Shown piece by piece: positions 1-64,000 of a DNA stretch of 64,000 nucleotides. Location of the stretch: the NCBI GenBank assembly GCA_027531255.1, contig JAPZRU010000002.1:310001-374000 (forward strand), read 5' to 3'. Each line of letters opens with the position of its first letter. The first letter of the stretch is position 1. Source of the DNA: Steroidobacteraceae bacterium (lineage in GTDB: Bacteria > Pseudomonadota > Gammaproteobacteria > Steroidobacterales > Steroidobacteraceae). Made by a program: the position numbers and the translations under genes. The notes under the pieces are model-generated. The model did not search any database. It was not told the origin of the DNA and was given only the letters and a program-made list of their open reading frames with translations.

Positions 1-266
1 CTCTCGACCACCTCGGCCAGCTGCTTCGACGCGGCGGAAACCGGCGCCGCCGGCCGCGCGGCCACCGCGCGCGCGGCGGGTGCGGCGGACGCGGGGCTCG
101 CGGCCACCGCAGGACGCACGGCCGTCGCAGGGCGCGCCGGCGGTGCGGGGATCGTGACCGCGGGCTGCGGCGCCGCCGGCGCGGCGGCAGGCGGCGCCGC
201 CGACGCCACGGACGCCCCCAGCGCCAGTGCGAGGCCGAGGATCTTCGTCAGCTTCGTGTTGCGCAT
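1..266 (-). CDS. Secreted Ala/Pro-rich protein, N-terminal part only
   Basis: The first 88 codons of a gene that runs off the left edge of the window. The start MRNTKLTKILGLALALG followed by ASVASA-A is a clear Sec signal peptide with a cleavage site near residue 23. After it comes a low-complexity stretch of Ala, Pro and Val (about residues 24-80), as in a periplasmic linker, and the visible part ends in KQLAEVVE. No domain can be named. It lies 8 bases behind the DUF885 gene on the same strand, so it is probably the third gene of the MATE-DUF885 operon. Confidence 0.6.
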   Translation of the reverse strand, partial: MRNTKLTKILGLALALGASVASAAPPAAAPAAPQPAVTIPAPPARPATAVRPAVAASPASAAPAARAVAARPAAPVSAASKQLAEVVE

Positions 267-274
267 GACCTGTC

Positions 275-2191
275 TCAGTTGCCCGCCTTCTGCCCGGCGA
301 TCCACCGCCGCACCTTCGCTTCCAGCACCTCGATCGGCAGCGCGCCGTCCTTCAGCAGCTCGTCGTGGAACGCGCGCACGTCGAAGCGGGGCCCGAGCTC
401 CCGCTCCGCCTCCGCGCGCAGCGCGCTCATCCGCAGCTGACCGATCTTGTAGCCGAGGGCCTGCCCCGGCCACACGATGTAGCGCTCGACCTCGGCGACG
501 ACGTCGCTCTCCGCCAGCGACGAGTTGTCGAGCATGTAGCGGATCGCCTGCTCGCGGCTCCAGCCCTTCGCGTGCAGGCCGGTGTCGACCACGAGGCGCA
601 TCGCGCGCAGCATCTCGTCGGAGAGCCGCCCGTACCACTGGTACGGATCGGTGAACAGGCCGAGCTCGCGCCCGAGCGACTCCGCGTACAGCGCCCAGCC
701 CTCGACGTAGGCGACGTTGCCCTCGAAGCGGCGGATGCGCGGCAGGCCCTTCAGCTCCTGCTGGATCGCGATCTGGAAGTGATGACCCGGCGCGGCCTCG
801 TGGAGCGACAGCGTCTCCATGCCGAACTTCGGCTGCGCCTTCAGGTTGTAGGTGTTCACGTAGAAGATGCCGGGACGACGGCCGTCCTCGGACGGCGGCT
901 GGTACATCGCGCCGGCCGCCGACTGCGCGCGGAACGGCTCGACCTCGCGCACCTCGTAGTCGGCCTTCGGAAAGGTGCGGAACAGCTTCGGCAACGCGGC
1001 GTCCACGCGCGCCGTGATCTCGCGGTAGCCGGCGATCAGGTCCTGCGTCCGCTCGTAGTAGTACCGCGGGTCGGTCTGCAGGTGGCGGAAGAACGCCTGC
1101 AGGTCGCCGTCGAAGCCGACCTGCCGCTTCACCGCCTCCATCTCCGCACGGATGCGGCCGACCTCGGCCAAGCCTGTCGCATGGATCTCGGCGGGCTCCA
1201 TCCTGACGGTGGTGCTGACCTCCGCGAGGTGCGAGTACCAGCGTGCGCCGTCCGGCAGCGCGGACCAGCCGACCGTCGTGCGCGCGTTCGGCAGGTACTC
1301 GTCGGCGAGGAACGCGCGCAGCTTGCGCAGCGCGGGCATCAGGCGCGTGCCGATCAGGACGCGATACTCGCCCGCGAGCCGCTCGCGATCGGCGGTCGTG
1401 AAGCCGGCCGGCGGCACGTCGCCTTCCAGCATGCGCACCGGGCCCCAGAACACGCTGTCCTCGGGCCGCGCGGCGATCAGCTGGTCCAGCTGCGGCAGCA
1501 GCTTCGCGGCCACGGGCCGCGGGTGCGTCACGCCGCGCGCGAGGCCTTCGCGCAGGCGCTCGATCGCAGAGTCCGCCCACGCCGGGAACTCGGCAGCGCG
1601 CTTCAGCCACGCGGCGTGCTGCGCCGGCGTGCCGAACGGCTGCGCGCTCGTGCCGGAGCCGAGCACCGCGAGCGTCGCGTAGAGGCTGTCCATCTGGCTG
1701 ACCGGCAGCAGCTCGGAAGGGAACCGGCGGCCGGCGATCGCGAGGCGCAGGTCGCGCAGGAAGATCTCGTGCGTGAGTCGGGCCGACGGCTCGAGCCGCG
1801 CGGGATCGATCCGCGACGCGGCCGCGAGGTAGCGCTGGTCGCGCTCGTCCGTGGCACGGCGGAATTCGAGGCTCGCCGGGTTGCCGAGACGGTCGTCGAA
1901 GCGCGAATCGCCGATGAACGTGGCGCCCACGGGACTCAGCGCGAGCGATTCTTCGAACCAGCGCTCGACGAGGCCGTTCACGTCGGCCGCGCGCACGTAG
2001 GCCTCGAGGTCCCCGGCCGCGGCCGGAGCGGCCGCCGCGGCCGTGGAACCCGTCGGGGCAGCGAGACCCGCCGCGGCTCCGGAGCCGCGGTCGGGCGGCG
2101 TGGCGCAGCCGGCGAGCACGGCGGCGACGCCGGTCACCAGGACCGCGCGGAACACGGCGACGACTCGTGAATCGAGGGCGGCTCGTGGCAT
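275..2191 (-). CDS. DUF885 family lipoprotein, probable metal-dependent hydrolase
   Basis: 638 residues, the usual size for DUF885 (about 600). The start is the ATG at 2191, preceded by AGGAG; a longer reading frame begins at 2263 but lacks a good ribosome site and would hide the signal. The N-terminus is a lipoprotein signal with the lipobox LAGC (Cys29), so the protein should be anchored in the cell envelope. The family hallmark HEAAPGHH is at residues 464-471 and is followed by EGWALYAE about 25-35 residues later, a pattern suggesting a zinc peptidase-like site. Substrates of this family are mostly unknown. It follows the MATE gene by 22 bases and is probably co-transcribed with it. Confidence 0.88.
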   Translation of the reverse strand: MPRAALDSRVVAVFRAVLVTGVAAVLAGCATPPDRGSGAAAGLAAPTGSTAAAAAPAAAGDLEAYVRAADVNGLVERWFEESLALSPVGATFIGDSRFDDRLGNPASLEFRRATDERDQRYLAAASRIDPARLEPSARLTHEIFLRDLRLAIAGRRFPSELLPVSQMDSLYATLAVLGSGTSAQPFGTPAQHAAWLKRAAEFPAWADSAIERLREGLARGVTHPRPVAAKLLPQLDQLIAARPEDSVFWGPVRMLEGDVPPAGFTTADRERLAGEYRVLIGTRLMPALRKLRAFLADEYLPNARTTVGWSALPDGARWYSHLAEVSTTVRMEPAEIHATGLAEVGRIRAEMEAVKRQVGFDGDLQAFFRHLQTDPRYYYERTQDLIAGYREITARVDAALPKLFRTFPKADYEVREVEPFRAQSAAGAMYQPPSEDGRRPGIFYVNTYNLKAQPKFGMETLSLHEAAPGHHFQIAIQQELKGLPRIRRFEGNVAYVEGWALYAESLGRELGLFTDPYQWYGRLSDEMLRAMRLVVDTGLHAKGWSREQAIRYMLDNSSLAESDVVAEVERYIVWPGQALGYKIGQLRMSALRAEAERELGPRFDVRAFHDELLKDGALPIEVLEAKVRRWIAGQKAGN

Positions 2192-2213
2192 GGCGTCTCC
2201 TGACGGTCCGGAA

Positions 2214-3656
2214 TTATAGGGACGCGGGCGATTCCGCCGCGGCGTTCGTCGCAACCGGCGCACGCGTGGTCGCGGCGGTCTTCACGGCGATCGCGCGGGC
2301 CGAGACGAACCGGAAGCGCAGCGTCAGCGCGATCGCGCAGACGGTGAGGCCGGCGATCAGGCCGAGCCACACGTAATGGGGCCCGCCACCCCACGCCACG
2401 CCGAGGCCATAGGCCAGCGGGAAGCCAATGAGCCAGTAGGACGTGAAGTTGAGCAGCATCGGCACCTTGGCGTCCTTGAATCCGCGCAGCGCACCGGCGG
2501 CGCCGATCTGCACGCCGTCCGACACCTGGAACACGGCCGCGTACAGCAGCAGCGTCGCCGCGAGCGCGAGCACCTGCGCATCGTCGGTGTAGATGTCCGC
2601 GATCGCACGGTTGGCGAACACGATCACGATCGCGGAGACGACCATCAGCCCGGCGCAGATCGCGATGCCCGTGAGGCCGGCCGCGCGCGCGGCGCCCGGA
2701 TTCCCGGCGCCGGCCAGGTGGCCGACGTGGATCGTGGTCGCGGAGTGCAGCGCGAGCGGCACCATGAACATGAACGAGGCGTAGTTCAGCGCGATCTGGT
2801 GCGCGGCCGCGTTGACGGCGCCGAGCGCGCCCATGATCAGCGCGGCGGCGACGAACAGCCCGCTCTCGCTCATCACGCTGCCGCAGATCGGCAGGCCGAG
2901 TCCGAGCATCTCGCGCAGGCGCCGGCGGTCGGGCCACTCGAAACGCGCGAACAGCGCGAACGGCCGGTAGACCCGGTGACGCCGCACGTACAGCAGCATC
3001 GTCAGGAACATCGTCCACATCGTCAGCGCGGTGGACGCGCCGGTACCGACCGCGCCGAGCGCCGGCGCGCCCAGCTTGCCGTACATGAACACCCAGTTGC
3101 CGAACACGTTCACGACGAGACCGAGCACCGCGATGTACATGATCGGCCGCGTGTGGCCGACGCCTTCGGACATGGAACGCAGGGCGAGAAAACCGAACAT
3201 CGCCGGCAGGCCGCAGGCCACCGCGAGCACGTAGCCGGTCGCCGTGGGCACGATCGCAGGATCCGTGCCGATCGCCTCGAGCAGCGGGCGGACGGCCGAC
3301 ATGCCGGCCACGCCGATCGCGCCGATCCCGAGCACGAGCCACACGGCCTGACGTGCGTACGCGCCGACGCGCGGGGAGTCCCCGGCGCCGTACGCGTGCG
3401 CGCACAGGGGCGACAGCGCCATCAGGATGCCGAGCCCGAACATCATGAACAGGTGGTAGTAGGCGGAGCCGACCGCCACCGCCGCGAGCGCCTCGCGCCC
3501 GAGCTGCCCGGCCATCACGGTGCCCGCGAAACTCATGCCGGCCACGGACAGGTTGTTCACCAGCAGCGGGAGGCCGAGCCGCCAGATCGCGCGGGCGTCG
3601 GCGGCAAAACGCGGCAGAGGCCCGTGTGCGAGGCCACGGGAGTCGGTGGCGGTCAT
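2214..3656 (-). CDS. MATE family efflux transporter
   Basis: 480 residues with about twelve hydrophobic segments, the normal length for the multidrug and toxin extrusion family (NorM-like). The first segment reads IWRLGLPLLVNNLSVAGMSF, and the pseudo-repeat of the second half begins near residue 240, both typical of MATE. Such proteins export cationic drugs or metabolites using Na+ or H+ gradients across the inner membrane; the substrate cannot be told from sequence. It is the first gene of a minus-strand run with the DUF885 lipoprotein. A 220-base gap separates it from the divergent thiolase gene. Confidence 0.9.
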   Translation of the reverse strand: MTATDSRGLAHGPLPRFAADARAIWRLGLPLLVNNLSVAGMSFAGTVMAGQLGREALAAVAVGSAYYHLFMMFGLGILMALSPLCAHAYGAGDSPRVGAYARQAVWLVLGIGAIGVAGMSAVRPLLEAIGTDPAIVPTATGYVLAVACGLPAMFGFLALRSMSEGVGHTRPIMYIAVLGLVVNVFGNWVFMYGKLGAPALGAVGTGASTALTMWTMFLTMLLYVRRHRVYRPFALFARFEWPDRRRLREMLGLGLPICGSVMSESGLFVAAALIMGALGAVNAAAHQIALNYASFMFMVPLALHSATTIHVGHLAGAGNPGAARAAGLTGIAICAGLMVVSAIVIVFANRAIADIYTDDAQVLALAATLLLYAAVFQVSDGVQIGAAGALRGFKDAKVPMLLNFTSYWLIGFPLAYGLGVAWGGGPHYVWLGLIAGLTVCAIALTLRFRFVSARAIAVKTAATTRAPVATNAAAESPASL

Positions 3657-3876
3657 GACGGCGGGTTCGGTGAGGGTCGATCCAGGCGGCGGCGGGCCGT
3701 CGCGGGCGGAGCCGGGCCGGTTGGGCTGGCCGCCGGGGCCCGGGCCGACCGTGGCGGCCGGTGGAGGCCGCTGGCATTCTACCGCCCGCCGCCGCGGCCG
3801 GCCTTGCGCGTCGCGGGCAGCGCGGCCCGCCCGGCCCCATCTCCCCGTCGTCCCAACCGCCCCGCGGAGTCACCGC

Positions 3877-5163
3877 ATGCTCGTAGGTACCGAGGTCCGT
3901 CGCGTCGCGATCGTCGGCGGGGTCCGCATTCCGTTCGCGCGCGGCATGGGCGCCTACTTCGAAGCGGGCAACCAGGAGATGCTGACGGCCGCCTTCAGGG
4001 GCGTGGTCGATCGCTTCGGCCTGCAGGGCGAGCGTCTCGGCGACGTGGCGGCCGGCGCCGTGATGAAGCACTCGAGCCAGTGGAACCTCGTGCGGGAATG
4101 CGTGCTGGCCTCGGGACTCGCGCCCGAGACGCCGGGCATGGACCTGCAGCGCGCGTGCGGCACGAGCCTCGAGGCGGCGATCGGCATCGCCAACAAGATC
4201 GCGCTCGGGCAGATCGAGGCCGGGATGGCCGGCGGCGTCGACACGGTCTCGGACGCGCCGATCGTCTACCCGCGCTCTTACCAGCAGCTGCTGCTGCGGA
4301 GCGCGAAGGGCCGCTCGCTCGGCGAGAAGCTGCGGCCGTGGCTGGGCCTGCGACCGAAGCACTTCAGGCCGGTCGTGCCGGGCACGCTCGAGCCGCGCAC
4401 GGGCCTGTCGATGGGCCAGAGCTGCGAGATCATGGCGAAGACCTGGAGGATCGCGCGCGAGGACCAGGACCGTCTCGCATACGAGAGCCACGCGCGCGCC
4501 GCGCGGGCGTGGGCGGAAGGCTTCCATGCGGATCTCGTCGTGCCCTTCATGGGACTGCAGCGCGACGACAACGTGCGCGCGGACACCTCGCTCGAGAAGC
4601 TCGCGAAACTGAAGCCCGTGTTCGACCGCTCGGGCAGCGGCACGCTGACGGCAGGCAACTCGACGCCGCTGACTGACGGCGCGTCCGCCGTGCTGCTCGC
4701 CTCGGAAGCGTGGGCGCGCGCGCGCAACCTGCCGGTGCTCGGCCATCTCGCCTACGCCAAGGTGCACGCCGTGGACTTCGTGAACGAGGACGGCCTGCTG
4801 ATGGCGCCCGCTTACGCGGTGCCGATGATGCTGAAGGACGCGGAGCTGACGCTGGCCGACTTCGACTACTACGAGCTGCACGAGGCCTTCGCCGCACAGG
4901 TGCTCTGCACCCTCAAGGCTTGGGAGTCCGCGCAGTTCTGCCGCGAGCGGCTCGGCCTCGACCGCCCGCTCGGCGCGCTCGACCGCGCGAAGCTGAACGT
5001 GGTCGGCTCGAGCCTCGCGATCGGTCACCCGTTCGCGGCGACGGGCACGCGCATCGTCGCGACGCTCGCGAAGCTGCTCGCGACGCGCGGCGGGAAGCGC
5101 GGGCTGATCTCGGTGTGCACCGCGGGCGGCATGGGCGTGACGGCGATCGTCGAGCGCGCCTGA
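3877..5163 (+). CDS. fadI: Acetyl-CoA C-acyltransferase (thiolase), FadI-like
   Basis: 428 residues. The ATG at 3877 has GGAG nine bases upstream; the open frame extends back to 3520 but the extension is not thiolase-like. Catalytic residues are in place: nucleophile Cys94 in QRACGTS, His384 in GHPFAATG and Cys414 in CTAGGMG. Length and the MGQSCEIMAK stretch fit the FadI/trifunctional beta-subunit group rather than the FadA group encoded at 7261-8442. It should cleave 3-ketoacyl-CoA in the last step of beta-oxidation, in the cytoplasm. It stands alone on the plus strand, divergent from the MATE gene. The exact chain-length preference is not visible, so the symbol is by similarity. Confidence 0.85.
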   Translation: MLVGTEVRRVAIVGGVRIPFARGMGAYFEAGNQEMLTAAFRGVVDRFGLQGERLGDVAAGAVMKHSSQWNLVRECVLASGLAPETPGMDLQRACGTSLEAAIGIANKIALGQIEAGMAGGVDTVSDAPIVYPRSYQQLLLRSAKGRSLGEKLRPWLGLRPKHFRPVVPGTLEPRTGLSMGQSCEIMAKTWRIAREDQDRLAYESHARAARAWAEGFHADLVVPFMGLQRDDNVRADTSLEKLAKLKPVFDRSGSGTLTAGNSTPLTDGASAVLLASEAWARARNLPVLGHLAYAKVHAVDFVNEDGLLMAPAYAVPMMLKDAELTLADFDYYELHEAFAAQVLCTLKAWESAQFCRERLGLDRPLGALDRAKLNVVGSSLAIGHPFAATGTRIVATLAKLLATRGGKRGLISVCTAGGMGVTAIVERA

Positions 5164-5273
5164 GGCGCGACGGGTCCGCAGCGGCCGGCGCACCCGGGCA
5201 CCAGCCTCTCCGCGCAGCGGGGGCGTAGCGAACGCCGGACCGCGCAGGGCGCCGACGCCCTGAGCAGGAACAG

Positions 5274-5302
5274 TTGTACACGAATTATTTTTCGTGTACC
5301 TT
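5274..5302 (+). promoter_or_regulatory. Operator-like palindrome overlapping a promoter
   Basis: A perfect inverted repeat with 9-base arms GTACACGAA (5276-5284) and TTCGTGTAC (5291-5299) and the AT-only centre TTATTT. It overlaps a plausible sigma-70 promoter: TTGTAC at 5274-5279, a 17-base spacer and TACCTT at 5297-5302. The SbtA-like gene starts about 38 bases further on. The shape is what one expects for a dimeric TetR-type repressor blocking the promoter, but no regulator gene is adjacent. The AT-rich patch is conspicuous in this GC-rich region. Confidence 0.6.
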
Positions 5303-5339
5303 GCTTCATACATGGATCGATCGAGCCCGCGGAGCAAGC

Positions 5340-6302
5340 GTGGACCTGCTGATCACCAACCTGCTGTCGCCGATCGTGCTGGCCTTCGTGCTCGGCATCG
5401 TCGCCGGACTGATCAAGAGCGAGCTCGAGCTGCCCGACGCGGTGCTCAAGCTGCTGTCGATCTACCTGCTGCTGTCGATCGGCCTGAAAGGTGGCGTCGA
5501 GCTCGCCAAGACCAGCTTCGCCGAGGTCGGCGCACTCATCGGCGTCGCGGTCGCACTGACGATCGCGATCCCGCTCGCCGCGTTCGTCGTGCTGCGCCGT
5601 CTCGCCAGGTTCGACGCCGCCAATGCCGCCGCGGTCGCCGCGCACTACGGCTCGGTGTCCTCCGTCACGTTCCTCGCGGCGATGTCCTTCGCGAACGCCA
5701 TGGGCGACCAGGCGCCCGGCTACATGACCGCGGTGGTCGCGATCATGGAGTGGGCGGTGATCGTCGCGCTCGTGCTGGGCCGCTGGTCGATGGGCCGCGC
5801 CGAGGGCGCAATGGACCTGCGCGGTCTCGCGGTCGAGACGCTGCGCGGGCGCGGCGTGCTGCTGCTGACCGGCGGCATGGTGATCGGCCTGCTGATCAGC
5901 GACAACGGCTGGAACCAGATCGCGCCCGTCTACGACGACCTGTTCCGCGGGCTGCTGATGATCTTCCTGCTGGAGATGGGCATGAGCGCCGCCCGCCAGC
6001 TGCGCTCGTTCGCGCAGGTGGGCGCGTTCATGACCACGTTCGCGATCCTGATGCCGATCGTGAACGGCGCGATCGGCGTCGCGCTCGGCGCGCTGATCGG
6101 GCTCGGCGTCGGCGGCTCGTTCGTGCTCGGCGCGGTCTGCGCGAGCGCCTCGTACATCGACGCGCCGGCCGCGTGCCGCGCGGCGCTGCCGCAGGCGAAT
6201 CCCGGCATCTACCTCACCGCGTCGCTGGGCGTCACGTTCCCCTTCAACATGCTCGCGGGGCTGCCCCTGTACTGGCAGCTCGCGAGTTGGCTGGCGGGCT
6301 GA
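5340..6302 (+). CDS. SbtA-like sodium-dependent bicarbonate transport family permease
   Basis: 320 residues if translated from the GTG at 5340, which has GGAG just upstream and gives the usual family start VDLLITNLLSPIVLAF; an ATG-like start at 5274 would place translation inside the promoter palindrome. About ten hydrophobic helices in two halves, with GSVSSVTFLAA (near residue 105) and GAVCASASYIDAPAACR (near residue 270), matching the two inverted repeats of the SbtA/DUF897 family. In cyanobacteria SbtA is a Na+/HCO3- symporter of the plasma membrane controlled by the PII-like SbtB. No sbtB and no carbon-fixation gene lies nearby, so the substrate here is open. Regulation by the palindrome at 5274-5302 is likely. 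Confidence 0.82.
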   Translation: MDLLITNLLSPIVLAFVLGIVAGLIKSELELPDAVLKLLSIYLLLSIGLKGGVELAKTSFAEVGALIGVAVALTIAIPLAAFVVLRRLARFDAANAAAVAAHYGSVSSVTFLAAMSFANAMGDQAPGYMTAVVAIMEWAVIVALVLGRWSMGRAEGAMDLRGLAVETLRGRGVLLLTGGMVIGLLISDNGWNQIAPVYDDLFRGLLMIFLLEMGMSAARQLRSFAQVGAFMTTFAILMPIVNGAIGVALGALIGLGVGGSFVLGAVCASASYIDAPAACRAALPQANPGIYLTASLGVTFPFNMLAGLPLYWQLASWLAG

Positions 6303-6387
6303 GCACCGCGGCACTGGCCGTCGAGATGAATTCGGGGCGGTTCCGCCGGGACCGCCGATTCGCAGTCGCAGCCACGAGGAGGTCCCG

Positions 6388-6873
6388 ATGTTCGCGCAGA
6401 ATGCCGTACGTTTCTCCGCCCTCGCCGCCCTGCTCTGCGCGCCCGCGCTGGCAGCCGCGGAGTCTTCCGCGCCGCGCGCCGAACAGTGCCGTGCGGTCAC
6501 CGAGAGCGAGATCGCGGCGCTGTTCGACCGCTGGAACGCGGCGCTGCAGACGCGCGAGCCGGCGCGCGTGGTCGAGCTCTACGCCGAGCGCTCGATCCTG
6601 CTGCCGACGGTGTCGAACCAGCCGCGGCGCACGCCGGCGGAGCGGCTCGACTACTTCGAGTCGTTCCTGAAGAGCGCGCCCCGCGGGAAGATCGACTCGC
6701 GCTTCGTGCAGGTCGGCTGCAACGAGGCGCTCGACGCCGGCGTCTACACGTTCACGTTCGGCGACGGCAGCCGCGTGCAGGCGCGCTACACGTTCACGTA
6801 CCGCTGGGACGGGGCGCGCTGGCTGATCACGAGCCATCACTCCTCCGCGATGCCGGAGCCGGTGCGGCGCTGA
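6388..6873 (+). CDS. SgcJ/EcaC (SnoaL/DUF4440-like) family protein, exported
   Basis: 161 residues with a strong ribosome site (GAGGAGG) seven bases before ATG. Residues 1-24 (FSALAALLCAPALAAAE) form a signal peptide, so the product is probably periplasmic. The rest is a small NTF2-like cone domain: ALFDRWNAALQTREPARVVELYA near the start and RYTFTYRWDGARWLITSHHSS at the end are typical of the SgcJ/EcaC group, many of which are named oxidoreductases without proof. Function is unknown. A perfect 10-bp hairpin one base after the stop probably ends transcription. Confidence 0.75.
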   Translation: MFAQNAVRFSALAALLCAPALAAAESSAPRAEQCRAVTESEIAALFDRWNAALQTREPARVVELYAERSILLPTVSNQPRRTPAERLDYFESFLKSAPRGKIDSRFVQVGCNEALDAGVYTFTFGDGSRVQARYTFTYRWDGARWLITSHHSSAMPEPVRR

Positions 6874-6874
6874 A

Positions 6875-6901
6875 CCGCGGTGCCGACGACGGGCACCGCG
6901 G
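6875..6901 (+). terminator. Hairpin after the SgcJ-like gene
   Basis: Perfect inverted repeat with arms CCGCGGTGCC (6875-6884) and GGCACCGCGG (6892-6901) around a 7-base loop, starting one base after the TGA. No T-run follows, so it is either a GC-type terminator or an mRNA-stabilising stem. Confidence 0.5.
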
Positions 6902-7032
6902 CGCCGTGCTACCCCGCTTCGTAGCCGTGGACCGTCGCTGAACCTGCCGTCCGCATCCGGACCGCGCGCCGCCGCGAACTCCCTCAAGAGCGTGCAGCGG
7001 CCGGTGCCGGCACGCCGCCGGAGGGTGGCGAC

Positions 7033-7197
7033 GTGAAGGATCTCGTGAAGTGGGTGTCGATGACGCTGACCACGGCGCTCGTGGTCGGCGGGACCGCGTT
7101 CGGCGTCGTGGTGGCGTGGGGCATGCTGCAGTCGGGGCCGGATCTCGACCACGATCGGAGGCCGGCCGCGGCGCCGCCGGTACTGACCTCCACCTGA
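7033..7197 (+). CDS. Small single-span membrane protein
   Basis: 54 codons from GTG, preceded by GAGGGTGG. The translation begins VKDLVKWVSMTLTTALVVGG and continues through a single transmembrane helix (about residues 7-32) to a short polar, Pro-rich tail. I do not recognise it. Its reality rests on the ribosome site and the clean N-in helix pattern; coding potential of so short a frame in GC-rich DNA is uncertain. It lies between two converging units and has no obvious partner. Confidence 0.4.
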   Translation: MKDLVKWVSMTLTTALVVGGTAFGVVVAWGMLQSGPDLDHDRRPAAAPPVLTST

Positions 7198-7260
7198 GCG
7201 ACGCGCACCGTCGGAGCGGCGCGCGCCCGGGGACGAGCGCCGCGTCGGCGACGGCCACGC

Positions 7261-8442
7261 TCAGTAGACCTCGAACAACCCCGCGGCGCCCATGCCGCCA
7301 CCGATGCACATCGTCGCGACGACGCGCTTCGCGCCGAGCCGCTTCCCGGCGAGAAGCGCGTGGCCGACCATCCGCTGCCCGCTCATGCCGTACGGGTGGC
7401 CGATCGCGATCGCGCCGCCGTCCACGCTCAGGCGATCGTCGGGCAGGCCGAGCTGGTCGCGGCAGTAGAGCACCTGCACCGCGAAGGCCTCGTTCAGTTC
7501 CCACAGGTCGACGTCGCCGACCTTCAGGCCCGCGCGGCTCAGCAGCTTCGGCACCGCGTAGACCGGCCCGATGCCCATGATGCCCGGCTCGCAGCCGGCC
7601 ACCGCGAAGCCGCGGAATGCGCCCAGCGGCTTCAGACCGCGCTTCTCGGCGAGCTTCGCTTCCATCACCACGACCGCGCCGGCACCGTCGGAGAACTGGC
7701 TCGCGTTGCCGGCGGAGACCACGCCGCCGGGCAGCGCGGGCTTCAGCTTCGCGAGCGCCTCGACGGTGGTGCCGGGCCGCAGGCCCTCGTCCACCTCGAC
7801 CGTGACCTCCTTCGTGTACAGACGGCCTGTGTCCCTGTCCTGGCCGGCCATCGTCACGGTGATCGGCGCCACCTCGTCCTTGTACCAGCCCTTCTCCCAC
7901 GCGGCGCACGCCCGCTGCTGGCTGCGCGCGCCGTACTCGTCCATCGCCTCGCGCGGGATGCCGAAGCGCTTCGCGACCTCCTCGGCCGTCTGCAGCATGC
8001 TCCAGTAGATGTCGGGCTTGTGCTGGTCGAGCCAGCCCTCCTTCAGCATGTGCACGTTCATCTCGGCCTGCACGGTCGAGATCGCCTCGACGCCGCCGGC
8101 GACGTAGATCTCGCCCTCGCCCGCAAGGATGCGCTGCGCGGCGGTCGCGATCGTCTGCAGCCCGCTCGAACAGAAGCGGTTGATCGTCATGCCCGGCACC
8201 GTGTCCGGGCAGCCGGCGCGCAGCGCGATCTGCCGGGCGATGTTGTTGCCGGTCGCGCCCTCGGGCAGCGCGCAGCCCATCAGCACGTCCTCGACCTCGC
8301 CGGGATCGATGCCGGCGCGCTCGATCGCGGCCTTCACCACGTGGCCGCCGAGCGTCGCGCCGTGGGTCATGTTGAACGCACCGCGCCACGACTTCGCCAG
8401 CGGGGTGCGCGCGGTGGAAACGATCACTGCTTCGCGGGTCAT
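7261..8442 (-). CDS. fadA: Acetyl-CoA C-acyltransferase, FadA-type thiolase
   Basis: 393 residues, standard for FadA/acetyl-CoA acetyltransferases. Nucleophile Cys91 in NRFCSSG, His349 in GHPYGMSG and Cys379 in CIGGGMG are present. It follows the FadJ-like gene by 79 bases on the same strand, the usual alpha-beta arrangement of a bacterial fatty-acid oxidation complex, so it should supply the thiolytic step for that complex. A different, FadI-like thiolase is encoded at 3877-5163. Confidence 0.92.
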
Positions 8443-8521
8443 TCGTTCACTCCGGATTCGCTGCGGGGCCCGTGCGCGGCGTGCGCGGCCGGGCCCGGGT
8501 TCGTCCCTGGCCTCGTATGCC

Positions 8522-10660
8522 TCAGGCCGCCTGCGCGCGCTTCGCGAGGCCCGCGTCGTACGCGGCGAAGGAGCCGCCCTCCTGCGCGAGCTTCGCGAGC
8601 AGCGGCGCGGGCTGCCAGAAGCCCGGGTCGCCGTACGGATTGCGCGCGAGATCGCGCATGCGCAGCACGACCTGGTACGGCCCGACCTCGTCCGCGTAGT
8701 GCATCGGGCCGCCGCGGTAGACCGGGAATCCGTAGCCCATCAGGTACACGATGTCGACGTCGGAGGCGCGCAGCGCGATGCCTTCCTCGAGGATCTTCGC
8801 GCCCTCGTTGACGAGCGCGTAGACGAGCCGGTCGACGATCTCGCGGTCGTCGAGCCTGCGCGGCTTCAGGCCCTTCGACGCGCGGTAGTCCTCGATCATC
8901 TTCGCGACGAACGGCGACGGATACGCGGTGCGATCGCCCGGCCGGTAGTCGTACCAGCCGGCGCCCGCCTTCTGGCCCCAGCGCTTCGCGGCCACCAGCG
9001 GATCCGCGACCTTCGAATAGACGAGGTCCGGCTGCTCCTTCGCGCGGCGCTCGCGGATGTGCGCGCTGATGTCGTTGCCGGCGAGATCGCTCATCCGGAA
9101 CGGGCCCATCATGAAGCCGAACTTCTCGGCGGCCTGGTCCACCTGCTCCGGGCTCGCGCCCTCGTCCAGCATGAACAGCGCCTGGCGCGAGTACTGCTCG
9201 ATCATCCGGTTGCCGATGAAGCCGTCGCAGACGCCGGAGACGACGCCGGTCTTCCGGAGCTTCCTGGCCAGCGCGATCGTGCTCGCGAGCACCTCCTTCG
9301 ACGTGGCCTTCCCGCGCACCACTTCGAGCAGCCTCATCACGTTCGCGGGGCTGAAGAAGTGCATGCCGATCACGTCGGCCGGGCGCTTCGTGAACGCGGC
9401 GATCCGGTCGAGGTCGAGCGTCGAGGTGTTGGAGGCGAGGATCGCGCCGGGCTTCATCACGCGGTCGAGCGTGCCGAACACCTTCTCCTTGACGCCGAGC
9501 TCCTCGAACACGGCCTCGACGACCACGTCGCACTGCGCGAGGTCCTCGTACTTCAGCGTCGGCGTCAGCAGCCCGGCCTTCTCGAGCGCCTGACCGGGCT
9601 TCAGGCGGCCCTTCTTCACCTGCCCTTCGAAGTAGTCGCGCACGCGGGCGACGCCGGCGTCGAGCGCCTCCTGCTTCACCTCCAGCAGGTGCACCGGGAT
9701 GCCGGCGTTCATGAAGGTGATCGCGATGCCGGAGCCCATCGTCCCGGCGCCGATCACCGCGCAGGAGCGGATCTCGCGCGTCGGAGTGCTCTCCGGCACG
9801 TCGGGGATCTTCTGGGTCGCGCGCTCGGCGAAGAACGCGTGGCGCAGCGCCGAAGAGACCGGCGACAGCAGCAGCTCCGCGAACAGCTGCTTCTCGACCG
9901 CGAGGCCCTCCTCGAAGCGCCTGGTTGCGGCGGCCTGCACGGCGTCGAGGATCCTGAGCGGTGCGGGGTAGGCCGCGAACGCGGTCTTCGCGGCGTTGCG
10001 CGCGAAGCCGAGCAGGCCCTCGAGGTTCGGCTCGCGGACGCGGATGTCGCGCGCCTTCGGCATCCTGCCGGCCTGCGCCGCCGGCAGCGCCTGCGCGGTC
10101 GCGAACTCGACCGCGGCCTTCACGACGTCGCCGGCGACGAGTGCGCTGACGAGCGGGCTACCCGCGAACAGCCTGGCCGGCAGAGGCTCCCCGCCGAGCA
10201 TCACGTTCAGCGCGCCCTCGACGCCGATCAGGCGCGGCAGCCGCTGCGTGCCGCCGGCGCCCGGCAGCAGCCCGAGCTTCACCTCGGGCAGGCCGAGCTT
10301 CGCGTTCTCGCTCACCACGCGGAAGTGGCAGCTCATCGCGAACTCGAGGCCGCCGCCGAGGCAGTTGCCGTCGATCGCGGCGACCACCGGCTTCGGGCTG
10401 GCCTCGAACGCGGCGTTGAGGTCGTGGAGGTTCGGCGCCTTCACCATCAGCGGCGTGCCGAACTCCTTGATGTCGGCGCCCGCGGAGAACAGGCCGTGCC
10501 GGCCGACGACGACCACCGCCTCGACCGCGGGATCGTCGAGCGCGGCCTGCAGCGCCTGCACGAGGCCGGCACGCGTGGCGAAGCCGAGGCTGTTGACCGG
10601 CGGCTCGCCGAACGCGAGTACCGCCACCGCGCCTTCGCGCGTGGACGTGACTGGAGTCAT
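8522..10660 (-). CDS. fadJ: 3-hydroxyacyl-CoA dehydrogenase / enoyl-CoA hydratase, FadJ/FadB-like
   Basis: 712 residues. Residues 1-180 are a crotonase fold ([13 protein letters not shown] and [18 protein letters not shown] carry the oxyanion-hole glycines and the hydratase glutamates). A linker leads to the NAD-binding domain starting near residue 299 with the Rossmann motif [11 protein letters not shown], followed by the two C-terminal dehydrogenase domains containing the HFFSPANVM motif and [12 protein letters not shown]. It performs hydration and NAD+-dependent oxidation in beta-oxidation. First gene of a two-gene operon with fadA. The start at 10660 has a GGAAGGTTCC-type upstream sequence that is only a fair ribosome site. 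FadJ versus FadB cannot be decided by eye. Confidence 0.92.
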
Positions 10661-10852
10661 CGCGGAACCTTCCGTTGGAGTGCGTCGCGGGACGTTGATT
10701 ATGGCAGGACGGCCCCTGGGACGCGTCCGCGGGGCCCGGCTTGTGCGGCACCGGGCAACGTGCTCCGGTGTGGGCCGGGATGCCCGGTCGCGGCATCGCC
10801 GTTGCCATTGGTTTCACTTGCAACTAACCTTGCGGTCCGCCGGAGATCCATC
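10661..10852. promoter_or_regulatory. Divergent intergenic region fadJ / hmgA
   Basis: 192 bases between two divergent catabolic operons. On the plus strand TTGCCA (10802-10807) and TAACCT (10825-10830) are spaced 17 bases apart and could form the hmgA promoter; the related words TTGCAA and TTGCGG (10819-10836) lie across it. CGGAG before ATG serves as ribosome site. I found no clear FadR/PsrA-type palindrome for the fad operon. Confidence 0.35.
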
Positions 10853-12049
10853 ATGAAGCGCTACATCCAGTACCCCCGCGTCGCGGGGCTAGCGAGCCGC
10901 CAGGCCCACGCGGACCTGCCGCCGGGCACCTACGAGCGCGAGATGAGCAAGGAAGGCTTCTTCGGGCCGGCGGCGTTCTTCCACCACCGGCATCCGCCCA
11001 CCGGCTGGGCCAGCTTCGAGGGCCCGCTGCGTCCGCACGCCTTCGACCTGACGAAGCTCGCGGGCGCTCCCGCCGCCGCACCCGGCGCCGCGGTCGTCGC
11101 CCCGGAATGCTCGCCGTGGGCCGCGCACGAGGCGCTGCACAATTCGCACTGCCGCGTGCGCTGGTGGCGGCTGCCGCGGTCGATGGACCACCTGGCGCGC
11201 AACGCCGACGGCGACGAATTGCTGTTCGTGCACGCCGGCCGTGCCGAGCTGTACTGCGACTTCGGGCACCTGGCCGTCGAGGCGGGCGACTACGTCGTGC
11301 TGCCGCGCGGCACGCTGTGGCGGCTCGAATGCGAGGCGCCGGTCGCCGCGCTGCTGATCGAAGCGACGAACTCGACGTACCTGCTGCCCGACAAGGGGCT
11401 GGTCGGCAACCACGCGATCTTCGACCCGGCGCTGCTCGACGTGCCCGCGATCGACGAGGCGTTCCGCGCGCAGGCCGAACTCGCGGCGCCGGCCGGGGCG
11501 GACCCGGGCGCAGGCTGGAAGGTGCTCGTGAAGCGTCGGGGCCAGCTGTCGGCCGCGACCTACCCGTTCAACCCGCTCGACGCGGTGGGCTGGCACGGCG
11601 ACCTCTGCGTCTGCCGCATCAACGTGCGCGACATCCGCCCACTGATGAGCCACCGATACCACCTGCCGCCGTCGGCGCACACCACCTTCGTGGCGGACCG
11701 CTTCGTGGTCTGCACCTTCGTGCCGCGTCCGTTCGAGACCGACCCGGGCGCGATCAAGGTGCCGTTCTTCCACAACAACGACGACTACGACGAGGTCATC
11801 TTCTACCACGCGGGCGACTTCTTCTCGCGCGACAACATCCATCCGGGCATGGTCACCTTCCACCCGGCCGGCTTCACGCACGGCCCGCATCCGAAGGCGC
11901 TCACGCGGATGCTGGTGCAGACGAAGCCCGCGACGGACGAGTACGCGGTGATGATCGACACGCGCGACGCGCTCGAGATCGCGCCCGCGGCGGCTTCGGT
12001 CGAGTGGCACGGCTACGTGGACAGCTGGCGCGGCAAGCCGGGTAGCTGA
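10853..12049 (+). CDS. hmgA: Homogentisate 1,2-dioxygenase
   Basis: 398 residues from ATG 10853 with CGGAG upstream; the reading frame is open for a further 2.7 kb upstream but that is antisense to fadJ/fadA. The C-terminal cupin half carries the expected iron ligands: His307 in FFHNND, Glu314 in DYDEVIFYHAG and His343/His346 in FTHGPHP. The short (about 390-residue) form of the enzyme is common in several bacterial groups. It opens the ring of homogentisate to maleylacetoacetate in tyrosine/phenylalanine breakdown. The fumarylacetoacetase-family gene follows after 57 bases, giving the last step. No maleylacetoacetate isomerase is seen in the window. Confidence 0.92.
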   Translation: MKRYIQYPRVAGLASRQAHADLPPGTYEREMSKEGFFGPAAFFHHRHPPTGWASFEGPLRPHAFDLTKLAGAPAAAPGAAVVAPECSPWAAHEALHNSHCRVRWWRLPRSMDHLARNADGDELLFVHAGRAELYCDFGHLAVEAGDYVVLPRGTLWRLECEAPVAALLIEATNSTYLLPDKGLVGNHAIFDPALLDVPAIDEAFRAQAELAAPAGADPGAGWKVLVKRRGQLSAATYPFNPLDAVGWHGDLCVCRINVRDIRPLMSHRYHLPPSAHTTFVADRFVVCTFVPRPFETDPGAIKVPFFHNNDDYDEVIFYHAGDFFSRDNIHPGMVTFHPAGFTHGPHPKALTRMLVQTKPATDEYAVMIDTRDALEIAPAAASVEWHGYVDSWRGKPGS

Positions 12050-12106
12050 GCGCGACGCGCTGCGACGCCGCGCACCGCGCCGACCGCCGACACTGACGGG
12101 GGATCC

Positions 12107-13096
12107 ATGAAACTCGCGAGCCTGAGAGGCGGACGCGACGGCCGGCTGGTCGTCGTCGACTCCGCGTTGAGCCACTGCGTGCCGGCCGGCGGCATCGCGC
12201 CGACGCTGCAGGACGCGCTGGACGACTGGGCGCGCCTGGCGCCGCGCCTGCACGACCTCTACGTCGCGCTCGAGGCGCACCAGTCCAAGGAAGCGCGCCC
12301 GTTCGACCCGCGCGAGTGCGCGGCGCCCCTGCCGCGCGCCTTCCACTGGGTCGACGGCTCGGCCTACGTGAACCACGTGGAACTGGTGCGCAAGGCGCGC
12401 GGCGCCGAGATGCCGCCGTCGTTCTGGACCGACCCGCTCGTCTACCAGGGCGGCTCCGACGACTTCCTGGGGCCCACCGACGATGCGCCGTTCGGGTCCG
12501 AGGACTGGGGCATCGACCTGGAAGCCGAGGTCGCGGTGATCGTCGGCGACGTGCCGATGGGTTCGACGCCGGACGACGTGCGCCGGCGCGGCGACATCAA
12601 GCTCGTGATGCTGGTGAACGACTGGTCGCTCAGGAACCTGATCCCGGGCGAGCTGGCGAAGGGTTTCGGGTTCTACCAGTCGAAGCCCGCGACCGCGTTC
12701 TCGCCGGTGGCGGTGACCCCGGAAGAACTCGGGGACGCGTGGGACGGCGGCAAGCTGTGCCTGCCGCTGCACAGCTGGATCAACGGCGAGAAGTTCGGCG
12801 CCCCGGAGGCCGGCGTCGACATGACCTTCGACTTCCCCGTGCTGGTGGCGCACTGCGCCAGGACGCGCAACCTCCGCGCGGGCACGATCGTGGGCAGCGG
12901 CACCGTGTCGAACTACGACCGCGCGAAGGGCTCGAGCTGTCTGGCCGAGAAGCGCATGCTCGAGCAGATCGAGCACGGCGCGCCGCGGACGCCGTTCATG
13001 AAGTTCGGCGACCGCGTGCGCATCGAGATGCTCGACGCGCGCGGCCGCTCGATCTTCGGTGCGATCGACCAGCAGGTCGCCAGGAACTACCGCTGA
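12107..13096 (+). CDS. Fumarylacetoacetate hydrolase family protein
   Basis: 329 residues with GGGGGATCC before ATG. The FAH fold is recognisable from YVNHVELVRKARG, the metal-binding acidic stretch GIDLEAEVAVIVGD (near residue 145), LVMLVNDWSLRNL and the glycine-rich end GTIVGSGTVSN. In this position it should split fumarylacetoacetate into fumarate and acetoacetate. Together with hmgA it forms a two-gene homogentisate operon, closed by a GC-rich hairpin 60 bases after the stop. Confidence 0.92.
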   Translation: MKLASLRGGRDGRLVVVDSALSHCVPAGGIAPTLQDALDDWARLAPRLHDLYVALEAHQSKEARPFDPRECAAPLPRAFHWVDGSAYVNHVELVRKARGAEMPPSFWTDPLVYQGGSDDFLGPTDDAPFGSEDWGIDLEAEVAVIVGDVPMGSTPDDVRRRGDIKLVMLVNDWSLRNLIPGELAKGFGFYQSKPATAFSPVAVTPEELGDAWDGGKLCLPLHSWINGEKFGAPEAGVDMTFDFPVLVAHCARTRNLRAGTIVGSGTVSNYDRAKGSSCLAEKRMLEQIEHGAPRTPFMKFGDRVRIEMLDARGRSIFGAIDQQVARNYR

Positions 13097-13157
13097 CCGC
13101 GGAACGCCTGCGGTCGCACGCGCCGTTTCGCGCGTTCCCGCCACGACCCTCGAGAGG

Positions 13158-13179
13158 CTGCCCGGGCACCGCCGGGCAG
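13158..13179 (+). terminator. GC-rich hairpin downstream of the homogentisate operon
   Basis: Arms CTGCCCGG (13158-13165) and CCGGGCAG (13172-13179) pair perfectly around a 6-base loop. No T-run follows. Its place after the operon suggests termination. Confidence 0.4.
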
Positions 13180-13256
13180 GCTTGGGACCGGTGCCGGCAA
13201 CCCCACGATCCCACGAGCCTTGCCGTTGCCTCGTGCAGCCGGTAACGCGCCGGAGC

Positions 13257-13272
13257 CTGTATACCCATACAG
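13257..13272. promoter_or_regulatory. LexA (SOS) box
   Basis: CTGTATACCCATACAG: perfect 6-base arms CTGTAT/ATACAG around ACCC, fitting CTG-N10-CAG and differing from the E. coli LexA consensus only in the central bases. It is nested in a wider dyad, GGAGC (13252-13256) and GCTCC (13275-13279). The nearest downstream start is the remnant at 13291; the next intact gene is the creatininase-family gene at 13453. Confidence 0.7.
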
Positions 13273-13290
13273 ACGCTCCAGTGTAACTGC

Positions 13291-13332
13291 GTGGACATCC
13301 GAGCCAGGCTCGCGATCCTCGCCGATGCCGCC
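13291..13332 (+). pseudogene. Remnant start of an SOS-type radical-SAM repair gene
   Basis: GTG at 13291, 19 bases after the LexA box, reads VDIRARLAILADAA. This resembles the N-terminus I remember for the LexA-regulated radical-SAM proteins linked to UdgX-type uracil-DNA glycosylase, which continue with KYDASCASSG. Here the frame instead runs into a tandem repeat and then low-complexity sequence, so the rest of the gene is gone. The assignment rests on a short match plus the SOS box and is tentative. Confidence 0.45.
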
Positions 13333-13356
13333 GATGCCGCCGACGCCGCCGATGCC
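13321..13356 (+). repeat. Four tandem 9-base units
   Basis: GCCGATGCC is repeated four times (third copy GCCGACGCC), encoding an Asp-Ala-Ala run at the broken end of the SOS-gene remnant. It looks like slippage. Confidence 0.7.
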
Positions 13357-13452
13357 GCGCGAACTCGTGCAGCTGCCCGAGGCCGCCCGTGTCGACACGG
13401 CCGACCCGCCGCCGCGCCCAGACTCGCCGGGACCCTGCAGTACACTCGGCGG
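13333..13452. other. Rest of the gap before the creatininase gene
   Basis: Together with the hairpin, LexA box and gene remnant above, this completes a 356-base gap (13097-13452). It holds only GC-rich sequence that stays open in the frame of the creatininase gene but shows no domain. CTCGGCGG just before 13453 is the only ribosome-site-like word. Confidence 0.4.
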
Positions 13453-14265
13453 GTGAACCACGCCGCTGCCGCGCCCGGCTCCTACTGGGCGGATGCCACT
13501 TCGCCCGAACTCGCGGCGCTCGACCCGGAGCGCACCGTGGTGCTGCTGCCCGTGGCCGCGATCGAGCAGCACGGCCCGCACCTGCCGCTGGCGACCGACG
13601 CGCTGATCGCCGAGTCCCTGGTCGGGCACGCGGTCGCGACTCCGCGGGCGCAAGCGCGCGTGCTCGCACTGCCACCACTGCCCGTCGGGCACAGCCCGGA
13701 ACACGAGCGTTTTCCCGGCACGCTGTCGCTGGACGTGACTACGCTGCTCGCGCTCTGGAGCGCGGTTGCGCAGGGCGTCGCGCGCTCCGGCGCGCGCAAG
13801 CTCGTGCTCGTCAATGCTCATGGCGGTCAGCGCGGCCTCGTCGACCTCGCCGCGGTGCAGTGGCGCGCCACGCTCGGACTGCTCGTCGTCCGCGCGAGCT
13901 GGTTCGATTTCGGGATGCCGGAAGGGCTGTTCGCGGCCGACGAACTGGCGCACGGCCTCCACGGCGGCGAGATCGAGACGTCGCTGCTGCTGCACCTGCG
14001 CCCGGATCTCGTGCGACGGGAACACACGCAGGATTTCCGGGGCCGCACGCACGACCGAGCCGGCCACTTGCTCGGCCCCGAGCGGCCCCTCGGCTACGGA
14101 TGGCTCGCGGGCGACCTGCACCCGGCCGGCGTCGTGGGCAACGCGGCCGCGGCGGACGCGGAACGCGGCCGACGCCTGCACGCCCACCTTGCCGGGCGAC
14201 TCGACGCGCTGATCGACGAGCTCGCCGCGACGCCGGTGGCCGCGCTGCTCGCGCCGGACGCCTGA
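13453..14265 (+). CDS. Creatininase family amidohydrolase
   Basis: 270 residues from GTG 13453; the open frame continues back to 13291 through the repeat, which I judge non-native. The family metal site is visible: Glu38, His40, His43 and Asp49 in AAIEQHGPHLPLATDA, then NAHGGQRG (near residue 119) and HGGEIETSLLL (near residue 175). Relatives include creatininase, the mycofactocin protein MftE and the archaeal deformylase ArfB, which removes formyl from the GTP-derived pyrimidine FAPy. It sits next to a GTP cyclohydrolase II and a RibD reductase domain (converging, 85 bases apart), so a role on a GTP-derived amide is attractive but unproven. The upstream LexA box may now influence it. Confidence 0.85.
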   Translation: MNHAAAAPGSYWADATSPELAALDPERTVVLLPVAAIEQHGPHLPLATDALIAESLVGHAVATPRAQARVLALPPLPVGHSPEHERFPGTLSLDVTTLLALWSAVAQGVARSGARKLVLVNAHGGQRGLVDLAAVQWRATLGLLVVRASWFDFGMPEGLFAADELAHGLHGGEIETSLLLHLRPDLVRREHTQDFRGRTHDRAGHLLGPERPLGYGWLAGDLHPAGVVGNAAAADAERGRRLHAHLAGRLDALIDELAATPVAALLAPDA

Positions 14266-14350
14266 AGGCTCGACCGGACAGCGCTCTTCGCTGCGACCAC
14301 TCGACGCGTCGCGACCGTTCGCGATCCGCACGCGCCGCGCGACGCGCCGC

Positions 14351-15475
14351 TCACTCCGGATCGGGGGTGAAGTGGCCTGCCCGTTCGCGCCGCACCTGGA
14401 GGTAGCGCTCGTTGTGGGGCGTGACCGCGCCGGCGAGCGTGCGGAAGCCCGCGACCTCGATGCCCGCGCCCGCCAGCGCGTCGATCTTGCGCGGGTTGTT
14501 CGTGTGCAGCCGGACCCGTGCGACGCCGAGTTCGCTCAGCATCCGCGCCGCGACCTCGTAGCAACGCTCGTCGCCCGCGAACCCGAGATGCCGGTCGGCC
14601 TCGATCGTGTCGAGCCCCGCGTCGTCCTGCAGCCGGTACGCGCGCAGCTTGTTGGCGAGCCCGATGCCGCGCCCTTCCTGCGCGATGTACAGCAGCACGC
14701 CGCCCCCGAGCTCCGCGAAGCGCCGCACGGCGCCACGCAGCTGGTCGCCGCAGTCGCAGCGCAGGCTGCCGAACAGGTCGCCGGTCAGGCACGCCGAGTG
14801 CACGCGCGTCTCGACGACGGCCTCGAACGGCGGGTCGCCGACCAGCACCGCGACGTGCTCGACGGCGTCGCGCAGGTCGCGGAACAGCACCATGCGCGCG
14901 TCGGGCGTGGCCGCGAGCGGCACCCGCGCCTCGCCCACGCGTTCGAGCGCGATCGCATGCGGGGCGTCGAGCGCCGCGAGCGCCGCGAGGTCGAACGCGA
15001 GCACGCCCGCGGAAGCGGAGCGGGACGCGGGCGCGAACACCACCGTAGGCAGCAGCCGGGCGTGCTTCGCAAGCGCCACGGCTTCGGCGTCGCCCGACAC
15101 CGGCGACACGAGCCTGGCGCCGCGGGCGATCTCCGGCGCGCGCGCGTCGGTCGTCGCAGCCGACCCGAGGCCCGCGAGCGCGCGCAGGTCGTCGAGCGTG
15201 ACGTCGACCGGCAGGCACGCCGCCACGACGGGTCCTTCCGCCACCCATCCGAGCGCACGCGCGCGTTCCGCGGTGGTCGCGAGCCGCAGGCCGTCGGGCG
15301 CGCCCGCGACGAGCACGGCGAGGGCGGACGCGCGCAACGTGTCCACCGCGGCGACGAGCTGCAGGGAACCCGGGGCGCCGCCCACGATCGGACGACCGGC
15401 GCGCCACTCGGCGCGCGCGCGATCGAGATCCAGCAGCCGGGGATCGCCGAACGGATGAGGAAGCGGCTCGCGCAT
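14351..15475 (-). CDS. ribA: GTP cyclohydrolase II with an unusual N-terminal domain
   Basis: 374 residues from ATG 15475 (AGGA upstream); an earlier start at 15517 would overlap the divergent gene. The C-terminal 200 residues are a full cyclohydrolase II domain: zinc ligands in ACLTGDLFGSLRCDCGDQL with the C-x10-C-x-C spacing, GGVLLYIAQEGRGIGL with the catalytic Tyr, and LHTNNPRKIDAL. The first 170 residues are not the dihydroxybutanone-phosphate synthase domain found in RibBA; they carry none of its acidic signature and I do not recognise them. The enzyme should open GTP to the 2,5-diamino ribosylaminopyrimidinone with loss of formate. Divergent from, and 40 bases from, the RibD reductase domain gene, so they probably share a control region. 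Confidence 0.85.
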   Translation of the reverse strand: MREPLPHPFGDPRLLDLDRARAEWRAGRPIVGGAPGSLQLVAAVDTLRASALAVLVAGAPDGLRLATTAERARALGWVAEGPVVAACLPVDVTLDDLRALAGLGSAATTDARAPEIARGARLVSPVSGDAEAVALAKHARLLPTVVFAPASRSASAGVLAFDLAALAALDAPHAIALERVGEARVPLAATPDARMVLFRDLRDAVEHVAVLVGDPPFEAVVETRVHSACLTGDLFGSLRCDCGDQLRGAVRRFAELGGGVLLYIAQEGRGIGLANKLRAYRLQDDAGLDTIEADRHLGFAGDERCYEVAARMLSELGVARVRLHTNNPRKIDALAGAGIEVAGFRTLAGAVTPHNERYLQVRRERAGHFTPDPE

Positions 15476-15515
15476 CGCGCGGATCCTGTGACGAGGGCCG
15501 GAGTAGGATAACGGC

Positions 15516-16271
15516 ATGCACGGCGCCGAACTCGACGAACTCTACGGTTCACTGCGGGACGCGCCGCAGGCGCCGGTCGCGATCGGGCATCTCGGCCAGA
15601 GCCTCGACGGCTTCATCGCGACGCCCGCGGGAGACTCGCGCTACGTCAACGGCCGTGGGAACCTGCTCCACCTGCACCGCATGCGCGCGCTGTGCGACGC
15701 GATCGTCGTGGGCGCAGGCACCGTGGCCGCCGACGACCCGCAGCTCACCACGCGGCTGGTCCCGGGCCCGAACCCGGTGCGCGTCGTCGTGGACCCGGAA
15801 CGGCGGCTCGGCACCGGCTACCGGGTGTTCGCCGACGGTGCCGCGCCGACGCTCCTCGCCTGCCGCGAAGCGCGCGCGCACGACGGCGCCCCGACGCACG
15901 GCGCGGCCGAGCTGCTGCAGGTCCCGGACTCGGCCGGCTGCTTCGACTGGAGCGCACTGCTCGCCCGGCTCCGCGCACGCGGCCTGGCGCGGATCTTCGT
16001 GGAGGGCGGCGGTCGCACCGTCTCCGCGTTGCTGGCGGCCGGGCTGCTGGATCGTCTGCAGATCGCGGTCGCGCCGCTGATCATCGGCGACGGGCGGCCC
16101 GCGATCCGGCTCGCCGCACCGGCGCGGCTCGGCGACTGCCGCCGCCCCCGGCACCGCGTCTACCGTATGGGCGACGACATCCTGTTCGACTGCGACCTCT
16201 CGGGCGCCGGCGAGCCCGGCACGAGCGCCGGCGACGACGCGCACGAACCCCCGCTCGTCCGCGTGCTCTGA
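15516..16271 (+). CDS. RibD C-terminal (reductase) domain protein
   Basis: 251 residues. It has only the dihydrofolate-reductase-like RibD_C domain: GHLGQSLDGFIAT at the start, MRALCDAIVVGAGTVAADDPQLTTR around residue 50 and IFVEGGGRTVSALL for NADPH binding, ending PLIIGDGRP. The zinc deaminase half of bacterial RibD is absent. Alone, such a domain can reduce the ribosyl side chain of the cyclohydrolase II product, as fungal and archaeal reductases do before deamination. Paired with the adjacent cyclohydrolase it would give a diamino-ribitylamino-pyrimidinone rather than riboflavin itself. Converges on the methyltransferase gene with a 25-base gap. Confidence 0.85.
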   Translation: MHGAELDELYGSLRDAPQAPVAIGHLGQSLDGFIATPAGDSRYVNGRGNLLHLHRMRALCDAIVVGAGTVAADDPQLTTRLVPGPNPVRVVVDPERRLGTGYRVFADGAAPTLLACREARAHDGAPTHGAAELLQVPDSAGCFDWSALLARLRARGLARIFVEGGGRTVSALLAAGLLDRLQIAVAPLIIGDGRPAIRLAAPARLGDCRRPRHRVYRMGDDILFDCDLSGAGEPGTSAGDDAHEPPLVRVL

Positions 16272-16296
16272 ACGCGGGGCTGCACCGCGCGCGGCC

Positions 16297-17160
16297 TCAG
16301 GAGTCGCGGCCTCCGGGAATCGCGAGCAGGTCCTCGTGCCCGACGAGCAGCACCGAACGGCCCGCGTCGACGTGCGCGAGCCGACGTTCCAGCCAGCCCT
16401 CGAAGCGCCCGCGCTCGCCGGGCACCGCCTCGATCGCCGCCGCGGCCCAGCCGCGCAGCAGTTCGCGCTGCAGCGCCGCGTCGGCCGCATCGGCGGCGTC
16501 CAGCTGCCAGTCGCTGCGGGCTCGCCGCACGCGGTAGCCGCGCGCGGCGAACGCAGCGGCGGCTCGCACGCAGGCGTCGGGCCCGAGCGCCGGACCGAAA
16601 CCCTTGTCGCGACGCTGGTGCGCGTCGAACGCCGCGTGTGCCGCGGCGTCGTCGGGGTCCGCGGGCGCACACGACCGCCGGCCGTCGTAGTCCAGCACGC
16701 AGAGCGCGATGGCGCCTGCGCGTGCGCAGGCCGACGCGAGCCGGTCGAGCCACGCCGCGGAAACGAGGTCGAGCAGCGCCGAGGCGGTCACGAGGCGCGC
16801 GCCTGCACAGGCGGCTTCCAGCGCGGGACCCGCGAGGTCCGCGCGCTCGACCGTCGCGTGCGCCGGCGCACCCGCGGCATCCACGAGCCCCACGCAGCGC
16901 TCGCGGGCGTGCCGCAGCAGCGCATCGTCGGAATCGACCAGCCGCCAGCGCTGCGGTCCGGGCAGGCGGGGCGCGAGGCGCACCACGTTCGACCCGGTGC
17001 CGCAGGCCAGGTCTGCCGCGAGCCAGGGGCGTACGTGCGGGAACCCGGCGTGAAGCGCCTGCCGAAGCTCGTCCCGCAACGCCGTCTCGAGTTCGAGCGA
17101 GCGCGCCCGGGCATCCGCCGGCGTTCGCAGCGCGAGCCAGCTCGCCTCGAAGCCGCTCAC
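16297..17160 (-). CDS. Class I SAM-dependent methyltransferase
   Basis: 287 residues from a GTG (17160) that overlaps the stop of the glycosyltransferase gene as GTGA, so the two are translationally coupled. Motif I is LAADLACGTGSNVVRLAPRL (about residues 47-66), followed by the acidic VDSDDALL and a motif-IV-like TASALLDLVS. Class I methyltransferase is certain; the acceptor is not. Last gene of a four-gene minus-strand operon (dehydrogenase, PTPS homologue, glycosyltransferase, methyltransferase), which suggests it methylates the product of that operon. Confidence 0.85.
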   Translation of the reverse strand: MSGFEASWLALRTPADARARSLELETALRDELRQALHAGFPHVRPWLAADLACGTGSNVVRLAPRLPGPQRWRLVDSDDALLRHARERCVGLVDAAGAPAHATVERADLAGPALEAACAGARLVTASALLDLVSAAWLDRLASACARAGAIALCVLDYDGRRSCAPADPDDAAAHAAFDAHQRRDKGFGPALGPDACVRAAAAFAARGYRVRRARSDWQLDAADAADAALQRELLRGWAAAAIEAVPGERGRFEGWLERRLAHVDAGRSVLLVGHEDLLAIPGGRDS

Positions 17161-18203
17161 GCGATCGCTCCGAGCGCCTCGGCCAGCCGCGCGCAGGCAT
17201 CTTCCCAGCGCGGCAACCGCTCGGCCGCGCGCCGCGCGCCGGCCGCAGAAACGTTGCGCAGCGCGGGGTCGACGAGCAGCGGCGCGAGGACCGCGCGCAG
17301 CGCCTCGGGATCGCCCGGGGGCACGAGCCTGCCGGCCTCGGGCGACACCAGTTCGGGGGCCGCGCCGACACGGGTCGCGACGACGGGCAGCCCGCGCGCG
17401 AGCGCCTCGGCGAGCGCCATGCCGTAGCCCTCGTAGAGCGCGGCCGAGACGTAGAGATCGGCGCCGTCCCAGGCCGCCTCGAGCGCCGCATCGTCGAGTT
17501 CGCCGCGCAAGCGCACGCGGCCCGCGAGCCCGAGCGCGTGCAGCTGCTGGCTCACGCGCGCCGCGCACGCGGGATCGCGCCCGGTGCTGCCGACGCAGTC
17601 GAGCGTCCAGGGCGCGGCGGCGAGCGGCGCGAGCGCCTCGAGGAGCGTCCCGTGCGCCTTCCGCGGCGTCAGCGTCGCGACGTACAGCAGGTGCGGCGCG
17701 GCTCGCCCCGAACCTCGCGCCGGGCGCGCGGGATCGGTGCCGGGCTCGACCACGACGATGCGATCGGCTGCGACGTCGTACTCGCGCAGAGCCGTGGCCG
17801 TGCCGCGCCCGGTGACGACGACGCGACGCGCCGCCGCGAGCGCCTCGCGTTCGGCGCGCAGCAGTCGCTCGCGCGCCGCGGCCGCGAGCCCCGTTTCCGC
17901 GGCCAGCGGATGGTGCACGAGCGCCACCAGCCGCAGTCGCCGCGCCTCGCGCGCGGCGACCTCCGGCAGCGCGCCGTACGCGAGCCCGTCCACCAGCACG
18001 AGCGCGCCGTCGGGCAGCGCTGCGAAGCACTGCGCCGCGGCCGCGCGATCGCCGTCCGCGGGGTGCGGATACGCACCCGCGAGCGAGTGCACGCGCACGC
18101 TCCAACCGAGCGAGCGCAGGCCGGCGACGATCCGCCGGTCGTAACCGTAGCCGCCGGTGCGCGTCGCGGGATCCCCGGGCAGGACGAGCTCGAGCGCGCT
18201 CAC
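17157..18203 (-). CDS. Glycosyltransferase family 4-type (GT-B)
   Basis: 348 residues from GTG 18203, overlapping the stop of the PTPS gene by GTGA. The N-half has the glycine-rich start [20 protein letters not shown]; the C-half has [20 protein letters not shown] and the nucleotide-sugar site [28 protein letters not shown], which contains the E-x7-E signature. A cytoplasmic retaining GT-B enzyme. The acceptor is unknown; its coupling to a pterin-synthase homologue and a methyltransferase recalls glycosylated pterins of other bacteria. Confidence 0.9.
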
Positions 18204-18610
18204 GCGCGGCCCGGCACCGCCGCTTCGTAGGCGGCCCACGCGACGTGCGACTCGTGCAGGGCGACGCGCAGCATCGTCACGCCGTGCGCCGCCGGCCCGA
18301 GGCGACCGGCGCCGATCGCGGCGACCAGGTCGTCCCACACCGCGCGCGCGAGGAACTCGGTGGTGGTGTTCGCGCCCGCGAAGCGCGGCAGCTCGTCGAG
18401 GTTGCGGTAGTTCAGCGGCGCCAGCACGGCGCGCAGCGTCTCCGACGCGAGCCCGATGTCCACCACGAGCCCGTCCGCGTCGAGCGCAGGCCGGCGGAAC
18501 TCCGCGTCGACGACGTAGGTCGCACCGTGCAGCCGCTGCGCGGGGCCGAACACCTCGCCGCGGAAGCTGTGGGCGATCATCACGTGGTCTCGGACGCAGA
18601 CGCTGTACAT
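18200..18610 (-). CDS. 6-pyruvoyl-tetrahydropterin synthase / QueD homologue with altered active site
   Basis: 136 residues, the right size for the PTPS/QueD tunnel fold. Recognisable parts are [11 protein letters not shown] (His14), [13 protein letters not shown] (His28), the VVDIGLA and [10 protein letters not shown] stretch, NTTTEFLA and the C-terminal [12 protein letters not shown]. The canonical LHGH is here LHGA, so the third zinc histidine is replaced by Ala30, and the catalytic cysteine four residues before the first of those histidines is Ala24. It therefore probably does not do standard QueD or PTPS chemistry. Third-last gene of the operon; the stop overlaps the glycosyltransferase start. 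Confidence 0.82.
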
Positions 18611-18634
18611 CGGGATACCTCGGTCGATGACGGT

Positions 18635-19600
18635 TCAGTCGTAGCGGACCCGGTGGCAGAGCGCGCCGTGCGCCGCGAGCCGCGCGACCGCCGCGGGCAG
18701 CTCGGCGAACGCGCACTCGCCGGCGATCAGCGCATCGAGCACGGGATCGGCGAGCAGCTCGAGCGCGAGCGCGAGGCGGCGCCGGTGCGTCCAGCGCGGC
18801 TGCTGCGCCGGCGGCAGTCGGCCGACCTGCGAGGAGCGGATCGTCAGGCGCCGCGCGTGGAACGCGCCTCCGAGCGGGAGGCGCACCTCGCGGTCGCCGT
18901 ACCAGCTGAGCTCGACGACGCTGGCTTCGTCCCCCGCGAGCGCGAGTGCGGTCTCGAGACCCGCCGGCGCACCGCTCGCATGGAGCACGAGGTCGGCGTC
19001 GGGCGTCGCGGCGGCCGGCGACGCGAACGCGAGCCCGAGCGCGCGGGCCAGCGCCTCGCGCGCGGGATCCACGTCGACGAGTTCGACGCGGCACCCCGGC
19101 ACGCGCGCCGCGAGCCACGCCACGAGGCAGCCCACGGTGCCGCCGCCCACCACCGCGATCCGGTCGCCGACGCGGGGCGTCGCGTCCCACAGACCGTTGA
19201 TCGCGGTCTCGAGGTTCGCGGCCAGCACCGCGCGTGCGGGCGGCACCGCGTCGGGCACCGGGTGCAGTGCGTCCACCGGCACGACGTAGCGCGTCTGGTG
19301 CGGATACAGGCAGAACACGACGCGACCGACCAGTTCGGCCGGTCCTGACTCGACGCGGCCCACGCTGGCGTAGCCGTACTTCACGGGCGCGGGGAACTCG
19401 CCGTCCTGGAACGGCGCGCGCATCCGCGCGTACTCCGAGGGCGGTACGCGACCCGCGTGCACCAGCGACTCGGTGCCGCGGCTGATCCCGCTGTAGAGTG
19501 CACGCACGAGCGCCTCGCCGGGACCGGCGGGCCGCAGGATCTCGTCGCGGATCTCGCCGCGGCCGGGCGCCGTGATCCAGAACGCGGAGGCCGTGCTCAT
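18635..19600 (-). CDS. MDR-superfamily (zinc-type) alcohol dehydrogenase-like protein
   Basis: 321 residues from ATG 19600. The nucleotide-binding motif is [16 protein letters not shown] (near residue 150) with VELVDVDP after it. The usual catalytic-zinc cysteine region reads [11 protein letters not shown], as in BchC-like members, and the structural-zinc cysteine lobe is missing, so this is an MDR oxidoreductase without the classic zinc sites. Likely reduces or oxidises a small side chain using NAD(P)H. First gene of the four-gene operon and 40 bases from the divergent CDP-alcohol phosphatidyltransferase gene. Some annotation pipelines would call it a zinc-binding dehydrogenase. Confidence 0.82.
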
Positions 19601-19640
19601 CGTTGCGGGAGGGTCGGGTGGTAACCGGGAAGAGGCAGCG

Positions 19641-20414
19641 ATGATGCCGGGGCCCGCGCACGGTGGCGAGAGCGAAACGCTGCGCGCGAGCGCGCGGCGT
19701 GCGGTAGCGCTGGCGCTGGTCGCGACCGCCGTGGCCGCGGCGAGCGTGCAGGCGCTGCTCGACCTGTCGCCGGTCGCAGCGGTCGCCGCGGTCGCGATCG
19801 CCGCGGGCGGCGCGCTCGCGGTACTGCGGCACCTGCCGGGCCGCCATCCCCACCCGCGGTTCGGACCGGCGAACGTGGTGACGCTCGCACGCGCCGTGCC
19901 GACGGCACTCCTGGCCGGTCTCGCGGTCGAACCCGGGGCAGGCACGCCCGCGGTCGCGTGGTTCGCGGCGCTCGCGGCGCTCGCGGTGACGGTCCTGGAC
20001 GGCGTCGACGGCCGGCTCGCGCGGCGTCGCGGCGTCGCGAGCGAGTTCGGCGCTCGCTTCGACATGGAGACGGACTCGCTGCTGGTGCTGGCGCTCGCGG
20101 TGCTCGCGTGGCGCTGGGACCGCGCCGGCGCGTGGGTGCTGCTGTCGGGGCTCGCGCGCTACCTCTTCGTCGCGGCGGGCGCGCTCGCGCCGTGGCTCCG
20201 TGCGTCGCTGCCGCCGAGCCGTCGACGCCAGGTGGTCTGCGTGGTCCAGATCGCGGTACTGCTCGCCGTCGTGGCACCCGTGCTGGGCTCCACGGCCGCC
20301 GCGGCACTCGCCGCCGCCGGCCTGCTGGCGCTCGCGTACTCGTTCGGCGTGGACTTCGCGTGGCTCGCACGGCGCGCGCGACGGACCGGGGACGGGCCCA
20401 CTCTCGAATCCTGA
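19641..20414 (+). CDS. CDP-alcohol phosphatidyltransferase family protein
   Basis: 257 residues from ATG 19641 (GAAGAGGC upstream). The family signature is complete: [18 protein letters not shown] and then [10 protein letters not shown], giving the DG-x2-AR-x8-G-x3-D-x3-D metal site at about residues 125-150. Around it are five or six membrane helices. These inner-membrane enzymes move a phospho-alcohol from a CDP-linked donor to an acceptor alcohol. The substrate pair is not predictable. It heads a plus-strand run with YceI and a membrane sulfatase, divergent from the pterin-like operon. Confidence 0.88.
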
Positions 20415-20429
20415 ACGGAGGATCGCCGC

Positions 20430-21068
20430 ATGCTTCGCACTTCGCTCGCCGGTGCCGGCGCCCGCGTCCTCGCGGCCGCCATCGCGCCCGCGCTCGTCCT
20501 TGCACTGCTGCTCGCCGCGCCGGCCGCGCGCGCGGACCTCGACCGCTACGTGCTCGATCCGGACCACGTCTCGGTGGGCTTCCTGGTGGATCACGTCGGC
20601 TACGCGAAGACGCTCGGGATGTTCAGGCGCGTCAAGGGCAGCTACCGCTTCGACGACGCCACCGGGCGCCTCACGGACCTGCGGATCGAGATCGACGCGG
20701 CCAGCGTGTTCACGAACCACGAGAAGCGCGACCAGCACCTGCGGAATCGCGACTTCCTCGACGTCGAACGCTTCCCGAAGCTCGTCTACACCGCGACGAG
20801 CGCGCGCCGCACCGGCGAGCGCACGTTCGCGATCGACGGCCAGCTCGAGCTGCTCGGCCAGCGGCGACCGGTCACGCTCACCGCGACCTGGAACAAGAGC
20901 GAACCCTACCCACTGCTGCTCGCGCCGCTGCAGCGCTCGGTCGTCATGGGCGTGTCGGCGCGCGGCTCCTTCCGCCGCAGCGACTTCGGGATGAAGTACG
21001 CGGTCGAGAACGGCTGGGTCGGCGACGAGGTGCAGCTGATCGTCGAGCTCGAGGCGCGCCGGGAGTAG
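20430..21068 (+). CDS. YceI family periplasmic lipid-binding protein
   Basis: 212 residues with a signal peptide ending near AAPAARA-D (residue 36). The lipocalin-like YceI domain follows: DLDRYVLDPDHVSVGFLVDH, FRRVKGSYRFDD, NHEKRDQHLRNRDFLDVERFPKL and DFGMKYAVENGWVGDEVQLIVELEA. YceI proteins bind long isoprenoid or fatty chains in the periplasm. GGAGGATCG precedes ATG. Its presence between a phosphatidyltransferase and a sulfatase hints that the neighbouring pathway has a lipid-linked intermediate. Confidence 0.92.
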   Translation: MLRTSLAGAGARVLAAAIAPALVLALLLAAPAARADLDRYVLDPDHVSVGFLVDHVGYAKTLGMFRRVKGSYRFDDATGRLTDLRIEIDAASVFTNHEKRDQHLRNRDFLDVERFPKLVYTATSARRTGERTFAIDGQLELLGQRRPVTLTATWNKSEPYPLLLAPLQRSVVMGVSARGSFRRSDFGMKYAVENGWVGDEVQLIVELEARRE

Positions 21069-21074
21069 CGCCGC

Positions 21075-22853
21075 GTGGCCGACGTCCGCCGGCTCGCGGG
21101 CGGCCTCGCGCTCGCGGTCGCGCTGTGGCTGCTGAACGCGGCGCTCACCTTCCACAACGCGTGGCCGACGCCGGCAGTTCGCCTGCCGATGCCGCCGGAA
21201 CTGTCGCTCGAGCTCGCGGCCGCGCTGCTGGCGCTCGCGGCGTGGACGGCCTGGCGCGCGCGGCGTGGTGCCGCGCCGCCAGCCGTCGCCGGCCTGCTCG
21301 CGGCCGTCACGCTGGCGTTCGCGCTGGGGCGTTACGCGGAGGTTACCGCGCCCGCGCTGTACGGCCGCCCCGTGAACCTGTACTGGGACGCGCCCCATCT
21401 CGGCGGCGTGGCGCAGATGCTCGCCGAGGCCGCGGGGCCGGGCCTCGCGCTGCTCGCGGTGCTCGGCGCACTGCTGGGACTGGGGCTCGTGGGTTGGCTG
21501 CTGCGGCTGGCCTGGGCGCGCGTGCTCGCCGGGCTCGCGACGCGCACCGGCCGACGCGCGGTCGCCTGGATCGGGAGCCTGGCGCTGGCGCTCGGCCTCG
21601 CGGACGCGTTCGGCCACGCGCCGACGCACGACTGGCTGCGCGTCGCGACGCCCGTCTCCGCCACCTACGTCGAGCAGGCGCAGCTGATCCTGCACGCGTG
21701 GCAGGTTGACCGGGCCGGCGACGGTGCGGCGGCGGCCAGCGCGGCCGAGGCGAACGCCGCGAGCACCGCGGACGCCGCGAGCGCGGACGCGCGCGCGATA
21801 TCGGCGTCGTCGCTCGCGACGAGCCCCGACCCGCGCTTCCACGCGCTCGGCGGCGACGACGTGCTGCTCGTGTTCCTCGAGTCGTACGGCAGCATCGCGT
21901 GGACCGACGCGACGCTGGCCGCGCGACTCGCGCCGGAGCGCGCCGCGCTCGCGCGTGCGGTCGAAGTCACCGGGCGCACCGCGGTCTCCGCGACGGTGGT
22001 CGCACCCACGTTCGGCGGCAACTCGTGGCTGTCGCACCTCTCGCTGCTCGTCGGCCGCGAAGTCCGGGATCCGGGCACGTATGCCCGCACGATGCAGGGC
22101 CGGGGTCGCACCCTCGTGAGCGACTTCGCCCGCGCCGGCTATCGCACGGTCGCGCTGATGCCCGGCCTGCGCAATCCGTGGCCGGAGGGGGCCTACTACG
22201 GCTTCGACGCGATACTCGGCGCCGCCGCGATCGACTATCGCGGCCCCGAGTTCGGCTGGTGGCGGATCCCGGACCAGTACGCGCTCGCGAAGCTCGACGT
22301 GCACGCCGGCCCGGCACCGCGTTTCGTGTTCTTCCCCACGATCAGCTCCCACGCGCCGTTCCGGCCGACCCCGCCGTACCAGCCGGACTGGGCGCGCCTG
22401 CGGAGCGCGCGGCCCTACGGTCCCGAAGCCGACGCCGCGCTCGCACGGGCGCCCGACTGGACCAACCTCGCGCCCGCCTACGGCGACTCGCTCGCGTACG
22501 CCCTGCAATGGCTCGCGGGCTACCTCGAACGGCGCGCCGACGCGCCGCTGACGCTCGTGGTGATCGGCGACCACCAGCCTCCCGCGGCCGTCGGCGGGCC
22601 CAGCGACGACTGGAGCGTGCCGGTCCACGTGATCACGCGGCGCCTGGCGGCGGTCGATGCGCTGCGCGCCGCGGGCTTCGTGCCGGGGCTCGTGCCGCCG
22701 CGGGCGGCGCTCGGGCGCATGCACGAACTCCGGCCCCGACTGCTCGCGGCGTTCCGCGGCCGCGGCGCCGCAGCGATCGCTTCAGTCCCGCCGCCGGGCG
22801 TAGACGTCGCCGGACGCACCGCCCTCCCGGCGGCCGAGCAGCCGGCGTCGTAG
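21075..22853 (+). CDS. Membrane sulfatase, LTA-synthase-like
   Basis: 592 residues from GTG 21075, six bases after yceI. Five hydrophobic helices (about 1-180), an Ala-rich linker (213-248), then an alkaline-phosphatase-type domain: metal-binding Glu269 in LLVFLESYGS, probable nucleophile Thr312 in APTFGGNSW, ISSHAPF, and VIGDHQPP. This architecture is shared by lipoteichoic-acid synthases, OpgB-type phosphoglycerol transferases and phosphoethanolamine transferases, which move a phospho-alcohol on the outer face of the inner membrane. The substrate is unknown. Its last 72 bases overlap the 3' end of the converging FkbM gene. Confidence 0.85.
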   Translation: MADVRRLAGGLALAVALWLLNAALTFHNAWPTPAVRLPMPPELSLELAAALLALAAWTAWRARRGAAPPAVAGLLAAVTLAFALGRYAEVTAPALYGRPVNLYWDAPHLGGVAQMLAEAAGPGLALLAVLGALLGLGLVGWLLRLAWARVLAGLATRTGRRAVAWIGSLALALGLADAFGHAPTHDWLRVATPVSATYVEQAQLILHAWQVDRAGDGAAAASAAEANAASTADAASADARAISASSLATSPDPRFHALGGDDVLLVFLESYGSIAWTDATLAARLAPERAALARAVEVTGRTAVSATVVAPTFGGNSWLSHLSLLVGREVRDPGTYARTMQGRGRTLVSDFARAGYRTVALMPGLRNPWPEGAYYGFDAILGAAAIDYRGPEFGWWRIPDQYALAKLDVHAGPAPRFVFFPTISSHAPFRPTPPYQPDWARLRSARPYGPEADAALARAPDWTNLAPAYGDSLAYALQWLAGYLERRADAPLTLVVIGDHQPPAAVGGPSDDWSVPVHVITRRLAAVDALRAAGFVPGLVPPRAALGRMHELRPRLLAAFRGRGAAAIASVPPPGVDVAGRTALPAAEQPAS

Positions 22854-23528
22854 CGCGGCAGCGTCGAGCCACTCCGGCGAGAGCACGTGGCTCTCGGCCT
22901 CCGACCACGCATAGCGGTAGTCGCCGAGTGCCGCGAGCCGCGCGAGGCAGGCCTCCGTCAGCTCCGGCGTCGCGGCGACGTACTCGAAGGACAGGGCGCG
23001 CACCGCGCGGTCGAGCCCCGCCAGTGCCTCGGCCTCGTAGCCCTCGACGTCGAGCTTCACGAAATCGGGCTCGCCGTACGCGGCGATCAGCGCCGCGAGC
23101 GTCGTGACTTCCACGGTGCCCGCGGCCCGCCATTCGACCTGCGCGAACCCCCGGTCGCGGCGCACGGCCTCGATCCAGGTGCGCGACAGGGTGGTCACCG
23201 TCGGCGTGCGCGGCGCGGCGTAGAGCGTCGCCGTGCCGGGCTCGCGACCGACCGCGGCGGGCACGATCGTCACGCCCGGGTCGCGACCGTAGAACCGCCG
23301 CAGCACCGCGAGGCAGTCGGCCTGCGGCTCGATCGCGACCACGCGCGCGCCGAGCCGGCGGAAACAGCGGGTCCGGTTGCCGACGTGCGCGCCGACGTCG
23401 AAGCAGAGGCCGCCGTCCGGCACGAACGGCCGGTACAACCGGGCGAACCGCGGCCCGCGCCACGGCTGGCCGTAGTAGAGCATCAGCGAGCGGGCCAGTC
23501 CCGCCAGTCGTCCCGCCGCTCCCGGCAC
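22782..23528 (-). CDS. FkbM family methyltransferase
   Basis: 248 residues from the GTG at 23528, chosen because GGGAGG stands four bases before it; the frame opens further up with a TTG at 23570. The FkbM fold is clear from LCFDVGAHVGNRTRCFRRLG, VVAIEPQADCLAVL, TLAALIAAYGEPDFVKLDVEGYE and ALSFEYV. Such enzymes O-methylate sugars or hydroxy groups of secondary metabolites or glycans. It converges on and overlaps the sulfatase gene by 72 bases. Membership of the pterin-like cluster is possible by proximity only. Confidence 0.82.
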   Translation of the reverse strand: MPGAAGRLAGLARSLMLYYGQPWRGPRFARLYRPFVPDGGLCFDVGAHVGNRTRCFRRLGARVVAIEPQADCLAVLRRFYGRDPGVTIVPAAVGREPGTATLYAAPRTPTVTTLSRTWIEAVRRDRGFAQVEWRAAGTVEVTTLAALIAAYGEPDFVKLDVEGYEAEALAGLDRAVRALSFEYVAATPELTEACLARLAALGDYRYAWSEAESHVLSPEWLDAAALRRRLLGRREGGASGDVYARRRD

Positions 23529-23608
23529 GCGCCCTCCCACGCTCCAAAACGCCCACGCGCTGACGCACAATAGCGCGTCGCGCGCCCTCGGCGCGCAGAG
23601 GGCTCCGG

Positions 23609-24280
23609 ATGACCCACCACGCGCTCGCCGCGGTGAAGCTCAAGGCCGTCGACGGCCACGTGCTCGACGCCGTGCGCGCCGAGCCCGTGGGTCGGCCGCG
23701 CGGCGGCGTCGTGATCGTGCAGGAGATCTTCGGCGTCACACGGCACATCCGCGACGTGGTGCACCAGTACGCGGACGCCGGCTACGCGGCGATCGCGCCG
23801 GCGCTGTTCGACCGCATCGAGCGCGGCGTCGACCTGCCCTACGACGACTACGCGCCCGGCCGGGCATTGCGCGACCGCGTGCGCCCCGAGCACGCGCTGC
23901 TCGATCTCAAGGCCGCGATCGACGCGGTCGCACCCGCGGGCAAGGTCGCGGTGGTCGGCTACTGCTGGGGCGGCTCGCTCGCGTATCTCGCGGCCTGCCA
24001 CCTCCCGCTGGCCTGTGCGATCGCCTACTACGGCGGGCAGATCGTGAAGCTGCTCGAGCGCACACCGAAGTGCCCCGTGATGTTCCACTTCGGCGAGCGC
24101 GACACGCTGATCCCGCCCGTGGACGTGGAGCGCATCAAGCAGGCCTATCCGCTCGGCCACTACTACGTCTACCCGGCCGATCACGGCTTCAACTGCACGG
24201 ATCGCGCCCAGCACGACGCGCAGGCCGCCCGGCTCGCGTTCGACCGGTCGCTCGATTTCCTCCATCGTCACGTCGGCTGA
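23609..24280 (+). CDS. Dienelactone hydrolase family protein
   Basis: 223 residues of alpha/beta hydrolase fold. The dienelactone hydrolase triad is in place: Cys119 in GYCWGG, Asp165 in FGERDTLIPP and His192 in DHGFNC, with Glu39 of QEIFGV near the active site. Cytoplasmic carboxymethylenebutenolidase-like activity is expected, though many members act on other esters or lactones. It precedes the succinate-semialdehyde dehydrogenase gene by 42 bases and may be co-transcribed. Confidence 0.88.
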   Translation: MTHHALAAVKLKAVDGHVLDAVRAEPVGRPRGGVVIVQEIFGVTRHIRDVVHQYADAGYAAIAPALFDRIERGVDLPYDDYAPGRALRDRVRPEHALLDLKAAIDAVAPAGKVAVVGYCWGGSLAYLAACHLPLACAIAYYGGQIVKLLERTPKCPVMFHFGERDTLIPPVDVERIKQAYPLGHYYVYPADHGFNCTDRAQHDAQAARLAFDRSLDFLHRHVG

Positions 24281-24322
24281 GCCGACATCCCGCGGCGCAC
24301 GGACGCGCCACCGAAGGTGATC

Positions 24323-25786
24323 ATGTCAACGTCGCTCGTCCTCTCCGATCCGTCGCTGCTGCGGCAGCAGTGCCACGTCGCCGGCCGCTGGGTCGACGCC
24401 GACTCGGACGCCACGTTCGAGGTCAGGAATCCGGCCACCGGCGAGCGGCTCGGCACCGTGCCTCGCATGGGTGCCGCCGAGACGCGCCGGGCGATCGAAG
24501 CCGCCCGCGCCGCGTTCCCGGCGTGGGCCGCCAAGCCCGCCAAGGAACGCGCGAAGATCCTGCGCGAGTGGGCGCGGCTGCTGGTGGCCAACGTCGACGA
24601 CCTCGGCAAGCTGATGACCGCCGAGCAGGGCAAGCCGCTCGCCGAGGCGAAGGGCGAGGTCGCCTACGCGGCGGCGTTCTTCGACTGGTTCGCCGAGGAA
24701 GGCCGGCGCGTGTACGGCGACGTGATCCCGCAGCACCAGCCGGACAAGCGGCTGTTCGCGCTGCGCCAGCCGGTCGGCGTGGTCGCCGCGATCACGCCCT
24801 GGAACTTCCCGGCCGCGATGATCACGCGCAAGGCGGGACCTGCGCTCGCCGCCGGCTGCACGTTCGTCGTGAAGCCCGCGGAGGCGACGCCCTACTCCGC
24901 GCTCGCGCTCGCCGTGCTCGCGGAGCGCGCGGGCCTGCCGCCGGGCGTGTTCTCGGTCGTCACCGGGAATCCGCAGGAGATCGGCGGCGAGATGACCTCG
25001 AACCCGAAGGTCGCGAAGCTCACGTTCACCGGCTCGACCGCGGTCGGCAAGAAGCTGATGGCGCAGTGCGCGGGCACCGTGAAGAAGATCTCGCTCGAGC
25101 TCGGCGGCAACGCCCCGTTCATCGTGTTCGACGACGCCGACCTCGACGCGGCGGTCACGGGCGCGATCCAGTCCAAGTACCGCAACACCGGGCAGACCTG
25201 CGTCTGCGCGAACCGGATGATCGTGCAGGCCGGCGTCTACGACGCGTTCTGCGCGAAGCTGGTCGAGGCGACCAGGGGCCTGCGCGTCGGCAACGGCCTC
25301 GAGGGGCCCACCGAGCAGGGCCCGCTGATCGACGAGAAGGCCGTGGAGAAGGTCGAGAGCCACGTCGCTGACGCGGTCGCGAAGGGTGCGAAGGTCGCGC
25401 TCGGCGGCAAGCGCCACGCGCTCGGCGGCACGTACTACGAGCCGACGGTGCTCACGCACGTCACGCCCGCGATGCGCGTCGCGCGCGAGGAGACCTTCGG
25501 GCCGGTCGCGCCGGTGTTCCGCTTCGAGACGGAAGCCGAGGCGGTCGCGATGGCGAACGACACGGAGTTCGGCCTCGCCGCTTACTTCTACACGCGCGAC
25601 GTGAGCCGCGCGTTCCGGGTCGCGGAAGCGCTGGAGTACGGCATCGTAGGTCTCAACACCGGGCTGATCTCGACCGAAGAGGCGCCGTTCGGCGGCTGGA
25701 AGGAGTCCGGCATCGGCCGCGAAGGCTCGAAGTACGGCATCCTCGACTACACCGAGCTGAAGTACCTGTGCCTCGGGGGGGTCTGA
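24323..25786 (+). CDS. gabD: NAD(P)-dependent succinate-semialdehyde dehydrogenase
   Basis: 487 residues from ATG 24323 (GAAGGTG upstream; a GTG two codons earlier is possible). Aldehyde dehydrogenase motifs are intact: TPWNFPAAMITRKAGPALAAG, catalytic Glu259 in SLELGGNAPF and Cys293 in NTGQTCVCANR. Length and the CxC motif match GabD. It oxidises succinic semialdehyde to succinate, feeding GABA or related catabolism into the TCA cycle. The stop codon lies inside the first palindrome of a repeat element. Confidence 0.9.
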   Translation: MSTSLVLSDPSLLRQQCHVAGRWVDADSDATFEVRNPATGERLGTVPRMGAAETRRAIEAARAAFPAWAAKPAKERAKILREWARLLVANVDDLGKLMTAEQGKPLAEAKGEVAYAAAFFDWFAEEGRRVYGDVIPQHQPDKRLFALRQPVGVVAAITPWNFPAAMITRKAGPALAAGCTFVVKPAEATPYSALALAVLAERAGLPPGVFSVVTGNPQEIGGEMTSNPKVAKLTFTGSTAVGKKLMAQCAGTVKKISLELGGNAPFIVFDDADLDAAVTGAIQSKYRNTGQTCVCANRMIVQAGVYDAFCAKLVEATRGLRVGNGLEGPTEQGPLIDEKAVEKVESHVADAVAKGAKVALGGKRHALGGTYYEPTVLTHVTPAMRVAREETFGPVAPVFRFETEAEAVAMANDTEFGLAAYFYTRDVSRAFRVAEALEYGIVGLNTGLISTEEAPFGGWKESGIGREGSKYGILDYTELKYLCLGGV

Positions 25787-25858
25787 CCCCTCGTTCGGGC
25801 GCGGGCGTGCCCGATTCGCGGAGGGTCGGGCCGCGCAAGGGGGCTGACCCCTGTTCCG
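25775..25858. repeat. Paired GGGG/CCCC palindrome element, copy A
   Basis: Two short palindromes about 63 bases apart: the first around GGGGTCTGACCCC (25775-25796), containing the gabD stop codon; the second AAGGGGGCTGACCCCTGTTC (25836-25858). Related pairs lie at 41410-41506 and 57791-57871. Confidence 0.65.
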
Positions 25859-25868
25859 ACCGCTTCGC

Positions 25869-27044
25869 ATGAACGCGCCGCTGTCGGATCGCGCGCTGAT
25901 CCTGCTGCTCGCGGCCGTCACCGCCGCGGGGCCGGTCGCGCTCAACATCTACCTGCCGGTGCTGCCGAAGGTGCAGGCCGAGTTCGCGGTCAGCGTGGCC
26001 GCCGCGAGCACCACCGTCACCGCGCCGCTGATCGCGTTCGCGATCGGCATCCTCTTCTACGGTCCGGTCTCCGATCGCGTCGGGCGGCGGCCCGTGATCC
26101 TGTTCGGCCTCGCGGTGTTCCTGGTCGGCACGCTGCTGGCGCTGTTCGCGCCGTCGGTCGGCTGGCTCACCGCGGGCCGCGTCGTGCAGGCGCTCGGCAC
26201 GTCCGCCGGCATCACCGTCGCACGCGCGGTGATGAGCGACCTCTACCCGCGCGACAAGATGGCGCGGATGATCGCCTACCTGACGATGGCGATGGTGCTC
26301 GCGAACGCGCTCGCACCGGTCGGGGGCGGCGCGCTCGCCGAGTTCGTGGACTGGCGCGGCGTGTTCGCGCTGCTGCTCGTCGGCGGCATCGCGATCACGT
26401 GGTCCACCTGGCGCCACCTGCCCGAGACGCGCGTGCCGGGGACGGGCAGCTCGGCGGTGCAGGTGCTGCAGGCCTCGGCGGTGCTCGCGACGCGGCCCGC
26501 GTTCCTCGGCTACGTACTCCAGAGCGGCGTCGTCTATGCGACCTTCCTGGTCTTCATCTCGCTGATGCCGTACGTGTTCGTGCAGGGCCTCGGCCACTCG
26601 ACCACCGAGTACGGCTCCTGGTACCTCGCGATCGCGGTCGGCTACTTCGTCGGCAACTGGCACGTCACGCGCTACGCCGCGCGCCTCGGCGTGCACCGGA
26701 TGATGGTGTTCGGCGTGTCGATCCAGGCCGTCAGCGCAGTGATCGCGTGGGGCGCGGCGTACGCGGGCTGGTGGCACCCCGCGTGGATCTTCCTGCCGTG
26801 GGCCGTGCTCGGCTACGGCCAGGGTCTCGCGCTGCCGAACATCACCGCGAGCGCGGTCGCGCTGGCGCCGCAGTACGCGGGCGCGGCCTCGGGCCTGCTC
26901 GGGTTCGGGCAGCAGCTGATGGGCGCGCTCTCGATCCAGGCGATGGCCGTCGCGTCGACCGCGACGCCGGTGCCCGTCGCCACCTTCGTCGCGGCGGCCT
27001 CGCTGTTCGCACTCGCCTGGCTGCCGCTGATGCGTGCGCGCTGA
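25869..27044 (+). CDS. Bcr/CflA family multidrug efflux MFS transporter
   Basis: 391 residues with twelve predicted helices. The start LILLLAAVTAAGPVALNIYLPVLP and the loop FYGPVSDRVGRRPVILFG (MFS motif A) are typical of the Bcr/CflA drug:H+ antiporters; RVVQALGTSAGITVARAVMSDLYP is the family's conserved helix 4-5 region. Inner-membrane exporter of unknown substrate. It starts 10 bases after repeat copy A, with no obvious ribosome site other than what the repeat provides. Confidence 0.88.
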   Translation: MNAPLSDRALILLLAAVTAAGPVALNIYLPVLPKVQAEFAVSVAAASTTVTAPLIAFAIGILFYGPVSDRVGRRPVILFGLAVFLVGTLLALFAPSVGWLTAGRVVQALGTSAGITVARAVMSDLYPRDKMARMIAYLTMAMVLANALAPVGGGALAEFVDWRGVFALLLVGGIAITWSTWRHLPETRVPGTGSSAVQVLQASAVLATRPAFLGYVLQSGVVYATFLVFISLMPYVFVQGLGHSTTEYGSWYLAIAVGYFVGNWHVTRYAARLGVHRMMVFGVSIQAVSAVIAWGAAYAGWWHPAWIFLPWAVLGYGQGLALPNITASAVALAPQYAGAASGLLGFGQQLMGALSIQAMAVASTATPVPVATFVAAASLFALAWLPLMRAR

Positions 27045-27247
27045 CGCGCGCCGGGACACCGCCCGCCGGCGATCGCACGAGTCCGCGTCCGCGTTCGCGC
27101 CGCCGTTCTTCTTCGCAATCCGACGTTTCGCACCGCGGGCATGATTTCCGGCGTCGGGCACGGCGGCAGGGATGGCCGCGGCCCGGTGCACGACCGCACA
27201 AGCTACCTGGGGGCACGCATGGATGCAGGCGCCCCGGAGGCCACCGC

Positions 27248-27511
27248 ATGACGGTGATCGTCTGGAACTCCCACGAGACGGTGAAGTGCCCTGCGGGCTC
27301 CGTCGCGCAGCACCCGCGCTACGGCCGCGTGAAGGTGGTGAAGGCCACCGGCTGGCAGCGGCTGGTCGAGGCGCACCGCTACTCCCGGTGGACCACGCCG
27401 TACGGTTCGACCATCACTTTCCCCGAGCGCTTCTCGGCCTTCGTGGACGTGCGGGAGCTGCGTCGCGTCGGCGCACTCCCCTGGCCCGTAGCCGACAAGC
27501 TGGAGCCCTGA
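27248..27511 (+). CDS. Conserved-looking hypothetical protein, 87 aa
   Basis: Reads MTVIVWNSHETVKCPAGSVA and continues with basic and aromatic residues (VKVVKATGWQRLV, AHRYSRWTTPYGSTITFPERF) to end ADKLEP. A strong ribosome site (GGAGG) stands eight bases before ATG. No signal peptide or membrane segment. I do not recognise it; the mix of Trp, Tyr and charged residues is unlike a random GC-rich frame and argues for a real soluble protein. A 203-base gap without recognisable content precedes it. Confidence 0.6.
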   Translation: MTVIVWNSHETVKCPAGSVAQHPRYGRVKVVKATGWQRLVEAHRYSRWTTPYGSTITFPERFSAFVDVRELRRVGALPWPVADKLEP

Positions 27512-27557
27512 CACGCACGGCCGCGCGCCGGGCTCCGGGCCGACCCGCCGAGCAGGC

Positions 27558-28061
27558 CTAGGCCGGCACCCCTTGCGCCGCCAGCGTCACCGCGGACGCC
27601 GGCGCCGTGCCCGCATGCCGCCCGGCGCACGCGACGATGCGCGCCACCAGCGCACTCACGTCGTGGTGATGCAGCAGGAAACCGTCGGCACCCCGCTTCA
27701 GGCTCTCGCGCGCGAGCAGTTCGCTCGACACCTCGGACAGCACGAGGATCCGCGTGGCGGAGGTGCAGGCCGCCGCGAACCGCGCGATCCATCCGAGCGC
27801 GGTGGCCTTCCCCACGAGGCACCCGAGCAGCACTACGTCCGGCTGGAGGCGCAGGGCCAGCGGCAGGCCCTCTTCGAGCGCACGAGCGTGCCCCGCGCAC
27901 TCGAGCTCGGGGTGTTGCTGCAGCGCGGCGACGAGTTCGGCACCAGGATCCGGATCCAGGACTAGCAGGACCCGCAGACGGGTGCGGCAGGGAGGCATCG
28001 AGTCTTCTTGCAGGGCCCGAGTTCGGGACCAGTGTGGGCCCGATCCGGCCAGCTTGGCCAT
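27558..28061 (-). CDS. Degenerate response-regulator receiver-like protein
   Basis: 167 residues from ATG 28061 (TGAGG upstream); a second ATG at 27998 would remove 21 residues and start just before the fold. The single domain follows the CheY pattern: LRVLLVLDPDPGAELVAAL, QPDVVLLGCLVG, TRILVLSEVSSELLARESLK and GADGFLLHHHDVSALVARI. The phospho-acceptor Asp after strand 3 is Gly (VVLLGC) and the conserved Lys after strand 5 is His, so it is unlikely to be phosphorylated. No output domain or kinase partner is nearby. Possibly a phosphorylation-independent interaction module. Confidence 0.65.
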   Translation of the reverse strand: MAKLAGSGPHWSRTRALQEDSMPPCRTRLRVLLVLDPDPGAELVAALQQHPELECAGHARALEEGLPLALRLQPDVVLLGCLVGKATALGWIARFAAACTSATRILVLSEVSSELLARESLKRGADGFLLHHHDVSALVARIVACAGRHAGTAPASAVTLAAQGVPA

Positions 28062-28248
28062 TACGTTTGCCTCATGTTCCCGGAAACCGGAACGGGAGAC
28101 GCAGTTTCAGCCCGCTACCCGACTTAGCATCCGGTGCAGCGTCCACGGAGGGCCCCCTTGCCGCTCGAACTCCGCCCCCGCGTGCCCGGAGTCCGCGCCG
28201 CTGCCGCCGGTCCCGGTGCCGTGCCTATTGCCGTCGCGGAGCCCTGAC

Positions 28249-28962
28249 GTGCTCGGGCGTTTCCTCGAGATCACGGTGCCGGCGCCGCGCATCCTCGAAT
28301 CCTGGCGATTCTGGGAGAGCCTCGGTTTCGCGGGCGCACCGGTCGGCGAGACCTGGACGCACCGCTGCGCGGTTGCCACCGACGGCCGCGTGGCCGTCGG
28401 CCTGCACGAGGCCGACGTCCCGCCGTGCACGCTGACCTACGTGCGGCCGGACCTCGCCCGCCACCTGCCCGCGCTGGAGTCGGTCGGCGTCGAGTTCGAG
28501 GCGCGCGTGCTCGGCGACGACCGCTTCAACGAGGCGAGCTTCACCGCCGCCGGCGACCAGCCCTTCCGCCTGCTCGAGGCGCGCACGTGGTCGCCGCCGG
28601 CCCGGGCTCAGCCGTCGCCGTTCGGCTGGTTCGAGGAATACGCGATCCCGGTGCGCGACCTGGCCGCGGCGCGCGACTACTGGGAGCGACTGGGGTTCGT
28701 GGCCGTCGAGGAGCGCGAGTACCCGTGGCCCAGCCTCGCGCTGACCAGCGACACGCTGGACGTCGGACTGCACGCGGGACCGGATCTCGGCGGCCCGACG
28801 CTGGTGTTCGCGACCGACGACGTCGCGGCACTGCGCGAGCGGCTCGCCGCCGTCGGCATCGAGACCGACGCGCGCCTGCCGCGCGCCCTCGATCCCCGCC
28901 TCTACCTGCGCGTGACCTCGCCCGAGGGCCTGCGGTTGCTGGCCGGACCCGGGACCGCATGA
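28249..28962 (+). CDS. VOC family protein with two glyoxalase-fold domains
   Basis: 237 residues from GTG 28249 with CGGAG eight bases upstream; the frame is open earlier but without homology. Two vicinal-oxygen-chelate units are seen: RFLEITVPAPRILESWRFWESLGF (start of unit 1) and EEYAIPVRDLAAARDYWERLGF (start of unit 2, about residue 126), ending YLRVTSPEGLRLLAG. The family includes glyoxalases, dioxygenases and resistance proteins; the activity cannot be assigned. Stands alone between a minus-strand regulator and the trehalose operon. Confidence 0.8.
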   Translation: MLGRFLEITVPAPRILESWRFWESLGFAGAPVGETWTHRCAVATDGRVAVGLHEADVPPCTLTYVRPDLARHLPALESVGVEFEARVLGDDRFNEASFTAAGDQPFRLLEARTWSPPARAQPSPFGWFEEYAIPVRDLAAARDYWERLGFVAVEEREYPWPSLALTSDTLDVGLHAGPDLGGPTLVFATDDVAALRERLAAVGIETDARLPRALDPRLYLRVTSPEGLRLLAGPGTA

Positions 28963-29052
28963 CGATGCGTTGTCGATCGAGGCGCAGGTCGCGCGGTCGT
29001 GCGCATACGGGCCGGCGGAGCCCGTCAGAGGCGAGGCCATGGCGCCGATCCG

Positions 29053-29151
29053 TTACGGGAAGTTGGCGTCGTGCCACTCGAGCTCGACGGCGGATGCGTG
29101 CCCGGAGAACAGCGCGAAGTTCACGCCCTGCCCGTCCCACCTGGCGCGTCG
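29053..29151 (-). pseudogene. Remnant of glycogen-debranching enzyme gene (glgX/treX)
   Basis: Directly behind the treS stop, the minus strand reads WDGQGVNFALFSGHASAVEL and then EWHDANFP and a TAA. The first part matches the N-terminal carbohydrate-binding start of GlgX/TreX proteins almost word for word (WDG-GVNFALFS-A-VEL). The remaining 650 or so residues are missing. It lies where an intact glgX would complete the glucan operon. I read it as a deletion remnant; no good start codon is left. Confidence 0.6.
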
Positions 29152-32487
<3,336 letters not shown>

Positions 32488-32598
32488 GGGCCTCCGTCGT
32501 CGCTCGTCCGGCGCGCCGCGCGGGCGATCCGTTCCCGCGCCGGCGAGCTCACGGGAAGTAGTCGAAATCCTGCTCGCGCGCGGTCGCGCCGGCGCCGT

Positions 32599-34548
<1,950 letters not shown>

Positions 34549-34718
34549 GGGAGCTTCTCCGGTCCGGCGGCCCGGGCCCCCAGCCGTTGGACCCTGTTCA
34601 CGGCCGGCGGGCGCTCCCTGTCCGACACGTCCTCGCGGTACCTGGGACATCCGTGTCCTGCGTCGACTCGTGCGTGGTGCACGGGCGACCGGTCGCAGCC
34701 GACCGGTCCCCGCGCGTG

Positions 34719-34775
34719 CGGCAGCGTCACCGCGGTATCGTCCCACACGCTTTCGCCCAGCGGCAATCGCGTTGC
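34719..34775 (-). pseudogene. Remnant of maltooligosyl trehalose synthase gene (treY), C-terminal part
   Basis: In the treZ-glgB gap the minus strand reads [19 protein letters not shown]. This resembles the C-terminal beta-domain of TreY enzymes (LPLGE-VW-DT---LP). What follows is not recognisable. TreY normally partners TreZ, so its loss would strand TreZ. The match is short and the call tentative. Confidence 0.4.
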
Positions 34776-34838
34776 GCGGTCCGACGGCGTCGCGGGCGCG
34801 CACCGCGCGCGGCGTGCCGACCAACCCGGGTCGCACGC

Positions 34839-36740
34839 TCACCGGGCCGAGCTCCGCGGTGGCTGCAGGTACCACTGCACGCCCCACGGCGGCACGACCG
34901 ACTGCAGCTCGCCCGGGACGGGCGGCCAGATCATCGGCCCGGACGGCGACGCGAAGGTGGCCGGGCGCTCGTCCACGTTCAGCAGCAGCGTGAGCACGCC
35001 GCCCCGGCGCGAACGCCACTCCACGCACAGCTCGCCCGCGCTCGGCCGCTCGACGCGTGCCTCGACGACGCCGTCGGCGACGAACGGCACCACGTGCCGG
35101 CGGCGCAGCGCGAGGCACTCGCGGTACAGCGCGAGCCAGCGCGCATGCCGCCCGCGCTCGCGCTCCGTCCAGTCCAGCTTCGAGCGTTCGAAGGTCCCGG
35201 GCGCATTCGGATCCGGGATCCGCTCGCGAAGCGCCGGATCCGCGAACGCCGGGAAGCGCGCGAACTCCCGTCGCCGGCCTTCGCGCACCAGTGCCGCGAG
35301 CTCGGGGCCGAAGTCGCAGAAGTACTGGAACGGCGCGCTCGCGCCCCACTCCTCGCCCATCCAGAGCAGCGGCGGATGCGGGGCGAGCAGGAGCAGCGCG
35401 GTCAGCGGCTCGAGCCTGCCCGGCGGCACGAGGTGCGCGAGCCGCTCGCCGAACGCGCGATTGCCGACCTGGTCGTGGTTCTGCAGGAAGCCGAGGAACG
35501 CACCGGGCGGCAGCCCGCCGCTCGGCTCGCCGCGCGGCGCGCCCGAGTACGGCGATCGCTCGCCCTGCCAGGCGAAGCCCTCCGCGAGGCAGCGCGCGAG
35601 GTGGCGCAGCGGGTCCGCGGCGTAGCAGAGGTAGTAGCCGTGCGTCTCACCGGTGGCGAGCACGTGCAACGCGTGGTGCACGTCGTCGTTCCACTGCGCC
35701 GTGCACAGCTTCGGGCGGCCGCGCGCGTCGCGGAACAGGTAGTGCGCCGCGTTGCGGGCGTTCTCGAGCACGAGGTGGATCTCGCGCCGGCCCGCGAAGC
35801 GGGCGCGCACCCGCGTCGCCAGTTCCTCGATCACGTCGGGCCGCGAGTCGTCGACGATCGCGTGGACCGCATCGAGCCGCAGCCCGTCGAGGCGGAACTC
35901 CTCGAGCCAGTACAGCGCGTTGCCGATCGCGTACTCGCGTACCCAGCGCGAATTCTCGCCGGGCCCGCGGCCGTCGAAGTTCACGGCCGCGCCCCACGGG
36001 GTCGCGTGCCGCCGGGTGAAGAAGTCGGGCGCGTAAAAGCCGAGGTAGTTGCCGTCCGGCCCGAAGTGGCTGTAGACCACGTCGAGCAGCACCATGAGGC
36101 CGCGCTCGTGCGCCGCGTCAACGAGCGCCTTGAAGTCCTCCGGGCGGCCGTAGCTCGAATCCGGCGCGTACGGCAGCACGCCGTCGTAGCCCCAGTTGCG
36201 GCGGCCCGGGAAGTCCGCGACCGGCAGGATCTCGAGCGCGGTGATGCCGAGCTCGGCGAGCGCGTCGAGCCGCTCGATCGCGGCGCGGAAAGTGCCCTCG
36301 CGCGTGAACGTGCCGAGGTGCAGTTCGTAGACGACGGCCTCGTGCCAAGGGCGGCCGCGCCACGCGGTGCAGCGCCAGCGGTGGGCTCGCGGGTCCACCA
36401 CTTCGCTCGGGCCGTGGCAGTCGACCGGCTGGAAGCGGGAGCCGGGATCCGGGACGCGAAGCCCGAGGCCGATCCCGAACCGGTAGCGCGCGCCCGGCCG
36501 GACGCCCGGCACGCGGCACTCGAACCAGCCGTCCGCCTCGCGCGTCATCGCGTGGTCGTGCTCGGCCGGCGCCGCGGTCGCGGCGTCGCGAACCGGGGGC
36601 TCCCCGCCGCTCGTGTCGAGGTGCAGCGTGACCGCGTGCAGCGCCGGCGCCCAGAAGCGGAACCGCACGCCGTCGGCGTCGAGTTCGGGGCCGAAAGGGG
36701 TCACCGCCGCGGTGGCGGCGTCGGCGCTGTCCGCTTCCAT
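34839..36740 (-). CDS. treZ: Malto-oligosyltrehalose trehalohydrolase
   Basis: 633 residues from ATG 36740 (GCGGAG upstream); the open frame extends 28 codons further but that part is Arg-rich and non-homologous. CBM48-like N-terminus ([19 protein letters not shown]), then the GH13 barrel with Asp290 in [12 protein letters not shown], Glu326 in LVLENARN and Asp423 in [11 protein letters not shown]. It releases trehalose from the reducing end made by TreY. First gene of the operon. No intact treY lies in the window, so either treY is elsewhere or the pathway is broken here. Confidence 0.94.
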
Positions 36741-36887
36741 CGAGGCTCCGCGGCGGCACCGGCAGGTGCCGCGAGCCACGCACGGTAGCGGAGTGGCGCG
36801 CCGGGCCCGTGCGAAGCCGCGCAACCGCGGTCGCGCGGGGACGCGGATTCGTCGAAGCTCGCGCCGGATGCGGCGGGTGGCGAGCGC

Positions 36888-38315
36888 CTACACCGCCCGG
36901 GAGAACCGCGGCGTCTCGCCCGGCGCCACCGGCTGCGCCTCCGGCAGGTGCGCGTCGAACGGCATCGCGACGTTGCGCATCAGCAGGCGCCCGCGGCCGG
37001 TCACGACCAGCCCGCGATCCTCGTTGCGCACGAGACCGTCGGCCTCGAGCGGCCGCAGTTGCTCCAGCTCGCCGAGGAAGTACTCCTCGAACACGATCCC
37101 GTGCTCGGCCTCGACCTCCTCGAACGACAGGCGGGTCGCGCACATCAGCCGCTGGATCACGTCGCGGCGGATGCGGTCGTCGCGCGTCAGCTGCACGCCG
37201 CGCCGCACGGCGAGCCCGCCGGCGTCGATCGCGGCGTAGTAGTCGTTCAGGGTCTTGGCGTTCTGCGCGTACGCGTCGCCGACCTTCGAGATCGACGACA
37301 CGCCGAACGCGACCAGGTCGCACTCCGCCTGCGTCGAATAGCCCTGGAAGTTCCGGTGCAGGGTGCCGGCGCGCTGCGCGCGCACGAGCTCGTCGGTCGG
37401 CAGCGCGAAGTGGTCCATGCCGACGTAGACGTAGCCCGCGTCGGAGAGCTTCTGCACCGTGAGCTCGAGCAGGCCGAGCTTCTCGGCGGCGCTGATCAGG
37501 TCCGCGGTCCTGATCTGGCGCTGCGGCTTGAACAGGTGCGGCAGGTGCGCGTAGCTGTAGGTGGCGATGCGGTCCGGGCGCGCGTCGATCACGAGGTCGA
37601 GCGTGCGCGCGAACGTGGTGCGGTTCTGCTTCGGCAGGCCGTAGATCAGGTCGACGCTGACGCTCTCGATGCCGACCTCGCGCGCGCGCGAGATCAGCGC
37701 CAGCGTGCCCTCGCAGGACTGCACGCGGTTGACCGCGACCTGCACGGCCGCATCGAAATCCTGCACGCCGAGGCTGACGCGGTTGAAGCCGAGCTTCGAG
37801 AGCTCCTCGAGCCGGTCGAGGTCGATCGTGCGCGGGTCGATCTCGATCGAGTACTCGCGGTCGGGCGCGTTCGTCAGCGCGAAGTGCCGGCGCATCTTCT
37901 CGAGCAGCTCGGCGATCTGCCGGGTCGAGAGGAACGTGGGCGTGCCGCCGCCGAAGTGCAGCTGGTTCACGGGGCGCGACTTGTCGTACAGCGCACCCTG
38001 GCGCTCGATCTCGCGGTACAGGCGGTCGAGGTACAGCGCGGCCTTGGAATGGTCGCGCGTGATGACCTTGTTGCAGCCGCAGTAGAAGCACGGGCTCGCG
38101 CAGAACGGCACGTGCACGTACAGCGACAGCGGGCGCACGACGCCGTCGCGACCCGGCGCGTTGCTGGCGCGCGCGGCCGCGACGTATTCGTCCACGCCGA
38201 AGCCGGGGTGGAACTGCACGGCCGTGGGATAGGACGTGTAGCGGGGACCGGGACGGTCGTACCGCTGGATCAGGCCGGCGTCGAACACGGCGCGGCCGTC
38301 GTCGGGAACTTGCAT
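36888..38315 (-). CDS. hemN: Oxygen-independent coproporphyrinogen III oxidase (radical SAM)
   Basis: 475 residues. The radical-SAM cluster motif is Cys72, Cys76 and Cys79 in FCASPCFYCGC, with YTSYPTAVQF at the start and GGGTPTFLS for SAM binding. Full-length HemN features such as YVGMDHFALPTDEL and the C-terminal helical domain (RLMCATRLSFEEVE) are present, separating it from HemW. It performs anaerobic haem synthesis. AGAGGCGG before ATG is a good ribosome site. I see no FNR box in the 176-base upstream gap. Confidence 0.94.
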   Translation of the reverse strand: MQVPDDGRAVFDAGLIQRYDRPGPRYTSYPTAVQFHPGFGVDEYVAAARASNAPGRDGVVRPLSLYVHVPFCASPCFYCGCNKVITRDHSKAALYLDRLYREIERQGALYDKSRPVNQLHFGGGTPTFLSTRQIAELLEKMRRHFALTNAPDREYSIEIDPRTIDLDRLEELSKLGFNRVSLGVQDFDAAVQVAVNRVQSCEGTLALISRAREVGIESVSVDLIYGLPKQNRTTFARTLDLVIDARPDRIATYSYAHLPHLFKPQRQIRTADLISAAEKLGLLELTVQKLSDAGYVYVGMDHFALPTDELVRAQRAGTLHRNFQGYSTQAECDLVAFGVSSISKVGDAYAQNAKTLNDYYAAIDAGGLAVRRGVQLTRDDRIRRDVIQRLMCATRLSFEEVEAEHGIVFEEYFLGELEQLRPLEADGLVRNEDRGLVVTGRGRLLMRNVAMPFDAHLPEAQPVAPGETPRFSRAV

Positions 38316-38491
38316 CGTCCGCCTCTTCCGCCGGGCTCACCCGGCTCCGCCTCTGGACCGCAAGTTACGGGCGGGGTCGCCGCAGGTGCCAGCGTGGAAA
38401 TACGGATCGGTCTCCGGGAACTTGCACCAGAATCGGGGACTTACGCGAGGGGGGCCACGGGCGGGCGGAGCCGCGCGGCCGACCGGGGCGC

Positions 38492-39103
38492 TCAGTTCCC
38501 GAGGAACTCCCACACCCGGTCCAGGATCCCGGAGCCGGCCCAGAACACGCCGTAGAGCAGGAGCCCGATGTACGCCGTGGCGACGGCGGTCGCGACGTAG
38601 CCGGCGATCACGATCACGCCGTCCCGCTCGGCCATGCCGACCGCGAGCAGCACGATCGCGATCGCGGGCGCCGTGTTCGTGAACGGGAAAAGCGGCAGCG
38701 GCGCCATCAGCAGCAGGGCGACCAGCACCAGCATCAGTCCGTTGATGCGGTTCAGCGTCGCGCCGTGCGTGAGCGCGAGCAGCCGCGGCCGGATCAGCTT
38801 CTCGAACCGGCGGCTCGCGGCCGCGCTCTTGCGCAGCACGGTGGCGACGTGGGCGGAGTTCAGCCTGCGGGACAGCAGGCCGTTCGGCAGCCACGGCACG
38901 CGGTTCGCGGTCACGCCGGCGCCGACCAGCAGCAGCAGCAGGCCGAACACGGTGCTGGTGCCCGGGATCGACACGGGCAGCAGGAACGGGACCGCGAGGA
39001 ACACGCAGAACAGCAGCAGTCCCTGCTCGCCGATCAGCTCGAGCAGCTGGCGGATCGAGACCTCGGGGGACGGCAGCGCGTCGGCCGCACCGTCGAAGGT
39101 CAC
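38492..39103 (-). CDS. ExoD family membrane protein
   Basis: 203 residues with four or five hydrophobic helices. LIGEQGLLLFCVFLAVPFLLP followed by VSIPGTSTVFGLLLL, then RLNSAHVATVLRKSAAASRRFEKLIRPR and LLMAPLPLFPFTNTAPA, are conserved features of ExoD, first linked to exopolysaccharide production in rhizobia. The biochemical role is unknown. Located between hemN and the divergent S46 peptidase gene. Confidence 0.88.
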   Translation of the reverse strand: MTFDGAADALPSPEVSIRQLLELIGEQGLLLFCVFLAVPFLLPVSIPGTSTVFGLLLLLVGAGVTANRVPWLPNGLLSRRLNSAHVATVLRKSAAASRRFEKLIRPRLLALTHGATLNRINGLMLVLVALLLMAPLPLFPFTNTAPAIAIVLLAVGMAERDGVIVIAGYVATAVATAYIGLLLYGVFWAGSGILDRVWEFLGN

Positions 39104-39300
39104 GGACAGGCTGGTTTCCGGGTTGTGGAACTGGGTGGTGGTCAGGCGGCCTCCGGACGCGACGAGCGGGGAACCCCCGCGGCGGCCGGCGCATTCTAGC
39201 GTTACGGACGGTGGATCCGGGCGTGCCGGCGCTCGCCGTCCTGCGCGAGCGCCCCGGTCGGGCCTAGAATCGCGGCCTCCGTTCCCCGCGAGCTACGAGC

Positions 39301-41406
39301 ATGTCCCGCAATCGTTCGACGGCCGCCGCCCTGACGGGCCTCGCCGTGACCGCCGCCCTGTCGCTCCCCGCTCGGGCACTGGCCGACGAGGGCATGTGGA
39401 CCTTCGAGAACTTCCCCGCGGCGCAGGTGAAGGAGAAGTACGGCGCGACGATCGACCAGCGCTGGCTGGACCGCGTGCGCGGCGGCGTCGCGCGGCTCGA
39501 CAACGGCTGCTCGGCCTCGCTCGTGTCGCCCGACGGGCTCGTGCTGACGAACCACCACTGCGTCACCACCTGCATCGCCGACCGCTCTTCGCCCGAGCGC
39601 GACCTGCTCGCGAAGGGCTTCCTGGCGCAGAACCGCGCGCTGGAGGAACGCTGCGAAACCGACCGCGTCAGCGTGCTGGTCGGCACCGAGGACGTGACGG
39701 CCAAGGTGACCGAGGCGACCAAGGGCCTGCAGGGCGCCGGTCTGGCCGAGGCGCGCCGCCGCACGCGCACGCAGCTCGAACAGGCCTGCGAGGACGCCTC
39801 GAAGGAGGATCGCAGGGCCGGTCCGCTGAAGTGCGAGACGGTGGAGCTCTACCAGGGCGGCCAGACCTGGCTCTACCGCTACAAGCGCTACGACGACGTG
39901 CGCCTCGTGTTCGTGCCGGAGAACGACGTCGCGGCCTTCGGCGGCGACCCGGACAACTTCCAGTTCCCGCGCTGGTGCCTCGACATGGCGCTGCTGCGCG
40001 TCTACGAGAACGGCAAGCCTGCCCGCACCCCGAACCACCTCGAGATGGACTTCGCCGGGCCCGCCGAGGGCCAGGCCACGTTCGTCGCCGGCCACCCGGG
40101 GAACACCGAGCGCCTGCTGACCGTCGAGCAGCTGCTGACGCAGCGCAACTCGCTGATCCCGTTCTGGCTCGTGCGCAACGTCGAACTCCGCGGCCGCTAC
40201 CTGCAGTACGCGCGCACGAGCCCCGAGGCCGAGCGGCAGGTCGCCACCGACCTGTTCGGCCTCGAGAACTCCATCAAGGTCCGCCGCGAGCAGCTCGACG
40301 CGCTGCTGGACGAGCGGCTGTTCGCGGAGCGCCGCGCCGAGGAGGCGAAGCTGCGCGAGTACCTCGCGAAGAGCCCGGAGCTGGCCCGCGAGGTCGGCGA
40401 TCCCTGGGCGGACATCGCGAAGGCGCAGCAGACCTACCGCAACATCCTGCAGCCGTTCACGTTCGTCGAGGGCGGCGCCGGGTTCGGCAACAGCGTGCTG
40501 TTCACGCGCGCGCGCCAGCTGGTGCGCGCGGCCGAGGAACGCGCCAAGCCGAACGAGCAGCGGCTGCGCGAGTACACCGAGGCGCGCCTGCCGGCGCTCC
40601 GGCAGACGCTCGGCGCGCAGGTGCCGATCCACCCGGAGGTCGAGAACATCCGGATCGCGTTCGGGCTGGCGCGGATGCGCGAGTTCCTCGGGCCCGACCA
40701 CCCGGTCGTGCGCCGCGTGTTCGGCAACGCGTCGGCGACCGACATCGCGGAGAAGCTGGTGGCCGGCACGAAGCTGGCCGACCCGGCGACGCGCACCGCT
40801 CTCTACGAGGGCGGCGCCGCGGCAGTGCAGGCCTCGGAGGACCCGATGATCGAGCTCGCGCGCTCGATCGACGCCGAGGCGCGCGCGCTGCGCAAGCGCT
40901 TCGAGGACGAGGTGGACGGCCCGACCACCGAGGCGCAGGGGCGCCTGTCGCGCGTGCGGTTCGCGGCGCTCGGCACCAACACCTACCCGGACGCCACCTT
41001 CACGCTGCGGCTGTCGTACGGCGCGATCGCGGGCTGGCGGGAAGGCGAGCGCACGGTGCCGGCGTTCACCACGCTCGACCGCCTGTTCGAGCGCGCCACC
41101 GGCCAGCCGCCGTTCCGCGTGCCGCAGAGCTGGGAGTCCGTGAAGGCGCGGCTCGACCTGGCCACGCGCTTCAACACCTCGTCCACGCACGACATCGTCG
41201 GCGGCAACTCCGGCAGCCCGATGCTCGACGCGAAGGGCAACGTGGTCGGCCTGATCTTCGACGGCAACATCCACTCGATATCCGGTACGTACTGGTACGA
41301 CGCCGAGCTGAACCGGGCGGTGTCCGTGAACACGCAGATCATGCGCGAGGCCATGTCGAAGGTGTACGGCGCGGACGCGCTGCTGAAGGAGCTCGGCGCG
41401 AAGTAG
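39301..41406 (+). CDS. S46 family dipeptidyl-peptidase
   Basis: 701 residues with a signal peptide (about 1-28, ending ARALA-D). It is a chymotrypsin-fold S46 peptidase: His86 in VLTNHHC, the Asp of FGGDPDNFQFPRW (216/218) and Ser637 in VGGNSGSPM. The helical cap domain lies between. DPP7/DPP11 enzymes of this family sit in the periplasm and cut dipeptides from oligopeptide N-termini; here the specificity loop reads IFDGNIHSI, so I do not assign DPP7 or DPP11. Followed after three bases by repeat copy B, which can act as terminator. Confidence 0.93.
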   Translation: MSRNRSTAAALTGLAVTAALSLPARALADEGMWTFENFPAAQVKEKYGATIDQRWLDRVRGGVARLDNGCSASLVSPDGLVLTNHHCVTTCIADRSSPERDLLAKGFLAQNRALEERCETDRVSVLVGTEDVTAKVTEATKGLQGAGLAEARRRTRTQLEQACEDASKEDRRAGPLKCETVELYQGGQTWLYRYKRYDDVRLVFVPENDVAAFGGDPDNFQFPRWCLDMALLRVYENGKPARTPNHLEMDFAGPAEGQATFVAGHPGNTERLLTVEQLLTQRNSLIPFWLVRNVELRGRYLQYARTSPEAERQVATDLFGLENSIKVRREQLDALLDERLFAERRAEEAKLREYLAKSPELAREVGDPWADIAKAQQTYRNILQPFTFVEGGAGFGNSVLFTRARQLVRAAEERAKPNEQRLREYTEARLPALRQTLGAQVPIHPEVENIRIAFGLARMREFLGPDHPVVRRVFGNASATDIAEKLVAGTKLADPATRTALYEGGAAAVQASEDPMIELARSIDAEARALRKRFEDEVDGPTTEAQGRLSRVRFAALGTNTYPDATFTLRLSYGAIAGWREGERTVPAFTTLDRLFERATGQPPFRVPQSWESVKARLDLATRFNTSSTHDIVGGNSGSPMLDAKGNVVGLIFDGNIHSISGTYWYDAELNRAVSVNTQIMREAMSKVYGADALLKELGAK

Positions 41407-41409
41407 CCG

Positions 41410-41506
41410 AAACGGGGAGTGTCCCCGTTTTCCGCCCTGTGGACGGAAGCGCGAGACGGGCTGCATGCGACGGCAGGGTGGAAAGAGCGGACTGGCCCCT
41501 GTTCGG
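41410..41506. repeat. Paired GGGG/CCCC palindrome element, copy B
   Basis: First palindrome perfect: AAACGGGGA (41410-41418), GTG, TCCCCGTTT (41422-41430), then T, terminator-like. Second, imperfect: GTGGAAAGAGCGGACTGGCC onward (41478-41506). Centres about 72 bases apart. Copy B and copy C share the same order and the word GTGGAAA before the second palindrome. Confidence 0.7.
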
Positions 41507-42451
41507 GTCGACGGTTTCCTCGTCGCGCTGACGCTCGCGATCGTCGCGGCTGCGGTCGCGCCGGAACTCGGCGCGACCGGCGGGACGCTGGGGCTCGACC
41601 GCGTCGTCAAGTACGGCATCGCGGTCGTGTTCTTCCTGCACGGCGTGCTGCTGCCGACCGAGAGCCTCGCGCGCGGCATCCGCAACTGGCGGCTGCATGC
41701 GCTCGTGAACGCGATGACGTTCGGGCTGCTGCCACTCCTCGGCCTCGTCGCGTTCGCCGCGTCGCGCCCGTGGCTGCCCGAGCCGCTGCCGCTCGGGCTG
41801 TTCTACGCCACCGCGGTCGCCTCGACGATCAGCTCCTGCGTCGCGCTGACGGCGGTGGCCGGCGGCAACGTCGCCGGCGCGGTGTTCAATGCGACGCTGT
41901 CCGGGATCCTCGGGGTGTTCCTGACGCCGGCCCTGACGAGCCTGGTCGCCACCACGGCCGGCCTGGAGCTCTCGGTGATCGACGCGATCCGCGCCATCGC
42001 CCTGCAGGTGCTGGTGCCGATGCTCGCCGGCCAGCTGCTGCGCCCGTGGCTGGCCGGGCCGCTCGGCCGCCGCCGCGCGGCCGTGTCCGTCGTCGACCGC
42101 GCCTCGATCGTGCTGGTCGTCTACGTCGCCTTCAGCGACTCGTTTCGCGCCGGCGTCTGGGCGCAGACCTCGTGGACGTCGCTCGCGCTGACGGCCACGA
42201 TCACGCTGGCGCTGTTCGCGGTCGCGACGATCGCTGTGCTGCGGGCCGCGCGCGCCATCGGCCTGCCGCGCGAGGACGAGATCGCGGCGCTGTTCTGCGG
42301 CTCGCAGAAGAGCCTCGCGACGGGCATCCCGGTCGCGAGCGTGCTGTTCGCCGGCGACCCGGGGCTCGGCCTGGTCGTGCTGCCACTGCTGCTGTATCAC
42401 CAGCTGCAGCTCGTCGCCGGCGCGGTGCTCGCGCGCCGCTACCTCGGTTAG
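41465..42451 (+). CDS. Bile acid:sodium symporter family (YfeH-like) transporter
   Basis: 328 residues, nine or ten helices. The SBF-like family is indicated by FLVALTLAIVAAAVAPELG, VVKYGIAVVFFLHGVLLP, YATAVASTISSCVALTAVAGGN and the cross-over GSQKSLATGIPVASVLF. The substrate is unknown. The only upstream start, ATG 41465, lies inside repeat copy B, and residues 1-14 are encoded by the repeat; the family sequence begins at residue 15 (VDGFLVAL). The natural start may have been replaced by the insertion. The next gene begins two bases after the stop. Confidence 0.82.
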   Translation: MRRQGGKSGLAPVRVDGFLVALTLAIVAAAVAPELGATGGTLGLDRVVKYGIAVVFFLHGVLLPTESLARGIRNWRLHALVNAMTFGLLPLLGLVAFAASRPWLPEPLPLGLFYATAVASTISSCVALTAVAGGNVAGAVFNATLSGILGVFLTPALTSLVATTAGLELSVIDAIRAIALQVLVPMLAGQLLRPWLAGPLGRRRAAVSVVDRASIVLVVYVAFSDSFRAGVWAQTSWTSLALTATITLALFAVATIAVLRAARAIGLPREDEIAALFCGSQKSLATGIPVASVLFAGDPGLGLVVLPLLLYHQLQLVAGAVLARRYLG

Positions 42452-42452
42452 A

Positions 42453-44660
42453 GTGCCGCGCGTGGACGCCCCCGCCTGGAGCCCCGCCTACGACGACGTC
42501 GGCGAATGCGTCGAGGCGACGCTGCGCCGGCTCGGCAACCGCATCGTGCTCGGCACGCCGCTCGGCATCGGCAAGCCCTCGCACCTGCTGAACGAGTTCT
42601 GGCGCCGTGCCGCGCGCGACCCGAACCTGCGCCTCACGATCTTCACGGCGCTGTCGCTGAACCGGCCGGCCGCCGGCAGCCGGCTCGAGGCGCGCTTCCT
42701 GGAGCCGCTGGTCGCGCGCGTGTTCGGCGACTACGTCGACCTCGAGTACCCGAAGGCGATGCGCGCCAACCGCGTGCCGCCGAACGTGGAGATCCGCGAG
42801 TTCTACGTCCAGGCCGGCGCGTGGCTCGGCGTGCCGCACCTGCAGCAGCACTACCTCAGCGCGAACTACACGCACGCGGCGCGCGACCTCGTCGCGGCCG
42901 GCGTCAACGTGATCGCCCAGCAGGTGGCCGCGCGGCCGCAGGCCGGCACGCGCGCCACCGAGTACAGCCTGAGCTCGAACCCGGACCTTACCCTCGACGT
43001 GCTGCCCGCGCTCGACGCCGCGCGCAAGGCCGGCCGGGACGCCGTCGTGATCGGCGCCGTGAACCGTCGCCTGCCCTTCATGCTCGGCGACGCGGTCGTG
43101 CCGGAGTCGCGGTTCGACGCCCTCGTCGACCACCCGCGCTACGAATACGACCCGTTCGCGCCCCCGAACGGCCCCATCGGCACGGTCGAGCACGCGATCG
43201 GCCTGAACGCCAGCGCGCTGATCCGCGACGGCGGCACGCTGCAGCTCGGCATCGGCGAACTCTCCGACGCGGTCGTCTACGCGCTCACGCTGCGCCACCA
43301 GCGCAACGACGCCTGGCGCTCGGCGCTGGCCGCGACCGGCGCCGCGGAGCGCTTCACGACCGAGATCGACGCGATCGGGGGCCGCAGCCCGTTCGAGCGC
43401 GGCCTGTACGGCTGCACCGAGCTGTTCGTCGACGGCTTCCTGGATCTCTACCGCGCGGGGATCCTGAAGCGACCGGTGTACCAGCACGCGCTGCTGCAGC
43501 GCCTGCTCGACGACGGCGAGCTCGACGAGCGCCCGAGCGCGGACTGGCTCGCGACGCTCGCACGGCACGGCCTGGAGCGTCTCGACGCACGGGAGTTCGC
43601 GGCGCTCGGACGCTGCGGCGCGTTCCGGCCCGGGACGCGCTACGAGCACGGCGAGGTGATCGCGTCGGACGGCGAGCGCACGCCCGCGGATCTCGCCGAC
43701 GCGCGGGCTCGCGAGCGGCTCGCCGCGACCTGCCTCGCACGCCGTCTCGACGGCGGCCTGCTGATGCACGCCGCGTTCCTGCTCGGCCCGCGCGGCTTCT
43801 ACGGGGCCCTGCGGGAGCTGCCGGAAGCCGAGCGCGCACGCTTCTGGATGACGCGCGTCGGCTACACGAACGACCTGTTCGGTGCCGACCACGACCTGCG
43901 CGTCGCGCAGCGACGGCACGCGCGCTTCGTCAACACCACGATGATGGTCACGGGCCTCGGCGCCGCGGTGTCGGACGGCCTCGCGGACGGCCAGGTGGTC
44001 AGCGGCGTCGGCGGCCAGTACAACTTCGTGGCGATGGCTCACGAGCTGCCCGAGGGCCATTCGATGCTGTGCGTCCGCAGCACGCGCACGAAGCACGGGC
44101 GCACGAGCTCGAACGTGGTCTGGAACTACGGCCACGTGACGCTCCCGCGGCACCTGCGCGACGTGTTCGTCACCGAGTACGGCATCGCGCACCTGCGCGG
44201 CTGCACCGATCGGGAGTGCGTGGCGGCACTGCTGGCCGTTACCGACTCGCGCTTCCAGGACGAACTGCTGGCCGAAGCGAAGCGCGCCGGCAAGATCGAG
44301 ACCAGCTACCGGATCCCGGAGCGCCATCGCCAGAACTTCCCGGAGCGGCTCGCGCGCGGCCTGCGCGAGCACAGGCGTGGCGGGTTCTTCAGCGAGTTCC
44401 CGTTCGGCACCGACTACACGGCCGAGGAGATCGTGCTCGCGAAGGCGCTCCGACGACTCCAGGCGCTCGGCTCCGGCTGGCAGGGCCGACTGCGCGGTGC
44501 CGCGCTGGCCGCCCGCGGCCGCCCCGACCGCGCCGACCTCCGGCCGTACCTGCAGCGGATGCGGCTCGACGCACCCGCGGAGGGCACCGAGCGGCGCGAG
44601 GCGCGCCTCGTCGCGGCCGCCGTCGCCGAAGTCCTCGAGCGCGACCCGCTCGACCCCTGA
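42453..44660 (+). CDS. Acetyl-CoA hydrolase/transferase family protein
   Basis: 735 residues from GTG 42453 (a second GTG is nine bases on), longer than the usual 430-650. NRIVLGTPLGIGKPSHLLNEF at the start and the C-terminal block with GQYNFVAMAHELPEGHSML, TSSNVVWNYGHVTLPRHLRDVFVTEYGIA and LRGCTDRE belong to the CoA-transferase fold of this family. IGELSDAVVYAL holds the region where the catalytic Glu is expected. It probably moves CoA between short acids, or hydrolyses acyl-CoA. Tightly linked to the symporter gene, so they may handle the same acid. Confidence 0.85.
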   Translation: MPRVDAPAWSPAYDDVGECVEATLRRLGNRIVLGTPLGIGKPSHLLNEFWRRAARDPNLRLTIFTALSLNRPAAGSRLEARFLEPLVARVFGDYVDLEYPKAMRANRVPPNVEIREFYVQAGAWLGVPHLQQHYLSANYTHAARDLVAAGVNVIAQQVAARPQAGTRATEYSLSSNPDLTLDVLPALDAARKAGRDAVVIGAVNRRLPFMLGDAVVPESRFDALVDHPRYEYDPFAPPNGPIGTVEHAIGLNASALIRDGGTLQLGIGELSDAVVYALTLRHQRNDAWRSALAATGAAERFTTEIDAIGGRSPFERGLYGCTELFVDGFLDLYRAGILKRPVYQHALLQRLLDDGELDERPSADWLATLARHGLERLDAREFAALGRCGAFRPGTRYEHGEVIASDGERTPADLADARARERLAATCLARRLDGGLLMHAAFLLGPRGFYGALRELPEAERARFWMTRVGYTNDLFGADHDLRVAQRRHARFVNTTMMVTGLGAAVSDGLADGQVVSGVGGQYNFVAMAHELPEGHSMLCVRSTRTKHGRTSSNVVWNYGHVTLPRHLRDVFVTEYGIAHLRGCTDRECVAALLAVTDSRFQDELLAEAKRAGKIETSYRIPERHRQNFPERLARGLREHRRGGFFSEFPFGTDYTAEEIVLAKALRRLQALGSGWQGRLRGAALAARGRPDRADLRPYLQRMRLDAPAEGTERREARLVAAAVAEVLERDPLDP

Positions 44661-44824
44661 TCCGCCGGCGGCGCAGCGCCGCCCTCCTCCCGTTGCGCGC
44701 TTCCTTCCCGCCGCCGCGCGCGTGGCGAGCCTCGGTGCGCGCACGGAACGAAGCGCCCCGGCACGCGTCCACGGCACATGGATTGCAAAGCTTCGGGCCC
44801 GAAGCCACAACCCATGGAGTCCCC

Positions 44825-45361
44825 ATGTTCCTCTCAAGGATGAAGATCGTGACGCTCGCGGCGCTCGCCCTCGCGGCCGGCGGCTGCGCGGGCAACCGCA
44901 GCCTCGGCGAACGCCTGGACGACGCCGCCATCACCGCCAAGGTCAAGACGGCGCTGGCCGCCGACCCGACCGCGAAGGCCTACCAGATCAACGTCGACAC
45001 GAACGACGGGATGGTGCAGCTGAACGGCTTCGTCGACAGCGACGAGGGCAGGCAGGCGGCGGCGCGGGTCGCGCGCAGCGTCGAAGGCGTCTCGCGCGTC
45101 GACAACAACCTCGAGGTGAGGGAAGGCCACCGCACGCTCGGGGCGGCCGTCGACGACGCGAAGATCGCCGCGCAGGTGAAGACCGCGCTGGCGGCCGATG
45201 CGAACACGAAGGCCTACCAGATCAAGGTGGACGTGAACCGGGGCGTCGTGGCGCTCGGAGGCTTCGTCGACACCGAGGAGTCGAAGAACAACGCCTCGCG
45301 CGTCGCGCGCAGCGTCGAGGGCGTCAGGAGCGTCGAGAACAATCTCGTCCTGCGCCAGTAG
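44825..45361 (+). CDS. Lipoprotein with two BON domains
   Basis: 178 residues from ATG 44825 (TGGAG six bases upstream). Lipoprotein signal with lipobox AAGGC (Cys21). Two tandem BON domains of about 70 residues follow, each starting DDA-I-A-VKTALAAD and containing AYQI-VD, G-V-L-GFVD and ARSVEGV--V-NNL; the two copies are also alike at DNA level. BON domains bind phospholipid or envelope structures, as in OsmY and DolP, and are often induced by stress. The KGG-repeat stress protein gene follows after 121 bases. Confidence 0.9.
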   Translation: MFLSRMKIVTLAALALAAGGCAGNRSLGERLDDAAITAKVKTALAADPTAKAYQINVDTNDGMVQLNGFVDSDEGRQAAARVARSVEGVSRVDNNLEVREGHRTLGAAVDDAKIAAQVKTALAADANTKAYQIKVDVNRGVVALGGFVDTEESKNNASRVARSVEGVRSVENNLVLRQ

Positions 45362-45482
45362 TGAGCCGCGAGCGGCGGGCGCGCGCGCCCGCCGCGAGCC
45401 AGGCCGCACGGCGGCATGGATCCTGCAAACCGCTGATCCCCGGGGCGGCCCTCACCCCGTCGACTTTCCGCAGGAGACCGAG

Positions 45483-45902
45483 ATGACGCAGAACACAGGG
45501 CAACCCGGCGAAGGCGGCGCGCATAATCGCGGCTTCGCGTCGATGGACGAGCAGAGGCAGCGCGAGATCGCGAGCAAGGGCGGTCGTGCCTCCGGTGGCA
45601 ACTTCGCGAACGACCCGGCGCGCGCGGCGGCCGCCGGCCGCAAGGGCGGCCAGGTGTCGGGCGGCAACTTCGCGCACAACCGCGCGCGCGCCGCGGAGGC
45701 CGGGCGCAAGGGCGGGCAGGTATCGGGTGGCAACTTCGCCCGCAACCCGCAGCGCGCCGCGGAGGCCGGGCGCAAGGGCGGCCAGGCTTCGGGCGGCAAC
45801 TTCGCGCACAATCGCGCGCGCGCCGCGGAGGCCGGGCGCAAGGGCGGCGAATCCTCGCAGGCGAATCGCGGCAGCGGTGGCTCGTCGTCCTCCGGTGGAT
45901 AG
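45483..45902 (+). CDS. KGG-repeat (YciG/general stress) protein
   Basis: 139 residues, hydrophilic and low-complexity. Preceded by AGGAGACCGAG. After MDEQRQREIASKGG come four 22-residue units of the form GRKGG-xSGGNFA-N-xRAAEA (residues 30-117) and a partial fifth. The SKGG/RKGG motif is that of YciG and ConA10-type stress-induced proteins, which usually have two or three units. Likely a disordered, nucleic-acid or membrane-associated desiccation/stress protein; mechanism unknown. Neighbouring the BON lipoprotein suggests a shared stress regulon. Confidence 0.88.
   Translation: MTQNTGQPGEGGAHNRGFASMDEQRQREIASKGGRASGGNFANDPARAAAAGRKGGQVSGGNFAHNRARAAEAGRKGGQVSGGNFARNPQRAAEAGRKGGQASGGNFAHNRARAAEAGRKGGESSQANRGSGGSSSSGG
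45570..45833 (+). repeat. Four 66-base tandem units in the KGG gene
   Basis: Units at 45570-45635, 45636-45701, 45702-45767 and 45768-45833, with units 2 and 4 nearly identical in DNA. In-frame length makes expansion and contraction tolerable. Confidence 0.85.
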
Positions 45903-46007
45903 GGCGGGAGCGGTAGCAGTACGCACCAGACCGCGACACGGGCACGCGCAGCGCCGCGGCGACCGCGGGCGCGTCGGCGAAGCGAGCCGCACCGGAAACC
46001 CCGACGC

Positions 46008-46910
46008 TCACGCCCGACCCTCGGCCCCGACGTCGCGCGCGATCCGCTCTGCCTGGCGCCGCAGCATCGGACCGAAGCGCGCCGCTTCGAAGAACGCGTC
46101 GAGCGCGTCGAGCGCGGGGGCCTGCCGCCGCAGGTCGTCGAGCGTCGCGACCAGCGGCATGTCGCAGGCGATGCGCGTGAGTTCGCGCGCGAGGTAGGCG
46201 GTGTCGCGGTGCTCGCGCAGTCGCGTCACCACGCCCGCGGCGCCGCGCAGCGGCAGCTCGGGCACGCGCTCCAGCCCCGCGTAGAGCGAGTCCAGCGAGT
46301 CGAAGTGGCCGAGCAGCACGGCCGCGGTCTTGCGGCCGATGCCCGGCACGCCGGGCACGTTGTCCACGGCGTCGCCCGTGAGGGCCAGGAAATCGGCGAT
46401 GCGCTCCGGCGCCGCGCCGAAGCGGGGCGCGATGTCGGCGTAGGCGTAGCGCTCCTCGGCCATCCAGTCCCAGAACTCGTCGCCCTCGCGGATCAGCTGC
46501 GCGAGGTCCTTGTCGCGCGTGACGATGGTGCTGGCCAGTCCGGCGGCGCGCGCGCGCGCGGCGAGCGTGCCGATGATGTCGTCGGCCTCGTACTCCGGGC
46601 TGCCGTATTCGCGCACGCCGAGCAGCCGGCAGAACTCGCGGCAGCGCGCGAACTGCTCCTTCAATTCGAGCGGCGGCAGTTCGCGGTTCGCCTTGTACGG
46701 CGGGTAAAGCCGGTTGCGGAACGAGCTCGTCAGGCTCTCGTCGAACGCGACCGCGACGCGCTCCGCCCGGGTCCGCTCGAGGAAGTCCGCGAGGAACCGC
46801 GCGAAGCCGTACAGCGCGTTGACGGGGCGCCCCTCGCGGTCGGCCATGTCGGCCGGCATCGAGTGGTAGGCCCTGAAGACGAAGAAGCTCGCGTCGACGA
46901 GGTAGACCAC
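46008..46910 (-). CDS. 5'-3' exonuclease, Pol I N-terminal/ExoIX type
   Basis: 300 residues, the size of a stand-alone 5' nuclease domain. VYLVDASFFVFRAYHSMP gives the first metal Asp, AFDESLTSSFRN-LYPPYKANR the arch region, SPEYEADDIIGTLA and TIVTRDKDLAQLI the acidic cluster, and DNVPGVPGIGRKTAAVLL the helix-three-turn-helix DNA-binding motif. The metal carboxylates look complete, unlike in ExoIX, so flap/5' exonuclease activity is likely. Followed by nothing on its strand; the HNH gene lies 28 bases upstream in the same direction. Confidence 0.9.
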   Translation of the reverse strand: MVYLVDASFFVFRAYHSMPADMADREGRPVNALYGFARFLADFLERTRAERVAVAFDESLTSSFRNRLYPPYKANRELPPLELKEQFARCREFCRLLGVREYGSPEYEADDIIGTLAARARAAGLASTIVTRDKDLAQLIREGDEFWDWMAEERYAYADIAPRFGAAPERIADFLALTGDAVDNVPGVPGIGRKTAAVLLGHFDSLDSLYAGLERVPELPLRGAAGVVTRLREHRDTAYLARELTRIACDMPLVATLDDLRRQAPALDALDAFFEAARFGPMLRRQAERIARDVGAEGRA

Positions 46911-46938
46911 GAACCGCGGGGCGAGCGCCGCGCCGCGG

Positions 46939-47778
46939 CTACTGCAGCCACTCCCGGATGCGGACGTGCAGCGGGCTGGACCGGGGGAAATGGGCCAGCA
47001 GGTACTCCATCTGGTCGGCCAGCACGCGGCGGCCCTTCAGGTAGATGTACTCGGCGTAGGTGGGCGTGAACGGCACCGCGAGCAGCTGCATGCCCGCCTC
47101 CTCCGGCGTGCGCGAGGCCTTGGCGTTGTTGCAGCGGCGGCAGGCGGTGACCACGTTGGTCCAGACGTCGAGGCCGCCGCGGCAGAACGGGCGGATGTGC
47201 TCGCGCGACAGCAGCTGCGTGGGGAAGCGACCGCCGCAGTACATGCAGAGGTAGGCGTCGCGCTTGAACAGCGTCTCGTTGTTCAGCGGCGGCACGTAGT
47301 CCGCGCGCAGCGTGCCGGGGTTCGACGAGTGGCCGATCGTCGCGATGATCGAGCTGACCTCGACGACGGTGCGCAGGCCGCTCTTCGCGTTCGTGCCGCC
47401 GCGCAGCCGGAACAGCGGCGTGCCGCAGGCGTAGGCCACCTGATCCATGTGGTAGAGCCGGACCGCTTCCTTGTAGTCGATCCATTCGAGCGGCATGCCG
47501 GCGACGTCGGTGCGCAGCACCTGCTGGCCGAGCCCGTGCGAATGCACCGGGTCGAGGTCGACGGCGGAGCCCTCGAGGCGCGGCGCGTGGACGGCCGGGG
47601 CCAGCGCTTCGGCCGCAACCCGCGGACCCGCGCCGGGCAGGACAGCACCGTGCCCCGACGGACCCGCGAGCGGCCGTGCGTGACCCCGCGGGCCAAAGGG
47701 TCCGACACCGGACCCGACGCCCGCTTCGGGCGACGACTTCGCGCCCGGCTGCTTCGACGGCTTTCCTTTCGCCTTCAC
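46939..47778 (-). CDS. HNH endonuclease
   Basis: The C-terminal 190 residues are a zinc HNH nuclease: [20 protein letters not shown], then [19 protein letters not shown] (the His metal site) and [16 protein letters not shown]. The start is uncertain. From the GTG at 47778 the product has 279 residues, but the first 80 are Gly/Pro/Ala-rich without homology; the native start may be one of the GTG codons just before VLRTDVAG (about 47530). Small HNH proteins like this are widespread on proteobacterial chromosomes with no known role. Upstream of the exonuclease gene on the same strand. Confidence 0.75.
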
Positions 47779-48134
47779 GCCGTGGATCCCGTGCGGCCTC
47801 ACGTGCAATACCGGGGCTGGCCCGTTCCGACGCACACCCGACCGGCGGCCCCCGCGCGAGGCAGTGCCGCCCACCGTTCCGGTTGTCGCCGTTCTTCTTG
47901 CAGTGCCGTAAGATAGATCGCGCCCGCGCCGTTGGCAAACGGCGCAAGGCTTTCAATCACAAAGCAAAACTTTCGTTCCCTGCAGGTTTCACGAAGGCTC
48001 GTTCGCGCCGTCCCGCAGCGCCGCACGCGTGCGCGGCGGCGTGGCGGCCGCGCGCGGAGGGACCCGCGCCGCCGGTGCACGTCGGCCGGTCGTTCCTCCC
48101 GAGTTCCAGGCTCCACGCATCGTTCGAGGTCCTC
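47779..48134. other. Divergent region HNH / pntA with a leader hairpin
   Basis: 356 bases. It contains TAAGAT (47909-47914) as a possible -10 element without a good -35, then a perfect hairpin GCGCCGTT-GGCA-AACGGCGC (47926-47945), then a notably AT-richer stretch (47946-47990) rich in AAAC and TTTC words. Nothing else is recognisable up to the GAGG ribosome site of pntA. Confidence 0.4.
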
Positions 48135-49748
48135 ATGTCGCTGAAGTCCGGGCCGCTGACCATCGGAGTGCCGCGCGAGACCTACGCCGGCGAGAAGCGC
48201 GTCGCCACCGTACCCGAGGTGGTCGAGAAGCTGATCAAGCTCGGCTTCGCCGTGAAGATCGAGAGCGGCGCCGGCGCCGCGGCGAACTTCGCCGACGAGG
48301 CCTACGCCGCCGCGGGCGCGCAGGTCGTCGGCTCCGCGTCCGAGCTCTATGCGGGTTCGGACGTGGTGTTCAAGGTGCGCCCGCCGGCGCTCGACGAAGT
48401 CGCCGCGCTGAAGCCGGGCACCACGCTGATCGGCTTCGTCTGGCCCGCGCAGAACCCGGCGCTGATGCAGGCGATGACCGAGCGGCGGCTGACGGCGCTC
48501 GCGATCGACGCGCTCCCGCGCCAGCTGTCGCGGGCGCAGAAGATGGATGCGCTCACCTCGATGGCGAGCATCAGCGGCTACCGCGCGGTGATCGAGGCGG
48601 CGAACGCGTTCGGCCGGTTCTTCAACGGCCAGGTGACGGCCGCCGGCAAGATCCCGCCCGCGAAGGTGTTCGTCGCCGGCGCCGGCGTCGCGGGCCTGGC
48701 CGCGATCGGCACGGCCGCGAACCTCGGCGCGATCGTGCGCGCCAACGACACCCGCGCCGAGGTGGCCGACCAGGTCGTCTCGCTCGGCGGCGAGTTCGTC
48801 AAGGTCGACTACGAGGAAGAGGGCTCGGGCGGCGGCGGCTACGCGAAGGTGATGAGCGAGGGCTTCCAGGCCGCGCAGCGCGCGATGTACGCGCAGCAGG
48901 CCCGCGAGGTCGACATCATCGTCACCACCGCGCTGATCCCGGGCAAGCCCGCGCCGCGGCTGATCACCGCCGAGATGGTGCAGACGATGCGGCCCGGCAG
49001 CGTGATCGTCGACATGGCGGCCGAGCAGGGCGGCAACTGCGAGCTGACCGTGCCCGGCGAGGCGGTCGTGCGCCACGGCGTCACGATCATCGGCTACACC
49101 GACCTCGCGAGCCGCCTGTCGAAGCAGGCCTCGACGCTGTACGCGACCAACCTGCTGCGGCTCACTGAAGAGCTCTGCAAGAAGAAGGACGGTTCGATCG
49201 ACGTCAACTTCGACGACGACGCGATCCGCGGCCTGACCGTGATCCGCGACGGCGAGGTCACGTGGCCCCCGCCGCCGCCGAAGCTGCCGGCCGCGCCGCC
49301 GGCCGCGAAGCCGGCCGCCGCGGCGGCCGCCCCCGCGAAGAAGTCCGGCGGGCACGGCCACGGCGGCGGCGGCGAGCCGATGTCGGCGAAGACGCTGGGC
49401 ATCCTGTTCGGCGTCGGCGCGGCCCTGTTCTGGCTGGTCGGCGCCTTCGCGCCGCCGTCGTTCCTCGGCCACTTCACCGTGTTCGTGCTGGCCTGCTTCG
49501 TCGGCTACATGGTGGTCTGGAACGTCACGCCGTCGCTGCACACGCCGCTGATGAGCGTGACGAACGCGATCTCGTCGATCATCGCGGTCGGTGCGCTCGT
49601 GCAGGTCGCACCGCCGGTCGCCGAGGGCACCGACCGGCCCGACGGCCTGATCCTCGGGCTCGCGTTCGTGGCGCTGCTGCTGACCGCGATCAACATGTTC
49701 GGCGGCTTCGCCGTCACGCGTCGCATGCTCGCGATGTTCCGCAGGTAA
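48135..49748 (+). CDS. pntA: NAD(P) transhydrogenase subunit alpha
   Basis: 537 residues from ATG 48135 (CGAGG upstream). Residues 1-390 are the NAD(H)-binding domain I ([56 protein letters not shown]). After a Pro/Ala/Lys and His/Gly-rich linker (about 380-420) come four membrane helices of domain II, so this is the fused PntA form as in E. coli. With PntB it couples proton entry to NADPH formation. pntB follows after 84 bases with AGGAG before its start. Confidence 0.95.
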
Positions 49749-49832
49749 CGAGCCAACCGCAGGCCGCCCCGCGGCCGGCCGTCCGTGGCGCCGCAGGCGA
49801 CCCCGGAGCAGAAGACTTAGGAGTCCGCACGC

Positions 49833-51245
49833 ATGCTGTTCGACGCGAATCTCGCCACCGTCGCCTACATCGGCGCGGCCATCCTCTTCATCCTGAGCCT
49901 GGGCGGCCTCTCGCATCCCGAGACCGCCCGGCGCGGCAACCTCTACGGCATCGTCGGCATGACGATCGCCGTGCTGGCGACCGTGCTCGGCCCGCGCGTC
50001 ACCGCGGCCGGCATCCCGTGGATCGTCGGCGCGCTGGTGGTCGGCGGCGCGATCGGCCTGTACGCCGCGAAGCGCGTCCAGATGACGCAGATGCCGGAAC
50101 TGGTCGCGCTGATGCACAGCCTCGTCGGCCTCGCCGCGTGCCTGGTCGGCTTCGCGAGCTACGTGGACACCTCGGTCGCCTACACCGCGGCGGAGAAGGC
50201 GGTCCACGAGGTCGAGATCTACATCGGCGTGTTCATCGGCGCCGTCACCTTCTCCGGCTCGATCGTCGCGTTCGGCAAGCTGTCCGGAAAGATCGGCGGC
50301 AAGCCGCTGCTGCTGCCCGCGCGCCACTGGCTGAACCTCGCGGGCGTGCTCGCGACGGTCTGGTTCGGCATCGCGTTCGTCGGCGCGGGCGTCGAGGCCG
50401 GCGTCGTGCCGCTCGGCATCATGACCGTCATCGCGCTGCTGCTCGGCATCCACATGGTCATGGCGATCGGCGGGGCGGACATGCCGGTCGTCGTCTCGAT
50501 GCTGAACAGCTACTCCGGCTGGGCCGCCGCCGCGACCGGCTTCATGCTGTCGAACGACCTGCTGATCGTCACCGGCGCGCTGGTCGGCAGCTCCGGCGCG
50601 ATCCTCTCGTACATCATGTGCCGCGCGATGAACCGCTCTTTCGTCAGCGTGATCGCGGGCGGCTTCGGCACGGGCACCGCGCCGGCCGCGGCCGGCGGCG
50701 CGGCGCAGCCGCAGGGCGAGGTGCAGGCGGTCAGCGCCGTCGAGACCGCCGAGATGCTGCGCTCGTCGAAGAACGTCGTGATCGTGCCGGGCTACGGCAT
50801 GGCGGTCGCGCAGGCGCAGCACACGGTCTACGAGATCACGAAGTTCCTGCGCGAGAAGGGCGTGAACGTGCGCTTCGCGATCCACCCGGTCGCGGGCCGC
50901 ATGCCGGGGCACATGAACGTGCTGCTCGCCGAGGCCAAGGTGCCCTACGACATCGTCCTCGAGATGGACGAGATCAACGACGACTTCCCCGACACAGACG
51001 TCTCGATGGTGATCGGCGCGAACGACATCGTGAACCCGGCAGCGCAGGAGGACCCGACCAGCCCGATCGCCGGCATGCCGGTGCTGCAGGTCTGGAACGC
51101 GAAGACCTCGATCGTGATGAAGCGCTCGATGGCCTCGGGCTACGCGGGCGTCGACAATCCGCTGTTCTACAAGGAGAACAACCGGATGCTGTTCGGCGAC
51201 GCGAAGAAGATGCTGGACGAGGTGCTGGTCGCGCTGAAGAGCTGA
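49833..51245 (+). CDS. pntB: NAD(P) transhydrogenase subunit beta
   Basis: 470 residues. About nine membrane helices (domain II, residues 1-270) with [20 protein letters not shown], then the NADP(H)-binding domain III with [31 protein letters not shown] and [10 protein letters not shown]. Complete and typical in length. Forms the proton-translocating transhydrogenase with PntA in the inner membrane. Confidence 0.96.
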
Positions 51246-51260
51246 GTCGTCGACGCCGCC

Positions 51261-52223
51261 TCAACCCCCGGGCGCACGCGCGGGCAGCGGCACGTTGCAC
51301 AGCTCGACGCGGCCGGCCTGCCGCACCGTCCAGCCGTCGTGACGGTTGCGCCGCGCCTCGACCGCGCGCTCGAAGGTCGGCGAATCGGTCCGCAGCACCT
51401 CGAGGCGCGTGCGCTGCGCCTCGGGCAACTCGGCCGCGTGGCGCACCGCGCGGATCGGCACTCGCTGCTCGGGCCGCTCGTAGAACCCGAGCGGCCCCGT
51501 GCCGCGGGGCAGCGCGGAGAGCAGCGGCAGGCCGTCGACCACGCGCCCGATCAGCGTCACGTTGCGGTCGAGGTGCCGCGGCGCGTGGCCGATCACGACG
51601 TAGAGTTCCGCGGCGTTGCCGCTGTCCGCGGCCGCATCGCGGCCGACGCCGACCATCCCGTAGCAGTGCGCGAGCCAGACTCGGCCGGCGGCGGACTCCC
51701 GCGCGACCGGAAAGCCGTCGACGAAGCCGACCTCCGGGGCGTACACGTCGCCGTCCGGTAGTCGCGTGAACGCTAGACCGGCTGCGGCGCGGTCGAATTC
51801 CGGCGCGAGCGTGCGCGCCGCGGCGCCCAGCGGGCGCGTGCCCTCGGGATCGCCCCACTGCACGACGTAGTTGTCGTGCGAGCGCACGACCGCGACGCCG
51901 TCGAACCAGCGCTGGCGCACCAGCGTCGCCAGGTTGTCGAGGTGGCGCGGCGCAAAGGCGGGCGCGAGCTCGATCACGACGCGCCCGGCATCGAGCTCGA
52001 CGTAGAGCGTCCGCGCGGGATCGAGCGGACGCCAGTCGGACGCCGGGGAGGCGGCGAGCACCTCGGCGAGCGTCGGCGGGCGGGTGGGAGCGCCGTGCGC
52101 TGCCGCCGGCGCCGCGGCCGGCGACGCGGCGCCGTGCGCCCCGGCGACGGGGCCGAGCGTTGCGGCGAGGACGGCCGCGAGCGCCGCCCGGCGAATCGGC
52201 ACCGGCGCAGGTCCCCGTTTCAT
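51261..52223 (-). CDS. Cyclophilin-type peptidyl-prolyl isomerase, exported
   Basis: 320 residues with a signal peptide (about 1-30). The cyclophilin fold is recognised from [53 protein letters not shown], a central [30 protein letters not shown] and [18 protein letters not shown]. Several canonical active-site residues are changed, so catalytic efficiency is doubtful. Start overlaps the yebC stop as ATGA. It converges on pntB, 15 bases away. Confidence 0.85.
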
Positions 52224-52942
52224 GCGAGCGTGTGGAACACCTTCTGCACGTCGTCGTCCTGCTCGAGCGCGTCCACGAGTTCCAGCACTTCCTTGGCCTG
52301 ATCCTCGGGCAGCTCGGTCGGCGTCGTGCAGACGTACTCGCGCTCGGCGGACAGCGGCGTGATCCCCCGGTCCTCCAGCGCCTTCTGCAGCGTGCCGAAG
52401 TCCCCGATGGCGCAGCGGATCACCAGCTGCGGCTCGCCCTTCTCGCCGGTGCTCTCGCCCATCTCGTCGAGGCCGTGGTCGATGAGATAGAGCTCGAGGT
52501 CATCCTGGTCGATGCCCTCCGGGTTCAGCCGGAACACGCCCATGTCCCGGAACTGGAACGCGACGCTGCCGCTGGTGCCGAGGTTGCCGCCGTGCTTCGA
52601 GAACAGGTGACGCACGCTCGCGGCGGTGCGGGTCGGGTTGTCGGTGGCCGCGTCGACCAGGATCGCGACGCCGTGCGGCGCATAGCCCTCGTAGGTCAGC
52701 TGCGTGAAGTTCGTGGCGTCCTTCCCGGAGGCGCGCTTGATGGCCGCCTCGACCTTGTCCTTCGGCATGTTCACGGCGCGCGCGTTCTGGATGCAGCGGC
52801 GCAGCGCCGGGTTCGAGTTCGGGTCCGTGCCGCCGGACTTCACGGCGATCTGGATGTCCTTGGCGATGCGGTGGAACTGCTTCGCCATGCGGTTCCAGCG
52901 CGCGAACATCGCGTGCTTTCGGACTTCGAAGATGCGACCCAT
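52220..52942 (-). CDS. yebC: YebC/PmpR family (TACO1-type) regulator
   Basis: 240 residues, full length. [21 protein letters not shown] at the start, [14 protein letters not shown] and [29 protein letters not shown] are signatures of the YebC family, cytoplasmic proteins reported as transcription factors or as ribosome-associated factors for proline-rich stretches. The usual GHSKW at residues 2-6 is replaced by GRIFE, which marks the YebC-II-like/YeeN-like branch. Coupled by ATGA overlap to the cyclophilin gene. Confidence 0.92.
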
Positions 52943-53115
52943 GGGATGCGGCGTTCAGTGGCCCGTGCGGGCGGAAGGCCGCGGATTCTACCGGCTGGAC
53001 GGGCGCCACGCCCGTCCCCGGGCCCCGGGCACACGGGTCGGCGAGGCGTCGGGACGACGACGACGCGGAGCAGCCCGGCGGCGGCCGGCGAGACGGGCCG
53101 GCCACCGGGTGCGCT

Positions 53116-53841
53116 TCAGAGCAGGGGCTCGACGATCCCGCGGTAGACCGCCCGGGTCGCGGCGAAGCACTCGCAGGCCCGGCTCTCGAGCTGGGCGCGA
53201 TCGACGATCGTGATGTCGCTGCGGCGATAGGCGATCGCGCCGCTGCGCTGGAGCTCGACGGCCACCTCGCCCACGGTCTGGCGGCGCACGCCGAGCATGT
53301 CGGCGAGGAGTTCCTGGGTGGCGACGATGGTCGGGTGGTCGACGCGGTCCGCCATGCCGAGCAGCCACCGGCATGCGCGCTGCTCGACCGAGTGCAGGGC
53401 GTTGCAGGCCGCGGACTGCTGGGCATAGCGCAGGGCGTAGGCGCTGAAGGCCTGCACGAGGCGCGTCGCCCGGCGGCTGCCGTCGACCCTGTCGAGGAAA
53501 TCCGGCAGGGGGATCCGGACCGACTGTCCGCCGGCCTGCTGGACGAAGTGGCCCATGCCGGTCGGCATGCCGAGCAGACTCTCGACGCCGAGCAGCCCTT
53601 CCCGACCCACCTTGTAGACCTCGGCGCCCACGCCCGACTGGACCCGCACGATGATCGAGACGACGCCGGTCACCGGGAAGTAGACGTAGGGGCTGGCTCG
53701 CGTCGGACCCGCGAGTTCGATCCCGGACGGGATCTCGACGCGTTCGTCGTAGGCGTGCAGGTCGGGGCATTCGCGCCGCAGGGCGTCGAGGAGGTGATTG
53801 CCGGTCCCCACGTGAGGCTTCCTTGTCTCGCCGCTTTGCAC
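53116..53841 (-). CDS. Crp/Fnr family transcriptional regulator
   Basis: 241 residues. Cyclic-nucleotide-binding-like domain (YVYFPVTGVVSIIVRVQSG, VGREGLLGVESLLGM) and a C-terminal winged helix with VATQELLADMLGVRRQTVGEVAVELQRSG as recognition region. No FNR-type cysteine cluster is present at the N-terminus, and the cAMP-contacting residues are not evident, so the signal is unknown. Upstream lies a long hairpin (53867-53909) that may be its operator or the end of the MFS transcript. Confidence 0.9.
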   Translation of the reverse strand: MQSGETRKPHVGTGNHLLDALRRECPDLHAYDERVEIPSGIELAGPTRASPYVYFPVTGVVSIIVRVQSGVGAEVYKVGREGLLGVESLLGMPTGMGHFVQQAGGQSVRIPLPDFLDRVDGSRRATRLVQAFSAYALRYAQQSAACNALHSVEQRACRWLLGMADRVDHPTIVATQELLADMLGVRRQTVGEVAVELQRSGAIAYRRSDITIVDRAQLESRACECFAATRAVYRGIVEPLL

Positions 53842-53866
53842 TGCGTGTTCTCCAGGACACGCGGAG

Positions 53867-53909
53867 TTTGGCAGCCAGCGCTGCTTCGGAAAGCCCGCTG
53901 GCTGGCAAA
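53867..53909. promoter_or_regulatory. Long two-step hairpin upstream of the Crp/Fnr gene
   Basis: Arms TTTGGCAGCCAGCG (53867-53880) and CGCTGGCTGGCAAA (53896-53909) match at 13 of 14 positions. Inside the 15-base loop GCTT-CGGA-AAGC forms a second stem. No T-run follows on either strand. It lies between the MFS stop and the regulator start on the minus strand: terminator, attenuator or operator. Confidence 0.45.
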
Positions 53910-53965
53910 TGAGACACCTACGTTACCGTGGGCGTCGACGATTCATCCAATCCCGCTCGGCCAGG

Positions 53966-55693
53966 TCAGGGATCCCGTGCGGCGTCGCGCGGCCGGGCCG
54001 GGGCCTCGGCACCCGGCATGTTCGGATCGGTCTGCACGGCACGCACGACGAGCCGCTCGTCCTCGAGCCGCGCCTCGTCCGGCGTGCGTTCCAGCATGTG
54101 CCGCACCCTCGGTGGCGACGCGCCGCGGTGGAACGCGCGTCCCCGCTCGCGGATCTCCCGGTCCGCGACGGTGACCCGGTGCAGCTGGCGCAGGTGGTCG
54201 AGCCAGGTGGCGTTCTGCCACCGCTCCGTCCAGAGCTCCGGATCGTCGACGTCCTGCAGCAGGCGCCACCGGTGCGCGCCGTCCCGGCGCCGGATGCGAC
54301 CGATGTCGTGCATCGCGCGCACGAACTCCGCGTGATCCTCGGCGGCCACGCGGTACTCGACCGTGGTCACCACCGGCCCGGCCTGCGGCGGCACGCGCGG
54401 GTGGTCCTCGATGCCGGGCGGGGGGCGCATCGGGTCGAGTGCCTTGGTCTCGAGCGGGGCGATCGGCAGCCAGCGCGACAGCGCCGAAGACGCGGTCATC
54501 AGCAGCCCGGTGAGCACGAGCGTGGGCGCGAGCCCGACCTGCTCGGCGTGCAGGCCGGACGCCCAGCTGCCGATCGCCATGCCGCCGAAGGCCGCCACCT
54601 GGTAGACCGCCAGCGCACGGCCGACGACCCAGCGCGGTGCCGATATCTGGGTCGTGATGTTGAACGTGGACAGCGTCAGCAGCCACGCGCCGCCCGCGAC
54701 GATGAGCGCCAGCATCGTCGTCACGAACCACGGGCTCGCCGCGGTGGCCAGCGTCGCGAGGCCGAAGGCGGCGGACCCGCCGCGCACGATTGCGTCGGTG
54801 GACCACCGTTCGCGCAGCGTCTGGCTGGCCAGCGCGCCGATCACGGCGCCGCCGCCGAACGCGCCCAGCAGGAAACCGTAGGTGAGCGGGCCGCCGCCGA
54901 CCAGGTCGCGCGCGACCAGCGGCAGCAGCGCCCACAGGCCCGCGCCGCACAGGCCGAACACGAAGCTGCGCATCAGCACGACGCGGATCACCGGCGACAG
55001 GCGCACGTACCTCAGGCCTGCACCGATGGCGCCGCCGATGCCCTCCGGCGGCAGCGCTGGCCTCGTGAGCGGCCGCCGCCAGCGCCCGAGCACGACGATC
55101 AGCGCGAGGTAGGAGACCGTGTTGAACAGGAACGCGAACGGCGCGCCCGCGCCCGCCACGATCGCACCGCCGATCGCCGGGCCGGTGGTGCGGGCGATGT
55201 TGAAGCCGAGACTGTTCAGGGACACCGCGGCGGGCAGCTGCCCGCGCGGCACCTGTTCGCCGACCGACGACTGCCAGGCCGGGCCGTACAGCGCACTGCC
55301 GCAGCCGAGCAGGAACGTGAACGCGAGCAGCGTCCACGGCGTGATGCCGCCGGCGAACGCGAGCCACGTCAGCACCGCCGCGACGCACAGCATGAACACC
55401 TGTGCGAGCAGCATCAGCCGCCGGCGGTCCCAGATGTCGGCGATCGCGCCGGCGGGAATCGACAGCAGCATGATCGGCAGCGCGGTCGCGGCCTGCACGA
55501 ACGCCACCATGTCGGACGAGGGCGTCAGCGAGGTCATCAGCCACGAGGCGCCGACGGCCTGGATCAGCGTGCCGAAGTTGGAGGCGAGGCTCGCGAGCCA
55601 CACCGCGAGGAAGATGCGCGTGCGGAACGGCGCCAGCGCCGCTTCGCGCCAGCCGCTCCGCGAGGCCGGCGCGGGCGTTACGGGTCGATCCAA
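53966..55693 (-). CDS. MFS_3 (EntS-like) exporter with C-terminal monooxygenase-like domain
   Basis: 575 residues from a TTG at 55693 with AGGAG five bases before it. Residues 1-420 are a twelve-helix transporter of the MFS_3 group (RIFLAVWLASLASNFGTLIQ, VGASWLMTSLTPS, IPAGAIADIWDRRRLML). Residues 440-530 form a soluble domain, TTVEYRVAAEDHAEFVRAMHD then RWRLLQDVDDPELWTERWQN, like the antibiotic-biosynthesis-monooxygenase/NIPSNAP ferredoxin fold. This fused form is a known arrangement of the group. The substrate is unknown. It starts just after the asmA remnant, whose tail carries its ribosome site. Confidence 0.88.
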   Translation of the reverse strand: MDRPVTPAPASRSGWREAALAPFRTRIFLAVWLASLASNFGTLIQAVGASWLMTSLTPSSDMVAFVQAATALPIMLLSIPAGAIADIWDRRRLMLLAQVFMLCVAAVLTWLAFAGGITPWTLLAFTFLLGCGSALYGPAWQSSVGEQVPRGQLPAAVSLNSLGFNIARTTGPAIGGAIVAGAGAPFAFLFNTVSYLALIVVLGRWRRPLTRPALPPEGIGGAIGAGLRYVRLSPVIRVVLMRSFVFGLCGAGLWALLPLVARDLVGGGPLTYGFLLGAFGGGAVIGALASQTLRERWSTDAIVRGGSAAFGLATLATAASPWFVTTMLALIVAGGAWLLTLSTFNITTQISAPRWVVGRALAVYQVAAFGGMAIGSWASGLHAEQVGLAPTLVLTGLLMTASSALSRWLPIAPLETKALDPMRPPPGIEDHPRVPPQAGPVVTTVEYRVAAEDHAEFVRAMHDIGRIRRRDGAHRWRLLQDVDDPELWTERWQNATWLDHLRQLHRVTVADREIRERGRAFHRGASPPRVRHMLERTPDEARLEDERLVVRAVQTDPNMPGAEAPARPRDAARDP

Positions 55694-55694
55694 T

Positions 55695-56177
55695 TCAGCT
55701 CCTGCGCTTGCCGTCCCCGTCGCGGTCGCGGTCCGCGCGGTCCTGCTCCGTCGTTTCCTGCGCGGCGAGCCTGCCGCCGTCCACGCCGAGGTCCGGGTTC
55801 GCGAGCGCGCCCTCGACCTGGCTCGGGGTACGCACGCGCAGCAGGCTCGGCTTCTTGGGCTGGCCGCGGATCTCGAGGTCGAGCGCCTCGGTGTCGAACG
55901 ACACTTTACCGCGTCCGACGATGCGCACGACGTCGGTATCGAACACGAGCGTCCGCGCCCAGGCCACGCCGTCGCGCAGGCGGAAGTCGGCGACCCCGCA
56001 GCGCAGGCCGGTCTGCTTGTCCCGGTCGGTCAGCATCAGGCCCAGCACGCGAGCGGCTCGCGCAGCCGGTTCCAGTCGCAGAGCGCGAGGAACGCAACGA
56101 GCGCGAGCACCAGCGCACCGAGGCCCGCCGCGATCCAGCGCCACGGGAAGGCTCGACGAGCGGCGGTGGGCTTCGAC
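55695..56177 (-). pseudogene. AsmA family protein, internally deleted and frameshifted
   Basis: From GTG 56177 the frame reads VSKPTAARRAFPWRWIAAGL and a membrane anchor through LALCDWNRLREPLA, a standard AsmA start, then hits TGA at 56036-56034. In the next frame, beginning near 56050, VLGLMLTDRDKQ, GLRCGVADFRLRDGVAW, RTLVFDTDVVRIVGRG and RGQPKKPSLLRVRTP match the last 110 residues of AsmA proteins and run to 55695. The 450-550 residues that should lie between are absent. Not likely to be functional, though its tail may still help translate the MFS gene. Confidence 0.75.
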
Positions 56178-56294
56178 ACGTGACGCTCCGTCGTGGGCGA
56201 GCCCTCGGCACGCCCCGATGCCGCAGCCCGGTGCCGAGCCGCGCAGCAGGACCGCCCCGGATCGGTGGGTCGCGACCAGCCTACCGCCCGGGTG

Positions 56295-57032
56295 CTAGAC
56301 CGTGGCTGTCGCCGCGTCGAGTTCGACCACGCGGAACGGCGGGTGCTCAGGCGCCGTGCGCCTCAGCAGCGGCATCGCGACCGTGTAGACCGGGATGCCG
56401 CCGACCGTGCGGCCCTCGGGCGCACCGCGGTGCGCGTGGCCGTGGAAGATCACGTCCACGGGATAGCGGTTGAGCGGCCCCTCGAGCCGGCTGGTGCCGA
56501 GGAACGGGTAGATCACCGGCGGCTCGCCGACCACCGTGCCCTCGATCGGCGAGTAGTGCAGCACCGCGACCCTGCGCGGCGTGCGCAGGCGCGCGAGCGC
56601 GGACTCGAGCTTGCGCGCCTCGTCGAGCGCCTCCTGCACGAAGGCCTTGACGCCACGCTCCCCCCAGGCGCCGAGCGTGGCGCGGCCGTAGCCGCCGCAG
56701 AAGCCCTTCACCCCGGCGAAGCCGACGCCGCGGATCTCGCACGCGCTGCCGTCGAGCACCTTGACGCCGGCTGCGGTCAGCGCGCGCTCGACGATCTCGG
56801 GAGTGCCCGACTCGTAGTCGTGATTGCCGAGCACCGCGAGCATCGGCACGCGCACCGCAGCCAGTTCGCGCACCAGCACGTCCGCCTCCTCCGCGGTCAG
56901 GTCCCCGCGGAGGATCAGCACGTCCGCGAGATCGTTCACGGGCGCTAGCAGCGGCTGGAGACGCCCCAGCGACTCGCGCGTGACGTGGAGGTCGCCGACG
57001 GCGGCGACGCGTACCTTGGCCGTCGTGGTCAT
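56295..57032 (-). CDS. Metallophosphoesterase (calcineurin-like)
   Basis: 245 residues from ATG 57032 (GGAGACTCG upstream). Metal-site motifs in order: VGDLHVTRES (D-x-H), LILRGDLTAEEAD (GD), VLGNHDYE (GNHD), VLHYSP and DVIFHGHAHRG (GHAH). A dinuclear-metal phosphoesterase of the cytoplasm; substrate unknown. Divergent from the nucleotidyltransferase gene. Confidence 0.9.
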   Translation of the reverse strand: MTTTAKVRVAAVGDLHVTRESLGRLQPLLAPVNDLADVLILRGDLTAEEADVLVRELAAVRVPMLAVLGNHDYESGTPEIVERALTAAGVKVLDGSACEIRGVGFAGVKGFCGGYGRATLGAWGERGVKAFVQEALDEARKLESALARLRTPRRVAVLHYSPIEGTVVGEPPVIYPFLGTSRLEGPLNRYPVDVIFHGHAHRGAPEGRTVGGIPVYTVAMPLLRRTAPEHPPFRVVELDAATATV

Positions 57033-57195
57033 CGAGTCTCCGGTGCGGATGCGGCAGCGGAGCAACATGCGTGCCAGCGCGGCGCGGCGACGCGCAGCGT
57101 GCGCGGCCCGGGCACGACCGACGATTTCGCGCTCTTCGAGGCTCGGAACCTGCTTGCCTGTGCGCTCGGCCCACACCGGGCCCGGGGAGGCGCAG

Positions 57196-57789
57196 ATGTC
57201 CGTCGCGACCGGTGGTCCGGACGCCCCCTCGGATCGGGCGGCCGTCGAGTTCTACCGGCGGACGATGGCACTGCTCGCGCACCACGGCATCCCGTTCCTG
57301 TTCGGCGGCGCGTTCGCGCTCAGCCACTACGCCGGCATCGAGCGGCCGACCAAGGACATCGACCTGTTCGTCACGCGCGAAGACGTGGACCGCGTCGGCG
57401 CGGCGCTCGCCGGCTCGGGATACCGCCTCGAGCGGACCTTCCCCCACTGGCTCGCGAAGGTGTGGCACGGCGATCACTTCATCGACCTGGTGTTCGGTTC
57501 CGCGAACGGGATCGCCGGCGTGGACGAGGAGTGGTTCCGGCACGCGACCCGCGGCCACGCGCTCGCGACGACCGTGTGGCTCTGCCCGGTCGAGGAGACG
57601 ATCTGGTCGAAGGCCTTCACCATGGAGCGCGAGCGCGTCTGCGGCGGCACGCTGATCTCGCGCGAGCAGTACCTGATCGACGTCGACGAGTGGGGCTTCG
57701 AGGACGCGCGGCTCGCCCCGCGGGGCACGCTCTCGCCGGACGACGTGCGGATCTGGACGCGTGCGATCCGGGAGCAGCGACCCCTCTGA
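57196..57789 (+). CDS. Nucleotidyltransferase-fold protein
   Basis: 197 residues from ATG 57196 (GGGGAGG upstream). FLFGGAFALSHYAGIERPTK followed by DIDLFV gives the GG and D-x-D metal motif of the pol-beta-like fold, close to the AbiEii/MNT type. Later SKAFTMERERV and FEDARLAPRG have no named motif. No HEPN or AbiEi-type partner is adjacent, so a toxin-antitoxin role is not supported. It could be a stand-alone enzyme modifying RNA or a small molecule. Its stop codon touches repeat copy C. Confidence 0.75.
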   Translation: MSVATGGPDAPSDRAAVEFYRRTMALLAHHGIPFLFGGAFALSHYAGIERPTKDIDLFVTREDVDRVGAALAGSGYRLERTFPHWLAKVWHGDHFIDLVFGSANGIAGVDEEWFRHATRGHALATTVWLCPVEETIWSKAFTMERERVCGGTLISREQYLIDVDEWGFEDARLAPRGTLSPDDVRIWTRAIREQRPL

Positions 57790-57790
57790 A

Positions 57791-57871
57791 GACGGGGAAC
57801 GTCCCCATTCCCGGCCCGGAGGTGCGCGGACGGGTATCCGCCCCGTGGAAAAAGGGGACTGACCCCTTTTA
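57791..57871. repeat. Paired GGGG/CCCC palindrome element, copy C
   Basis: First palindrome GGGGAACGTCCCC (57794-57806), directly after the nucleotidyltransferase stop. Second perfect: AAAAGGGG (57850-57857), ACTGA, CCCCTTTT (57863-57870), terminator-like. GTGGAAA precedes the second palindrome as in copy B. Centres about 60 bases apart. Confidence 0.7.
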
Positions 57872-57902
57872 CAGTGGGGCGCAGCGTCCAGGGACACCCG
57901 CC

Positions 57903-59876
57903 ATGCCGTCACGTCCGCCCCGCTTCGCGCTCGCCGCCGCACTCGCCACCCTCGTCGCCTCCTCACCGGTGCCCGCCATGGCCCAGCAGACCCAGAAGCC
58001 GCCGCTGCACGGGCAGCGGTGGATCGCGATCACCGGCAAGCCGCTCGCGGCCACCGCCGGCGCGATGATGTTCCAGAAGGGCGGCAACGCCGTGGATGCC
58101 GCCACCGCGATGCTCGCGGCCACCAGCACGATGTGGGACGTGCTGTCGTGGGGCGGCGAGACGCAGGCGCTGATCTACGACCCGCGCACGAAGCAGGTCG
58201 TGGGCCTCAACGCGCTCGGGGTCGCTCCGAGCGGCGCGACCGCGGATTTCTTCCGCGCGAAAGGCATGAATTACCCGCCGCAGTACGGCCCGCTGGCGGC
58301 GACGACGCCGGGCACGCCGGGCGGGCTGATGCTGATGCTCGCCGAGTACGGGAAGCTCTCGCTCGCCGACGTGCTCGGTCCCGCGATCGAGATGGCGGAC
58401 GGCTATCCCATCGAGGCGCAGACCGCCGACCTGATCGAGCGGCACGAGGAGCGCCTGAAGCAGTGGAAGTACACCGCGCGCACGATGCTGCCGCACGCGG
58501 GGCAGGAGCGCGAGGCGCCGCGGGCCGGCGAGATCTTCCGGCAGCCCGATCTCGCCGCGACGCTGCGCAAGCTCGTGGCGGCCGAGCGCGCCGCACTCGC
58601 CGCCGGCAAGTCGCGGCGCGACGCGATCATGGCCGCGTACGACCGCTTCTACGCGGGCGACGTCGCGGACGAGCTCGTGCGCGGCCTGCGCGAGGACGGC
58701 GGCCTGATCACGAAGGAGGACCTCGCGAAGTGGCGTCCGCGCTTCGAGAAGCCGGTGTCCGTGAACTACAAGGGCATCGACGTCTACAAGCTCGACGTCT
58801 GGACGCAGGGCCCGGCGATGCTGCAGTCCCTGAACCTGCTCGAGGGCTTCGACCTGAGGGGCATGGGCTACAACAGCACGCGCTACGTCCACACGGTCTA
58901 CCAGGCGATGAACCTCGCGTTCGCCGATCGCGACTTCTACTACGGCGACCCGGACTTCCCGCCCGCGGAGCCGACGCGCGGCCTGCTGTCGAAGGAGTAC
59001 GCGCGCGAGCGGGCGAAGCTGATCCGCCCCGATCGCAACGACCCGGACGCCAGGCCGGGCGATCCGTATCCCTTCCAGGGCGGCCGGAACCCGTACCTCG
59101 ACTTCCTGAAGAACTGGCATACGACCGGCGTGACGAAGGCCGGCGCGGACGCGCCCGCCTCCGTCGCGCCCGCGCACGACCGGCGTACGGACGCGGCATC
59201 GCCGGCCGCCGGCAGCGCGCTCGCCGACGTGCGCACGTCCGGCGCCGGCTCTCCGTCGTTCCCTGGCGACGCGACGCCGCAGGAGAACTTCTACGCCGGC
59301 ACGACGACCATCCAGGCCGCGGACGCCGAAGGGTGGGTCGTGTCGGTGACGCCGAGCGGCGGCTGGATCCCGGCCGTGATCGCCGGCCGCACCGGCATCG
59401 GCCTCAGCCAGCGGATGCAGAGCTTCGTGACCGATCCCGCCGAGAACCCGTTCAACGTCGTCGAGCCCGGCAAGCGGCCGCGCGTGACGCTGACGCCGAC
59501 GCTCGCCCTGAAGGACGGCGCGCCGTTCCTGTCGTTCGCGGTGCAGGGCGGCGACGGCCAGGACCAGAACCTGCTGCAGTTCTTCCTGAACGTGGTCGAA
59601 TTCGGCATGACCGTGCAGCAGGCCGCCGAGGCGCCGAACTTCAACTCCTTCCAGATGCGCAACTCGTTCGGCGACCACGAGTCCGTGCCGGGGCGCATCC
59701 TGCTGAACGACGAGACGCCGCCGTTCGTGCGCGCCGAGCTGGCGCGGATGGGCTACTCGCTCACGTTCGACGACCGCACCTCGGGCCCGATCAACGCGAT
59801 CTTCTTCGACCGCGAGCACGGCACGCTGTGGGGCGGCTCTTCGAACCACGGCGAGGACCACGGCATCGCGTGGTGA
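57903..59876 (+). CDS. ggt: Gamma-glutamyltransferase family protein, exported
   Basis: 657 residues with a signal peptide ending near AMAQ (27). Ntn-hydrolase family: [35 protein letters not shown], and the autoprocessing site [19 protein letters not shown], where Thr467 is the likely nucleophile (the usual TTH is TTT). Before it lies a 45-residue low-complexity insert (414-458). Processing into two chains in the periplasm is expected. Substrate specificity is uncertain, as many members are not glutathione-active. Starts 32 bases after repeat copy C. Confidence 0.87.
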
Positions 59877-59940
59877 AGCCGCGTTCCCGCGTAGGACTCG
59901 TCCTGCTGTCGCCCTTTGCGCGCATTCCCGGCGCGCGGGC

Positions 59941-60175
59941 TCAGCGCTCCGTGGGAGTCGCGGCGGAGCCCGCGAGGAGCCCGCCGTCCACGTGGAGTTC
60001 GGCGCCGGTCATGTAGGGCACTTCGTCGGAAGCGAGCAGCACCGCGACCGCGCGCTTCGTCGACGTCCGTGACCAGCACGCGCGCACCCTCGCGCACGAA
60101 GGCGAGCGCGATGCCCTCGCCGATTCCCCGCGCCGCGCCCGTGACCAGCGCGACCTTGCCCTGCAGTCGATCCAT
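59941..60175 (-). pseudogene. Short-chain dehydrogenase/reductase, internally deleted
   Basis: From ATG 60175 the frame reads [20 protein letters not shown], then [22 protein letters not shown], a perfect SDR start with the TGxxxGIG motif. It then joins, out of frame, [20 protein letters not shown] followed by [16 protein letters not shown] and a stop at 59941, the typical SDR end. The middle 170 or so residues, including the catalytic Ser-Tyr-Lys, are missing. A dead gene, with the same shape as the asmA remnant. Confidence 0.8.
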
Positions 60176-60289
60176 TGCCGGTCCCGCAGTCCATCACGAG
60201 ACGAATCCGTCGCCGCCGCTCCGCCGTCCGGGGTCGTACCGAGCGGCGGATTGTCACGGTCTTCGCATCGGCCGCGCTAGACTGCTCGA

Positions 60290-61192
60290 ATGACGCCGCA
60301 GCACGTCGAGCCGATCGTCGCCGTCCTCTGGGGCGCTCTCCTGGTCATCGCGGTGCTGTACGCCTGGCGCTGGGTCGCGCTCGAGCGCGCGCGCGGCACG
60401 CGCGATGCGAAACCCACGCCGGCCTTCCTCGGCATCGGCTTCGGCGCGAACTTCCTCGACACGCTCGGCATCGGCTCCTTCGCGACCACGACGGCCGCGT
60501 TCCGGCTCGGGCGGCTCGTGCCGGACGACCAGCTGCCCGGCACGCTGAACGCGGGCCACGGCCTGCCCACCGTCGCGCAGGCGCTGATCTTCGTCATCGC
60601 CGTGAAGATCGACACCACCACGCTGGTCGCGATGATCGCGGCGGCGGTGGCCGGCGCCTGGCTCGGCGCGAGGTTCGTCTCCGGACTGCCGAAACGCGCG
60701 ATCCAGGGCGGCATGGGTATCGCGCTGCTCGTCGCCGCCGGGCTCTTCCTGCTGCGCAACTACGACCTGCTGCCGGGCGGCGGGGACGCGCTCGGTCTCG
60801 AGGGCGGGATGCTGCTCGCGGGCGTCGCCGGCAACTTCGTGCTCGGCGCACTGATGACGCTCGGCATCGGTCTCTACGCGCCCTGCATGATCCTGGTCGC
60901 ACTGCTCGGCATGAACCCGATCGCGGCGTTCCCGATCATGATGGGCTCGTGCGCGTTCCTGATGCCCATCGGCAGCATTGCGTTCATCCGGAGCGGCCGC
61001 TATTCGACGAAGGCTGCGGTCGGCCTCGCGATCGGCGGCATCCCGGGCGTGCTGATCGCCGCCTTCATCGTCAAGTCGCTGCCGCTGACCGTGCTGAACT
61101 GGCTCGTGTTCGTCGTCGTGCTGTACACCGCGGCGACGCTGCTGTGGTCGATGCGGCGGCGCGAGCCGGCGCCGGCGACCTCGGCCGCGTGA
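60290..61192 (+). CDS. TSUP family (TauE/SafE) membrane transporter
   Basis: 300 residues, eight or so helices. [24 protein letters not shown] and [31 protein letters not shown] are the two family repeats. These inner-membrane proteins export organosulfonates, sulfite or carboxylates; the substrate is unknown. The stop overlaps the start of the epimerase gene as GTGA, so the transporter may carry a substrate or product of that enzyme. Confidence 0.88.
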
Positions 61193-62157
61193 ACGCCGCC
61201 GAGTCCACCCTGGCGGGCGATCGCGTGCACCGCGTGCGCGTGATCGATTCGCACACCGGCGGCGAGCCGACGCGCGTCGTCGTCGAGGGAGCGCCGCCGC
61301 TGTCCGGCCCGCTGCCCGAGCGCCTGCGGCAGTTCCGCGAGCGGCACGACGCGTTCCGCGCGGCCGTCGTCAACGAGCCCCGCGGCTCGGACGTGCTGGT
61401 GGGCGCGCTGCTGCTCGAGCCGCACGATCGCACCTGCGCGGCGGCGACGATCTTCTTCAACAACGTCGGCTACCTCGGCATGTGCGGCCACGGCACGATC
61501 GGCCTCGTCGCCACGCTGGCTTGGCTCAGCCGAATCGGCCCGGGCGAGCATCGGATCGAGACGCCGGTCGGCGTCGTGACCACGCGCCTGCACCAGGACG
61601 GCGCGGTATCGGTCGAGAACGTGCCGGCGTACCGCCACGCGAAAGGCGTCGCGCTCGAGGTGCCGGGATACGGTCGCGTCGTCGGCGACGTCGCCTGGGG
61701 CGGCAACTGGTTCTTCCTCGTCGCGGATCACGAGGAGCGCCTGGAACTCGCGAACGTCGAACGACTGACCGCGTTCACGTGGGCGATCCGCGAGGCGCTG
61801 GCGCAGCAGCGCGTGACCGGCGCCGACGGCGCCGAGATCGACCACGTCGAACTGTTCGCGCCGGCACGGGATGCCGACAGCCGCAACTTCGTACTGTGCC
61901 CCGGCAAGGCCTACGACCGCTCGCCCTGCGGCACCGGCACGAGCGCGAAGCTCGCGTGCCTCGCCGCGGACGGCCGACTCGCGCCGGGCGCGACGTGGCG
62001 CCAGCAGGGCATCACCGGCAGCGTGTTCGAGGGGCGCTACCGCCGCGACGGCGAGCGCGTGATCCCGACGATCGCCGGACGCGCGTGGGTGAATGCCGAG
62101 GCGACGCTGCTGCTCGATCCCGAAGACCCGCTGTGCTGGGGGCTGCGGGCCGGCTGA
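61189..62157 (+). CDS. 4-hydroxyproline 2-epimerase / proline racemase family
   Basis: 322 residues from GTG 61189 overlapping the TauE stop. Both catalytic cysteines are present: Cys99 in [12 protein letters not shown] and Cys247 in [28 protein letters not shown] is the family start. Two cysteines argue for racemase/epimerase rather than dehydratase. Most likely inverts trans-4-hydroxyproline for catabolism. No downstream hydroxyproline oxidase or deaminase genes are in the window. Confidence 0.9.
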
Positions 62158-62278
62158 GCGGCCGACGCGATCGTCGCAAGCTACTGTTTCTGCGGGTAAA
62201 AATCGCGCCTTATCCACCCGGGCGGGCGCCCTCGCGTAGGCTGCGGCAGCGACCGCAGCCAGAGAGGACGAGCCCGAG

Positions 62279-62737
62279 ATGCCCGCACGCAGACTGTCGT
62301 GGCGCGACAAGGTCGCCGCCGGCCGCGCCAGCAAGAAGGTGGTGCTCGACAAGCCGTTCGCCGGGATCCCGGCCGGCAGCACGCTGTTCATCGCGACGCC
62401 GCAGATCGTCGAGCAGTACGTCCGCGAGATCCCGTCCGGCGAGGCGCGCACGCTCGTGCGGCTGCGCAACGAGCTCGCGCGCCGTCATCGCTGCGATGCG
62501 ACCTGCCCCGTGTCCACCTCGATCTTCCTGAAGATGGTGGCCGAAGCCGCGTGGGAAGGTATCCAGGCCGGCGAACCGGTGACGCGGGTCGCGCCGTTCT
62601 GGCGCGTGATCGAGCCGGGCACGCCGCTGGCGAAGAAGCTGAGCGTCGATCCCGCGTGGCTCGAGCGGCAGCGCGCGGTCGAGGGGCTCGAGAGCGCCGC
62701 ACCGGCGCGAGCGACGCGCCGGCGCAGGAGCGGTTGA
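62279..62737 (+). CDS. Conserved hypothetical protein, 152 aa
   Basis: Soluble, basic protein with GAGAGGACGAG before ATG. Notable stretches are KPFAGIPAGSTLFIATPQIV, VREIPSGEARTLVRLRNELA, HRCDATCPVSTSIFLKMVAE and PFWRVIEPGTPLAKKLSV; the tail is Arg-rich. I remember similar small proteins in many bacteria, sometimes filed with alkyltransferase-like DNA-binding proteins, but I cannot confirm that. Two cysteines (in CDATC) could bind metal. Function unknown. Confidence 0.7.
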   Translation: MPARRLSWRDKVAAGRASKKVVLDKPFAGIPAGSTLFIATPQIVEQYVREIPSGEARTLVRLRNELARRHRCDATCPVSTSIFLKMVAEAAWEGIQAGEPVTRVAPFWRVIEPGTPLAKKLSVDPAWLERQRAVEGLESAAPARATRRRRSG

Positions 62738-62776
62738 AGCCGGACGAGCGCGGGCCGCGCGTCGACCCCGTCGCGT

Positions 62777-63601
62777 TCAGCCTGCCGACAGCGCCGCCCA
62801 CGTGGCGGCGTCGGCCGGGAACAGGTGTTCGACGCGCAGCGAAGCGACCGTCACGTCGAGCGGCGCGCCGAACGTCGTGAACGTGCTGAGGAAGCGCAGT
62901 TCGCCGACCGGCGAGGCGAGTCGCGCGGTCACGACCGGCGGCGCGGACGCGGCGGCCCCCGCGGGCGCCGCGACGTGGAACGGCTCGGCGTGCGGGGCGA
63001 GCTCGGCCAGGATCGCGCGCAGTTCCGGCACGTGCAGCGCCTCGCGGCTCGCGCGCCGCCACGTCTCGCCGCAGATCTCGTCGGCGTTCAGGTAGAGACC
63101 GCGTATCCCGCCCGGCGCGAAAGTCGCGCGCAGCAGGTTCAGCGAGCCGTCGACCGGCAGGGCGCCGAGCCCGAGCAGCCGCGCGAGCCGCTGCAGGCCC
63201 TGGTTCGACTGCACGAGGTTCCAGGTCGCGTCGAGCACCAGCGCGGGAGCCGGGTCGTGGGCCTTCAGCAGGTGCTCGAGCGCCGCGCGTACGGGCCGCA
63301 GTTCCGGCGCGTCGAGCGGCCGGTGGCCGTAGACCGGCGCGTAGCCGGCGGCGAGCAGCGCGTCGTTGCGCTCGACCAGCGTCGCGCCGAGCGCCTCCAG
63401 CAGCGCCAGCAGCATCTCGCGACTCGGCTGCGCGCGGCCGGTCTCGATGCAGCTCAGGTGACGCTGCGAGACGCCGGCACGGAACGCGAGCTCCAGCTGG
63501 CTGAGCCGGCGCGCGGTGCGCAGTTCCTTCAGGCGGGTGCCGCCGGCCTTCGAGAGCGCGTGCATGGGCGGATCGTGCCGGGCGGGTGGCGGCGCGTCCA
63601 T
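62777..63601 (-). CDS. XRE family regulator with MmyB-like ligand domain
   Basis: 274 residues from ATG 63601 (CCGAGG upstream); ATG 63565 is also possible. Helix-turn-helix: LKELRTARRLSQLELAFRAG followed by VSQRHLSCIETGRAQPSREM. The C-terminal 170 residues (LVLDATWNLVQSNQGLQRL, GGIRGLYLNADEI, SPVGELRFLSTFTTFGAP) form the MmyB/PAS-like ligand-binding domain. It is divergent from the partial membrane protein gene at 63676, a likely target. Confidence 0.9.
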   Translation of the reverse strand: MDAPPPARHDPPMHALSKAGGTRLKELRTARRLSQLELAFRAGVSQRHLSCIETGRAQPSREMLLALLEALGATLVERNDALLAAGYAPVYGHRPLDAPELRPVRAALEHLLKAHDPAPALVLDATWNLVQSNQGLQRLARLLGLGALPVDGSLNLLRATFAPGGIRGLYLNADEICGETWRRASREALHVPELRAILAELAPHAEPFHVAAPAGAAASAPPVVTARLASPVGELRFLSTFTTFGAPLDVTVASLRVEHLFPADAATWAALSAG

Positions 63602-63675
63602 GACCTCGGAGGTCGTTGCCGCCCGGCGCGGGTGGGCCGAGCATCGCCGCCCGACTGCACCCGGAAGCGAACGCG

Positions 63676-64000
63676 ATGGAGACGAAGACGGGACCCGGCA
63701 TGGCGAACGCGGCTCGCGGTCCGCGGGCGCTGGCCGCGGCAATCGTGGGGCTGGGGCTGTTCGGCGCCGCGCTCGTGGCGACGCCCGGGCCGATGCGCGA
63801 GTTCTTCTCGTGGATCGCGTACGGCTCGCCGGAGCGCGTCGCCGGCTTCGGGCCCGACGCGGTCGCCTACGTCGAACTGGTGCACGCGATCCTCGGCGCG
63901 ATGACCTTCGGGTGGGCCGTCACGCTGCTCGGCGTCGTCGGCTGGCTGTGGGCACGGCAGCCGCTCGTCGCGTGGTGGATCGTGGCGGGCTCGATCGGCG
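63676..64000 (+). CDS. Integral membrane protein, 5' part only
   Basis: 108 codons to the window edge. [20 protein letters not shown] precedes three helices: AAIVGLGLFGAALVATPG, then VELVHAILGAMTFGWAVTLL with GVVGWLWA, then VAWWIVAGSIG. The pattern resembles small four-helix membrane proteins of unknown function. Divergent from the XRE regulator, which probably controls it. Confidence 0.6.
   Translation, partial: METKTGPGMANAARGPRALAAAIVGLGLFGAALVATPGPMREFFSWIAYGSPERVAGFGPDAVAYVELVHAILGAMTFGWAVTLLGVVGWLWARQPLVAWWIVAGSIG

Follow-up and report, generated by a model that had tools for sequence, protein, structure and literature searches.

The UDG/rSAM pair (COG1573-COG4277) has been described as SOS-regulated in Verrucomicrobia, Alphaproteobacteria and Bacteroidetes (PMC8565304). 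In the corresponding operon (TIGR03916 with TIGR03914/TIGR03915) an operator is followed by the start of the rSAM gene, and this arrangement is found again in the window, that is, the whole stretch of 64,000 nucleotides analysed here. However, the window keeps only the operator and 14 codons of this operon, without the radical-SAM core and without UdgX. Closer relatives of the system are known within the family, where an intact rSAM_link_UDG gene is harbored by 14 of 217 genomes. These genes (e.g., L126, L159-L170) share with the window the start M/V-D-(I/L/V)-x-x-(K/R)-L-A-I-L-A-D-A-A behind a CTGT-N8-(A/C)CAG operator. In 12 of the 14 members a CTG-N10-CAG LexA box, in which a TATA -10 is included, ends 1-2 bp from the ATG, whereas the box of the window has the centre ACCC and lies 18 bp from a GTG; since other spacings occur in other bacteria, this distance is not disqualifying, though unexplained. 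The preliminary description of this DNA had proposed looking for the full gene in related genomes at this same place. The intact gene does exist in the relatives, but at none of the 94 rSAM loci checked, 92 of which also possess UdgX, is it accompanied by a FAH or a creatininase gene. The features of the window on which the comparison rests are the following:

12107-13096, forward strand: fumarylacetoacetate hydrolase (FAH) family gene flanking the junction on its left, 75-82% identical to the orthologues of the nearest genus
13097-23560, no strand assigned: extra block that separates FAH from DLH over about 10.4 kb, its right-hand limit being approximate
13257-13272, forward strand: LexA operator CTGTATACCCATACAG, orphaned
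13291-13332, forward strand: first 14 codons, with GTG start, of an rSAM_link_UDG (TIGR03916/COG4277) gene, reading VDIRARLAILADAA (the stub)
13320-13358, forward strand: 9-bp tandem array, consensus CGCCGATGC, period 9, 4.3 copies, 93% match
13357-13452, forward strand: stretch between the stub and the creatininase start, open in the frame of the stub
13453-14265, forward strand: intact creatininase-family gene (PF02633) with its own GTG start at 13453, placed by comparison with relatives
23609-24280, forward strand: dienelactone hydrolase (DLH) gene

The preliminary description had recognised a near-consensus LexA box with perfect arms, and this is confirmed by the analysis of the operator. 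Indeed, CTGTATACCCATACAG reads CTGTAT-ACCC-ATACAG, i.e., a CTGT-N8-ACAG palindrome as in LexA operators of the gamma/betaproteobacterial type, with perfect 6-base arms that are AT-rich in their inner part. On a PSSM built from the relatives' rSAM operators together with the organism's own lexA and parE sites (the window site being left out), it scores 20.4 bits, close to the operators of the organism's own lexA (21.2 and 21.0 bits) and above its recA sites (13.7 and 12.6 bits); the second-best site of the window reaches 6.1 bits. Allowing up to three mismatches, it is the only match within the 64 kb (expected 0.03). The pattern CTGTN8ACAG occurs six times in the 4.2-Mb genome, this site included, vs. 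three times for the reversed control pattern, and a perfect CTGTATN4ATACAG is expected 0.009 times per genome under independent bases. The organism's own lexA (C25:124010), with imuA and a dnaE2-like frame behind it, carries CTGTATTTCCGTACAG 8 bp before its start, and another of the six sites stands directly before a parE-like frame; thus, this type of operator is the one used by the organism's own LexA.

The search also returned other sites of this genome. The lexA gene is preceded by two operators, CTGGATATAATCCCAG and CTGTATTTCCGTACAG, 22 bp apart (L121:7965-8002). The box before the parE-like frame, CTGTTAATATATACAG, is a strong one (30.0 bits, minus strand, L124:7237-7252 = G000:C31:51236-51251) and ends directly before that frame, which suggests that a topoisomerase IV subunit belongs to the SOS regulon in this organism. 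A further strong box, CTGTAAACAAATACAG (25.9 bits, L122:7009-7024 = G000:C16:157008-157023), followed at 338 bp by a weaker one (13.2 bits), is located just behind a DNA-ligase-like frame with no obvious SOS gene adjoining, and it is perhaps another orphan operator or the mark of an unrecognised SOS gene. Lastly, the operator and the stub of the window lie between two identical 10-bp direct copies of CTCGTGCAGC (13230-13239 and 13364-13373); this repeat could be due to chance, or be the mark of a deletion or insertion.

Behind the operator, the GTG at 13291 was correctly recognised in the preliminary description, although it lies 18 and not 19 bases past the box; the 14 residues attributed there to the start of the rSAM protein linked to UdgX are exact, and their attribution is borne out. 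The 80 rSAM_link_UDG genes from named genomes start M-D/E-(L/V/I)-x-x-K-L-x-I-L-A-D-A-A-K-Y-D-A-S-C, and some of those of Betaproteobacteria start with GTG. On an N-terminal PSSM built from 64 distinct N-termini, that of the window being left out, VDIRARLAILADAA scores 29.5 bits, the real members scoring 35.5-48.2. Among 2.05 million six-frame 13-mers, the best other one reaches 18.5 bits and comes from a locus fetched for containing ILADA; the next one reaches 13.1. The joint pattern formed by the operator, 18-48 bases and the ILADA codons gave 12 hits in 396 genomes of the order (one for the reversed pattern), namely the window itself, nine genuine rSAM starts and two places evidently hit by chance. 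The identity of the stub as the start of a truncated SOS gene is thereby supported. Compared with the TIGR03916 N-terminus (MDxxxKLAILADAAKYDASC), the first 14 positions match and everything from KYDASC onward is missing; the homologous stretch comprises only 14 codons. A scan of the stub against NCBIfam returned only meaningless ATP-synthase matches, 14 residues being too few for hmmscan.

The rest of the gene was searched for both at the junction and in the whole assembly. The profile search of the assembly (40 contigs, 95.6% complete) disclosed no TIGR03916 match elsewhere, no radical-SAM core and no profile score above 343.5 bits, and no residual similarity was detected at the junction; the stub is a remnant of TIGR03916, not a member of it. 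At this completeness, an rSAM copy could lie in unassembled sequence. A UdgX (TIGR03914) gene was found neither downstream of the stub nor elsewhere in the assembly. The UdgX profile matches just one gene, a family-4 UDG at another place, which scores 164 bits against a cut-off of 190 and is better fitted by UDG_fam4. Concerning the junction, the stretches 13357-13452 and 13097-13256 were compared in six frames with 33 rSAM/UdgX proteins, and no trace of an rSAM C-terminus or of UdgX exceeded the shuffled controls (the best score for 13357-13452 was 47, within the shuffle range of 36-54). With the native LexA box kept and no rSAM, UdgX or 3' remnant in the genome, the idea that the operator has outlived its gene holds.

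The recognisable similarity of the stub stops where the 9-bp array begins, within the native ADA codons of 'LADAA'. Thus, the simplest explanation of the array is that codons of the gene itself were expanded once they were no longer under constraint. The preliminary description had the gene dissolve into four 9-base repeats: the array is there, but the frame does not end in it, since it remains open past the creatininase start to 14265, for 324 codons in total. As 1% of codons are stops in this window of 72.7% G+C, an open frame of this length is expected by chance. A DNA search with the whole junction gave mostly GC-rich low-complexity matches, and the real ones came from the creatininase part alone. 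Between the stub and the creatininase gene there is also a perfect 14-bp palindrome, CCGTGTCGACACGG (13387-13400), which is possibly an operator of the latter gene. Far from the junction, a second tandem array (45594-45848, 66-bp unit, 3.8 copies) has a coding-like context, its units reading GNFAHNPARAAEAGRKGGQVSG.

The genomic context reveals a rearrangement. In the nearest genus, the closest one with which the locus was compared, DLH directly follows FAH at 82-112 bp, whereas in the window the two genes are 10.5 kb apart; an intact ancestral form of the locus was not encountered among the genomes compared. The original order is kept on either side of the block, an aldehyde dehydrogenase gene (24317-25786) following DLH. 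The block contains the stub, creatininase, ribA, ribD, and genes for a methyltransferase, a glycosyltransferase-like protein, a dehydrogenase, a CDP-alcohol phosphatidyltransferase, YceI, a sulfatase-like protein and an FkbM methyltransferase; the order creatininase-ribA-ribD is conserved in two other family members. The likeness, by eye, of GCACAATAGCG before DLH to GCAAAATAGGCG before the relatives' DLH places the right limit of the block near 23560. No convincing target-site repeats were found at this right edge, the longest shared word being 9 bp. The stub thus lies at the left edge of the rearrangement, and that it borders on this side the roughly 10.4 kb found between FAH and DLH is new in this analysis.

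On the whole, we consider it very likely that the 5' end of an SOS-regulated rSAM_link_UDG repair gene survives here as a stub, together with its LexA operator, and that the remainder of the gene and UdgX were lost from the lineage. What is directly observed is the operator, a stub homologous to rSAM genes, the lack of any remainder, and a synteny breakpoint between FAH and DLH with the stub on its left side; from this, the following history may be proposed. The rSAM-UdgX pair might have arrived, or might already have lain, at the FAH junction, and its deletion would have accompanied or followed the arrival of the creatininase-ribA-ribD block at this place. All the sequence past about codon 14, together with the UdgX gene, would have been lost in this way. 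The stub now adjoins the sequence upstream of a creatininase gene to which it is unrelated. The 9-bp array would have grown afterwards via slippage in the unconstrained ADA codons. As for the orphan operator, LexA probably still binds it, and most likely it controls nothing important.

According to a different explanation, the operator might have been captured, so that through the box DNA damage induces the creatininase gene (or an N-terminally extended 324-aa version of it starting from the GTG at 13291), or read-through from FAH is held back there as long as no damage occurs. The strength of the operator, the lack of anything terminator-like in between and the frame open from 13291 through creatininase are in agreement with this idea, which we nevertheless regard as unlikely. 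The relatives' rSAM operators contain a TATAAT or TATACA -10 and, in several cases, a TTGCGC-type -35 located 17 bp upstream, but neither element is recognisable in the window, where the centre of the box is ACCC, and a scan of the junction found no sigma-70 promoters and no terminators. The best hexamer-pair promoter score of the window is 6 out of 12, vs. 7-11 in the relatives and 5-8 in random upstream DNA; by this crude measure the organism's own parE site scores just 7, and weak promoters are thus normal in this genome. Moreover, the operator is 180 bp from the start of the creatininase gene, the creatininase genes of the relatives begin at the position equivalent to the GTG at 13453, and at those of nine family relatives neither a stub nor a comparable operator is present (best site 11.1 bits, the others at most 8.6). 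The open frame, as stated above, is expected by chance. The creatininase gene probably uses its own start region, and SOS control of it, as suggested in the preliminary description, is possible but unsupported. The more specific idea that LexA controls a transcript started at the stub and including the creatininase gene, whose product might then be extended at the N-terminus, appears rather improbable; if it were true, gene loss would have drawn a metabolic gene into the SOS regulon.

An assembly or binning artefact, i.e., a gene intact in the organism and a contig misjoined at the 9-bp repeats, is still harder to accept and very improbable. The repeats are plausible misjoin points, and the assembly is one of 40 contigs and 95.6% completeness; however, the site is deep within a 625-kb contig, a single read is longer than the 39-bp array, neither rSAM nor UdgX occurs anywhere in the assembly, and FAH, DLH and the aldehyde dehydrogenase gene are collinear on both sides. 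Finally, a chance encounter of a LexA-like palindrome with an alanine-rich peptide merely resembling an rSAM start would profit from the shortness of the stub and its low-complexity end, but the PSSM margin (11 bits above the best of the other 13-mers) and the joint-pattern counts, together with the rarity of perfect 6-bp arms and with two elements whose order, strand and frame behind a start codon are all correct, leave it a next to negligible probability.

The truncated rSAM gene with its operator is, then, a small gene fossil bordering a rearranged region; the gene loss behind it is ordinary, and the scar left by it is unusually clear. A joint search for an operator and an N-terminus can find truncated starts of SOS genes, and the rSAM-UdgX pair, whose distribution is patchy (14 of the 217 genomes of the family), can, as this case shows, be lost down to its operator. 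The literature searches gave no report of this case. It represents a clean and, in principle, datable example of a transcription-factor site outliving its gene, and is relevant to the way in which regulons acquire and lose members. In this respect it is like the orphan regulatory sites and pseudogene remnants that follow gene loss, in which a regulatory site outlives its gene, and it is one instance of them, with nothing special about it.
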